A model generated the notes under the pieces. It worked only from the letters and a program-made list of their open reading frames with translations, was not told the origin of the DNA and ran no database searches. The position numbers were made by a program, and so were the translations under genes. Below are positions 1 to 36,242 of a stretch of 36,242 nucleotides of DNA, piece after piece. This stretch comes from a virus. Each line of letters begins with the position of its first letter. The first letter of the stretch is position 1. The DNA is taken from positions 1 through 36,242 of the IMG/VR virus record IMGVR_UViG_3300035703_000236; one strand, given 5' to 3'.

Positions 1-127
1 AGCCACGTCTTGGCCTTGCCCCAGAGTTCAGCGCGCAGGTTCATATACTGGCCTTTGACGGCGGGCGACTCGCCGACGTTAATTCCGCGACACGGAACTT
101 TTAACTCGCGCAGGCGGTCAACGACGC
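1..127. repeat. Left copy of 127-bp terminal direct repeat (circular-assembly overlap)
   Basis: Bases 1-127 are identical to 36116-36242. Both copies lie inside one continuous terL reading frame, so joining them restores an intact gene. The length of 127 equals a common maximum k-mer size of short-read assemblers, so this is most likely the overlap of a circular contig and not a biological terminal repeat. Confidence 0.95.
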
Positions 128-1145
128 CGGCGCCAAGTCCGATGCTGTCCACCAGTATCTCGGCCGGCTTGCTCTTGTAGTCCGCCATCTCGTACTCGTG
201 CAGTACCGCACCCGTCAGCGACATCAGGTCTAGGTTGCGCCACGTCTTGACGGGTTCTAGCACCACGTTGCCTTGGCGCTTGCAGAGTGCAGAGGAGTCG
301 GTGCCATAGCGCGCCACGTCTAGCCCCCAGAGGATCGGCGCGCCGGGGTTCTGCACCACGTCACGATCCATCGCCGTCTGGGCTAACTCAAGGCTGATCA
401 GCGTGTCGTCGTCGGCCAGCGGGAACTCGCCGAGCACGCGCACTCGGTAGGCGTTACTGCCCTCGCCATAGCGCGACTTCATTTCGTTTACGTACTCGGC
501 CGAGACGCGGGGCGAGTCTAGGCAGGAGACGTGTAGGTTTTTCCACTCGGACGATAGGCGGTTGAAGGTGTCGTAAAAATACCCCTGCGTCTTGGTGGGG
601 TTGCCGAGCAGCAAGGTGGTGGCGTTGTGTCCTGACATCGAGCCGCCAGCGGATTCGAATACAGCCTCGGAGACACCCGGCGCTTCGTCCACCACCAGCA
701 GCACATACTCGGCGTGGATACCTTGCAGGGCGTCCGGCTGCTCGGCGCGGCTGGTGCGGGCGGAGATGAAGGCTTCTTCTGGACTGGCTTTTAATTCAAT
801 TCGGTCGGACTTGATCTCAAGCAAGTCCCCTATGGCGGGGGGTAGCAGCTTGGCCCAGCGGCGGCACTCGCCGAAGAGGGCGTCGAATAACTGGCTGGCC
901 GTGGGGGCGGTGACGACCACTTTGACGGGTACGCGGGTGAGCATGTACCAGAGCATGGCCCACGAGGCGGCGGTGGACTTGCCGGTGCCGTGGCCAGAGC
1001 GGACTGACACCTTGCGCTCTCCCTTCGCCAGAAGCCCTAGGAGCTGACGTTGCCATGGGTCTGGGGTGACCCCTAGCACCTCCTCCACGAAGGCCACAGG
1101 ATCGCTGTAATAGCGTTTAACGAAGTCGAGGTATGGATTCTGCAT
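1..1145 (-). CDS. terL: Terminase large subunit, N-terminal 381 codons (gene continues at the right end)
   Basis: This is the packaging motor ATPase/nuclease, cut by the window edge. Read from ATG at 1145 and continued across the circle to 35863, it gives a 465-residue protein, a normal TerL length. The Walker A motif (SGHGTGKS, about residues 50-57) and the Walker B motif (VLLVVDE, about 148-154) mark the ATPase. A first nuclease aspartate is seen in LDVARYGTD (about D276) and another acidic motif in DSIGLG (about D333). An in-frame stop lies six bases upstream of the ATG, so the start is fixed, yet there is no Shine-Dalgarno sequence before it, only an A-rich stretch. It is separated from terS by an unusual 250-bp gap. 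Function is assigned from family motifs. Confidence 0.95.
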   Translation of the reverse strand, partial: MQNPYLDFVKRYYSDPVAFVEEVLGVTPDPWQRQLLGLLAKGERKVSVRSGHGTGKSTAASWAMLWYMLTRVPVKVVVTAPTASQLFDALFGECRRWAKLLPPAIGDLLEIKSDRIELKASPEEAFISARTSRAEQPDALQGIHAEYVLLVVDEAPGVSEAVFESAGGSMSGHNATTLLLGNPTKTQGYFYDTFNRLSSEWKNLHVSCLDSPRVSAEYVNEMKSRYGEGSNAYRVRVLGEFPLADDDTLISLELAQTAMDRDVVQNPGAPILWGLDVARYGTDSSALCKRQGNVVLEPVKTWRNLDLMSLTGAVLHEYEMADYKSKPAEILVDSIGLGAGVVDRLRELKVPCRGINVGESPAVKGQYMNLRAELWGKAKTW

Positions 1146-1216
1146 TTTTTAATTCGGTACGTGTGGGGTTACGCCAGCGCCCGCCCCCGGCAGGGGGTAC
1201 CACCGGGGGGGGGTAG

Positions 1217-1236
1217 ATGCGAATAATTCTCATTTG
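1217..1236. repeat. Fur-box-like dyad, copy 1
   Basis: The 20-bp element differs from the copy at 1405-1424 by a single base at the centre. Its core is a 7-1-7 dyad, TGCGAAT-A-ATTCTCA (1218-1232), which matches the Fur consensus TGATAAT-N-ATTATCA at 11 of 14 positions. It lies about 70 bases upstream of terL. Binding by host Fur or by terminase is inference. Confidence 0.6.
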
Positions 1237-1253
1237 ACTCACAATTCACAGGA

Positions 1254-1266
1254 TATCAACAGGTTA
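1254..1266 (+). promoter_or_regulatory. Candidate IHF site overlapping a DnaA-box-like sequence
   Basis: TATCAACAGGTTA fits the IHF consensus WATCAANNNNTTR at every defined position. It shares its last three bases with TTATCCACT (1264-1272), which matches the DnaA box TTATCCACA at 8 of 9. IHF sites are known parts of phage cos regions and origins. A single consensus match can arise by chance, so confidence is limited. Confidence 0.4.
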
Positions 1267-1288
1267 TCCACTATTTAACATAATGGGT

Positions 1289-1294
1289 ATTATA
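1289..1294 (-). promoter_or_regulatory. Candidate -10 element of a leftward promoter for terL and late genes
   Basis: On the minus strand the hexamer is a perfect TATAAT. The best -35 candidate, TTGCAA, is 20 bases away, longer than usual, and there is no extended -10. Transcription would start near 1282, which places the Fur-like dyad at 1217-1236 about 50 bases into the transcript. Confidence 0.35.
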
Positions 1295-1395
1295 CGAACT
1301 TCGCGCACAACCCCTTGCAAATCAATGACTTGCGCGTGCGCTGTTTCGCGCTGCGCGCCGAACCGTCGATTATGCGCATAGCCGTGCATAAAACC

Positions 1396-1938
1396 TCAGT
1401 CTAAATGCGAATGATTCTCATTTGCGTCTGCATCTGATGAATCGCGCGCGTCCGAAACGCTGTGCGTCGCTGTGTGCGAAGTCAGCTTTTCTGGCTCCAC
1501 ATGACTCACCGTCTTCATCAGGTTGCGCACTGCCTCAAGGTGCAGCTTGGTCGTGTCGGTTATCTCGATCTTCTGTTGCACTTTGTCGCCCCATTGCTGC
1601 ATGTCCAATCGAGAGGCAACCCAGCGCCGAATGTCAGACGCAACCTTGGCGGCTTGAGGGTCGATCTGTTCCTGCTCCACCGAGTCAGCCAGTCGCTCAA
1701 TACGGTCAACGTGCCATAAGGCTCGAGCACGCTTGGCGTTCTCCACCATCTGCTTCCTGCCTTCATCAGCCATTAGGAACTGGTGCAACCTGCCGTAAGG
1801 TATCTGCGCCGTTAAAGCAAACTGCACAAGGCTGCCGCCGTTGCTGACGTATTCGCACAGCTCAGGCATGAAGTTATCCTTGGCCATCAGAGCAATGGCA
1901 CGCTCCCGCTTTTCTCGCTTCTTGGGTGATCCAGCCAT
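1396..1938 (-). CDS. terS: Terminase small subunit (Sf6 gp1-like)
   Basis: The 180-residue protein should recognise the packaging site and hand DNA to TerL. An N-terminal helical region (about residues 12-60) fits a DNA-binding HTH. The segment around residues 92-122, with PQAAKVASDIRRWVASRL followed by QQWGDKVQQ, is the characteristic conserved block of Sf6-type small terminases. The C-terminal tail from about residue 145 is Ser/Thr/Asp/His-rich and probably disordered. The ATG overlaps the stop of the upstream zinc-ribbon gene by one base. The 3' end of the gene contains the second Fur-like dyad, so the last residues are encoded by that element. The assignment rests on the family motif and on position before terL. 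Confidence 0.85.
   Translation of the reverse strand: MAGSPKKREKRERAIALMAKDNFMPELCEYVSNGGSLVQFALTAQIPYGRLHQFLMADEGRKQMVENAKRARALWHVDRIERLADSVEQEQIDPQAAKVASDIRRWVASRLDMQQWGDKVQQKIEITDTTKLHLEAVRNLMKTVSHVEPEKLTSHTATHSVSDARDSSDADANENHSHLD
1405..1424. repeat. Fur-box-like dyad, copy 2, inside the end of terS
   Basis: Same 20-bp element as at 1217-1236, offset by 188 bp, with one base different at the dyad centre. Core TGCGAAT-G-ATTCTCA lies at 1406-1420 and extends to a near-palindrome AAATG...CATTT (1403-1423). It encodes the C-terminal residues of TerS and so is constrained at both DNA and protein level. Confidence 0.6.
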
Positions 1939-2237
1939 CAGTCGTCGCTCATGTGCGCGTAAGTGCTCACGTCCTCATAGTCCATGTCGTAACCCTCAAG
2001 CGCCACCACGTCGAAGTTGCTGTAAGTACGTTTAGGCTTTTCGTCCTGCACATGCTTGCGCACGCTTCTTGGTAGCGGCTTGTTCTTGATCTCGTCAACG
2101 TAAACCCTGCGCCAGACCTTCTCGGTCGTTGTGAACCTAAAACCGCAGGTCAGGCACTCACGCCTTCGTCTAGCCTCTGTCGGGAACTGGTAGACCTTGA
2201 TGACCTCGGTCTGTTTCCCACACTTCGCGCATTTCAT
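1938..2237 (-). CDS. NrdR-like zinc-ribbon protein
   Basis: The 99-residue protein starts with a zinc ribbon: C3-x2-C6 and C28-x2-C31. RRRRECLTCG then runs into FRFTTTEK, which is the signature of the N-terminal domain of NrdR, the repressor of ribonucleotide reductase genes. The ATP-cone that makes up the rest of NrdR is absent; the C-terminal half is acidic and unrelated. It could bind DNA or simply be a structural zinc ribbon. The gene overlaps the nuclease gene upstream by four bases (ATGA) and terS downstream by one. A role in regulating host nucleotide metabolism is inference only. Confidence 0.6.
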   Translation of the reverse strand: MKCAKCGKQTEVIKVYQFPTEARRRRECLTCGFRFTTTEKVWRRVYVDEIKNKPLPRSVRKHVQDEKPKRTYSNFDVVALEGYDMDYEDVSTYAHMSDD

Positions 2238-2557
2238 CTTTCTGGTAACTCACGTTTGGCCATCTCGAGCCAATCTTCCAATGGCTGGATGACAACGAAT
2301 CCTTTGTGATCGCCTCTTGCAACCACTACCGGCTTGTCAGTTGGCTTGCAGGCTCGCTGGCACTGCTCAAGCCACTCGTAGACTGCAATGGACTTGCGGC
2401 GCTTGACCTCGATCAGAAACTGAGCCAGTCGCACATCAGCGCCACCGTCTCGAGCTTGACCTAGGATTCTGGAAGTCTGCCATCCGGTCTTCTCGGATAT
2501 GATCTTGCAGACCTCGCGTTCGGTCTCAGCACCACGTTGTCTTTGCCTTGCTCCCAT
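2234..2557 (-). CDS. PD-(D/E)XK nuclease, Holliday-junction-resolvase-like
   Basis: The 107-residue protein carries a compact PD-(D/E)XK core: an early acidic residue (E11 or E15), D41 in GGADVRL, and E50-V-K52 in FLIEVKRRK. After the core comes an amphipathic helix with WLEQCQRAC. Size and motif spacing fit phage resolvases or VRR-NUC-type enzymes that cut branched DNA, which would help clear recombination intermediates before packaging. The ATG at 2557 has a good ribosome site (GAGGTGGTGAG). Substrate is not visible from sequence. Confidence 0.65.
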   Translation of the reverse strand: MGARQRQRGAETEREVCKIISEKTGWQTSRILGQARDGGADVRLAQFLIEVKRRKSIAVYEWLEQCQRACKPTDKPVVVARGDHKGFVVIQPLEDWLEMAKRELPER

Positions 2558-2558
2558 C

Positions 2559-2933
2559 TCACCACCTCGCGGATATTCTGCCTAAGTCTACAGCACGACA
2601 CAGACCAGCAATCAATGGCCGCACTCTGCGCCGCATGGTTTTGTTCTCACGTCGCTGCCTTCTGCGCTTGTCAGCATGACGCCAGTAGTACTCCCGGTGA
2701 TACTCGGTTCGTGACTTCTTGGGGTTAGACCGCCAGCCGTCTGGCTGCCTTGCTACATCCACGGCATCACAAATGATGGCGATGGTTTGCCGTAACTCTC
2801 GGTTCTCATCTGCCATCTTGGTCAGATCGTCAACCGAGTATCCTTTCTTTCGGTGCGCTTCCTTGTGCCACCGATGTGGCCAGCCGCCCGTGTTCTGTAC
2901 GCCGCAGATTGGGCAATTCTTTCGGGTCACCAT
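2559..2933 (-). CDS. Small zinc-finger-like basic protein, unknown function
   Basis: The frame is open to 3119, but the start at 2933 is preferred. It gives 124 residues, begins MVTRKNCPICG, and overlaps the preceding gene by only seven bases, whereas the long version would lie almost wholly on top of that gene. C7-x2-C10 with H20 and H24 (HRWHKEAH) suggests one zinc site. The middle is predicted helical, and the segment from about residue 70 is very basic with repeated Arg/Tyr (SRTEYHREYYWRHADKRRR), consistent with nucleic acid binding. I do not recognise a family. Confidence 0.6.
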   Translation of the reverse strand: MVTRKNCPICGVQNTGGWPHRWHKEAHRKKGYSVDDLTKMADENRELRQTIAIICDAVDVARQPDGWRSNPKKSRTEYHREYYWRHADKRRRQRRENKTMRRRVRPLIAGLCRAVDLGRISARW

Positions 2934-3178
2934 TGGAACTGCTCCTTCCGTCGTTTCGGGGTGTCGTACTTGGCCTCCTCGGCCTGACTGACCGCTTCCT
3001 CGAACGTGTCGAAGGTGCCTAGGCCAATCGGGATCACCGAACCATCGCGCCCACGTCGCCAGACGGTATAGGTCGTCTTGCCGTTGATGTTCTGGTCGCG
3101 GATAGAAAACCGACGGCACTTGGAGGTTTTACCCCAGAAGTCCGAGTCCTCCCACTCAAGCGGGCCGAGCAGGTTCAT
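2927..3178 (-). CDS. Hypothetical phage protein
   Basis: The ATG at 3178 gives 83 residues and is preceded by AGGA at good spacing; an upstream GTG at 3202 would overlap the previous gene. The sequence alternates short beta-strand-like stretches (RFSIRDQ, TTYTVWRRGRDG, VIPIGLGTF) with a helix (FEEAVSQAEEAKY). This resembles small AP2-like or integrase arm-binding-like folds, but I see no signature residues. It lies in the leftward early operon between the replication repeats and terS. Confidence 0.55.
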   Translation of the reverse strand: MNLLGPLEWEDSDFWGKTSKCRRFSIRDQNINGKTTYTVWRRGRDGSVIPIGLGTFDTFEEAVSQAEEAKYDTPKRRKEQFQW

Positions 3179-3189
3179 GCTGTCCTGCT

Positions 3190-3414
3190 TCACTCCGCCC
3201 ACCTCGGCTTAGTGCCCACCTCGCCAGCCTCGTCTTGGTAGTGGACTAGCTTTGCACCAAAGTGCTGCTGGAAGGTCTTGAGCACGGCATAGTCGTCCGT
3301 GCCGACCACCGACAGGATGCGCTTGGCAGTCGGCGTCTCTGCCACTGGGTCGGACAGTTTCATGCGCTTTAACGGCACACTGTTGCGCTGACGCAACTTG
3401 GGGGATTTCTTCAT
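3190..3414 (-). CDS. Hypothetical 74-residue protein next to the GGGG-repeat cluster
   Basis: A small basic N-terminus (MKKSPKLRQRN) is followed by a predicted alpha/beta segment (LSVVGTDDYAVLKTFQQHFG). No family is recognised. It is the first gene after the repeat cluster at 3427-3608, directly downstream of the primase-helicase. The ribosome site is weak (GGTGGTGC). Its position next to a candidate origin makes a role in replication control possible but unproven. Confidence 0.5.
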   Translation of the reverse strand: MKKSPKLRQRNSVPLKRMKLSDPVAETPTAKRILSVVGTDDYAVLKTFQQHFGAKLVHYQDEAGEVGTKPRWAE

Positions 3415-3426
3415 GCTGCACCACCA

Positions 3427-3608
3427 ACTGGGGAAAAACTGGGGGAAAACCCAAAACGCGCGTAAGTCATTGATTCTTGGTTCCCCCAGTTGATTCCCCT
3501 ATATATAACTGGGGAACTGGGGAACTTGGGGAAAAACCCCAAGATTCCCCTCCCCAGTTGCTTATGCGACCTAGGGATGACTTGGGGAAACTGGGGAAAC
3601 TGGGGGAA
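3427..3608. repeat. Cluster of ACTGGGGAA repeats, candidate iteron origin
   Basis: Direct copies of ACT(T)GGGG(G)AA lie at 3427, 3438, 3508, 3516, 3524, 3580, 3590 and 3599. Inverted copies or partial copies lie at 3481-3490, 3492-3499, 3537-3543 and 3545-3558. The centre is AT-rich (ATATATAA at 3501-3508). Copies at 3508-3533 and 3580-3608 are head-to-tail with 8-10 base periods. The block fills the gap between the primase-helicase stop (3619) and the next gene. Position and architecture resemble an iteron-type origin; function is inference. Confidence 0.6.
3574..3606 (+). other. G-quadruplex-capable motif just behind the primase-helicase gene
   Basis: Four G-tracts (3574-3576, 3584-3587, 3593-3596, 3602-3606) are separated by loops of 7, 5 and 5 bases, which satisfies the usual G3+N1-7 rule. 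It lies on the strand opposite to the leftward transcript, within the repeat cluster, 13 bases past the primase stop codon. Confidence 0.45.
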
Positions 3609-3618
3609 ACTTAGTTGC

Positions 3619-5871
3619 TCAGAAGGGTACATCTTCATCCTCCACGCCCTTCTCGCCCACCTTGTACGCACTAAAGTACCGCCCCTTCGCGTGGTCACGA
3701 GCGGACACCTTCGTGATGCTCCCATCGCGCTCCCACTCATCGAGCACCCGGCGGACAACCGACCGCGCTCCTGCGTCGTTCAGGTCAAGCTCCATGTGCT
3801 TCGCCACGATCTGCCCAGCCCACTGCGAGCTACGCACATCGGCGCGCACCAAGAGCGGGTCTTTGTTATAAGCCGCCTCGAGGTCGCGCAACACGATCAT
3901 CTTCTGCCCGTGCGTCAACTGCGCGTCGGCGGTAGGCGGACTCCACTCTGCGACCACGCCCACCTTGTCGCCTTCGGGGTACACGCTGTCGGCGTTGCCA
4001 AGCTCTACGCTCACCAACTGCCGCCATAAGCGCTCATCAGTCGGCGGTCGCATGTTCGCCTTCGGGTTCTGCAGCCAGAAGTACCGGCGGCGCTCCTTAA
4101 GGTCGATGTTGTACCGCTCGGCCTCGCCGTTGTTCATCGGTGAGGCGATGCGCACGCTACGACAGGCGCCGAGTAGCGCCGACGCACCGCGCACATCCTC
4201 GCTCGATGCCTCGTTGCCGTTGCCCTTGCGGAAGTGATGCACGATTTCGACGGCGATGTTGGCTTGCTCAGCGATAGCGCGCCATTCCCACATCACCTTC
4301 TCCATGGCCGGGTTGTTGTTCTCATTGACCGCGTGCGTGGCAATGAACGGGTCAAGGATCATGGCGTCAATGCCCTCGGCCTTCGCCTGCGCCACGATCT
4401 GCTCACGCGCTGCCGGCATCTGCATCACCGTGCCGTCTATCTCCTCAGCCACGATGATGCGCGTATCGCGTCCGCTCGTGATGTACAGGTTCTGCGCTAC
4501 CTCTTCGGCGTCGATGGCGTAATGCATACAGATCGCAGCCAACCTGCGCTGCAGCTCGTCCATCGGATCTTCCCCGTTATGCACCCACACCTTGAGCGGC
4601 CCAGTCGGTAGTTGCCACTTGCCGCGCAGCAGGTCGCGTCCAAGTGCCATGCTGATCGCCTCGACCATCGTCATCGACGACTTACCGCCGCCGCCCGCGC
4701 CGGCTGTCATGCTGACCATGCGGCGCATGTAGTGAAAGCCGTACAGCCATTGTCGCGGCGGGATGCTGTCGGCCGATACCGGCTGCCAGCGTTTGGCGAT
4801 GATGCCGGTGGTGGTGTCTTGTACCGACGTTGTGTGTACATCCGGCACTTCAGGCTCCACGTTCCTCACCATCCCCTGCGCCTCTGGCACATCGTCATAC
4901 GTCATCGCCGGTTCCTCGCGCTGTGGCGGCCCCAAGCGCACCGCCTCTGGCACCGGCACCCAGCCGCCGCCCTTGGCCGCATTGAAGAGGCTACCGAGCG
5001 TAACGCCCTTGCCGCGATCCAGATGAAACGACTGCCAGCGGTACTCGATGTCGGCGCGCCCGGCGTAATTATCCGGCAGGCTGCCGGTGATGCCGCCGCT
5101 CGACCATGCGTCCCACAGCTCAAGGCCATCGTCAGCGCCGCCGCTTGCGTAGTGCAGCGCCATGCCGACCATAAGCCACTGGTCGTACGCTGTGGGGTCG
5201 ATGTAGGCCAGCGCCTCGGTAATGCGCGGCAGGTCGCGCTGGAAGTCTTGACTGGTGCCAGGCTTCGGCGGCAGCTTGGCCGCCACATCTGCCGGTAGTT
5301 CCAAGTCCATGCGCCGCTCGTCGATCAGGCCAGCGGGCAGTGAGCGTATGTCGTTCAGCGGGCCGCCTTGGCCGTAGTGCAGTGGCCACCAGATGATGTA
5401 TCCGCCCTCGGCGCGGATGTCGAGGCCTTGCCGCTTGACCTTGCCGAGCGTGACGGATACGCCACCTCGGATCTTGACGCCGTGCGGCAGGCTGTAGATG
5501 TAGTGCCGCCCGCCGCTACCGCCGCCGGTCTGGTGGACTCGAGTGCCGGTTAGTGCGGCTTGATTCTCTGCCAGCCATTCTTGAGCCATCGAGTCAGCCG
5601 ACCGAGTATCGAAGTCGATGACGGCAAGTCCGGTGCGCTGGCCGGTTGGAACCCCAACGAGTGCGTCAGGGTGACTGGCCCAGAATCGACGAATCTGGGC
5701 TTCGTCTTGCGTGGCGTCTTTGAATCCGTTTTTGGTGAGCGGGCTTTTGGCCTTGAGGATGCGGCCGTCTGAATCTTTTTCATCATTCCTCCTGCATGGG
5801 AAAACGGGGTATTTCTTGGCCAGATCGAGGATGCGCTCGACGGGCACGATGGCGGTCAATTCTGGTTTCAT
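3619..5871 (-). CDS. Bifunctional primase-polymerase / superfamily 4-type helicase
   Basis: The 750-residue replication protein has an N-terminal prim-pol domain (about 15-190) with the catalytic DFD at 86-88 and GRHYIY at 121-126. A PriCT-like helical linker follows (about 212-300, with YDQWLMVGMALHYAS), then a RepA/AAA_25 helicase. In the helicase, Walker A is GAGGGGKSS (391-399), Walker B is AMILDP (503-508), and HHFRKG (545-550) fits the sensor region. It should prime and unwind phage DNA. The last residues, EDEDVPF, look like the acidic tip of single-strand-binding proteins (DDDIPF in E. coli SSB), which is odd on a primase. The start overlaps the upstream HTH gene by four bases. A GGGG-repeat cluster begins right after the stop. 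Confidence 0.9.
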   Translation of the reverse strand: MKPELTAIVPVERILDLAKKYPVFPCRRNDEKDSDGRILKAKSPLTKNGFKDATQDEAQIRRFWASHPDALVGVPTGQRTGLAVIDFDTRSADSMAQEWLAENQAALTGTRVHQTGGGSGGRHYIYSLPHGVKIRGGVSVTLGKVKRQGLDIRAEGGYIIWWPLHYGQGGPLNDIRSLPAGLIDERRMDLELPADVAAKLPPKPGTSQDFQRDLPRITEALAYIDPTAYDQWLMVGMALHYASGGADDGLELWDAWSSGGITGSLPDNYAGRADIEYRWQSFHLDRGKGVTLGSLFNAAKGGGWVPVPEAVRLGPPQREEPAMTYDDVPEAQGMVRNVEPEVPDVHTTSVQDTTTGIIAKRWQPVSADSIPPRQWLYGFHYMRRMVSMTAGAGGGGKSSMTMVEAISMALGRDLLRGKWQLPTGPLKVWVHNGEDPMDELQRRLAAICMHYAIDAEEVAQNLYITSGRDTRIIVAEEIDGTVMQMPAAREQIVAQAKAEGIDAMILDPFIATHAVNENNNPAMEKVMWEWRAIAEQANIAVEIVHHFRKGNGNEASSEDVRGASALLGACRSVRIASPMNNGEAERYNIDLKERRRYFWLQNPKANMRPPTDERLWRQLVSVELGNADSVYPEGDKVGVVAEWSPPTADAQLTHGQKMIVLRDLEAAYNKDPLLVRADVRSSQWAGQIVAKHMELDLNDAGARSVVRRVLDEWERDGSITKVSARDHAKGRYFSAYKVGEKGVEDEDVPF

Positions 5872-6080
5872 GGATAGATGTCCGGTCTGAGAGCCTTGCG
5901 TGATACACCAGTTGCGGATTCAACTGCAAGTACGCGCAGCGGTGGTATCCGCCCCTGCCGCACCCACCGACTGATCGCCGCTGGCGCGATGCCTAACTTC
6001 CGGGCAAGTGCAGACTGACCGCCTGCCTCATTGACCGCATGGATTAGTGCCGCTGCTTGCGGCGTGATTTTGTTGCTCAT
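5868..6080 (-). CDS. Cro/YdaS-like HTH regulator
   Basis: This 70-residue protein is almost entirely one HTH domain. QSALARKLGIAPAAISRWVR forms the helix-turn-helix at about residues 21-40, followed by GRIPPLRVLAVE, which is typical of Cro/YdaS proteins. It is the first gene of the leftward operon and faces the rightward early operon across a 163-bp control region that contains inverted repeats. It probably represses its own promoter and/or the rightward one to time early expression. No CI-type repressor or integrase is visible, so a simple lytic switch is more likely than lysogeny. Confidence 0.75.
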   Translation of the reverse strand: MSNKITPQAAALIHAVNEAGGQSALARKLGIAPAAISRWVRQGRIPPLRVLAVESATGVSRKALRPDIYP

Positions 6081-6091
6081 CCGCCGATATT

Positions 6092-6102
6092 AACCGATGG
6101 TT
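6092..6102. promoter_or_regulatory. Operator-like dyad AACC-GAT-GGTT
   Basis: A short perfect dyad lies 12 bases upstream of the Cro-like start codon, next to a possible leftward -10 (TAATAT on the minus strand, about 6088-6093). Its position suits autoregulation by the Cro-like protein. Short dyads are common, so this is tentative. Confidence 0.3.
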
Positions 6103-6129
6103 TTAGGAAAGGGAACTGTAAAATACATG

Positions 6130-6167
6130 GCAACAAATGTACCTATTTATTTTTAACCACCTGTTGC
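6130..6167. promoter_or_regulatory. Inverted repeat GCAACA...TGTTGC, candidate operator
   Basis: GCAACA (6130-6135) and TGTTGC (6162-6167) are inverted copies 26 bases apart. The right half overlaps the -35 of the rightward promoter, so a bound repressor would block it. A looped or paired binding of the Cro-like protein is a reasonable inference. Confidence 0.35.
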
Positions 6168-6191
6168 AATCCGTTTAGAAGCGCGTATGAT
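6164..6191 (+). promoter_or_regulatory. Rightward early promoter
   Basis: TTGCAA (6164-6169), a 16-base spacer and TATGAT (6186-6191) form a sigma70-type promoter. It is followed about 45 bases later by a strong ribosome site (AGAAGGAAA) and the first gene of the rightward operon at 6244. Confidence 0.55.
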
Positions 6192-6243
6192 TCAACTCAT
6201 GGACGGCGCGGTGCCGGGCCAGAAGTGATAGAAGGAAACGAAA

Positions 6244-6459
6244 ATGCAAGTCATCAAGCAGAATGTTCAGGTTGACGGCAAGGTGTACACCGCAACTCTG
6301 ATTGATGGTAAGTGCGTCAGTATTGCCGGCTCGCGCTATGCGGTTTGTACTCGTGGCTGGCGCTCTGGAAGAGACAAGATATTCACTGAAGTTTTTTTCA
6401 ACCTTGCCATGAATGGCCGCATCGCCAAAAAAGTGTTGAAAGCATTGGAGGAAAAGTGA
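6244..6459 (+). CDS. First gene of rightward early operon, unknown function
   Basis: The 71-residue protein has a predicted beta-rich N-terminus (KVYTATLIDGKCVSIAGSRY) and a basic C-terminal helix (NGRIAKKVLKALEEK). A strong Shine-Dalgarno (GAAGGAAAC) precedes the ATG. Being first behind the early promoter, it could be a host-takeover or regulatory protein, but no family is recognised. Its stop overlaps the next start by four bases. Confidence 0.65.
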   Translation: MQVIKQNVQVDGKVYTATLIDGKCVSIAGSRYAVCTRGWRSGRDKIFTEVFFNLAMNGRIAKKVLKALEEK

Positions 6460-6692
6460 AAACCATTATCCACGTCAACCAGCACGCAATTCGTCGCAAC
6501 ATAAAGTCAGAAACAAAAGAGCCTGTGCTTACCGTGAAAACGTATAAGTCCAACACATACGCGCACGATGTTGTAGTGCATGGTCCTTCGCGCATCGTGT
6601 ATTCGCCAGACAAGCCGCTATCGTGTGGCGCTCGAGTATGGATAGAAACAGAGGCAGAGGTAGAAATCGTGTCGCCGAAGGAGGCAGCATGA
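6456..6692 (+). CDS. Small early phage protein, unknown function
   Basis: This gene encodes 78 residues. The C-terminal half (VVVHGPSRIVYSPDKPLSCG, then ARVWIETEAEVEIV) reads as a small beta-barrel-like domain, a pattern I associate with conserved phage hypotheticals, though no function is known to me. The N-terminus is basic (HAIRRNIKSETKE). It is coupled to both neighbours by ATGA overlaps. Confidence 0.65.
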   Translation: MKTIIHVNQHAIRRNIKSETKEPVLTVKTYKSNTYAHDVVVHGPSRIVYSPDKPLSCGARVWIETEAEVEIVSPKEAA

Positions 6693-6886
6693 CCAACCTC
6701 GAAGATTTCGCCACCGCGCTCTTGAAGCACGACTGGTACCACGAGTATTCAGACGACCACCGCGCATGGAAAGCCGGTGACGATTCGTGGAAGCGCATTC
6801 AGGTGATGTACATCGAACTGCGCGACGCCGGTTTGGAAGAAGAAGCCAAGGCGCTCATCAAGAAGTATCAGCCGGAGGCGCTCTAA
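6689..6886 (+). CDS. Small acidic early protein, unknown function
   Basis: Although the frame is open from 6623, the ATG at 6689 overlaps the preceding stop as ATGA and gives 65 residues. It also has a preceding GAAGGAGG ribosome site, so it is the preferred start. The protein is predicted to be helical, with aromatic residues (HDWYHEYSDDHRAW) followed by IELRDAGLEEEAKALIKKY. No family is recognised. Confidence 0.6.
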   Translation: MTNLEDFATALLKHDWYHEYSDDHRAWKAGDDSWKRIQVMYIELRDAGLEEEAKALIKKYQPEAL

Positions 6887-6996
6887 TGGACATGTTCACA
6901 CTCACCCCAGCAGAGCTGCCGCACGCTTGGACGCTCGTTAAGATGCTGGCCGTGTTTGCCTTCATGGCAATCGTCGTGGCGGTGCTCGAGCGATGA
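6886..6996 (+). CDS. 36-residue single-pass membrane protein
   Basis: A very short gene begins within the stop of the previous one (TAATG) and ends within the start of the methyltransferase (ATGA). The protein has one hydrophobic segment (LVKMLAVFAFMAIVVAVL) and a short N-terminal tail with TPAELPHAW. Overlaps on both sides and the clear transmembrane helix support a real gene. Function unknown. Confidence 0.55.
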   Translation: MDMFTLTPAELPHAWTLVKMLAVFAFMAIVVAVLER

Positions 6997-8198
6997 AGTA
7001 CTTGTCCGTCTGCTCTGGCATCGAAGCCGCCACCGTCGCGTGGCACCACATGGGATGGCAGCCTGTTGCGTTCAGCGACATTGAGCCTTTCCCGTCTGCT
7101 GTGCTTGCACATCATTACCCTAACGTGCCGAATCTCGGCGACATGACCAAATTTGAGGAGTGGAACCTTGAACCAATTAACCTTCTTGTCGGAGGCACAC
7201 CCTGCCAGTCCTTCTCCGTCGCCGGCCTCCGCAAAGGGCTTGCCGACCCCAGAGGCAACCTCATGCTTACGTTTCTTGCAATCGCTCAACGTCAGCGGCC
7301 TCAATGGATTGTCTGGGAAAACGTCCCCGGTGTCCTGTCATCTAACGGAGGACGGGATTTTGGCACCTTCCTCGGGGCGCTGGGCGAGTTGGGGTATGGG
7401 TTCGCATACCGAGTTCTCGACGCTCAATGGTTCGGAGTGGCCCAAAGACGCCGTCGTGTGTTCGTTGTCGGATACCTTGGAGACTGGCAGCGTCCCGCAG
7501 CGGTTCTTTTTGAGCGCGAAAGCGTGCGCCGGGATACTCCGCCGAGCAGAGAAGCGGGGCAAGACGTTGCCGGAACAATTGCGGCGCGCTTTGGAATCAG
7601 TCGCAACAATCACGAAGAATGTGTAGCGCAGACGCTTTTAGCGCGTCGGGGCGGTTTCGATCTTGAGTCGGAAACTCCTGTAGTTGCGCCGACTTTGCAA
7701 GCAAACGACGGAGCCAAGTGGGGCAGCAATCAATGGATTGATGAAGGCAAGGCTATCGTTCAGCCCGTCGCCTTCCACAACCGTCAAGACCCAGATGTTA
7801 GCGGCCACATCACGCACCCGCTTGGCGCAAACGATAACGGCATGGCGGTGGCGCAGCCAATCAATATCTACGGCGGAAATAAGCGACCAGATCGGCCAGA
7901 AGGTGGCTTCTACGTTCGCACAGATGAAACAACAAGCAAGACGCTAGATGCGGCAAGCGGATTAAATCCAACTTGCTCACAAGGCGGCACGGCGGTAATG
8001 ACTGCTATGCAAGTACGCCGCCTGACGCCAGTTGAGTGCGAACGCCTGCAAGGCTTCCCCGACAACTACACCAACATTCCTTGGCGCAAGAAGCCAGAGT
8101 CACCGGATGGCCCGCGCTACAAAGCTCTGGGCAACTCAATGGCCGTGCCAGTCATGCGCTGGATTGGTGAGCGTATCAACAAGGTGGATGCAGAATGA
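6993..8198 (+). CDS. DNA (cytosine-5) methyltransferase
   Basis: All key motifs are visible in 401 residues. SAM-binding motif I is SVCSGIEAA (5-13). The catalytic loop is GGTPCQSFSVAG with the nucleophile C71. The ENV motif is at 110-112. QRRRRVFVVG is at 151-160. The variable target-recognition region is about 170-330. The C-terminal LTPVECERLQGFPDNYT motif completes the fold. It would methylate the C5 position of a cytosine in a short site. There is no partner restriction enzyme nearby, so it most likely protects phage DNA from host restriction or marks it. The target site cannot be read from sequence; see the note on CTCGAG excess. Confidence 0.93.
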   Translation: MKYLSVCSGIEAATVAWHHMGWQPVAFSDIEPFPSAVLAHHYPNVPNLGDMTKFEEWNLEPINLLVGGTPCQSFSVAGLRKGLADPRGNLMLTFLAIAQRQRPQWIVWENVPGVLSSNGGRDFGTFLGALGELGYGFAYRVLDAQWFGVAQRRRRVFVVGYLGDWQRPAAVLFERESVRRDTPPSREAGQDVAGTIAARFGISRNNHEECVAQTLLARRGGFDLESETPVVAPTLQANDGAKWGSNQWIDEGKAIVQPVAFHNRQDPDVSGHITHPLGANDNGMAVAQPINIYGGNKRPDRPEGGFYVRTDETTSKTLDAASGLNPTCSQGGTAVMTAMQVRRLTPVECERLQGFPDNYTNIPWRKKPESPDGPRYKALGNSMAVPVMRWIGERINKVDAE

Positions 8199-8308
8199 AA
8201 TGGATATTTGATCTTGTGCGCAAACTGCGCCGAGATGCACAATTGGAATGGCGGCAGGTTCCCCCGCCAAACTGGCGCAGCAAAAGAAGCGGCGTCGATT
8301 ACTGGTGA
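8195..8308 (+). CDS. 37-residue basic protein, unknown function
   Basis: The ATG overlaps the methyltransferase stop (ATGA) and the frame closes at 8308, giving a protein of 37 residues rich in Arg, Lys and Trp (KWIFDLVRKLRRD at the start, VDYW at the end). Overlap with the upstream gene and the operon context support translation. Function unknown. Confidence 0.45.
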   Translation: MKWIFDLVRKLRRDAQLEWRQVPPPNWRSKRSGVDYW

Positions 8309-8332
8309 ACCGTAACTGAAGGAGATAAGACA

Positions 8333-8986
8333 ATGGCTATTTATGTATCAGCATCAAGTGGTGGCAACTATCCCGAGCGCAAGCCGCTCGAGGCAGGCGC
8401 CTATGCAGCAGTGTGCGACATGGTGGTAGACCTTGGCGTGCAGCCCTCGCCCGGCGGTCAGTTTGCGCCCAAGCGTACGCTGATGCTGCGCTTCCAGATT
8501 CCATCTGAGCGCGTGGAGATCACGAAAGACGGCGAGACGAAGAGCCTGCCGGCGGTCATCAGCCGCACGCTGGGCTTGAGCTTGAATGAGAAGGCGACGC
8601 TGCGTCAGTTGCTGCAATCTTGGCGCGGTCGTGCATTCACGCCAGAAGAGCTCAAGAAGTTTGATCTGGTCAACGTGCTCGGCAAGCCTGCGTTTATCAA
8701 CGTCACGCACAGCGTGAAGGGCGATAAGACGTATGCCAACCTCACCAGCATCATGCCGCTGCCGAAAGGTATGCCGGCCCCTACGTTGGAAGGCGAGGCG
8801 CTGACGTATAGCATCGACGACCCTGATCCGGCCATGTTCGACAAGCTGCCGAACTGGGTGCAGGAGAAGATCGCCACCCGCGTGATTGACCCGCCGGTAC
8901 TGCCAAAGGCGGCGCCTGCTGCAAAGCCTGCTGCACCAGCGCAGCCGGTGAATCAGGAATTCACTGACGATGAGATTGCGTTTTAA
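8333..8986 (+). CDS. Phage single-stranded-DNA-binding-like protein
   Basis: The 217-residue protein has a predicted beta-rich core (about 1-165). Its Pro/Ala-rich linker (about 180-208) leads to an acidic tip, TDDEIAF, matching the layout of SSB proteins, whose C-terminal DDDIPF recruits partner enzymes. The N-terminal region with AYAAVCDMVVDLG resembles phage replication-associated OB-fold proteins. A good ribosome site (AAGGAG) precedes the ATG. It is followed directly by the RecB-like nuclease gene (TAATG overlap), the usual pairing of a recombination/replication module. The SSB role is inferred from architecture. Confidence 0.7.
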   Translation: MAIYVSASSGGNYPERKPLEAGAYAAVCDMVVDLGVQPSPGGQFAPKRTLMLRFQIPSERVEITKDGETKSLPAVISRTLGLSLNEKATLRQLLQSWRGRAFTPEELKKFDLVNVLGKPAFINVTHSVKGDKTYANLTSIMPLPKGMPAPTLEGEALTYSIDDPDPAMFDKLPNWVQEKIATRVIDPPVLPKAAPAAKPAAPAQPVNQEFTDDEIAF

Positions 8987-9693
8987 TGGCCACTCAACGC
9001 GGTGGATACAAACTGGCGGACGGCACGAAAGTGCCGTCTGTCACCACGATTCTAAAAATCAAAGACCCCGGTGCGTTGATCAACTGGGCATATAAGACCG
9101 GCCGCACGCATGGCGTGCTGGAGGGGCAGGGTAAAGATGCCCCGTCTGGCTTGTATGACGGCAACGACGCGCTGGCCATCGGCACATGCGTCCACGAGAT
9201 GTGTGAGGTCTTTGTGAAAGGTGGCGATCCGATGCGCCACCTAGAGGAGACGATGGAGAAGGCGGAGACGCTAGACCCGGCTGCGTTTCGTGCGCAGGTG
9301 GTCAGCGCTTACTCGGCCTTTGAGTTTTGGTGCAAGGGCACGCAACTTGAGATCATCGACTGCGAGGTGCCGGTGTTGTCGGAGACGTACCGCTACGGCG
9401 GCACGTTGGACTTCATCGGTAGGCTCAACGGCAAGATCGTGCTCGGTGACTTCAAGACATCGGGCGGCGTGTACCCGGAGTACCTGATCCAGTTGGTGGC
9501 CTATGCCAAGGCCTATGAAGAGTGCACCGGCACCAAGATAAACGGCGGTTATCACCTGCTGAGATTCTCGAAAGAGAACGGCGATTTCGGCCACCACTTT
9601 TACCCGTCGCTGGACGATGACGCATGGCCGGCGTTCCTCAACTTGCGTGCTTTGTACGACTTAACCGAAAAACTAAAGCGGAGAGCAGCATGA
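8986..9693 (+). CDS. RecB/Cas4-like PD-(D/E)XK exonuclease
   Basis: The 235-residue protein shows the RecB-family nuclease order: GTCVHEMCE (66-74) supplies the metal-binding His, YGGTLDFIGRL has D142, LGDFKTS provides D155-x-K157, and YLIQLVAYAKAYEE forms the QxxxY motif (169-173). Such phage enzymes degrade or trim DNA ends for recombination and packaging. It overlaps the SSB-like gene by one base, which supports joint action on DNA ends. No annealing protein is recognised next to it. Confidence 0.85.
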   Translation: MATQRGGYKLADGTKVPSVTTILKIKDPGALINWAYKTGRTHGVLEGQGKDAPSGLYDGNDALAIGTCVHEMCEVFVKGGDPMRHLEETMEKAETLDPAAFRAQVVSAYSAFEFWCKGTQLEIIDCEVPVLSETYRYGGTLDFIGRLNGKIVLGDFKTSGGVYPEYLIQLVAYAKAYEECTGTKINGGYHLLRFSKENGDFGHHFYPSLDDDAWPAFLNLRALYDLTEKLKRRAA

Positions 9694-9851
9694 GCGAAGA
9701 TTTAAAGAAAGACCTTGCCTTCTTTGTCGGCGAGGCGGTTGGGTATGTTGTCGTGCTAATTACAGTGCTGCTGGCGCTGCTGGCCAGTGCTGTTGCCATC
9801 GGCGCATGGCTCGGCGTCATGTTGCGCGTGATTAAGTGGGTGACGCCATGA
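9690..9851 (+). CDS. Small two-pass or long single-pass membrane protein
   Basis: ATG at 9690 overlaps the nuclease stop (ATGA) and is preferred over the upstream in-frame start; it gives 53 residues. A long hydrophobic stretch runs from about residue 10 to 48 (VGYVVVLITVLLALLASAVA and beyond) with a short charged N-terminus (MSEDLKKD). It could be an accessory holin, superinfection-exclusion protein or membrane anchor; nothing decides between them. Confidence 0.6.
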   Translation: MSEDLKKDLAFFVGEAVGYVVVLITVLLALLASAVAIGAWLGVMLRVIKWVTP

Positions 9852-10120
9852 GAGTCAAGCCAGAGGAGTTGTTCGCGCAGGTGGAAGAATACATGCGCGA
9901 AAGCGAGCACGACGCCATCAATCCGATGCACTACAAGGCTGGCGGCATTGAGGCTATTGACTACATGCGCGCCAAGAGCACCTACGAGGAGTTTACCGGA
10001 TACCTGCGCCTATCCGCGCTCAAGTATTTAAGCCGCGCAGGCCACAAGGATGACGCGCTGCAAGAGTATAAGAAGGCACACTGGTTTATGTCGCGTCTGA
10101 TAGAGGAGCTAGAAAAGTGA
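9848..10120 (+). CDS. DUF3310-family protein
   Basis: The 90-residue protein contains INPMHYKAGGIEAIDYMRAK, then YEEFTGYLRLSALKYLSRAG, the hallmark of DUF3310, a small helical phage family sometimes annotated as nucleotide-kinase-like. ATG at 9848 overlaps the previous stop. Its biochemical role is not established. Confidence 0.8.
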   Translation: MRVKPEELFAQVEEYMRESEHDAINPMHYKAGGIEAIDYMRAKSTYEEFTGYLRLSALKYLSRAGHKDDALQEYKKAHWFMSRLIEELEK

Positions 10121-10263
10121 ACGCAATAAAAAAAATCGCGGCCATATTCATTATGCTGACATCACCAATATGGATTTTGCCGTACATGATTGGCGTTGCA
10201 TTTTTCTTATGGTTTGGGCTTGCTTATTACGATCTATGCAAGGCTCTTGGAGCAGAAAAATGA
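10117..10263 (+). CDS. 48-residue membrane protein with GTG start
   Basis: GTG at 10117 overlaps the preceding stop (GTGA) and the frame ends at 10263 inside the next ATG. The protein is hydrophobic in two stretches (AIFIMLTSPIWILPYMIGVA and FFLWFGLAYYDLC) with a basic N-terminus. Base composition is more AT-rich than its neighbours. Function unknown; the tight coupling argues that it is real. Confidence 0.5.
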   Translation: MNAIKKIAAIFIMLTSPIWILPYMIGVAFFLWFGLAYYDLCKALGAEK

Positions 10264-10514
10264 CCCGCGACGACATCATCCGACTGGCGCGAGAAGTTTG
10301 GTCTGCTGGCGATGTTTACATTGGTCCAAGCACCGAATCACTTGAACGCTTCGCCGCCCTCGTTGCCGCAGCCGAGCGGGAGGCGTGTGCGGAAGCGTGT
10401 GGCGACGCCTACTCTGGCGACGAAGCCTGTGGTGACTGGCCGACGCCCGAGATGTGTGCCGCCGCCATCCGTGCGAGGGGTAACACCGGAATCAAGTGGG
10501 AGGTTGAGCCGTGA
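10260..10514 (+). CDS. Small phage hypothetical protein
   Basis: ATG at 10260 (ATGA overlap) gives 84 residues. The pattern MTRDDIIRLAREVW, then LERFAALVAAAEREACAEAC, and finally CAAAIRARG is a recurrent phage early protein type of unknown function, mostly helical and Cys-containing (five cysteines). Its stop overlaps the GTG of the next gene. Confidence 0.65.
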   Translation: MTRDDIIRLAREVWSAGDVYIGPSTESLERFAALVAAAEREACAEACGDAYSGDEACGDWPTPEMCAAAIRARGNTGIKWEVEP

Positions 10515-10780
10515 TCGACAAAGAAAGCGAAGGCGGGTCTTGGCGTCGTGAGATGTTGGCGCGCCCGCTTTCTACCAGTCAGTTGCGCGAAATCATCAGC
10601 GAGCTGGAGCACTGCCTCTCAACTGAGAGGCGGCGCACCAGCGACTTGCTGCTAAAGTTGACTGATGCGGTCGAGACAGAGATAAAGCTGCGCGCTGAGA
10701 TTGAGCGCCTGAAGTCTAGCCGTACTTCCGCCGCAGATAGTCCATCCGAAGCGGCATCAGATCGTAGTCGCCTTTCTTAA
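10511..10780 (+). CDS. Coiled-coil protein, last gene of rightward operon
   Basis: GTG at 10511 overlaps the previous stop. The 89-residue product is mostly helical and charged (LREIISELEHCLSTERRR and EIKLRAEIERL), consistent with a coiled coil, ending in a Ser/Ala-rich tail. The last 65 bases overlap the 3' end of the convergent metallophosphoesterase gene, so the two operons collide here with no space for a terminator. Confidence 0.55.
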   Translation: MIDKESEGGSWRREMLARPLSTSQLREIISELEHCLSTERRRTSDLLLKLTDAVETEIKLRAEIERLKSSRTSAADSPSEAASDRSRLS

Positions 10781-11459
10781 CGCCGTTCAGCACGACGATG
10801 CCAGACCACTCGTTGGTCTGCACGTCGTCTGGGCGGTAACCCTCGTGCTCGAGGTAAAACCGGCCAGCGACTAGGCCATGCTTGACGTGGTCTGGGTACT
10901 GCTTGGAAGCGTATAGAAAGCCTTGCTGGTGCCCCTGCACAAATGACTTGCCGATGGCATTAAGGCGGCTGACGATAGTGCCGCCGATTGGCTTACCGCT
11001 AAACGGATTAGGGAAATAGTGGCAATACGCAATGTCGTCGATGTTGACGATCTTTAGGAAGCGGTGCCGCTCCCAGTCCAGCGTCTCGCAGTTGTGCGAG
11101 CCGATGATGCCCTGCCACTTGGGGTCATTCTTGGCGATACGGTTGGCGCGGTTCTCATGGTTACCCTCGAGAAAGACTTTGCGTGGCGTCCACGTCTTGC
11201 TGCGCGAGCGCTTAAAGTAGCCGTTGAGCAACTTAAACGCTTCATTGCCAGCGGCAATGTCTAGGTTATAGCGCTTGCCTTCCAACTCGCTGCTGCCCTT
11301 CTCGGCGTGGCTATTGAGTGAGGGCAAGTCCCACCAGTCACCCAGACACACCACGACATCAGGCTTGTATTCTAAGATCGCCTCGCCGCACCACTTGAGG
11401 TGGTCTGTTTCGCTCTCTGGCTTGATCTGCGTGTCTGGGATAATGAGATGGCGTTTCAT
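10716..11459 (-). CDS. Calcineurin-like metallophosphoesterase
   Basis: The 247-residue protein shows metal-binding motifs in order: IPDTQ (D9), CLGDWWD (D41), LEGNHENR (N100, H101), and GHQQG near residue 175, all typical of two-metal phosphoesterases. Possible substrates are nucleotides, RNA ends or phosphoproteins; none can be chosen from sequence. It is the last gene of the leftward late operon, with an ATGA overlap to the HExxH gene. Being late, it may act at lysis or on virion components rather than in early takeover. Confidence 0.85.
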   Translation of the reverse strand: MKRHLIIPDTQIKPESETDHLKWCGEAILEYKPDVVVCLGDWWDLPSLNSHAEKGSSELEGKRYNLDIAAGNEAFKLLNGYFKRSRSKTWTPRKVFLEGNHENRANRIAKNDPKWQGIIGSHNCETLDWERHRFLKIVNIDDIAYCHYFPNPFSGKPIGGTIVSRLNAIGKSFVQGHQQGFLYASKQYPDHVKHGLVAGRFYLEHEGYRPDDVQTNEWSGIVVLNGVKKGDYDLMPLRMDYLRRKYG

Positions 11460-11803
11460 TCCATGGTGGTCAGCATCTGCTGAAGAAGGTGGCCTAGTAA
11501 GTCCACCTTCGTCTCGTCGCTGTTCAAGTCATCGAGTCCAGCGATTTCGAGCAGTGCGTGTATTGCCTCATGGCAAAACACTTGCTGACGATTCGATCCT
11601 CTGCAAGTTGAGATGATTTCGATGCGATAGTCACCGGGCAGCCAGATGCCCACGCAATCCTTGCCATGCTTCCATTTGCGCGGCTGCACGACCACCACCT
11701 TGATGGTGTGGCCGGCCAATTGGAATTGCTTTGGGATGCCGTCTGGACGGCTTACTTCGCCCACTGCTGTAGTGCTCGAAGTTGCGCGCTTAGGGCGTCG
11801 CAT
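11456..11803 (-). CDS. HExxH-type zinc-metalloprotease-like protein
   Basis: Up to 115 residues. CHEAIHALLEIAG contains the HExxH zinc motif (H78, E79, H82), and a downstream acidic residue near E97 could be the third ligand. The preceding beta segment (YRIEIIS) fits the mini-gluzincin fold. The ATG at 11803 overlaps the spanin gene by 52 bases; a GTG at 11764 would reduce the overlap to 13 bases and keep the whole core, so the start is uncertain. Position behind the lysis genes might mean a role in cell-envelope or virion protein cleavage, but this is inference. Confidence 0.65.
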   Translation of the reverse strand: MRRPKRATSSTTAVGEVSRPDGIPKQFQLAGHTIKVVVVQPRKWKHGKDCVGIWLPGDYRIEIISTCRGSNRQQVFCHEAIHALLEIAGLDDLNSDETKVDLLGHLLQQMLTTME

Positions 11804-12210
11804 TGGAAGGCAAGCTCTCTAAGGGCCGTAAGATCGCCTCTAGGCGCTGCTGGAATGCTCCCGGCGCTGGCGGAGGCTGCATCAGCACTGACGGCGGTTG
11901 CGCCGGTGGCGGGCACGGGAGCGGTTTCGTCGAAACACACGCGGACAGGCTCAGTGCTGTACCTGCGGCGAATAGACTGCAACTCTTGTGAATATGCACT
12001 GATTGCCCCCTCGGCCTTCTGCCGTGCGGCACGCTCATTTTTGAGCGTTGCCAATATGTTATCACGCTCTGCTAAAGCCGCGTCAAGGGCTGGCCTAATT
12101 TCGTTGCGGCCAGCCTCCTTAAGACTGTGCCCAACCCAGAAGCCAGCGCCGATGACCACGGCTGATATCGCAATCCATGCGATATTGCGCGCAAGCCAAA
12201 GCTGGATCAT
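11752..12210 (-). CDS. Rz: Rz-like inner-membrane spanin
   Basis: The 152-residue protein has an N-terminal signal-anchor (IAWIAISAVVIGAGFWVG, about 10-27) followed by a long charged coiled coil (about 30-80) and an Ala/Ser-rich C-terminal part, the layout of i-spanins that fuse inner and outer membrane in the last step of lysis. It overlaps the holin stop by four bases. A second gene, Rz1-like, is nested in another frame, as in many phages, which strongly supports the assignment. Confidence 0.8.
   Translation of the reverse strand: MIQLWLARNIAWIAISAVVIGAGFWVGHSLKEAGRNEIRPALDAALAERDNILATLKNERAARQKAEGAISAYSQELQSIRRRYSTEPVRVCFDETAPVPATGATAVSADAASASAGSIPAAPRGDLTALRELAFQCDALSAQLRALQQWAK
11790..11999 (-). 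CDS. Rz1: Rz1-like outer-membrane spanin lipoprotein, nested in Rz
   Basis: In a different frame inside Rz lies a lipoprotein signal: a GTG start at 11999, then a short basic region, SLFAAGTALSLSAC with lipobox LSA-C21, and a Pro-rich mature chain (CPPPAQPPSVLMQPPPAPG). These are the defining features of o-spanins. The GTG is preferred over upstream in-frame ATGs because GAGGGGG precedes it by seven bases and it gives a normal 21-residue signal peptide. The product is 69 residues. Confidence 0.78.
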   Translation of the reverse strand: MHIHKSCSLFAAGTALSLSACVSTKPLPCPPPAQPPSVLMQPPPAPGAFQQRLEAILRPLESLPSNATP

Positions 12211-12401
12211 TTTTCAGACAGCGGCTGCGTCGTGATGGCGCGAAGTGCGAGGTTGGCCATAGCGCCAACGGCGAGCACGGCCGCCGCAACCTGCGCGCCA
12301 AAGAGCGTGGTGAGATGCGAGCCGACTAGCTCGAGTCCACCGAGCAGCGCAAGAAGTACGTTCCACCAGACGGTCTTGGATTTGAGTGCGCCTTTTAGCA
12401 T
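12207..12401 (-). CDS. Holin-like two-helix membrane protein
   Basis: ATG at 12401 gives 64 residues; the longer open frame would lie on the endolysin gene. Two hydrophobic helices (WWNVLLALLGGLELVG and FGAQVAAAVLAVGAMANLAL) with a basic N-terminus (MLKGALKSK) match a class II holin. It sits one base after the endolysin and overlaps Rz by four, which is the classical lysis-cassette position. It should permeabilise the inner membrane to time lysis. Confidence 0.75.
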   Translation of the reverse strand: MLKGALKSKTVWWNVLLALLGGLELVGSHLTTLFGAQVAAAVLAVGAMANLALRAITTQPLSEK

Positions 12402-12402
12402 G

Positions 12403-12891
12403 TCATGCCTCGTTGTTGCTTGATTGGGCCGAACTCTTGCCGACCAGCGGCAGGGCGTCACGCGGCGGTGGCGCTCCCTGCGGCCAGCGGTACGCCAGCA
12501 CGCGCTCAGGGTCAAACGGCGCAATACTCACGACGTTGCCTTGGTTGCCGCCCAGCGTCATGATGCGGCCACCGCTCTCGATGCTGACCACAAAGCCAAC
12601 GTGGCCTCCACCCTTGCGGTCATAGACCACGATGCAGCCCTTCTCAGGCTTATCCAGTGCGGTACCGTACTCAGCCCACGCTTTGGCGCGATACCACGCG
12701 CTGGGGCGTCCATATCCAGCCTCACGCATGACGGCCGCCACAAACACGCCGCACCACGGCGTCTCATCATCTGACCACCAAGCGCGCAGGTCTTTGAGCC
12801 AGCGCGTGATCACCGGCGCAGTCTCCTTGCCGGCAATCTCGCGCATGCCTAAGTAACTGCGCCCGATGGTTAGCCATGATGGCTCGAACAT
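12403..12891 (-). CDS. Endolysin (TIGR02594/NlpC-P60-like peptidase)
   Basis: The 162-residue protein has TPWCGVFVAAVMREAGY with catalytic C47, GGGHVGFVVSI with H97 and LGGNQGNVVSI with N115. These fit the Cys-His-polar triad of the TIGR02594/CHAP-like cell wall hydrolases, which cut peptidoglycan peptide bonds. No signal peptide is seen, so release depends on the holin encoded next. The start codon overlaps the upstream ejection-type gene by one base. Confidence 0.85.
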   Translation of the reverse strand: MFEPSWLTIGRSYLGMREIAGKETAPVITRWLKDLRAWWSDDETPWCGVFVAAVMREAGYGRPSAWYRAKAWAEYGTALDKPEKGCIVVYDRKGGGHVGFVVSIESGGRIMTLGGNQGNVVSIAPFDPERVLAYRWPQGAPPPRDALPLVGKSSAQSSNNEA

Positions 12892-14549
12892 TAGCGGCCT
12901 AGCCCTGCGCCAGCGTAAGTCAGCGCGCCTCTGGTTGCATCGTCTAACAATAGCCCTCTGATCGGCTGATTCTGCACTCCCCGCAAGATGTAATTGCGTA
13001 GCGCAGGGTTCTGGTAGGCACGAGCTAGACCAGCAGGTGCAGCGGCACCAAGGGCGCCGCCGAGCAGCGCCATCGTGGCTGCATCGCTTGGCGTCTCGCC
13101 CTGCGTTACGCCATAGGCAGCACCAGCAACGCCGGGCGCAAGCGCCTGACCGTAGGCTTGCAGTGCTGCTCGAGGAGCCGTGCCGGACTGCGGAAAGGCA
13201 TCGCGCATGGTCATAGCGCTACGCGCTAGCCGAGCCATGTCTGCATCACCACGATTCTTAAGTGCCGCGCCACGCTCACGCTTGGTGGACGTGGCTTGCG
13301 CCAGACGCGGAATGCTGATGTCACCCGTGTCAGTCAGGCCGATGGCGTCCTGAATCTTCATTAGGTTTCTGTATTGCTTGCGAGCAAGTTTCAGCGCCGC
13401 CGCATCTTCCTTGCCTGCACTGCGCACCAATGCGTCATCAATCGTCTCGCGCAGTTGCTTGGACACGCCAGCAAGCGCAGGGTTTTTGCCCATGTCTGCG
13501 GCAATAGTCCTGATGCGCTGATAAGCATCTCCAGAGATTCTGCCGCTATCGTCTAACTTGCTCAGAATGTTGTTTAGCTGGTTGCGTAGCGGCGCAAGCT
13601 GCGCGGCCTCCAGCGTCATGCCAGCCTCGTTCTCGATGGCGGCAAGGCGAGACAGCATTTCGTCATCCACCAAAATTTTATTTCTGGAGGCGACTCTATC
13701 CATGACAGCGCCAATACGGTCATCTGCACGCGCCAAGACTTCTGGCACGGCAGCATCACCTTGCTCGCCGATCAACTTGAGAGCAGCACGATTAAATGCC
13801 GTCTGCGTGGCCTCTTGGCCTTTCTTCATGGCACCGGCAGAGATGGGGTTGTCGGTCAGGAAACGACGTACCATGCGCAGGTTCTCTGATCCTGCTGCTT
13901 CAGCCAAGTCAACCGGCACGCCAGCGGCCTGCAGTCGCTCAATGGCCTTTTGTGCTTGCGGCGTTGGCATACTGGTTGTCGGCCGCGCTGCTCGAGCAAG
14001 GCCACGAGCCAAGGCTTGACCTGCTACGCCACCAACAGCGCCAGCGCCGACGTTGAACGAGCGTTCATCCTGCTCGCCAACCGGCTGCAAGGCGCCAAGC
14101 GCGCCGCCTGCTGCGGCAGCGCCTGCTACAGTCCTAGGCGCCATCAGCGCTCTGCCAGCAGTGCCAAGCAATCCGCCAGCGCGGGCAGCGGCTGCTCCCG
14201 GCAGCATGACGGAGCCGATGGAGCCGAGCGCATATCCTAATTGGCCGGCAGTTGAGTCCATGAACGGCGCATTCTCTGCTGCGCGCACGTCCTGCTCTTG
14301 CCGCAATCGCTGCGCCGTCTCTGGCTCAACAATGCCAAGCCGGGCGCCAGCCTCTGCGCCTAATTGTTGCGCGCCATAGCCGATGTCCTTAATGGATTGC
14401 AGCGCACCTCGACCAAAGCGCTCAAGGCCGCCCATCTCTGGCGCCTTTTCTGCCTTTGTCATTTTTTTAATTTCTGCCTCAATCTCTCCGGGACTCATTG
14501 AGTCTGGGAAATTAACGCGGCCAAGTCCTTCAATATATACAACAGGCAT
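12891..14549 (-). CDS. Probable internal virion (ejection) protein
   Basis: The 552-residue protein opens with a small conserved-looking domain (VYIEGLGRVNFPDSMSPGEI). Gly/Ala-rich segments with membrane-like stretches follow (about 95-190, for example GALGALQPVG), then a helical middle and another Gly/Ala-rich C-terminus. This N-terminal motif and the alternating hydrophobic glycine-rich segments are typical of podophage proteins that are ejected to build a channel across the envelope. It lies between the other ejection-type genes and the lysis cassette. No lysozyme motif is seen. Confidence 0.6.
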   Translation of the reverse strand: MPVVYIEGLGRVNFPDSMSPGEIEAEIKKMTKAEKAPEMGGLERFGRGALQSIKDIGYGAQQLGAEAGARLGIVEPETAQRLRQEQDVRAAENAPFMDSTAGQLGYALGSIGSVMLPGAAAARAGGLLGTAGRALMAPRTVAGAAAAGGALGALQPVGEQDERSFNVGAGAVGGVAGQALARGLARAARPTTSMPTPQAQKAIERLQAAGVPVDLAEAAGSENLRMVRRFLTDNPISAGAMKKGQEATQTAFNRAALKLIGEQGDAAVPEVLARADDRIGAVMDRVASRNKILVDDEMLSRLAAIENEAGMTLEAAQLAPLRNQLNNILSKLDDSGRISGDAYQRIRTIAADMGKNPALAGVSKQLRETIDDALVRSAGKEDAAALKLARKQYRNLMKIQDAIGLTDTGDISIPRLAQATSTKRERGAALKNRGDADMARLARSAMTMRDAFPQSGTAPRAALQAYGQALAPGVAGAAYGVTQGETPSDAATMALLGGALGAAAPAGLARAYQNPALRNYILRGVQNQPIRGLLLDDATRGALTYAGAGLGR

Positions 14550-14552
14550 GGC

Positions 14553-15641
14553 TTACCTCCTCACCGGGATAAGGCGACCATCTCGATAAATGTACTCAGC
14601 ATTTTCTTGCTCTTCTGGATTTAATGGCGGCAGGCCAGCGGCAAGCCTGACCTGATTTTGCAGGCTCTGGATAATCTGCTTGTTGTTCTCAGCGCTTTGC
14701 CCAAGCTCCGGCAACTGCAAGCCATACTGGCGCTGCTCAAAGTCTGACAGCGCGCCTTCGCCCGGAATGCGCAAAGCCGTGCGAAGAGCAGATGACAACT
14801 GTTGACGGTATGACTCAAACAGTTTTGCATCTTGCGAGTCAAACACGCGGCTAAGTGCGCCGACCACACCAAGTGGGCCGCCAGTGCGGACATTCTCTAA
14901 CTGAGAAACAATCTTGCCAGCGACATCATCAACACGTTTGACCGCTGTTCCCTTGGCGGCCTCGCCCGTGCGTTGTGTCGCCGGAACAGCAGAGATGATC
15001 TTAATCTGGCCAGTCTCTGTATCAAGTTGCGCAGAGGTTCCTTCCGGAAGGTTCGCTTGGCGCAACTGATTTGGCGTCATCGTCACAAATCGAGAACCGC
15101 CGCCAGCGGCAGCAGGTGCTGCGCTAGGCCGTGCGCCTGCTGTAACGCCTCTAACAGCAGGGGCGGCAGCGCTCGGGCGCGGCACAAACTGCCCAGTCTC
15201 TCGATTAAAGATGTCAGCGCCAGCAACTTGGTAGCCGGTGCGCTGCTTCAACATCTCAGCCAACTGCGGATTGGCCTGCAATGCAGCAGCGCCAGCAGGC
15301 GATGCCATCAGCGCTTGCAGGTTCATGCCTGCCATCGGGCGCACTTCTGCAAGTTGAGTCTGCTCGCCTACGTCAGCGCCACGAGCGCCAAGACGGCCAG
15401 CAATAGCGGCTTGTGCTTGCATGATGTCTTGCACGCCGCGCTGGGACTCTTCCTCATCACGCCTAGCCTGACGACTCTTGCCATAGGTTTCTAGTCCGCC
15501 AAGCAAGCCGCTGCCAGTCAGCATACCGCGCAAGGCCTGCAATCCTCCCTCACGCACCAAGCGCCGACGCTCTTCCTCGTCCATCTTGGTAACATCTTCA
15601 CCAAGAAGACCGCCAATTAGCTTCTCAAGTCTGCTGGCCAT
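14553..15641 (-). CDS. Probable virion-internal structural protein
   Basis: The 362-residue protein has a charged helical N-terminus (KMDEEERRRLVREGG), an Ala/Gln-rich helical region (about 65-130), a Pro/Ala linker (about 150-185), and a C-terminal helical domain that includes RVFDSQDAKLFESYRQQLSS. I do not recognise a family with certainty, but composition and position among ejection-type genes suggest a virion protein delivered with the DNA. It ends four bases before the start of the next gene. Confidence 0.5.
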   Translation of the reverse strand: MASRLEKLIGGLLGEDVTKMDEEERRRLVREGGLQALRGMLTGSGLLGGLETYGKSRQARRDEEESQRGVQDIMQAQAAIAGRLGARGADVGEQTQLAEVRPMAGMNLQALMASPAGAAALQANPQLAEMLKQRTGYQVAGADIFNRETGQFVPRPSAAAPAVRGVTAGARPSAAPAAAGGGSRFVTMTPNQLRQANLPEGTSAQLDTETGQIKIISAVPATQRTGEAAKGTAVKRVDDVAGKIVSQLENVRTGGPLGVVGALSRVFDSQDAKLFESYRQQLSSALRTALRIPGEGALSDFEQRQYGLQLPELGQSAENNKQIIQSLQNQVRLAAGLPPLNPEEQENAEYIYRDGRLIPVRR

Positions 15642-15642
15642 A

Positions 15643-15903
15643 TCAATCTCCTAAAAGGCCGCCGCGTACCTTGCGACCGCCGTACATGCTATAGAGTCCG
15701 CCGTAGTATTTATTTGGGTCGTATACGGGCGGTGACCCGCTCTGCGCTTTTGCGGTTTTAATAAATGAGCTTGTATCTTCCTCGTCGTCTGATTTTTTGC
15801 CAAGATTCTTGAGTATGTTTTTCGGTGAAAACGACTCAACACCTTGCGTGTCTCCTCCGCCAGCAAGCGATTTGAGGATTGCTTGGAGAATAAACTCTTC
15901 CAT
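15643..15903 (-). CDS. Small virion-region protein, unknown function
   Basis: The 86-residue protein has a helical N-terminus (MEEFILQAILKSLAGGG) and a Tyr/Gly-rich C-terminus (YYGGLYSMYGGRKVRGGLLG). It begins within the stop of the Gln-rich S74 protein (TAATG) and ends next to the following gene. The Tyr/Gly-rich tail recalls the low-complexity protein at 28534-29994. Probably a minor virion protein, by location only. Confidence 0.5.
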   Translation of the reverse strand: MEEFILQAILKSLAGGGDTQGVESFSPKNILKNLGKKSDDEEDTSSFIKTAKAQSGSPPVYDPNKYYGGLYSMYGGRKVRGGLLGD

Positions 15904-18293
15904 TATTTCATCCCTTTCTTGCTAACCTTTTTATCCAACTCTTTGACGGCTTCCGTCAACAGTCCGATGACCTGCGGCATACCAACTTGGCGCATACCAT
16001 CACGACGGCGCGAGACAGCCTCCGGCATGACCTTCTCAACGTCCTGCGCTGAGATGCTCATGTCTGATTTGCCGCCCTCGTCATAGCCCTCTTGTGAGCC
16101 ATACCCGTCTTCCCACTCAAACTCAATACCCTTGAGGCGGCCGACCTTATCAAGCGGATTCTTGATCTTCTTGACGTTTTTCTTCATGTCCATGTCTGAA
16201 CCGAAGACCTGCTGCGCCATGTTGAAGTAGCTCGGCGTGCTCGTGACCTTACCAGTGGTCGTCTGGTTATACGGCGACGCCGCAATGGCACCCTGCCGCA
16301 CCGCCAACTGCTGAAGCGGGTAATTCTGCTGCCGCATGAACTCCTGATATTGGCGATCAAGGTACTGCTGCATAAGACCCTGCTGGCCCTGTCCAAGCCC
16401 AAGTTGAGCCTGAGCCGCGCCATAGCGATTCTGCAAGGCCTGCTGGCCAAACTGGCCAAGTTGCCCAGCGGCGCCAAGGCGGAACTGCGCGGCCTGCTGG
16501 CCAGCACCCTGATTGGCCAGAGCAGCCTGCATCGCCTGCTGCGCATTGAACTGCTGCGCGGTCATGCCCATCTGCTGGGCCTGCTGACGAGCCTGCTGAT
16601 TCGCCAGCGCCATCTGGTTGGCCTGCTGTGCATTGAACTGCTGTTGCGCCTGCGTCATGCCCTGCGCCTGCAAGCCAGCAGCCTGATTCTGCCGCTGCGC
16701 TTCCATCATCTGCTGCACGTTGAACTGGCCAGCCTGCAAGCCCATCTGCTGCGCCTGCTGCATCGCACCCTGATTGGCGAGCGCTGCCTGCATCTGCCGG
16801 TCGGCGTTGGCTCGCGCCTGATCCGCCGTCATGCCTTGCGCACGCAATTGGTTTTCCAGATTCTGGCGCTGGGCTTCCATCTGCTGCTGCACGTTAAACT
16901 GCTGCGCCTGTAGACCCATCTGCTGACCAGTCTGACCAGCCTGCTGATTAGCAAGCGCTGCACGCAAGGCAGCCTCTTGGTTCGACTGACCAGCAGTCAG
17001 GCCAAGACGCTGCGCCTCGAGTTGCGCCTGCTGGTTGGCCTGCGCCGCCGTCAGCCCCAACTGCTGCCCCTGCTGCTGCGCCTGCTGGTTCGCCAACTGC
17101 GCACGCATCTGCTGCTCAACGTTGAACTGGCTCGTCTGCGTACCCAACTGCTGACCCTGCAACTGCGCCGCCTGATTGGCTCGGGCAGCCTCAAGCGCCG
17201 CCTGCTGGTTCGACTGCTGCGCGGTCAAGCCCAACTGCGACAAGCGCAGGTCGCGCTCTTGGTTACTGATCTGACCAGCCTGCGCCAACTGCATGATGTT
17301 CTGCATGGCCTGCTGGTTGGCAAGCGCTGCCTGCTGCTCACGGCCCACGTCAGCCTCACGCAACTGCGCGGCCTGCTGGAAGCCCTGAGCGCGCTGCTCT
17401 GCGATAAAGCGGTTACGCTCACGCGCCGCCTCGCCAGCCGCGATGCCTTCTTGCACCGCCTGACGACTGCCACCAAAGGCGCGAGCGGCCGTAGCCTGAG
17501 CGCCAATTTGTTGACGCCGTGCAGCCTCTGAACGGTCGATGTCTGATAGCCCAGCCTCGATGACGGCCTGCTGGTACGGGTTCTGATAGGCGGCTAGATC
17601 GCGTCCCAAGAAGGAGGCACCGCCAACGGTCGGAGCAGCGCCCGGCCCCATAACATCTCGAGCGCCAGCCGGTGCGCCGATGGTTTGCGCTGAGATGTCG
17701 CGCACAGCGCCGGGGCCAGCAGCCGTGCCAGCCTGCACGTTCTGCACGCCAAACTGCGAGGCAATCGGCGCGGCACCAAACTGCGTGGCGACCTGCTGCG
17801 CACCAACACGCTCAGGCGCAAACTGCGTGGCGACACGTTCAGCGCCAATGTTGCCTACGCCAAACTGCGTGGCAGCGCGCTCTGCGCCAACGGTCGGCGC
17901 ATTGAATTGCGTACCGACCTGACCGGCCTGCATACGCTCAAACGTGGTACCCGGCGCCACACGCTCGGCCTGCGCCAGCGGCGCCTCAAACTGTGAGCCA
18001 ATCTGGCCGGCTTGCACGCGCTCCGGCTGGAAGCCAAGGTCGCGCTGCAACTGCCGTGATGCCATCTCTAGCTCTGGCACATAGCCGCCCTGCTCCGCGA
18101 TGGCTCGCGTCATCGCCTCGCCGCGCATGTAGTCCTGCGTGAACGGCGCCGTCAGTAGCCCCTGATACGGCGTGAACGGAATGGCGGCCACTTGGTTCGC
18201 CAATTCAATGTTCTGCAAGACGTTCTGATAGATCGCCGGGTCTATCTGCGTCGAGGAGGTTTCTTTCTTGCTGGACTTAAAAAGGTTGCTCAT
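15903..18293 (-). CDS. Gln/Ala-rich repeat protein with C-terminal S74 autoprocessing domain
   Basis: The 796-residue protein has three parts. Residues about 80-230 hold degenerate repeats of GAERVATQFG type. Residues about 290-650 are Gln/Ala/Asn-rich with recurring units such as ALANQQAQQQGQQLGLTA and QFNVQQQMEAQRQN, probably long helices. The last 98 residues form a Peptidase_S74 intramolecular chaperone: GSDMDMKKNVKKI (S699, K704 as the Ser-Lys dyad), LKGIEFEW, SAQDVEKVMPEAV and VIGLLTEAVKEL. S74 domains usually trimerise and then cut themselves off tail spikes and fibres. Finding one on a helical Gln-rich protein in the ejection-gene block is unusual. It may be a trimeric tail needle or fibre-like protein, or an ejection protein folded by a removable chaperone. 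Confidence 0.75.
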   Translation of the reverse strand: MSNLFKSSKKETSSTQIDPAIYQNVLQNIELANQVAAIPFTPYQGLLTAPFTQDYMRGEAMTRAIAEQGGYVPELEMASRQLQRDLGFQPERVQAGQIGSQFEAPLAQAERVAPGTTFERMQAGQVGTQFNAPTVGAERAATQFGVGNIGAERVATQFAPERVGAQQVATQFGAAPIASQFGVQNVQAGTAAGPGAVRDISAQTIGAPAGARDVMGPGAAPTVGGASFLGRDLAAYQNPYQQAVIEAGLSDIDRSEAARRQQIGAQATAARAFGGSRQAVQEGIAAGEAARERNRFIAEQRAQGFQQAAQLREADVGREQQAALANQQAMQNIMQLAQAGQISNQERDLRLSQLGLTAQQSNQQAALEAARANQAAQLQGQQLGTQTSQFNVEQQMRAQLANQQAQQQGQQLGLTAAQANQQAQLEAQRLGLTAGQSNQEAALRAALANQQAGQTGQQMGLQAQQFNVQQQMEAQRQNLENQLRAQGMTADQARANADRQMQAALANQGAMQQAQQMGLQAGQFNVQQMMEAQRQNQAAGLQAQGMTQAQQQFNAQQANQMALANQQARQQAQQMGMTAQQFNAQQAMQAALANQGAGQQAAQFRLGAAGQLGQFGQQALQNRYGAAQAQLGLGQGQQGLMQQYLDRQYQEFMRQQNYPLQQLAVRQGAIAASPYNQTTTGKVTSTPSYFNMAQQVFGSDMDMKKNVKKIKNPLDKVGRLKGIEFEWEDGYGSQEGYDEGGKSDMSISAQDVEKVMPEAVSRRRDGMRQVGMPQVIGLLTEAVKELDKKVSKKGMK

Positions 18294-18664
18294 AGTTTTT
18301 TCTCAAGCACCACTGCGGTGCGTCGGTAACCCTCAAGTGCTCGCTCCCAACCGGGGCGCCCCATAATCAGCATGGTGTTGCAGCCGATGCTGCGCGCCCA
18401 TGTCTCTACTAATGGCCTAATCACGTCATCAATCTCGTTAAGGTCGCCCGCGCCGATGATGACGGTCAGTTGCTTTAGGCGCGGGAAGATGTCGATGGTC
18501 GTGATGACACAAGAATTTTCGGCAGACCAGAATTGGTATTCACCACGGCCAATGCCGTCGATGACATCCTGATAGTTGATCTGGCCGTAGTTCTCCGCCA
18601 AGGCACGCTCGATGAGCTCACGGAATGGACTAATCCACTTCATGTCTGCATCTGGCACGCTCAC
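18290..18664 (-). CDS. GNAT-like protein
   Basis: GTG at 18664 overlaps the previous stop and has AGGTGG upstream, giving 124 residues; an ATG at 18643 is the alternative. Beta-alpha pattern with SCVITTIDIFPRLKQLTVII, GAGDLNEIDDVIRPLVETWA and IMGRPGWERALEGYRR resembles the GNAT-like phage proteins found between tail and ejection genes. The usual acetyl-CoA loop (Q/RxxGxG/A) is not clearly present, so it may be structural rather than an active acetyltransferase. Confidence 0.6.
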   Translation of the reverse strand: MSVPDADMKWISPFRELIERALAENYGQINYQDVIDGIGRGEYQFWSAENSCVITTIDIFPRLKQLTVIIGAGDLNEIDDVIRPLVETWARSIGCNTMLIMGRPGWERALEGYRRTAVVLEKKL

Positions 18665-20139
18665 CGCTGGCCACCTGAGACGGCATCTAATCGCATCGTA
18701 CCGACGCGCCAATCCGTTGACGGCGTGGCGCCGGTTATACGCATCTCAATCTGACGGCCTGTGAACCGCACTGGGGTGTACGGGCTGTCAATCGCATACG
18801 TCTTGACCACCTCATCGCCCAGTGGCGTGAATCGTGTCTTAAACTGCACGCCGACAGATCCTTGCATCTTCTCGTCGGCAATCAATTGCCGAGCGACCAT
18901 GAGGCGCTCACCGTTGCCAAACTCAATCGGCCCGGTCTGCGCATACGGCGCAGCACCGTCATACTCGGTGCCAACCTCTTGCTCGTAGATGTAGCCGTCA
19001 GTGGATACCATCAGCGGGTAGTTGAACACGCCACGGTCGGTGCCGGCGGTACGCGCCAGCGAGCCTATCGACCAGTGCTGCTCACGGTAGTTATAGACCA
19101 CATAAGAGTCTACCTCATTACTGGTCGCGCTTGGGTAAAACCACCAAATCTCGCCAAACTGGTTGTTGGCGATGGCGTACACCTTTGAGCGCTGCTGCTG
19201 CGAGACGTTGTTCTGGATGTAGTCCAGCACGTCACACTTCATCGGGCGCACAAAGCCGTCGTACATGAAGAAGCCAGAGGGCGACCACCAATAGGCGACC
19301 GACTCCACCGCCGCTACCGCCTGCGCGCTAATTAATCCGCAGCCGGTGGCAATACGCTCAAAGCCGTAGACAAACGGCGGCCCTTGGTACTGGGCGGTGT
19401 GCACGTCCACATCGGTGAAAATCAGATTCACACCGCGCAGGCGCTTGCCGGCGACGATAGAGCCGACCGTCTCCAACTCGATGTCGCCGGCTTGGTTGGT
19501 GACCGCCGGCGTCCACATTGTGTTGTCTTCTTGGTCTGACCACGCCACCTTGCGGGCGTTACCGCCAGCGCCAAGCGCAAACACAAAGCGCTCCGCCGTT
19601 ACCAGCACCGCCTTGTTGGACACCGGCGCGTTGGTCAGCGCTGCCGCCTTGTTGCCCGTGTTCAAGTCCCACTCAAGCAACTTGCCATCAGCGTTGGAGC
19701 AGGCGAGCAGGTACTCGCCCCAGTTGTCCATCGACCATGTGGTGGCAGGCACCACAGTGCCGGTGTCTGGGCGCGGCGTGCCGTAACTATAAAGCCCATA
19801 AGGGCCGCCGCCGTACCCAAGGTTTAGCTGCGCATCAGCAGATCCCGGCGTGAACCCGGCGGTCGGCGTGATGTCGGTCAGCGTGCCAGCCTCGTTCATC
19901 ACGTAGAGTTTGCTGTGCGTACCAGCGCCGATCCATCGCGCATTGGCGTTGGTACGCCACGCGATAAATCCGCGACACTTGCCGGTCATCTGGCTATTGG
20001 ATCGCTTACGCCAGCCGCCGACAGGGCGCATGGTGCCCTCGTACCAGCGCACGAGGTTGGCATCGCGCCAACGCCCCTTGCTCTGGTAGTCGGTGCCGTT
20101 GCGATATACGCCCGGCTGTACATTGATGGGTACGAGCAT
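18661..20139 (-). CDS. P22 gp10-like tail hub / DNA stabilisation protein
   Basis: The 492-residue beta-rich protein starts LVPINVQPGVYRNGTDY, has repeated blade-like segments (FIAWRTNANARWIGAGTHSK, EIWWFYPSA, YVVYNYREQHWSIG) and ends in a domain with FTGRQIEMRITG. This arrangement resembles the beta-propeller tail accessory proteins of short-tailed phages that plug the portal and hold the fibres. Family assignment is by pattern, not by alignment. It lies next to the fibre genes, which fits. Confidence 0.65.
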   Translation of the reverse strand: MLVPINVQPGVYRNGTDYQSKGRWRDANLVRWYEGTMRPVGGWRKRSNSQMTGKCRGFIAWRTNANARWIGAGTHSKLYVMNEAGTLTDITPTAGFTPGSADAQLNLGYGGGPYGLYSYGTPRPDTGTVVPATTWSMDNWGEYLLACSNADGKLLEWDLNTGNKAAALTNAPVSNKAVLVTAERFVFALGAGGNARKVAWSDQEDNTMWTPAVTNQAGDIELETVGSIVAGKRLRGVNLIFTDVDVHTAQYQGPPFVYGFERIATGCGLISAQAVAAVESVAYWWSPSGFFMYDGFVRPMKCDVLDYIQNNVSQQQRSKVYAIANNQFGEIWWFYPSATSNEVDSYVVYNYREQHWSIGSLARTAGTDRGVFNYPLMVSTDGYIYEQEVGTEYDGAAPYAQTGPIEFGNGERLMVARQLIADEKMQGSVGVQFKTRFTPLGDEVVKTYAIDSPYTPVRFTGRQIEMRITGATPSTDWRVGTMRLDAVSGGQR

Positions 20140-20146
20140 CTAGCCC

Positions 20147-20380
20147 CTACTCCTGATTTGGTGGAGAGAACCAACCCTTAATCAAGCCGGTGAGGAGAGC
20201 CAAGGCGGCTGCAAGACCTGCAAGCCATTTGACGAAGGCCACGAGCGTTTCTGCTGTGGCCCACGCATTGGCAAGTTTCTTTAGATCCGCCTTCACTTCC
20301 GCCATGTCAGCCTGCATTACCTCAAGGTCTTTGCGTAGCATGGCCAACTCCACGGCGTTTTCCTTCTCTTGATCCGACAT
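20147..20380 (-). CDS. Coiled-coil plus transmembrane protein, possible second holin-type protein
   Basis: In 77 residues there is a coiled coil (LRKDLEVMQADMAEVKADLK, about 15-34) followed by a hydrophobic helix (FVKWLAGLAAALALLTGLI, about 49-67). This resembles XhlA-like or class III holin-associated proteins, but the real lysis cassette is 8 kb away, so it may instead be a virion- or membrane-associated protein. Confidence 0.6.
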   Translation of the reverse strand: MSDQEKENAVELAMLRKDLEVMQADMAEVKADLKKLANAWATAETLVAFVKWLAGLAAALALLTGLIKGWFSPPNQE

Positions 20381-20383
20381 GGA

Positions 20384-20539
20384 TCACTCCGCTGGTTTGT
20401 CGTCCGGCTTCGGCAGATGCGGCTCGACCTGCTCGCGCAGTTTCTGCCACAGCGGGAAAGCGCCTTGTGCGGTGGGCAGACTGCCGATCAGGTTAGTGAT
20501 GGCAACGGCCTCCTCAATCGTCAATTCCAACTTAATCAT
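20384..20539 (-). CDS. 51-residue protein, unknown function
   Basis: ATG at 20539 overlaps the stop of the upstream gene (TAATG) and the frame runs to TGA at 20384-20386. The product begins MIKLELTIEEAVAITNLIGS, then a helix with WQKLREQVEP and a Pro/Lys-rich end. Small proteins of this LTxEEV...LPxxQ type are common in phage tail regions. The coupling to both neighbours supports it. Confidence 0.55.
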   Translation of the reverse strand: MIKLELTIEEAVAITNLIGSLPTAQGAFPLWQKLREQVEPHLPKPDDKPAE

Positions 20540-20862
20540 TACGCCACCCACGGCAACTTCGGTGACACAACCGGCGGATTCTTGGCATTGGCAACCTGCT
20601 GCTCCACCGCAGCCTCGGTTGCCGCCTTATCCACGCCATTCGCCCAGACCCAACCGAGGACTTGATCCTGCGTCAGTTGGTCATACGGCGTGAAAGCCTC
20701 GCCCTGCACCACGGCAAACGAGCAGGTGCTATAGACGCTGCCCGAATACTCGCCGTCTACGCCGTTGCACTGGTAGTGCGCGGTAACAACGTAGTCAGCG
20801 CCTTCCGCTGATTGCGGGAGGCAGTCCAGTTGCGAGATGTTCCAGTTAATTACGGTAGCCAT
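20539..20862 (-). CDS. DUF7936-like phage protein next to the tail fibre
   Basis: The 107-residue protein has VINWNISQLDCLPQ, then VVTAHYQCNGVDGEYSGSVY and PYDQLTQDQVLGWVWANGVD, with an Ala-rich helix and a Pro-rich end (PKLPWV). This matches a common small phage family found beside fibre genes, possibly a fibre assembly factor. It overlaps the fibre stop by one base. Confidence 0.6.
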   Translation of the reverse strand: MATVINWNISQLDCLPQSAEGADYVVTAHYQCNGVDGEYSGSVYSTCSFAVVQGEAFTPYDQLTQDQVLGWVWANGVDKAATEAAVEQQVANAKNPPVVSPKLPWVA

Positions 20863-22901
20863 TATTTGCTCTCCAATGCGGCGACTTTCGCCTCAAGTTG
20901 TTCAATACGCGCCATTGCTTCTTGCAAGGCTTTGATGGCGGCGAAGGTAATGTCTTTGGTGTAGACCGTCTTCAACGGCTCCTCGCCTTCTGGCGTCTCG
21001 CCAAACCCATCGCTGTCCACCCACACCGGCTCAACAGATTCCACCTGCTGCGCGATAACACCGACGTTTACATCATCGTGCGTCTGATCGTTGTACTTGT
21101 AGGTGACAATTTCCAACGCGCCGATCTTGTCCCACATGGATGCAATCGGGTTGATGTCTTTTTTCGTGCGGACATCTGACAGGTCTACGTTGTTGGATTG
21201 GTAGTTACCAACTCCACCGTTCCCATAAACATAAAATCTATCTGCTCCAGCAGATCGCCCACGATAAAGATAGGCTGTTCCAGCGTTAGTGCCTGTTGCG
21301 CTTGAAAGGTTTGCAAATACTGCTGATCCGTCAACGCCCGGACTTGCTACTTGATTTTCAACAGAAATTCCAAACGATGACGTTGAACTATAAACAACGG
21401 TTGTTTTTCCACTAGATGTCGTCGTCCCAACCAGCAAATCCCCCCCGCTCGTGATGCGTGCGCGTTCGGTGGTGTTAGTCTGGAAAATTAATGGGTTTGC
21501 GCCAAGGCTGTTGACATAGCCAGAGCCACCATCTCCATAAATTTGAATTCCCGTTGATCCAGTTACAGCCTGAATTGTTCCGACAGCGTGGATACGAGAA
21601 GTGGGCGAAGTCGTCCCCACCCCCAAATTCCCACTCGCATCCAGCGTCATCGCCTGCGTGAACGAGATGGCGTTGCCTGCGGTGCCGGAGGCGGCGGTGT
21701 ACCACTTAAATGCACCAGCGCCTTGCTCAAACAATGAAGCCGCATCAGAGGCGACGTATATGGGATTTGCAGATGAGTTATAAAAGAAGTTTGAGCCGAG
21801 GTAGGTGTAATTGCTGGCAGAACCAACGAACCCATTGCCGCTCATCTGTAGCGTTTTAATCGCACTCCACCACGCACTCGGCGTGACGCCCAGACCGAGG
21901 TTGCCGTACTGATCAAGAACCATACGGTCTGTGCCGTCAGTCTGAAATAAGAATCTTCCAGCGCCAGCACCACGCGCATTTAGAACAATTGTTGCTTCGT
22001 TTGTGCCGCCGTTAAGGGCCGTGCCAATCAACAAACCACGGCCAGAGGTGTTGCCGAACACAGCCTGTGTGCCGTTGAAGGTTCCGGTTACGTCAAGTCT
22101 TGCAGCAGGCGAACTAGTCCCGATGCCCAACCCCGTGGAGGTGAGGCGCATACGCTCTGATCCTTCCGTAGCAAAGGCTAACTGACCGCTAGTTGCAGAA
22201 GAATCAATATAAGAAACGCCGCCGCCTTGGTAAAAATCCAAGCGATCCGTGGCGGTTCTTGTGAGGCGTAATGCGTTATTTCCTGCAAACCCAGAAACTT
22301 CAAGAGTCGTTCCGTTGTACGTCAGCGCACTCCCACTCGTCGCCACCTTGCTGCCGTTCAGATACAGCACGCCGTTGGCGGTGCCGCCGGTTAGGGTCGG
22401 ATTAGAAGCGAAGGTCGTGGCACTGGCCAGTTTAATGCCGCTCGTCGCGGTGATTTGCAGCGTCTTGTTGCTGGTGATGTAAGACTCAGCATCGACGGCC
22501 AGCGAGTTATGCCCAACGGCAAGCGAGCCTGTGCCGCTTGATGTCGTGATGCTCAACTCAGAGGTGGAGGTGGACGACAGCACCGCATTGGCGTTGCTGC
22601 TGTTGCCAGCAATCGTCACCGTCGCGCCGTTGTAGGTAAACGACGAGCTTGTGCTCAGCGCCTTGCTGCCATTGAGGTACGCCACAGCGTTGGCCGTGCC
22701 CGCGCTGTTGGTCAACGTACCGGCAAGGGCCAGTGTCTTACCTGACCCCACATTCACGCCAACCGACGTGCCCGTACCGTCGCCCTTAAATACGCCGTCG
22801 ATCAGGTCAAGGTTGGTGTTAAGTTTGCCACCCCAAGTGTCAGCAGAGGCGCCGACTTCTGGTTTGGTCAGTGACAGGTTGGTGGTTGTCGTATCAGCCA
22901 T
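20862..22901 (-). CDS. Tail fibre with C-terminal S74 chaperone domain
   Basis: The 679-residue protein has an N-terminal virion-binding segment ([20 protein letters not shown], about 5-24), a long Ser/Thr/Gly-rich beta region (about 50-560) with repeated [20 protein letters not shown] and SSATSGQL-like strands, and an S74 domain from S575. The dyad is SDVRTKKDI (S575, K580), followed by [12 protein letters not shown] and a terminal coiled coil. The S74 domain should trimerise the fibre and cut itself free, leaving the mature host-binding fibre. This is the probable receptor-binding protein. Confidence 0.88.
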
Positions 22902-22912
22902 TTGTGTCTACC

Positions 22913-23578
22913 TCAAGCCGCCTGCAAATAGGCGGGATGCGTTTTTTCAGTCCAAGTCTTCGCAGTATCTGACTGCGGTGTCCATGTTTCTGCCGTGTCG
23001 CTCTGCACGCTCCACGCCTTCGCCGTGTCGCTCTCTGGCGTCCACGCTCGAGCAGTGTCGCTGCCTGCCGTCCACACTTCTGGTGTGTCTGGCTCAACCT
23101 CCCACTTGCGCCTGCCGTTGCAGGTCAGCGCGCTGGATGCTGCCATCGCAGCAGATGCAAACTGCACCCGATTGGCCGTCGCTGTCAGCGCTGCCGCTGC
23201 TGCGAGATTGGCGCCACTCTCGTACACCGCCAAGGCGGTGGCCGTAAGAGTCGCCACTGCTGGCAATGTCGCGCTGGCCTGCTGTATGCGCTCCGCTGAG
23301 GCGGTTAGCGCGGCAGCAGCAGACAATGCTGCCGCTGCGTTTTGTACCCTAGTCGCGGTCGCTGTGAGCGTTGCCGCTGCGCTTAACGATGCAGCACCCT
23401 GCTGCACCCGTGTTGCACTCGCTGTGACCGTAGCCGCAGCATTTAACGTCGCCGCACCCTGCTGGATGCGTACCCCTGCTACCACCAACGTAGCGGCGGC
23501 AGAGAGTGTGGCTGCCCCCTCTTTGGGGTCTATGCCATAGTTACCGTATCCGTAAAGCCCTGAGCCGTAACCGGCCAC
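22913..23578 (-). CDS. Double tandem-repeat virion-region protein
   Basis: The 221-residue protein is made of two repeat families. After a Gly/Tyr-rich start (MAGYGSGLYGYGNYGID), seven units of exactly 20 residues follow (about 19-158), consensus QGAATLSAAATLTATATRVQ. Then come about five 10-residue units of SDTAKAWTPQ type (about 163-212). The first set alternates small and hydrophobic residues as expected for a beta-solenoid or stacked fibre. It lies directly upstream of the tail fibre gene. I know of no function; a fibre extension or decoration protein is plausible. Confidence 0.65.
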   Translation of the reverse strand: MAGYGSGLYGYGNYGIDPKEGAATLSAAATLVVAGVRIQQGAATLNAAATVTASATRVQQGAASLSAAATLTATATRVQNAAAALSAAAALTASAERIQQASATLPAVATLTATALAVYESGANLAAAAALTATANRVQFASAAMAASSALTCNGRRKWEVEPDTPEVWTAGSDTARAWTPESDTAKAWSVQSDTAETWTPQSDTAKTWTEKTHPAYLQAA

Positions 23579-23580
23579 GC

Positions 23581-23964
23581 TTACGCCAACGTGATGTCGA
23601 GATCACCCGCCGGGACGCGGAACACGTCGCCGGAAGCAATCGTCTTGCTGGCCGTGAGGTTGCCGTAGGCCAACAGGTTGCCGCTCGTCAGGTTGTCAAA
23701 AATACCAACCGCAACGACCGTGCCCCACGACGAGCCTGCTGTCGGAAACTCGACAGCCGAGGTGTTGCTCGCCGTGTCATCGGTCACGGTAAACGCTATC
23801 GTCTGGCGAGCGTATGCCGTGCCGCTAACCTCCGTGCCACCGCCTGTATCGGTCGGAGCCACGGTATATAACGCCAAGTACAGTGTAGTCGGCGCGGTGT
23901 ATGCGGTTCCGCCAAAGACGTGCAGCAGAACCTTGTTCTCGAGATAGTTAGAAAAAGCACTCAC
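23581..23964 (-). CDS. Phage structural beta-barrel protein (tail/fibre adaptor type)
   Basis: The 127-residue protein starts SNYLENKVLLHVFGG, has TTLYLALYTVAPTDTGGGTE, YARQTIAFTV, WGTVVAVGIFD and ends ASGDVFRVPAGDLDITL. This layout is a widespread phage structural family of one jelly-roll-like domain, often near fibre genes. It probably forms part of the tail tip or links fibres. ATGA overlap with the adaptor gene. Confidence 0.65.
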   Translation of the reverse strand: MSAFSNYLENKVLLHVFGGTAYTAPTTLYLALYTVAPTDTGGGTEVSGTAYARQTIAFTVTDDTASNTSAVEFPTAGSSWGTVVAVGIFDNLTSGNLLAYGNLTASKTIASGDVFRVPAGDLDITLA

Positions 23965-24593
23965 GGGATAGCCCTCGTCGGTTTGACCGCCATAGCAAGC
24001 CGGCCACCACTGAAGGAGGCACGCTCATCCTGCACGATCATGTCGTTAATTGCGTTTTGGTAAATGCTCGACCACACGCCGATGCGCTCGTCATCGCGCA
24101 GGTACGGAGCGGCTTGCAGTAGCGAGCCATAGAGGTACACGTCTGGGTGCCGCTCTAACACCCAGTTGGACACGTTGCTATCTGACAACTTGGCGAGCGT
24201 GGCCACATACGTCAACTCAGCCGCATAGCCCGTGTCAGGCGGCGGCAGCACTTCAATCTGGTTGCCAATCAACGCAAAGTATTGCGGCGTGCCACTGGTG
24301 CGATAGATGTACTTCTTGGCGTCAAGCTCGTCCTCGGTCAAAAAGGTCAACGGGCGCACCGGAGCGGTGGCCGTCAGTACCAGTGACTTGGCCGCCAAGA
24401 AGTCAGACGGAAGCGCAGAGAACGGCGTGTCGATGGTCGCGGTCGATCGCTTGACCATCTTCTGCGTCGGCAGTTTGCGCTCAATCTGCGCCTCGGCTAA
24501 TGAGATGAAGTCCGGAATAACCGATGTCAGGTCATCCCGGTTCAGCCAGTCAGCGATGCTAGATCTCAACGCGCTGTATGACGTTAGTGCCAC
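23961..24593 (-). CDS. Head-tail adaptor (P22 gp4-like)
   Basis: The 210-residue protein opens with LRSSIADWLNRDDLTSVIPD, then FISLAEAQIERKL, the recurrent N-terminal helical motif of phage adaptor proteins that attach below the portal. A beta-rich middle (ALIGNQIEVLPPP) and a C-terminal helical bundle with YGSLLQAAPYLRDDERIGVW follow. Its start lies 35 bases inside the preceding glycosyltransferase gene. It probably connects portal to the gp10-like hub. Confidence 0.7.
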   Translation of the reverse strand: MALTSYSALRSSIADWLNRDDLTSVIPDFISLAEAQIERKLPTQKMVKRSTATIDTPFSALPSDFLAAKSLVLTATAPVRPLTFLTEDELDAKKYIYRTSGTPQYFALIGNQIEVLPPPDTGYAAELTYVATLAKLSDSNVSNWVLERHPDVYLYGSLLQAAPYLRDDERIGVWSSIYQNAINDMIVQDERASFSGGRLAMAVKPTRAIP

Positions 24594-25233
24594 CGTCTAC
24601 CTGCTCCTTCATCGCCCACGCACCCTCGTGCGAATATTCGAAGGTGCCGATATGCTTGACCTGATGCGACAGGTCATGATCCAGCAACACCTCGAACCCG
24701 GCCTCTCTCGCCTTACGGCAGAAAAAGACATCCTCACCAATGTAGTGATTCCCAATCGTTGAATAGGGAATCGCAAACCACGGCGCCTCAATCTTCTCAA
24801 ACACTGCGCGCTTGACCATCATCACGCCCATTCCGACGTAATCGACAGGCTGCAAGCCCTCCGAGTCTGGCGCCGTGTAGACTCGACCAATCTTCCCTTG
24901 CTCGTCCATCATCGCCACCGGCTTCACCGGCATACGGCGTGTGGCGTAATTTGCCGCCACGATGGGCTTATCGCGCAGGATCAAGTGCCCGATAGTTTCC
25001 TTCGGGAACCGCATGTCAGAGTCTAGCCAGAGGAGATAATCCGCCCTCTCCTCGAGCGCTTGACGTGCAAGCTCCATTCGTTGAGAGGCGATCAGAGTTC
25101 CGTGCGATGTGTAGAGCATCACTCGGTCGTCTGTTGTCGCGGTATGAAACGACATCGCACGCGCTAGGTCATAGGCAAACGATGTCATTACCGTGTCCCG
25201 TGCTGGGACTAATATGGCGACCGTGCGACTCAT
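24559..25233 (-). CDS. GT-A fold glycosyltransferase in the structural gene block
   Basis: The 224-residue protein begins with AILVPARDTVMTSFAYDL, then YLLWLDSDMRFPKET, where D71-S-D73 is the DxD motif that binds a metal and nucleotide sugar, and ends with YIGEDVFFCRKAREAG, the usual acceptor-side acidic motif. It should transfer a sugar to a protein or glycan. It is buried between capsid and adaptor genes and overlaps the adaptor by 35 bases, so it is made with virion proteins; glycosylating a virion protein is an inference. Confidence 0.8.
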   Translation of the reverse strand: MSRTVAILVPARDTVMTSFAYDLARAMSFHTATTDDRVMLYTSHGTLIASQRMELARQALEERADYLLWLDSDMRFPKETIGHLILRDKPIVAANYATRRMPVKPVAMMDEQGKIGRVYTAPDSEGLQPVDYVGMGVMMVKRAVFEKIEAPWFAIPYSTIGNHYIGEDVFFCRKAREAGFEVLLDHDLSHQVKHIGTFEYSHEGAWAMKEQVDGGTNVIQRVEI

Positions 25234-25550
25234 ACGCGCCCCGGCCGTGTTCTAAAGTGCCTGTTGTCAGGATCGTTGATCCAAGCCTTCATCTTCTTGG
25301 GGTCATCAATGATCCCCTGCTGCTTCAACTTGTAGAACAAAGCCATCGGTATTGAGGCCACCTTGCTCCACTCACCCCACCGCGCCCTCTCGTCGGTCGC
25401 GGCATACTGCTTTTTGTTCTGCTCTACTAGGTCGCCAACTTCAAAGACCGTCTCAATCGTGGCCTCATCTTTGTCAGCGTCGTAGTGCCACCATTTGGTG
25501 GTTCCCGTTTCCGGGTCGTAATCAAATAATCTTTTGCCTGAGCTATTCAT
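25230..25550 (-). CDS. Conserved phage protein after the capsid gene, unknown function
   Basis: The 106-residue protein has FDYDPETGTTKWWHYDADKD at the start, VGDLVEQNKKQYA, WSKVASIPMALFYKLKQQG and a basic end with DPDNRHFRTRPGR. The last segment resembles the short C-terminal motif seen in small proteins of T7-like and SU10-like phages. Good ribosome site (GAGG). It follows the terminator at 25565-25590 and starts the next gene group, overlapping the glycosyltransferase by four bases. Confidence 0.6.
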   Translation of the reverse strand: MNSSGKRLFDYDPETGTTKWWHYDADKDEATIETVFEVGDLVEQNKKQYAATDERARWGEWSKVASIPMALFYKLKQQGIIDDPKKMKAWINDPDNRHFRTRPGRV

Positions 25551-25564
25551 GTGACCTCAAACAA

Positions 25565-25590
25565 GGGCGGCGGCACTATTACCGCCGCCC
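25565..25590 (-). terminator. Rho-independent-type terminator after the major capsid gene
   Basis: A perfect 9-bp stem GGGCGGCGG / CCGCCGCCC with an 8-base loop lies 19 bases after the capsid stop. On the minus strand it is followed by TTGTTTG, a short T-rich tract. Partial termination here would raise capsid protein mRNA above that of downstream genes. Confidence 0.7.
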
Positions 25591-25608
25591 AAGTTTATAT
25601 CACAATTA

Positions 25609-26589
25609 TCAGGTCGTGGTCAGGTCAGCTGCCAAGCCATGAGCGGCTTCCGTGTTGACCTTCAAGCCCCACTCCACGAGGATCATGCGCTTCTCGGCGT
25701 CGCCGGTCTTCGCAAGCTCCACCGTGCTGAACGGGCGCAGGAACGAAACTGCAGCGTACTCAGGATCGAGCACGAAAGCGTCACGCTCACGCTGGAAGCG
25801 GTTCGGCACCACGTTCACGTTACCGAAGTCGGAAACATAAACGTCAGCCGCACCAATGATGACGCCGGGCTTGTTGCCAGCCACTTCCTTGCGGATCTCG
25901 GCGATGCCAGCAAAGCCAGAGACACGCTGCTTGTTGACCGGGCCAACCATCAGGATCTTCGGCGTACCGCCAGCCGTCCACACCTTCTGAATGACGCTCT
26001 TGAGGATCGTCTCAGTGAAGGTGCGAAGGTTCGCATCCGTAGCGTCCGTGCGGGTCGCATTCGGCTGCGTGGTGTACACAGGGTCAGCACCGCCGGTGCC
26101 CTTGTCCGTGTTCGTCTTCAAGAAGGCGAGCAACGAACCAGTCTTGCGAAGCGCCGTGCTGGTACCAGCAGAGCCGCCATCGGCCTTCTGGTTGCACAGC
26201 ATGATCGACTCCATGTCACGCTTCAGCTCGGCCGAGCGCTTGGCGAGCTGGTAGGCCAACTCCGAGCGACGACCAGCCTTGTCCACCGACTCGAGCGTGC
26301 CCGAGAGGATCAGCGTCTTGCGGCTGACCTGCGTGTAGTTGCCGATGCGAACGGTAGCAGCGGTCGAGTCGTAGCTCGACACGTCGTCACCTTCGATCTG
26401 CGCGTTGGTCGTCGAAGCCGCAGCGAGCGAGTCCGTCTGCCACTCGAAATAAGTGTTCTTGACGTTCTCACGGCCGATGTTCGACATGAACGGGGTCTCT
26501 TCCGGCGAGATGTTATAGATAACATTCGAGAGAGACTCACGGATACCCTTTGCATTAAAGGTATCAAAAGTATTGCTAGTCTGGGACAT
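25609..26589 (-). CDS. Major capsid protein (SU10-like, HK97 fold)
   Basis: The 326-residue protein has the features of the SU10/DUF5309 family: an N-terminal stretch with IRESLSNVIYNISPEETPFM, then FEWQTDSLAAA, YTQVSRKTLILSGTLESVDK, GRRSELAYQLAKRSAELKRD in the long spine helix, and LDPEYAAVSFLRPFSTVELA near the C-terminus. It should form the icosahedral shell, assembling on the scaffold encoded just upstream. The start has a GAGG ribosome site, and a strong terminator follows. Confidence 0.88.
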   Translation of the reverse strand: MSQTSNTFDTFNAKGIRESLSNVIYNISPEETPFMSNIGRENVKNTYFEWQTDSLAAASTTNAQIEGDDVSSYDSTAATVRIGNYTQVSRKTLILSGTLESVDKAGRRSELAYQLAKRSAELKRDMESIMLCNQKADGGSAGTSTALRKTGSLLAFLKTNTDKGTGGADPVYTTQPNATRTDATDANLRTFTETILKSVIQKVWTAGGTPKILMVGPVNKQRVSGFAGIAEIRKEVAGNKPGVIIGAADVYVSDFGNVNVVPNRFQRERDAFVLDPEYAAVSFLRPFSTVELAKTGDAEKRMILVEWGLKVNTEAAHGLAADLTTT

Positions 26590-26599
26590 TGTTAAAACC

Positions 26600-27577
26600 T
26601 CAATCTAAAAACTGTTCAAACACAGCAGCCGCGTCTCGCGTGCTGCCACTATTGGCGAGTCTAGAAAGAGCCGTCTTGGATGCCACGACCTTAGATGACT
26701 GCGGTGTAGAAGCAGTGCCGCCCCGCATGGGTTTGGCCTTCTGTATGATCTTTGGACGCATCTGATCGCGTTTACTCATCAGTTCGTCAAAGAGCATCGC
26801 CTTGCGCAGTGCCAGAACCGCTCTTGCATCGTAGATGTCCGAAATCTCCTCGACACTAAAGCCGAGTTTTCCGGTTGCATATTCCACGATCTTCGCCTTC
26901 TCTGCGCGTGCCTTCTCGACATCACGCCATTCTGGCAGCGCCTCAAACAGCTTGGCCCGCTCGACCTCTAAGGTCTGCTCGGCCTGAGCCTGTTCTTCCT
27001 GCTGCTGCTTCTGCATCAGGGCAGCACGCTGGGACTGCACCCACGCCGTCTGCTCCTGCCTTGTGCGCTGAATCTCCCTCTGTCTCACCCACTCAACCGG
27101 GTTCTCTTGGTAAAGACGATCCCAGTCGATCTCAGGCGGTTGCAGATTTCGGAGTTGCGCATCAAGCGCTTCCAATGTCTGGGCATACCGTTGCCGCTCT
27201 TCCCGCGCTGCGGCAGCCTCTGCCTCGGCCTGTTTACGGGCCTCCGCAATGGCTTGCGTTTTGCGCGTGTAATCCGCAGTACGAGAGTAGCCCTTCAGCA
27301 GCTCATCCAGCGGAACTTCGACTTCTTCCCCGTCAACTTTAACGCGGAATGTCTGGCTTTGCTGGGGTGCCTCGTCAGCATCCTCATCGCCTTCGGTTTG
27401 CTCTTCAATCTCAACGCCAGACTCGCCGTCAGACGCCTCGATTGACTCCTCACCCTCGTCCAATGCTTCGGCTTCAAGCTGCTCGGTTTCACCGTCTTCG
27501 GCGGCGAGCATAGACTCAAATGCGTCCTGCGTGGACTGTATGGTTCCGGGGGGTGTACCCGTGCCGGTTTGACTCAT
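26600..27577 (-). CDS. Scaffolding protein
   Basis: ATG at 27577 gives 325 residues; an upstream TTG is less likely. The N-terminal third is very acidic (EEQTEGDEDADE), followed by FRVKVDGEEVEVPLDELLKG and a long Gln/Glu/Ala-rich coiled coil (about 105-215), then a basic C-terminal tail rich in Lys, Ser and Thr. Acidic-coiled-basic layout directly before the capsid gene is the classical scaffold arrangement: it guides capsid assembly and leaves the head before DNA enters. Confidence 0.82.
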   Translation of the reverse strand: MSQTGTGTPPGTIQSTQDAFESMLAAEDGETEQLEAEALDEGEESIEASDGESGVEIEEQTEGDEDADEAPQQSQTFRVKVDGEEVEVPLDELLKGYSRTADYTRKTQAIAEARKQAEAEAAAAREERQRYAQTLEALDAQLRNLQPPEIDWDRLYQENPVEWVRQREIQRTRQEQTAWVQSQRAALMQKQQQEEQAQAEQTLEVERAKLFEALPEWRDVEKARAEKAKIVEYATGKLGFSVEEISDIYDARAVLALRKAMLFDELMSKRDQMRPKIIQKAKPMRGGTASTPQSSKVVASKTALSRLANSGSTRDAAAVFEQFLD

Positions 27578-27604
27578 AACTCTATTGTGCAAGATTCAAG
27601 CGCG

Positions 27605-27874
27605 TTATTTGCGGCCTGAGATCTTATCAATGTCTCTTTTTGCCATAACGCCGTTCTCAACGACGACGCGCAGGTGGCGCCTGACTTCCTCAAGTAGCGC
27701 CACAGCAAGCCACAAGCGCTCACGCTCGTCTGTCTCTGCTGGCTTGCTCTGGCGCCACGCCTTGAGATACTCGGACTCGAGCGTCTCAAAGGCTTCTACC
27801 AGAATAGGATTCTCGAGAAGCTCCTTGGCCTCTGATCCTTTTCTGGCGTCAATGTAGGGGTTCCGCTCGCTCAA
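27605..27874 (-). CDS. Small helical phage protein
   Basis: The 89-residue protein begins at TTG (27874), which overlaps the preceding stop (TTGA) with AGAAGGG upstream. It is helical and charged (LVEAFETLESEYLKAWRQS and LLEEVRRHLRVVVENG). A recurring small gene in phage head modules; function unknown. Confidence 0.6.
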   Translation of the reverse strand: MSERNPYIDARKGSEAKELLENPILVEAFETLESEYLKAWRQSKPAETDERERLWLAVALLEEVRRHLRVVVENGVMAKRDIDKISGRK

Positions 27875-28050
27875 GCGAGCAGACCCTTCTTCGGCTTATT
27901 CTTCATGGCCTTCTTTAGCAACTTGCCGCCCTTGTCGGCTTTGTTGAACTCTTTGGCCACCTTCATCGGCACGCCGACCTTTTCCGCAAATTCCTTGGAG
28001 TGCGAAGCGGCGGCCATTAGTCGAGCCTGCTTTTGTGACTTACTTGGCAC
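27871..28050 (-). CDS. Small basic phage protein, MPSKSxxQARLM type
   Basis: A GTG at 28050 starts a 59-residue protein beginning MPSKSQKQARLMAAASHSKE; an ATG at 28018 would lose this conserved-looking start. The rest has VGVPMKVAKEFNKADKGG and a Lys-rich end. I recognise the type as a common phage head-region small protein without known function. It overlaps both neighbours. The strongly basic composition suggests DNA or scaffold contact. Confidence 0.6.
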   Translation of the reverse strand: MPSKSQKQARLMAAASHSKEFAEKVGVPMKVAKEFNKADKGGKLLKKAMKNKPKKGLLA

Positions 28051-28372
28051 TTTTGGAAACCCTCTTGTATTGATCTAGCAATCGGCGGCCTTTAGCAACT
28101 GCGCTTTTTTTGTCGCCCTGATGCCCCCAAGCCTCCAATGATAACTTGAGGCGTGTCTTGTCGCCATCAGGTTCAAACAACAGCCCCGGCATCGACCCCA
28201 TGCGCGTCAAAAACGAGCCTTTGCGCCGCATCTCCTGCGGCGAATCGGGCGCGCCTTTGACCGGCGCTCTCAGCGTGCCGCCAGTCTCGGCTTTGTAAGA
28301 AGCGCGGCCTTTTGCGTTCAGGCCGCCTTTCTTATTTTTGCCCTCAGCGCGCTGCCAAGCCGGCGTCTTCAC
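28040..28372 (-). CDS. DUF6321-like phage protein
   Basis: GTG at 28372 overlaps the preceding stop (GTGA). The 110-residue protein starts KTPAWQRAEGKNKKGGLNAK and continues GRASYKAETGGTLRAP, the signature of DUF6321, then a Lys/Arg-rich helical end. Probable minor head or DNA-associated protein; function unknown. Confidence 0.65.
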   Translation of the reverse strand: MKTPAWQRAEGKNKKGGLNAKGRASYKAETGGTLRAPVKGAPDSPQEMRRKGSFLTRMGSMPGLLFEPDGDKTRLKLSLEAWGHQGDKKSAVAKGRRLLDQYKRVSKSAK

Positions 28373-28518
28373 TTGCGCTTCTTTGCCGTCTTTGCAGCAG
28401 CCTTAAAGGCCTTCGCAGTCGGCGCTCCCTTGGCACCGGGCTTGCGCATCTTCTCGCCGCTACCAGCAGCGATCCGCTCGCGCTTTGCCCAAATGTTGGA
28501 ATACAGACCTTGCTTCAT
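28369..28518 (-). CDS. 49-residue basic phage protein
   Basis: The frame from ATG 28518 to TGA at 28369-28371 encodes MKQGLYSNIWAKRERIAAGS followed by GEKMRKPGAKGAPTAKAFKA and a Lys-rich tail. This is a recurrent phage head-region small protein. Coupled to the DUF6321-like gene by a GTGA overlap. Nearly one third of residues are Lys or Arg. Confidence 0.6.
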   Translation of the reverse strand: MKQGLYSNIWAKRERIAAGSGEKMRKPGAKGAPTAKAFKAAAKTAKKRK

Positions 28519-28533
28519 AAAAACCCCTATCTG

Positions 28534-29994
28534 TTAGCCGCGGCCACGCGAACGCGCATTCTGCACCGCAGCCTGACGCGCAGCGGTTAAATTATTAACT
28601 GCTGACGGCGCAAATTGCGGCATCTCCATTGGCGGCGCAACCGGCGCAGGCGTTGGCATCATCATCTGGCTTTGGAAGACTTGTGGGTTGTAGTAACTCA
28701 ACCCACCAACTTCTGCCGCTGGAGCAGCAGGCGGCGGCAGCGGCGCGGTCGGCACCGGGTCAGGCTGCACGGTAAACGTCTCCACCGTTGGCTCGGTGTA
28801 GAAGCGACCGTCGCTGCTGACTTCAGGCGCTGCCGCCTGCGGGCCAGAGTATCCCGGTACGAAGAGATTAAGGTTGGGCGGAACCTGTGCCGGCCGAGGA
28901 GGCGTAGGGGCAGGCGTAGGCGCACGCGCTCGAGTTGGCGGGGCAACAGGCGCAGGAGGCCGCGCAGGGGCAGCAGGAGCGTTCGGCAAATTGCCTTGCG
29001 TCAACTGATTAAACGCATTCAAGTCAAACGGCGCCTGCGGCATCGTCATTGGCGGGGGCGGAGTTGCTGCCGGAGTAGGCGCAGGAGCAGCAGGGCCACG
29101 CGGCACTTCGCCACTCGGCGTGATCTGCGCTGTCGGCGATGCCGGCTGATTAGAGCCGCTCAAGCCAAGCGCAGCGCGCAGCGCGTCAATGTCCAACTCA
29201 TACCCTTCAAACGGCGAGGCTTGCTGCATCGCCTGCATTCTTCCGGGCTGCTGGCCGAATCCACGACGACCGCCGCCACCAAACATGGATGTCTGCTGGA
29301 ACGGGTTAAACGACGGCGCGCCGTAATACTGGCCAAACATGTATTGACCGAAAAGGTCGTTGACGTTCGGCTGCTGCATCTGCGGCATACCAAAGCCACC
29401 ACCCATGCCGCCGCCAAATTGACTGGCATACCCGCCTTGGCCGTAGCCAAACTGCGACGGCAGTTGCTGGCCAAAGCCCTGCATATAGCCGCCAGTGTAG
29501 TCCGGCATGGCGTTATAACTGCCAAACATGCTGTAGTTGCCCATGCCGCCGCCAAAGCCGCCGCCAAAGCCGCCGCCGAAGCCACCCATGCCGCTAAAGC
29601 CAGCGGTTCCGCCACCTTGCTGCAGACTTCGCATAGCTGCGCTTCCTTGGCCACTGGCTTGTCTTTGGCGCTGCAAATGCAACTGACTTGAATTTTGATT
29701 CTTCAAATCTTGCTGCGCTAGAAAATCCATATCTTCCCGAGTAACCGAGGCAGGGGTTGCCATGCTGCGATTCATGATTTCACGCGCCCGCTGTCTATCA
29801 GCAGATTCGGAGTCGCTCCCGTATGAACTCTGCTGCGCCTGCGCCTGTTGAGGTTGCTCAAATCCGCCGCCGTAGCCGCCCATTCCGCCATACGGATCAA
29901 ACGAGCCGCCGGGAATATACGGCAACTGAGGCTGGCTCATGCCGTACATCGGTGACATGGCCATTTGTGTCTGGCCGGAATATAGGTTGCTCAT
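28534..29994 (-). CDS. Low-complexity Gly/Phe/Tyr/Met and Pro/Ala-rich protein
   Basis: The 486-residue protein is almost wholly low complexity. Residues about 1-50 and 125-250 are Gly/Phe/Tyr/Met/Gln-rich with tandem GGFGGGFGGG units and YGQGGY patches. The remainder from about 285 is Pro/Ala/Thr-rich (PAPAPTPAATPPPP), with a single helix-like segment around ELDIDALRAALGLSG (about 270-284). Such aromatic-glycine sequence is similar to prion-like domains that condense. It lies between portal-side virion genes and scaffold. No homology is recognised; virion-associated or assembly role is inference. Confidence 0.65.
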   Translation of the reverse strand: MSNLYSGQTQMAMSPMYGMSQPQLPYIPGGSFDPYGGMGGYGGGFEQPQQAQAQQSSYGSDSESADRQRAREIMNRSMATPASVTREDMDFLAQQDLKNQNSSQLHLQRQRQASGQGSAAMRSLQQGGGTAGFSGMGGFGGGFGGGFGGGMGNYSMFGSYNAMPDYTGGYMQGFGQQLPSQFGYGQGGYASQFGGGMGGGFGMPQMQQPNVNDLFGQYMFGQYYGAPSFNPFQQTSMFGGGGRRGFGQQPGRMQAMQQASPFEGYELDIDALRAALGLSGSNQPASPTAQITPSGEVPRGPAAPAPTPAATPPPPMTMPQAPFDLNAFNQLTQGNLPNAPAAPARPPAPVAPPTRARAPTPAPTPPRPAQVPPNLNLFVPGYSGPQAAAPEVSSDGRFYTEPTVETFTVQPDPVPTAPLPPPAAPAAEVGGLSYYNPQVFQSQMMMPTPAPVAPPMEMPQFAPSAVNNLTAARQAAVQNARSRGRG

Positions 29995-30018
29995 GTCAGA
30001 CGCCTCCGCGCCAATAAA

Positions 30019-31383
30019 TTAGGGGTCAGTCAAATCCCAAACAGATAGCGCGCCAATGGCGTCGCCGGTTCCAGATATTGTCCTTGCGGCCAATGTGTAT
30101 ATATCGCTGGTGCCACTAATTGTGACGCCCAACTGAGAGTCAAAGTTGTACGCACTCGGGTCATTCACAGCATTTGACGAAAGCACGCCAGATGATGTGA
30201 AGTCAGACCGCACTACCGTGCCGCCAGTAAGCGCCGTTGCAGCCACGTCATACTCGACGTTTTGCGCAAGGCTAGAAAACGATGCCCCTGTCAGCGTTGG
30301 GTTTTTAATTAATGCAACCTCGAAATAGTCTGACGCCGAGGTTGGCATGAATGAGAAACCGTTAGGAATAACGACAGCACCGATGCTGCCGGACTTAATT
30401 CTGACAGATACCAATGGCACAAAAGACGTGCCTATTCCAGTCGTGGCAGTCGTTTGCCTTGCCCACTCTAGCGCCGACTTTTGCTCATACCCGCCCTCAC
30501 TAACCACCGTTGAGCAAATCTGTTTCATGCTCTTGGTGCCAGAGATAGCGCCTGTTGTCGTAATCTCATAGCGTACCGGCAAGATTGCGGTTTGCATGTA
30601 GACCGACGACAGAGAGTTGGCATTGTTAAACGTGTGAGCAACAATGAACTGACCGTCAATGATGAAGCCGCACCGCACCGAGCCTACGCCAAGCCACTCA
30701 AAATCAATAAACATGATTTGAGTTTTAGTTTCATCAAGCGTAATGCCACTCGCACCGGAGCCGTCAAGTTTGTCGCCGTTCCAGCTTGACTGCGTTACCT
30801 TTCTCGCGTCACTAGGCGACCCACTCGTATAGGTTCTAACAATAAACGACAGCTCGTCATTTTCTTGCTGCAAAAATACGCCGTTGTTGGCGTTAAAGTA
30901 GCCAACACGCTGGCGCAGGTTTGCCTCTCCGGCTGCCATGGCAAACGTGCACATCACAAGCAGTGACTTGCCCGGCTGGTACGGAAACACGCGCTTGGTC
31001 TGGCGAACAACAGAGTCACCAGATGCTGATGTAACCTCAAGTTTTACCGATGACTCGTTGGCCAAGTGCGTAGCAGTGCCAGATCCACTCAGCGACTCAT
31101 CAAACTGGGCGTCCTTGCCAAATCTGTTTTGCGAGTCAAAAAGCGTATAAGGCTGCGACATTCGCAACCGGCCAAACGCATCAAAATTGGTTTTCTCGAG
31201 CAAGTTTAAGTCCGTCAGACTGTTAATAAATTTGACGATCTCAAACTGGTTCGACGCCAACAGGCTCAAATACAGTTTGAGTTGGTTGTTTACTTGGTTG
31301 ACATACTGCGGAGAGTAGGCAGCCGGTGCCGTGTTAGGGTTTGGCGGCTGCGGTACAAATAACCCCTCAAGTGGTGCTGCCAT
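30019..31383 (-). CDS. Lectin-like virion surface protein
   Basis: The 454-residue protein has an N-terminal helix (VNQVNNQLKLYLSLL), then a beta-sandwich section with QRVGYFNANNGVFLQQENDE, SFIVRTYTSGSPSDARKVTQ, SWNGDKLDGSGASGITLD and MFIDFEWLGVGSVRCGF. These belong to a family of phage structural proteins I have seen near portal genes in aquatic phages. A C-terminal Ser/Thr-rich region ends the protein. Probably a head fibre or decoration protein. The gene follows the portal by four bases. Confidence 0.65.
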   Translation of the reverse strand: MAAPLEGLFVPQPPNPNTAPAAYSPQYVNQVNNQLKLYLSLLASNQFEIVKFINSLTDLNLLEKTNFDAFGRLRMSQPYTLFDSQNRFGKDAQFDESLSGSGTATHLANESSVKLEVTSASGDSVVRQTKRVFPYQPGKSLLVMCTFAMAAGEANLRQRVGYFNANNGVFLQQENDELSFIVRTYTSGSPSDARKVTQSSWNGDKLDGSGASGITLDETKTQIMFIDFEWLGVGSVRCGFIIDGQFIVAHTFNNANSLSSVYMQTAILPVRYEITTTGAISGTKSMKQICSTVVSEGGYEQKSALEWARQTTATTGIGTSFVPLVSVRIKSGSIGAVVIPNGFSFMPTSASDYFEVALIKNPTLTGASFSSLAQNVEYDVAATALTGGTVVRSDFTSSGVLSSNAVNDPSAYNFDSQLGVTISGTSDIYTLAARTISGTGDAIGALSVWDLTDP

Positions 31384-31387
31384 AGCA

Positions 31388-33643
31388 TTACATTACCTGC
31401 GGCGGCATCGGCTGCTCAGGCGCTGGCGGCGCCATCTCCTGCGAAGGCGGGGCTGGCGGCTGCTGCGGCATGAACTGCTGCGGATTTACCGGCGTGATCT
31501 CAGGAAGCACCGGATTTTGCACCGATGGCGTAGCAGTGCGCGGCCGCTCCATCATGGCGCTGATCATGGCCGTATCAATCTGCGTGCCGCTCTTCAACTG
31601 AATTTCATAAGCGCGCAGCATGATGTCCGCTTCCTGCTTATCGCGTGCGCGGTCATCCTCAAGCAGCATCGACTGCCGTTTCAACTCTAGTTCAGCCTGC
31701 TTGTTCTGGATGTCAGCCATAATCTTCTGGCGCTCGACCTCAGCCAGAATCTGCGCCGGATCAGGCGGCGGCGGTGGCGGTGGCGGCGGGGGCGGCTGGT
31801 TGGCCGGGTTCATGAAGAACTCTTCCGAATTCTTGAAGCCAGACAACTCAGCAAGACGCGCCAACGTGTTGCGGTATTGAACCGGGGTGACAATCGGATT
31901 TTGCGGCCCCATTGTCTGCATGATCTGCTCTTGCTTCTGCGCAAGCGATGTCAGCACGGCAATCTTCTGCTCTTCCGTGCCACCGCCAAGCGCCACGTCG
32001 ATTTCAACGTCCATCTCGGCGTCCCACGACCGTGGGTCAATGGGCACCCACTGATTACGAAGGCGCACCACCCGTGGGCGATCTTGATTTTCCACGACCA
32101 GCTTGAGAATGCCTTTGAACAAGGCGCGCATCCCGGTTTCTGCGAATATCCGGGCTATCAGCTCAAGATGTTGCTGTGCAGCGCTGACGGTTGCGGCGAC
32201 TGCCGCACGGGTGGTGCTCTGTAACGCATCGGCTTGCAACCCCATTGCGGCCTTACTCATGCCGGTGCGGGTCTCGCGTACCTCATCGAGGTAGCCGAGC
32301 ATCGGGAAGGCGGCCTGTCCTACAAACGGCACAGAGAACGGCTGAACCATTCCCGGTGCGCGCTGACGGATCACGCCACCAACCTCGGTATTCAATACGT
32401 CGTCCATGTTGACCTGCCCCTCAACCACGCCGACACGCGGGTGGATGGCGAGAGACAACGAGTCAAGCATGTTGCGCATGACGGCCGACTTGATGCGTTG
32501 CAAGTCAGCGGTCATGTCAAAGATTGACAGACCAATCAGGGCATGAGGCTCCGGGTCTGGGCAGAAGAGCGCAAACGGACGATGCGAGCAAGGCTCGTTC
32601 ATCACCGTCTTATACGACGGCCCGATGGTGCAAATTTTGCGCAGCTCTGCGATGCCGTCTTGGTCATAGTCAATGCGCATGTAGGCTTCGACGTACAGCA
32701 CGCGCTTGTCATCCTGCGTGCCACCCGGCCCGTAGCTCTCGGCATACGGGTTGCGGGCAATATACTCATCGTTGGTGTCAAGCTCGTAGACGCCCATCTG
32801 CGCCTCGACCTCATCTTTATCGTAGCCAAGCGCTACCAACTCAGAGACGCGCATCATGCGGCGGTGCGCCACAATCGTGGCATCCTCAATCGAGGTGGCG
32901 CGGCGGTCAATTAAGAACTCTTCGGGCGGCACCGCACAAACCTTAACGCGGCCGCTCTTAAACTCGCGCTTGAGTTCAACATTGTAAATTTGCGGCGCAG
33001 GCGGCGGCAGTCCTGTCATAGGATCAACCACCGGCTGGCCCGTCATCGGGTCAATAGGAGGCTGATACGTCGGATCGTCCATCACCTCGATGGCACTGCC
33101 GACCACATCGGCTTCAGAGAGCAGCACAGTCAGCGCCGACTCGTCCAATCCGGTGTAGTGCTCGGTCTTGACCTCGACCTTTTCTTCCCAATAGTACTTG
33201 GCAATGCCAAGCGCACCGCGCAGAGCGTCTTTGAAGACGCTATGGCAAATCAAAAATCCGTTGTTATCGTTTTGGAAGATCCAGTTGACGTAATCCGTCG
33301 CCTGTTCGGCCACCGGGATGTCTTCTGGGCCACGCGGTACGAATTGCACAACTTTGTTGGAACCAAAAAACACTTTCATCAACGACGGCATGATGCCGTT
33401 GATGGTGTCTCGCACGTCGGTAGAGACTACCTGTGAGCGGCCTTCCTCTTCGTTGCCAAAAGGCTCGCCGCGATAGTATTGGATGGCACGAGCGCGGACA
33501 GGCGACAACTCGGCGTCAATAAACGACACCGCATCTGTCAACTCACCGCCTACTAAAGCCTCCAGCTCGGCGTCGTCCATCGGGTTGATGGCGCCGACTT
33601 CGGCCGCGGCCTGCTCAATTTGTGAACCGTTTTCGTTGTACAT
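31388..33643 (-). CDS. Portal protein (P22 gp1-like)
   Basis: The 751-residue protein fits P22-type portals in length and in features such as RARAIQYYRGEPFGNEEEGR, VSTDVRDTINGIMPSLMKVF, HSVFKDALRGALGIAKYYWE and the TRTGMSKAAMGLQADALQST region, which lies in the stem/crown section. The dodecamer forms the DNA gate. The C-terminal part has a run of 11 prolines and then a long charged helix (QILAEVERQKIMADIQNKQA), followed by a Gln/Pro-rich tail, perhaps an extended barrel. It is separated from the glyco module by a hairpin. Confidence 0.9.
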   Translation of the reverse strand: MYNENGSQIEQAAAEVGAINPMDDAELEALVGGELTDAVSFIDAELSPVRARAIQYYRGEPFGNEEEGRSQVVSTDVRDTINGIMPSLMKVFFGSNKVVQFVPRGPEDIPVAEQATDYVNWIFQNDNNGFLICHSVFKDALRGALGIAKYYWEEKVEVKTEHYTGLDESALTVLLSEADVVGSAIEVMDDPTYQPPIDPMTGQPVVDPMTGLPPPAPQIYNVELKREFKSGRVKVCAVPPEEFLIDRRATSIEDATIVAHRRMMRVSELVALGYDKDEVEAQMGVYELDTNDEYIARNPYAESYGPGGTQDDKRVLYVEAYMRIDYDQDGIAELRKICTIGPSYKTVMNEPCSHRPFALFCPDPEPHALIGLSIFDMTADLQRIKSAVMRNMLDSLSLAIHPRVGVVEGQVNMDDVLNTEVGGVIRQRAPGMVQPFSVPFVGQAAFPMLGYLDEVRETRTGMSKAAMGLQADALQSTTRAAVAATVSAAQQHLELIARIFAETGMRALFKGILKLVVENQDRPRVVRLRNQWVPIDPRSWDAEMDVEIDVALGGGTEEQKIAVLTSLAQKQEQIMQTMGPQNPIVTPVQYRNTLARLAELSGFKNSEEFFMNPANQPPPPPPPPPPPDPAQILAEVERQKIMADIQNKQAELELKRQSMLLEDDRARDKQEADIMLRAYEIQLKSGTQIDTAMISAMMERPRTATPSVQNPVLPEITPVNPQQFMPQQPPAPPSQEMAPPAPEQPMPPQVM

Positions 33644-33648
33644 AAAAC

Positions 33649-33662
33649 CGGCACCCGTGCCG
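33649..33662 (-). terminator. Hairpin with T-tract before the portal gene
   Basis: CGGCAC and GTGCCG form a short stem (the apical pair must open to give a four-base loop). On the minus strand it is followed by TTTT and then the portal ATG. It could be a weak terminator at the end of the sugar module or a translation-control hairpin. Stem length is marginal. Confidence 0.3.
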
Positions 33663-33682
33663 AAAAGAATCTCTCTCTATTG

Positions 33683-34699
33683 TCACGCGAGAAGTGACGC
33701 AACCTGATTTTTAGTCAGACTGACCAGCCAAGATTCTCGATCCTTGACCCCAAAGGAGGCTATGAGTCGCCCTTGGTGCTCAACCAACCCAGCGCAAAAC
33801 TCAATTTGCTTGCCCTTAAAGAAAAACTCGCGCCCAGCGTGCACGGGTTCTAGGTTTTCACCATAGCGCACCATGCGATGGACGTAATACACCCGGTTTC
33901 GCTCCTTCCGCCGCTGGTGGACGATGGAAACTAGCGCGCCGTCAAACTCCACAACCTGCGAACCGCCAGACCAGCGCTCAAGTTCGGTGTATCCGTTGAG
34001 ATACAGGCGGCGCTTGGTAGGCCATAGTTCGTATGCCTCGCTCGGATGGTGAGCGTAAATAAAGGATAAGCGGTTATCCTTTACTTGCGGCGCCCAGTTT
34101 TTCTCCATCTCACGACCGTGAGGGCTGGGCAAAAACTCTAGGTAGGTGACACGCCCTTCCTCGAGCTTGCACAGCGCCATCGTCGTGCGCACTCGCGGCC
34201 CGTGGTGCAGGGCAGAGCAGGTAAAGTGCCACGCATCGTGCCACCAGAACAGTCGAGCATCCTCAAGGCCATCTCTGGCCGGTACTCGGGTGTGGCGTGT
34301 CGTCAGGTCGTCCACCCACTGCGGCACGCCGGGGGCGAGGTTTGACCCAATCGGCACGAAATAGTTTCGTGTGTTAGGCGCAGGATCGCCACGGAACCAG
34401 ATTCCGTCCTCTTCGCCTAACTCGTAGTTGACCGTGCGCACCAAACAAGCCAAGTTGCCGTTAGCATCCTTGGCAATAGACGGGTTGCAGGGCAAATACG
34501 CCTCGCCCGGTATCTCAATGCGCACAAACCGCTCAGGCGGCAGGTGCTCCGATAGCGTTAGGCTGCCGGGGGCAAATCCGGTGGCGTCGGCTTCTTGGGC
34601 GGCTGCGGTGGTTTCTTGGGTTCCGCCTTCGGCGGCGCTTTCTTGTCTAGGCGCTTTTGGAATTGCAGCACGTCGCTTGGCTTTAACATTCACGCTCAC
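33683..34699 (-). CDS. GH130/GH43-like five-bladed propeller, sugar-active
   Basis: The 338-residue protein has a Pro/Ala/Thr-rich N-terminal tail (about 1-50) and then a propeller: YLPCNPSIAKDANGNLACLV, GLEDARLFWWHDAWHFT (144-160) and MEKNWAPQVKDNRLSFIYAH (198-217). The GLEDAR and EKNWxP motifs match the mannoside-phosphorylase/GH130 group. It may cut or bind glycans. The start is a GTG (34699 or 34693). It lies between a GT25 glycosyltransferase and the portal, one base after the former. Confidence 0.65.
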   Translation of the reverse strand: MSVNVKAKRRAAIPKAPRQESAAEGGTQETTAAAQEADATGFAPGSLTLSEHLPPERFVRIEIPGEAYLPCNPSIAKDANGNLACLVRTVNYELGEEDGIWFRGDPAPNTRNYFVPIGSNLAPGVPQWVDDLTTRHTRVPARDGLEDARLFWWHDAWHFTCSALHHGPRVRTTMALCKLEEGRVTYLEFLPSPHGREMEKNWAPQVKDNRLSFIYAHHPSEAYELWPTKRRLYLNGYTELERWSGGSQVVEFDGALVSIVHQRRKERNRVYYVHRMVRYGENLEPVHAGREFFFKGKQIEFCAGLVEHQGRLIASFGVKDRESWLVSLTKNQVASLLA

Positions 34700-34700
34700 C

Positions 34701-35309
34701 TCACATGTGGATGGTTGATGGCATCGGCACCGCCAAATCTTGCGTGGCCTGTATGACTAAAGGCGGCACGGCGGTCAGCACGCGCAGGTGCGGCAGCGCA
34801 TACCACTCAAGCAGGATATCTACCGGCGTGTTGGCAGGCTTGGTGTACTGCTGCAACGTCGGTATGGCACGGCGGCGATGCCAAATGGCGGCCGTGCACA
34901 GTGGGTACTTAATCTCCCACAGATTGGTGGACTCTTTCTTGCCCGGCTTGTCGGTGGTGCAGCACGAGTTGAGGTACACCAAGTCGCACCACTCTGGAAT
35001 TTCGGCGCGGATCTGCGCGAAGCGCTCGTGGAAGTTATCAGGCAGGATAAAGTCATCCTCAAAAATGATGAACTCTTCGTGCCCCTCACGCCACGCAATC
35101 TGCCACGCGATGTGCCATGAGAGAACCAAGCAGGTCGCACCGCGGGTGACGTAGTAATCCGTGTGCATCGGAATCTCGGACTTGACCTGCATGGTCTTGC
35201 CGAAGATGCCATAAATAAAATCTAGCTCAATGCCAGCCTTCGCGGCCTGCGCTCGAGCGTGTTCGGTGCGCTCGGGAGTTTCAGATAGGGTGATGCAGTA
35301 GTATTTCAT
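34701..35309 (-). CDS. GT25-family glycosyltransferase
   Basis: The 202-residue protein starts YYCITLSETPERTEHARAQA, has GATCLVLSWHIAWQIAWREG, then FIIFEDDFILPDNF with E84-D85-D86, as in LPS-type GT25 enzymes, and ends with a basic-aromatic region. It probably transfers galactose or a similar sugar to a surface glycan or protein. It overlaps the methyltransferase gene upstream by four bases, indicating a shared task. Confidence 0.8.
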   Translation of the reverse strand: MKYYCITLSETPERTEHARAQAAKAGIELDFIYGIFGKTMQVKSEIPMHTDYYVTRGATCLVLSWHIAWQIAWREGHEEFIIFEDDFILPDNFHERFAQIRAEIPEWCDLVYLNSCCTTDKPGKKESTNLWEIKYPLCTAAIWHRRRAIPTLQQYTKPANTPVDILLEWYALPHLRVLTAVPPLVIQATQDLAVPMPSTIHM

Positions 35310-35866
35310 AGGTCACGAATGAAGAATAACAACGTGGGACGCCCCCAAGATGACCCTTGGCGCCGATCTGTCTCGCGGAACATGAGCGAGGTGATCCAGT
35401 CGCACTTAAAGCCGTTCTCGCCAAAGCGCTCAATCCAATAGTCGGTCGTCTGCTCGTTGACATGGTGGTGACCACCCTGCCCCGGAACCGCGTGACACAT
35501 CAGCACATACTTGCACTTGTGCATCGTCGCAAACCAGTTTTGTTCGCATTTGCGGTCAACGTGCTCCACAAACTCGGTGCAGATGCACAGGTCATACTCG
35601 CGCTCTGGCACATACGGCGCACGCTCGTAGTCGTGCGAGACGATAATATCCTTGACCACGTTTTCGGCGAGCGCGACGGGGTGCCCCTCCACCCCACGCG
35701 CATCAAAGCCTAGGTCATGCCACCATTTGACGTTATGGCCATAACCTGCGCCCACATCAATCACGGATTTGATGCCGTAGTGCAGCGCAAGATACCCCCA
35801 GATGTCCGGCATCCATGTTGCGCGGTCACCCTCCGGTATCGCTCCCCCCAAATGATCTATGCTCAT
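35306..35866 (-). CDS. SAM-dependent methyltransferase (class I)
   Basis: ATG at 35866 overlaps the terL stop by four bases (ATGA) and gives 186 residues; an earlier in-frame start would overlap terL more. SAM-binding motif I is VIDVGAGYGHN (35-45), with an acidic residue at the end of strand two (GVE, near 60) and CTEFVEHV (96-103) as motif IV. The target is not visible: a sugar, lipid or small molecule is likelier than DNA because no DNA-binding region is present. It joins the two sugar-active genes downstream. Confidence 0.78.
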   Translation of the reverse strand: MSIDHLGGAIPEGDRATWMPDIWGYLALHYGIKSVIDVGAGYGHNVKWWHDLGFDARGVEGHPVALAENVVKDIIVSHDYERAPYVPEREYDLCICTEFVEHVDRKCEQNWFATMHKCKYVLMCHAVPGQGGHHHVNEQTTDYWIERFGENGFKCDWITSLMFRETDRRQGSSWGRPTLLFFIRDL

Positions 35867-36242
35867 ACCACACCTCGAATCTGTCTCTTGACCGCCTTTG
35901 TCCACGTTGGCGCATAGGCGCCGCCAGCGGTCGCGGCCTCGCTCGCAAACGTCAGCACAAACGCATCGGCCACGTCAGGCGATGCCAGCCCTCGGCGCTT
36001 CATGTCGTCTTTGCTCTCGAGCTTCAGTTTGCCGTTGCTCATGAACGAGTACCGTGGCGAGGATAATTCATTGACCAGCCTTTCGTCACGCGGCAGTTTG
36101 CAGTCTCGCGCCTCTAGCCACGTCTTGGCCTTGCCCCAGAGTTCAGCGCGCAGGTTCATATACTGGCCTTTGACGGCGGGCGACTCGCCGACGTTAATTC
36201 CGCGACACGGAACTTTTAACTCGCGCAGGCGGTCAACGACGC
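35863..36242 (-). CDS. terL: Terminase large subunit, C-terminal part (continues from base 1 of the circle)
   Basis: This is the remainder of the gene that starts at 1145; bases 36116-36242 repeat 1-127. The nuclease domain's last acidic motif is SPDVADAFVLTFA (D429 and D432 of the joined protein), typical of the RNase H-like nuclease of large terminases. Its stop overlaps the methyltransferase ATG. Read alone it would look like a 98-residue ORF beginning at an internal Met (36159). Confidence 0.93.
   Translation of the reverse strand, partial: VVDRLRELKVPCRGINVGESPAVKGQYMNLRAELWGKAKTWLEARDCKLPRDERLVNELSSPRYSFMSNGKLKLESKDDMKRRGLASPDVADAFVLTFASEAATAGGAYAPTWTKAVKRQIRGVV
36116..36242. repeat. 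Right copy of 127-bp terminal direct repeat
   Basis: Exact copy of 1-127 at the right end. Removing it gives a 36,115-bp circle with an unbroken terL gene. Confidence 0.95.

Follow-up and report, generated by a model that had tools for sequence, protein, structure and literature searches.

An S74 domain with a conserved Ser-Lys dyad at the end of an ejection-family protein in the gene 7 slot

The S74 domain is typical of trimeric beta-helical spikes and fibres, and its presence at the end of a Gln/Ala-rich chain encoded among DNA ejection genes raises the question of what it does there. The locus lies in a viral record of 36,242 nucleotides, all of which was analysed and is called the window here. 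Searching the whole record finds exactly two S74 sites, in the proteins we call P0001 and P0002 (Table 1), and both open reading frames, of 796 and 679 residues, are as a sequence-only reading had described them. That reading also assigned each C-terminus an S74 domain with a Ser-Asp-x3-Lys dyad, and this is borne out: Pfam places Peptidase_S74 (PF13884) at residues 699-760 of P0001 (E=2.1e-10) and 575-627 of P0002 (E=1.8e-12), with scores of 41.2 and 47.8 bits against a curated cut-off of 22, and the dyads read SDMDMK (S699/K704) and SDVRTK (S575/K580), respectively. P0002 is an ordinary S74 tail fibre, as its PHROG matches are to tail-fibre families only, and it would use the domain in the usual manner of such fibres. 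Bradyrhizobium phage ppBeUSDA76-2 also has two S74 proteins, as do several relatives (L010, L011, L015, L016, L109 and others); thus, the pairing is not a matter of chance.

Table 1. Positions in the window of P0001, P0002, their parts and the neighbouring genes
Feature	Coordinates	Strand	Basis
P0001, 796-aa gp7-slot ejection-family protein with C-terminal S74	15903..18293	-	phrog_4287 and Pfam S74; synteny with phiM5 gp27, phiGT1_17 and P22 gene 7
S74 domain of P0001, residues 699-760	16014..16199	-	Pfam, record search
Codons of the P0001 S74 dyad	Ser699 16197-16199; Lys704 16182-16184	-
Helix C-terminal to the P0001 S74 core, about residues 774-792, GLLTEAVKELDKKV	15918..15974	-	sequence and alignments
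Pre-cut segment of P0001, residues 665-698, ending SYFNMAQQVFG	16200..16301	-
Gln/Ala-rich 29-residue repeat, residues 311-603, about 10 units	16485..17363	-
Conserved family core, residues 226-310 (YQNPYQQ ... ARAFGGSRQAVQEG)	17364..17618	-
gp14/IVPA-like gene defining the gene 7 slot; its start codon is uncertain	18290..18712	-	blastp; phrog_22172
gp10-like head-closure/tail-tube gene	18661..20139	-	phrog_3287 E=3e-85; phiM5_25 E=1e-98
362-aa protein following P0001 and preceding the 552-aa ejection protein	14553..15641	-	position
Downstream ejection protein, 552 aa	12891..14549	-	phrog_26400 'DNA ejection protein' E=3e-26
P0002, 679-aa tail fibre	20862..22901	-	tail-fibre PHROG matches
S74 domain of P0002, from Ser575	21018..21179	-	Pfam and record search

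The neighbours of P0001 confirm the earlier placement of its gene in an ejection block, with a gp10-like gene and a gp14/IVPA-like gene before it and a phrog_26400 protein after it. In P22 the order of genes is 10, 26, 14, 7, 20, 16; a gene flanked, as that of P0001 is, by gp14/IVPA on one side and the larger ejection genes on the other therefore occupies the gene 7 slot. The product of the gp14/IVPA-like gene matches the vB_OspP_OH acetyltransferase, phiM5_26 and their MJing1 counterpart (blastp, E=1e-15 to 7e-8), and in several relatives the homologue of P0001 likewise follows a small acetyltransferase or acetyltransferase-related gene and precedes genes for internal virion proteins. In phiGT1 the small gene encodes IVPA, for which homology to P22 gene 14 has been described (PMC10386132). 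The 362-residue protein that follows P0001 matches no Pfam or PHROG family and is presumed from its position to be an ejection protein.

Family membership agrees with the slot. Outside as well as within S74, P0001 belongs to phrog_4287 ('DNA ejection protein'), the match extending over residues 555-770 (E=1.5e-5) and so covering both trunk and S74; it also has many matches to fibre PHROGs, mostly by way of S74. With tblastn the first 340 residues alone, which exclude S74, lead to phiM5 gp27 (Sinorhizobium), vB_OspP_OH gp40 (Ochrobactrum), MJing1 (Microcystis) and environmental phages, and both phiM5 gp27 and the MJing1 protein match phrog_4287 in their turn. Of these, phiM5 gp27 is the closest described counterpart: it shares with P0001 the family, the gene slot and a C-terminal S74 with the dyad, and according to its annotation it was found in the virion proteome. 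It differs in its length of 468 residues, its annotation as a tailspike, its shorter S74 and the 29-residue repeat array, which is reported for P0001 and for which none is reported in phiM5 gp27. The helix that follows the S74 core in P0001 probably corresponds to that of canonical S74/ICA domains, and alignments show it to be absent from the shorter phiM5-type domain. P22 gp7 itself (229 residues, without S74) resembles P0001 in following gene 14, and its Gly-rich hydrophobic C-terminus resembles the ends of family members without S74, but P0001 differs from it in its length of 796 residues and its long Gln/Ala repeats. No match of P0001 to the P22 gp7 family proper (PF25688 or phrog_598) was found, the alignment between the two families is limited to the Gly-rich C-terminal part of S74-less relatives, and homology of the P0001 trunk to P22 gp7 is not demonstrated.

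It is worth considering whether P0001 instead forms a helical trimer serving as tail needle or side fibre, as one half of the sequence-only reading proposed. The usual association of S74 with trimeric fibres, the long Gln-rich helical repeat, and tailspike or tail fiber annotations in phiM5, vB_OspP_OH and DB2 all invite this idea, but we consider it improbable, and this half of the proposal did not hold up: the needle gene of P22 precedes gene 14 whereas P0001 occupies the gene 7 slot, P0001 matches a 'DNA ejection protein' family and no needle family, many of its relatives have no S74 at all, and the phage already possesses an S74 tail fibre in P0002. When the two P22 gp26 families (phrog_1219 and phrog_1030) were tried as candidates, P0001 matched neither, and its position was wrong for them as well.

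The Gln/Ala richness that first drew attention to the trunk is real, these two residues accounting for 219 of the 465 positions between residues 226 and 690. Within this stretch there is a strong 29-residue periodicity, which near relatives of 450-806 residues share with about 2-10 units each (L005, L007, L010, L011, L014, L015 and L016), and the number of units may determine how long a helical rod is. The repeat is compatible with a helix (29/8 gives 3.6 residues per turn), and the region is helical in low-confidence models. The AlphaFold model of P0001 is poor (mean pLDDT 39); that of a relative, L039, is better (mean pLDDT 66) and shows long helices bearing a confidently predicted S74 (about 92). 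Foldseek comparison of the L039 model with the PDB gave no match at E<=0.001, and P0001 and the family profile, when searched against PDB sequences, hit S74-domain proteins only (6F45 and 3GUD among the S74 sequence matches), with none over the trunk. A second, degenerate repeat (ERVxTQFxAxxVGA-like) occupies residues ~90-220 of P0001 (17634-18026, minus strand) and is shortened or lost in L015 and L016.

How unusual is such a fusion? The sequence-only reading had implied that it is rare, and in this it was mistaken: S74-bearing relatives were found at 413 viral loci in a single scan, so that S74 on an ejection protein is commoner than first thought. That scan, whose patterns did not contain the Ser-Lys dyad, was one of five of viral contigs, which returned 17, 18, 413 (80 kept), 32 and 276 (80 kept) loci; a genome scan gave three distant loci only and no host. 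Pfam finds S74 in all 13 members of a phiM5-type alignment. Other members do without it, and homology between the S74-bearing and S74-less sets extends over 290 columns, as far as S74 but excluding it (hhalign E=1.7e-60). Locally, 229 open reading frames match the family core; the distinct ones with a complete C-terminus divide into 96 with S74 and 62 without, figures that are not natural frequencies because sampling followed the chosen queries. A maximum-likelihood tree of the core can be reconciled with the presence and absence of S74 only by 17 changes, a soft figure given a quick tree search and many weak forks; at least five of them are forced by well-supported branches, so that the state has switched independently at least five times. 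No separate S74 gene was found 3' of the S74-less members in three coding-strand frames from the gene to 3 kb beyond its stop (87 open reading frames, 2274 segments).

The comparison of members with and without S74 bears indirectly on whether the domain is removed. In P0001, self-cleavage is predicted between residues 698 and 699. Across 90 distinct S74 domains the only invariant residues are the Ser, the Lys and one Ala, with the Asp present in 99%. Furthermore, measured against the nearest S74-bearing homologue, the ends of S74-less proteins have a median offset of +3 residues relative to the predicted cut; 35 of 63 lie within 5 residues of it and 47 within 12, leaving about a quarter more than 12 residues away; S74 itself adds ~70-109 residues beyond the predicted cut. 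For example, S74-less L160 stops after GLGAASAGVGILGGLNSLGAFGAGGLAAIF, and S74-bearing L109 reads GLGAASAGVGILGGLNNLGAFSFLAGL up to the predicted cut and SDKDEK beyond it. Fusion of S74 at a pre-existing stop codon would also align the ends in this way, and the conserved dyad is therefore the independent evidence for cleavage.

A rival view is that S74 is a fixed oligomerisation or assembly domain whose dyad is structural and in which no cut is made. Cleavage itself is a prediction, C-terminal fusion alone would account for the coincident ends, and MYRF trimerises through its S74/ICA region (PMC8326128); nonetheless, we judge this view unlikely, because neither the Ser nor the Lys varies among 90 diverged domains and because, in known cases, one or the other is dispensable except for cleavage (MYRF S587A, K592A; PMC8326128). 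Either substitution abolishes cutting in MYRF, which shares its Ser-Lys dyad and self-cleavage with endosialidase and cuts only as a trimer (PMC8326128). Like P0001, MYRF carries S74/ICA outside a fibre, and its structure (PDB 7DC3) is matched by the profile; unlike P0001, it is a eukaryotic membrane transcription factor with a beta-helical stalk of its own. Similarly, the S74 tail fibres and endosialidase (endoNF, phi29 gp12, T5 pb1) share the domain and dyad with P0001, but in them S74 matures a beta-helical trimer, in contrast to the helical trunk of an ejection-block protein. This difference is a counterpoint to cleavage: S74 is reported to cut only when trimeric, and that of phage endosialidase also to require a triple beta-helix upstream, which P0001 does not have, although MYRF shows that contact with a beta-helix is not always required (PMC8326128).

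The domain is not confined to one trunk. S74 is present on three gp7-slot families in all. One of them includes a homologue of P22 gp7, Pseudomonas PAE2_13, which matches phrog_598 (the P22 gp7 family) over residues 3-228 at 5.7e-30. In phrog_6121 it ends phiGT1_17 and proteins of pCB2047-C, EBPR podovirus 2 (gp27) and Rhizobium RHph_N2, and it ends Mx8 p54 and Mx9 p88, both of them related to phiGT1_17 by tblastn. phiGT1_17, Mx8 p54 and their relatives resemble P0001 in slot and in the hydrophobic segment before S74, but have another trunk family; phiGT1_17 and its relatives do not match the P0001 core profile. Some S74-less ends again fall near the cut (MW202691 relative to PAE2, offset -1; MW202489, +2) and others away from it (DSL-LC05 p32, +23; ppBjS10J, +38). 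Two proteins are natural fusions of a gp7-like part to a downstream protein, with S74 in mid-chain: MW202675 (L250:3179-6736; 1185 residues; S74 at 277-327, SLT transglycosylase at 601-694) and L046:5920-9186 (1088 residues; S74 at 281-329). They might suggest that S74 first served to split a fused ejection polyprotein, freeing the gp7-like part from S74 and the downstream virion protein; with only these two cases, and with nearly all other members stopping ~70-109 residues past the Ser, we regard such an origin as very improbable.

We favour, as the probable though by no means certain explanation, that P0001 is an ejection protein of the gp7 class whose S74 is a self-removing cap. Of the earlier proposal, then, its other half, a chaperoned ejection protein, stands on the gene 7 slot, phrog_4287 and the retained dyad. 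According to this model P0001 would be the first ejection protein, in the gp7 slot, of a P22/LUZ24-like podophage; S74 would fold at its C-terminus and keep the chain soluble and probably oligomeric, then excise itself just before S699 by means of the Ser-Lys dyad, leaving a mature protein of residues 1-698 that ends about where S74-less relatives stop. P22 gp7, too, is proteolytically matured, but at its N-terminus and by host OpdA, and it has been proposed to build the virion-proximal DNA conduit (PMC8402733).

The cap may also mask a membrane-active tail until assembly, since in most of the family the segment before the cut is hydrophobic and Gly-rich. Median hydrophobicity is 1.42 in the family and 0.33 in S74 tail fibres (p=6e-7, which is optimistic because the rows are related). 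The near relative L016 has AIGQVAGAALPFF before SDERMK, and P22 gp7 ends in AAIGGGIGLLGSLF. This is the weakest step of the model, and it is weaker still for P0001, whose own segment before SDMDMK is only weakly of this kind (0.09 against the family median of 1.42); the idea of a membrane-inserting tail draws on the family and not on P0001.

To our knowledge, P22-like phages have no core stack of the gp14/gp15 type, which means that the solubility of a gp7-class protein in them needs explaining. The listed T7 counterpart of gp7, gp14, is insoluble in water on its own, is solubilised by gp15 in the core stack and makes a pore in the outer membrane (PMC8954989). A chaperone fused to the gp7-class protein in many phages and able to cut itself off would be a directly testable answer. 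It is tempting to go further and imagine, as a possibility we hold only tentatively, that podophages have repeatedly recruited S74 as a self-removing cap that keeps a Gly-rich membrane-active tail soluble during assembly, autocleavage then yielding the pore-competent protein; if true, such a zymogen-like step in DNA delivery has not previously been described. Annotators have already recorded S74 on phiGT1_17, Rhizobium phages and PAE2, and in the literature searched, which covered few subscription journals, we found no paper that interprets it on gp7-slot proteins. The model would also correct a recurrent misannotation of gp7-slot proteins as tailspike or tail fibre, names often given because S74 is present; public records apply them to members of the P0001 family at L022:11716-13122, L023:11740-12879, L024:11887-12792 and L026:5719-6648, the last of these even though Pfam finds no S74 in it.

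Three further proteins of the window, all on the minus strand, deserve mention. Between the scaffold and the virion protein at 30019-31383 lies a Gly/Gln/Pro-rich protein of 486 residues (28534-29994) that matches no PHROG. A 77-residue protein (20147-20380) begins with a charged helical part and ends in a hydrophobic stretch, which gives it a holin-like look. Finally, beside the ejection genes, a 162-residue protein (12403-12891) matches the lysozyme end of phrog_1259 (baseplate hub and tail lysozyme), covering profile positions 988-1154, and matches endolysin families more weakly.

Follow-up and report, generated by a model that had tools for sequence, protein, structure and literature searches.

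A glycosyltransferase, an exchangeable methyltransferase, and a predicted propeller with an overprinted small gene between the terminase and portal genes of an uncultured podovirus-like phage

RESULTS

Genes between terL and the portal gene

The window, i.e., the whole stretch of DNA analyzed here, comprises 36,242 nt. The same 127 bases are found at both ends (positions 1 to 127 and 36116 to 36242), leaving 36,115 unique bases, and, based on this 127-bp end repeat, the record looks like a complete podovirus-like genome. The window is from an uncultured phage, the predicted portal, capsid, and adaptor of which are of the SU10 type. The closest relatives of the portal in the annotated phage collection are at most 52% identical, while genome contigs contain portal relatives in an uncultured bacterium (54%) and in a Reyranella MAG (48%) that are too remote to name a host. 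The close relatives are, without exception, metagenomic contigs, among which related ones represent non-independent events. A search of the open-access literature returned no paper on the cassette or the overprinted gene described below.

As described in the initial annotation, three genes on the minus strand lie between the genes for the large terminase subunit (TerL) and the portal protein. The gene order on this strand is TerL, methyltransferase (MT or, in relatives, MTb), GT25 glycosyltransferase, propeller, and portal. The TerL ORF, when joined over the record ends, encodes 465 aa. The features are as follows:

1 to 1145, minus strand (read from 1145 to 1 across the record ends): N-terminal part of TerL; PHROG match to the terminase large subunit
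35863 to 36242, minus strand: C-terminal part of TerL, belonging to the ORF joined over the 127-bp end repeat, which ends at 35863
35306 to 35866, minus strand: MT, putative class I methyltransferase of 186 aa; PF08241 above the cut-off
34701 to 35309, minus strand: GT25, putative glycosyltransferase of 202 aa; PF01755 above the cut-off, EDD invariant
33683 to 34693, minus strand: propeller of predicted GH130/GT108 fold; conserved start GTG at 34693 (start at 34699 in the initial annotation)
34558 to 34689, minus strand: predicted overprinted small gene, 43 aa, Lys/Pro-rich, in the +1 frame relative to the propeller
33648 to 33662, minus strand: palindrome CGGCACGGGTGCCGG, just ahead of the portal ATG and followed by TTTT
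31388 to 33643, minus strand: portal protein of the SU10 type; PF23899, 708 bits

The TerL/MT and MT/GT25 joints are 4-nt overlaps (ATGA), in agreement with the proposed coupling of the genes by short overlaps. The one-base spacing that had also been proposed applies to the first possible propeller start (34699), which is separated from GT25 by 1 nt, but not to the start kept among relatives, i.e., the GTG at 34693. The propeller gene terminates 39 nt ahead of the portal gene. Given the overlap with terL, the suggested coexpression with virion genes is very likely; promoter-like sites are not more numerous than in shuffled sequence. An exact 22-mer from the region of the palindrome is present in 44 viral contigs. 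We considered that it might form a structured RNA; however, relatives of the L053 type retain the sequence but read CGGCACGGGTGGCG, by which the pairing is lost, and we regard CGGCACGGGTGCCGG as a conserved sequence motif only.

The cassette has a fixed order, and the propeller is its constant part

Relatives were collected in several sets: 46 via the propeller, the best 80 of 94 via GT25, and the best 80 of 519 via the portal; another set comprised the best 80 of 228. The cassette order was held, as far as the contigs extend, at 79 of the best 80 of 94 GT25 loci, which is more than expected by chance. At these 80 loci, the gene ahead of GT25 was MT in 40 cases and MTb in 39 (neither could be assigned in one), and GT25 was followed by the propeller in 77 cases and by the contig edge in three. 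Similarly, among 69 portal-derived loci (from the best 80 of 519), 62 contain the portal start, and the propeller is present in 60 of these 62; the other two extend <500 bp upstream. Among 42 distinct sets, the mean pairwise amino acid identity was 0.910 for TerL, 0.909 for GT25, and 0.680 for the propeller.

A DNA-level scan for the small ORF identified 57 contigs, of which 49 have GT25 together with the propeller, four lack GT25 and MT, and four are cut by the contig edge. In the four contigs without GT25 and MT (L327, L334, L339, and L342), the propeller directly follows TerL. These contigs support that MT and GT25 are dispensable and are gained or lost together, while the propeller and the small gene form the constant part of the cassette. 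All four have a second propeller type (GGISFGNSPRPDT in place of DGIWFRGDPAPNT), which is 50 to 55% identical. The idea that GT25 coevolves with one propeller type was rejected because three contigs (L345, L346, and L348) combine the second type with GT25, arguing that the presence of GT25 does not determine the propeller type.

GT25 is conserved and the methyltransferase is exchanged

GT25 matches PF01755 with 39.7 bits (cut-off, 24), and its relative in L040 matches with 42.8 bits. Residues E84, D85, and D86 are invariant across 14 rows; we take this EDD to be the acidic motif of the GT25 family. Compared to family 25 glycosyltransferases, with which it shares the profile match and the invariant EDD, the phage protein is a short form of 202 aa. 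Its structure was predicted with low confidence (mean pLDDT, 61.6). Only two matches to GT25 were found in the annotated phage collection, both 21% identical and in unannotated 735-kb records. Elsewhere in the window, a second glycosyltransferase-like gene is located behind the capsid gene (24559 to 25233); it matches PF13506 just above the cut-off and has relatives in MW202496, MW202711, and many cyanophages.

MT has the profile of a class I SAM methyltransferase (PF08241, 26.3 bits; cut-off, 21.2). In about half of the relatives, its slot is occupied by MTb, which matches Methyltransf_24 and TylF, a macrocin O-methyltransferase family (PF13578, 64.4 bits with a cut-off of 26.3; PF05711, 26.3 bits with a cut-off of 23); BLASTP detected no similarity between MT and MTb at E ≤ 1. 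The tally is 61 MT and 33 MTb among 94 loci, which include contigs fetched more than once, and 23 versus 20 in 43 distinct sets. For these 43 sets, at least six changes of the MT/MTb label are required whichever of the three trees (TerL, GT25, or propeller) is used. In the case of TerL, five changes are forced by branches with good support, and the average for shuffled labels is 14.6. The sequences thus point to a slot that is exchangeable between two dissimilar methyltransferases. In two contigs, an additional DNA methylase of the N4/N6 type is inserted beside the MT of the cassette (L023, 2073 to 3485; L028, 1420 to 2535).

The propeller has a predicted GH130/GT108 fold but lies outside GH130

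The propeller has no match in Pfam, PHROG, or NCBIfam and none among PDB sequences. An AlphaFold model based on a 21-row alignment has a mean pLDDT of 80.9, with residues 1 to 39 below 50. When this model was compared to the PDB, GH130 enzymes ranked first (Z, 23.2 over 268 residues), and the top 21 rows (Z, 20.3 to 23.2) belonged without exception to GH130 or to propellers of this kind. GH43 enzymes reached Z values of up to 19.0, and the GT108 enzyme of Leishmania (6q4z) reached 18.3 over 256 residues, i.e., below GH130 and on par with GH43. We conclude that the propeller is modeled as having the five-bladed fold of GH130 and GT108. By sequence, however, it falls outside GH130. PF04041 did not match at E ≤ 1 (0 of 1 in this record, with positive controls in 4 of 14 genomes), and an hhalign comparison to eight bacterial PF04041 proteins gave a nonsignificant probability of 3.5. 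By contrast, a profile comparison to three distant phage proteins gave a probability of 99.9 (E, 1e-33), and the propeller groups with proteins of phages DSL-LC01, DSL-LC02, and S-SCSM2R.

The propeller contains a GLEDAR motif, of which E146 and D147 are invariant in 21 rows, and the eight PF04041 proteins have an invariant GxEDxR; this is a comparison of motifs only. In the available text of PMC4599007, Asp142 of BT3780 is given as the invariant aspartate of GH130, and GH130 members in which glutamates replace basic residues are hydrolases; as far as covered in the available text of PMC8950772, GT108 enzymes have the same fold and are dual transferase-phosphorylases. Based on motif order, the phage propeller is not assignable to either the GT108-like or the GH130 hydrolase type.

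No relatives of the propeller were found in genome contigs, and its distant homologues occur in viruses in the company of genes for glycan synthesis. The DSL-LC02 homologue adjoins FkbM methyltransferases amid tail-fiber and collagen-like genes, and the DSL-LC01 homologue adjoins a methyltransferase gene. In the viral contig L358 (1082 to 4367), two collagen-like ORFs, the collagen match of which is below the Pfam cut-off, are followed by a 667-aa GT2-TPR-propeller fusion, with the homologue as its C-terminal part (28% identity over 285 columns). Giant-virus proteins containing propeller homologues are named fucosyltransferase, LicD, and pyruvyltransferase. These fusions and linkages argue for a synthetic role of the propeller rather than trimming.

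A collagen-like acceptor was searched for in the window, and no run of six G-X-Y repeats was present in any frame. Two low-complexity proteins are encoded amid its virion and tail genes, i.e., a weakly conserved 486-aa protein rich in Gly, Pro, and Thr (28534 to 29994), which is a possible glycan acceptor, and a 221-aa protein consisting mostly of Ala/Thr-rich repeats of ~20 residues (22913 to 23578).

A small gene is predicted to overlap the start of the propeller gene

A small ORF of 39 to 50 residues across relatives starts with an ATG 4 nt downstream of the propeller start. All 42 relatives with a complete GT25 end contain it, as does the window, and it is present at 78 of the best 80 of 94 GT25 loci, the remaining two being cut off. 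Its ATG is retained in all, and its length changes are multiples of three. In the first 18 codons of 32 distinct sequences, changes at positions 1, 2, and 3 of the small frame numbered 22, 18, and 67; when read in the propeller frame, the changes in the small ORF fall on the first position. The third-position pattern of the propeller resumes beyond the small ORF (65, 43, and 139 at alignment codons 81 to 100), and GT25, which served as a control, gave counts of 185, 75, and 950. Similarly, changes in the small frame numbered 25, 19, and 58 in 42 sets, i.e., 43 sets excluding L091, which reads MLKKSDIAQFQ by eye. In these 42 sets, the same 54 nt had a mean identity of 0.867 when translated in the small frame and 0.688 in the propeller frame. 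Because the third-position pattern flips at the end of the small ORF, we conclude that selection acts on the small frame and that the first ~40 residues of the propeller are a passive tail, which is disordered in the model. Altogether, the small ORF is best described as an overlapping protein-coding gene with a predicted product and with codon constraint in its own frame confined to the ORF.

The propeller start, an RTG located 4 nt upstream of the small ATG, is retained by all 29 distinct leaders, whereas bases −9 to −5 vary. The propeller frame is open across the overlap; with reshuffled codons, it stays open on average in a fraction of only 0.30. L342 is an exception in that GAGGAGG precedes the small ATG and the propeller has no start 4 nt upstream, only a TTG at −16. 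On the simplest reading, one ribosome-binding site would serve both starts. Programmed frameshifting out of the small ORF into the propeller frame was another possibility, but inspection by eye revealed no conserved slippery site.

Alternatively, the small ORF might not represent a gene, and its conservation might stem from an RNA element or from the N terminus of the propeller. In favor of this reading, family searches with the predicted small protein gave nothing significant, and the phage collection contains no match to it. However, the three-base periodicity in the small frame stops at its stop codon, its length varies in threes with a universal ATG, and the propeller residues that overlap it are modeled with a pLDDT of <50, making this reading very unlikely. 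Nested genes are known in phages from Rz/Rz1, in which a small gene lies inside a larger one in another frame. The pair described here is alike in this respect but differs in that the frames overlap right from the start codons, which are offset by 4 nt, and in that there is almost no constraint on the larger frame in the overlap.

The gap between terL and the portal gene varies among relatives

The initial annotation regarded TerL and portal as normally neighboring and suggested comparing the gene order to that in relatives lacking the module. In this comparison, neighboring genes were the case in only two of six annotated relatives, in which the gap holds between zero and six genes (HTVC106P, 0; Venkman, 0; phiM5, 1; MW202879, 2; MJing1, 5; MW202711, 6). 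Likewise, the gap was 95 to 3648 bp in the 48 metagenomic sister loci (of 80) that have both the TerL end and the portal. The SU10-type podoviruses and phages of the HTVC106P/Venkman type share the portal, capsid, and adaptor families with the window, but in the six annotated records examined, the cassette is absent between TerL and portal. Using tblastn, which misses diverged genes, MT, MTb, GT25, and the propeller were not detected in the 48 sister gaps. The 20 of these gaps that were printed contain other ORFs, many of which are Lys-rich mini-genes; one such mini-gene is DUF6496 in the related MW202879. Pfam-supported GT2 genes are present in two of the 48 gaps, and a methyltransferase below the Pfam cut-off is present in 10.

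These differences in content and length support that the TerL-portal gap is a cargo site, and the notion of an insertion separating genes that elsewhere are invariably adjacent was rejected. Neither this general cargo site nor the overprinted gene nor the interchangeable methyltransferase was part of the initial annotation. A 231-aa family in the gap of 26 of the 48 sister loci (L143 to L172) resembles a GT-A enzyme on visual inspection; however, a glycosyltransferase assignment was unsupported by Pfam, PHROGs, PDB sequences (the best matches were unrelated), the phage collection, and hhalign comparisons to glycosyltransferase-like proteins, and the family was not counted as evidence. In a distant relative, the gap contains an 877-aa ORF (L201, 1664 to 4297).

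DISCUSSION

Here, we describe a cassette in which a phage glycosyltransferase is linked to virion genes, as in phage virion glycosylation systems. We suggest that the cassette serves to build and cap the phage's own glycan, most likely on a virion protein, and consider the chance of this to be evenly balanced. In this model, MT and GT25 would be translated together with TerL in the late phase, and GT25 would place a sugar on a virion protein. This glycan would be extended by the propeller, acting as an inverting transferase or a reverse phosphorylase similar to GT108 or mannoside synthase, and MT or MTb would methylate the sugar, such that swapping of the two alters the cap. One ribosome-binding site would serve the starts of the propeller and the small gene, and the small Lys/Pro-rich protein would be a separate late product, perhaps the counterpart of the Lys-rich mini-genes ahead of the portal in sister phages. 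The initial annotation proposed both the building and the trimming of glycans on virion proteins. An action on virion glycans is indirectly supported by (i) the conservation of GT25 at the level of TerL; (ii) the fixed place of the cassette among late genes; and (iii) the distant propeller homologues that adjoin tail-fiber, collagen-like, and methyltransferase genes.

Trimming by the propeller, as a hydrolase or phosphorylase of the GH130 type, was not supported. It would fit with the top-ranking fold matches to GH130 phosphorylases and hydrolases, with which the propeller shares the five blades and GxEDxR; however, the propeller has no sequence membership in GH130, its fold is also that of synthetic enzymes, including GT108 and mannoside synthase, and related propellers are fused to GT2, as in L358, or linked to other glycan-synthesis domains. 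On balance, we find trimming improbable. The choice between a glycan on the virion and a glycan on the host is closer, and based on the place of the genes and their company, we put the former at roughly an even chance. In the alternative, which is a serious rival, GT25, the propeller, and MT would act late in infection to alter lipopolysaccharide or a different glycan of the envelope and, thereby, block superinfection or the readsorption of progeny to debris. The Pfam family of GT25 is named for lipopolysaccharide biosynthesis, its best-known role, the small pool of MTs resembles sugar methyltransferases, and MT and GT25 are dispensable. On the other hand, the genes are located among and overlap with late virion genes rather than lying in an early or lysogeny region, GT25 is conserved across phages to the same extent as TerL, while tools acting on host glycans would be expected to vary with the host, and reading of the ORFs revealed no membrane or export partner gene in the cassette. 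On balance, we consider remodeling of the host surface to be the less probable of the two, and the data speak neither for nor against the readsorption idea of the initial annotation. Phage glycosyltransferases often act on DNA, according to the available part of PMC12619734, and the window contains a C5-cytosine methylase (6993 to 8198), raising the idea that GT25 decorates the phage DNA as in hypermodified phage genomes. Yet no hydroxymethylase or other hypermodification gene was found among the window proteins searched, which did not comprise every small ORF, and the partners of GT25 are sugar-type enzymes and the propeller; we consider DNA decoration extremely unlikely.

Returning to a glycan on the virion, a more elaborate version is that the cassette is a serotype-like system in which GT25 and a synthetic propeller build the glycan and its cap is switched by methyltransferase exchange; in addition, the propeller gene would have grown across a preexisting 43-aa late gene that is still required, with one ribosome-binding site setting the ratio of the two products. 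We offer this combination as speculation that is more probably wrong than right in its entirety. In mycobacteriophages, glycans were measured on the capsid and tail tube (Freeman et al. 2023, as described in the available parts of PMC11256854 and PMC12619734). As far as can be judged from these sources, the two cases are alike in that phage-encoded glycosyltransferases are thought to act on virion proteins, and they differ in that the present case consists of genes alone and in the set that GT25 forms with a propeller and an exchangeable methyltransferase.

The pair of genes overprinted start to start is of a kind that is missed by gene callers choosing one frame. Moreover, the propeller extends the GH130/GT108 fold, as modeled, into a clade of phages and giant viruses that is tied to glycan synthesis. 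To our knowledge, there are few phages for which glycosylation of the virion has been measured. If our proposal is true, the cassette would add a lineage from many metagenomes, in which a glycosyltransferase is conserved at the level of the terminase while the presumed methyl cap is swapped, and it would provide a testable case of virion-surface variation outside animal viruses.
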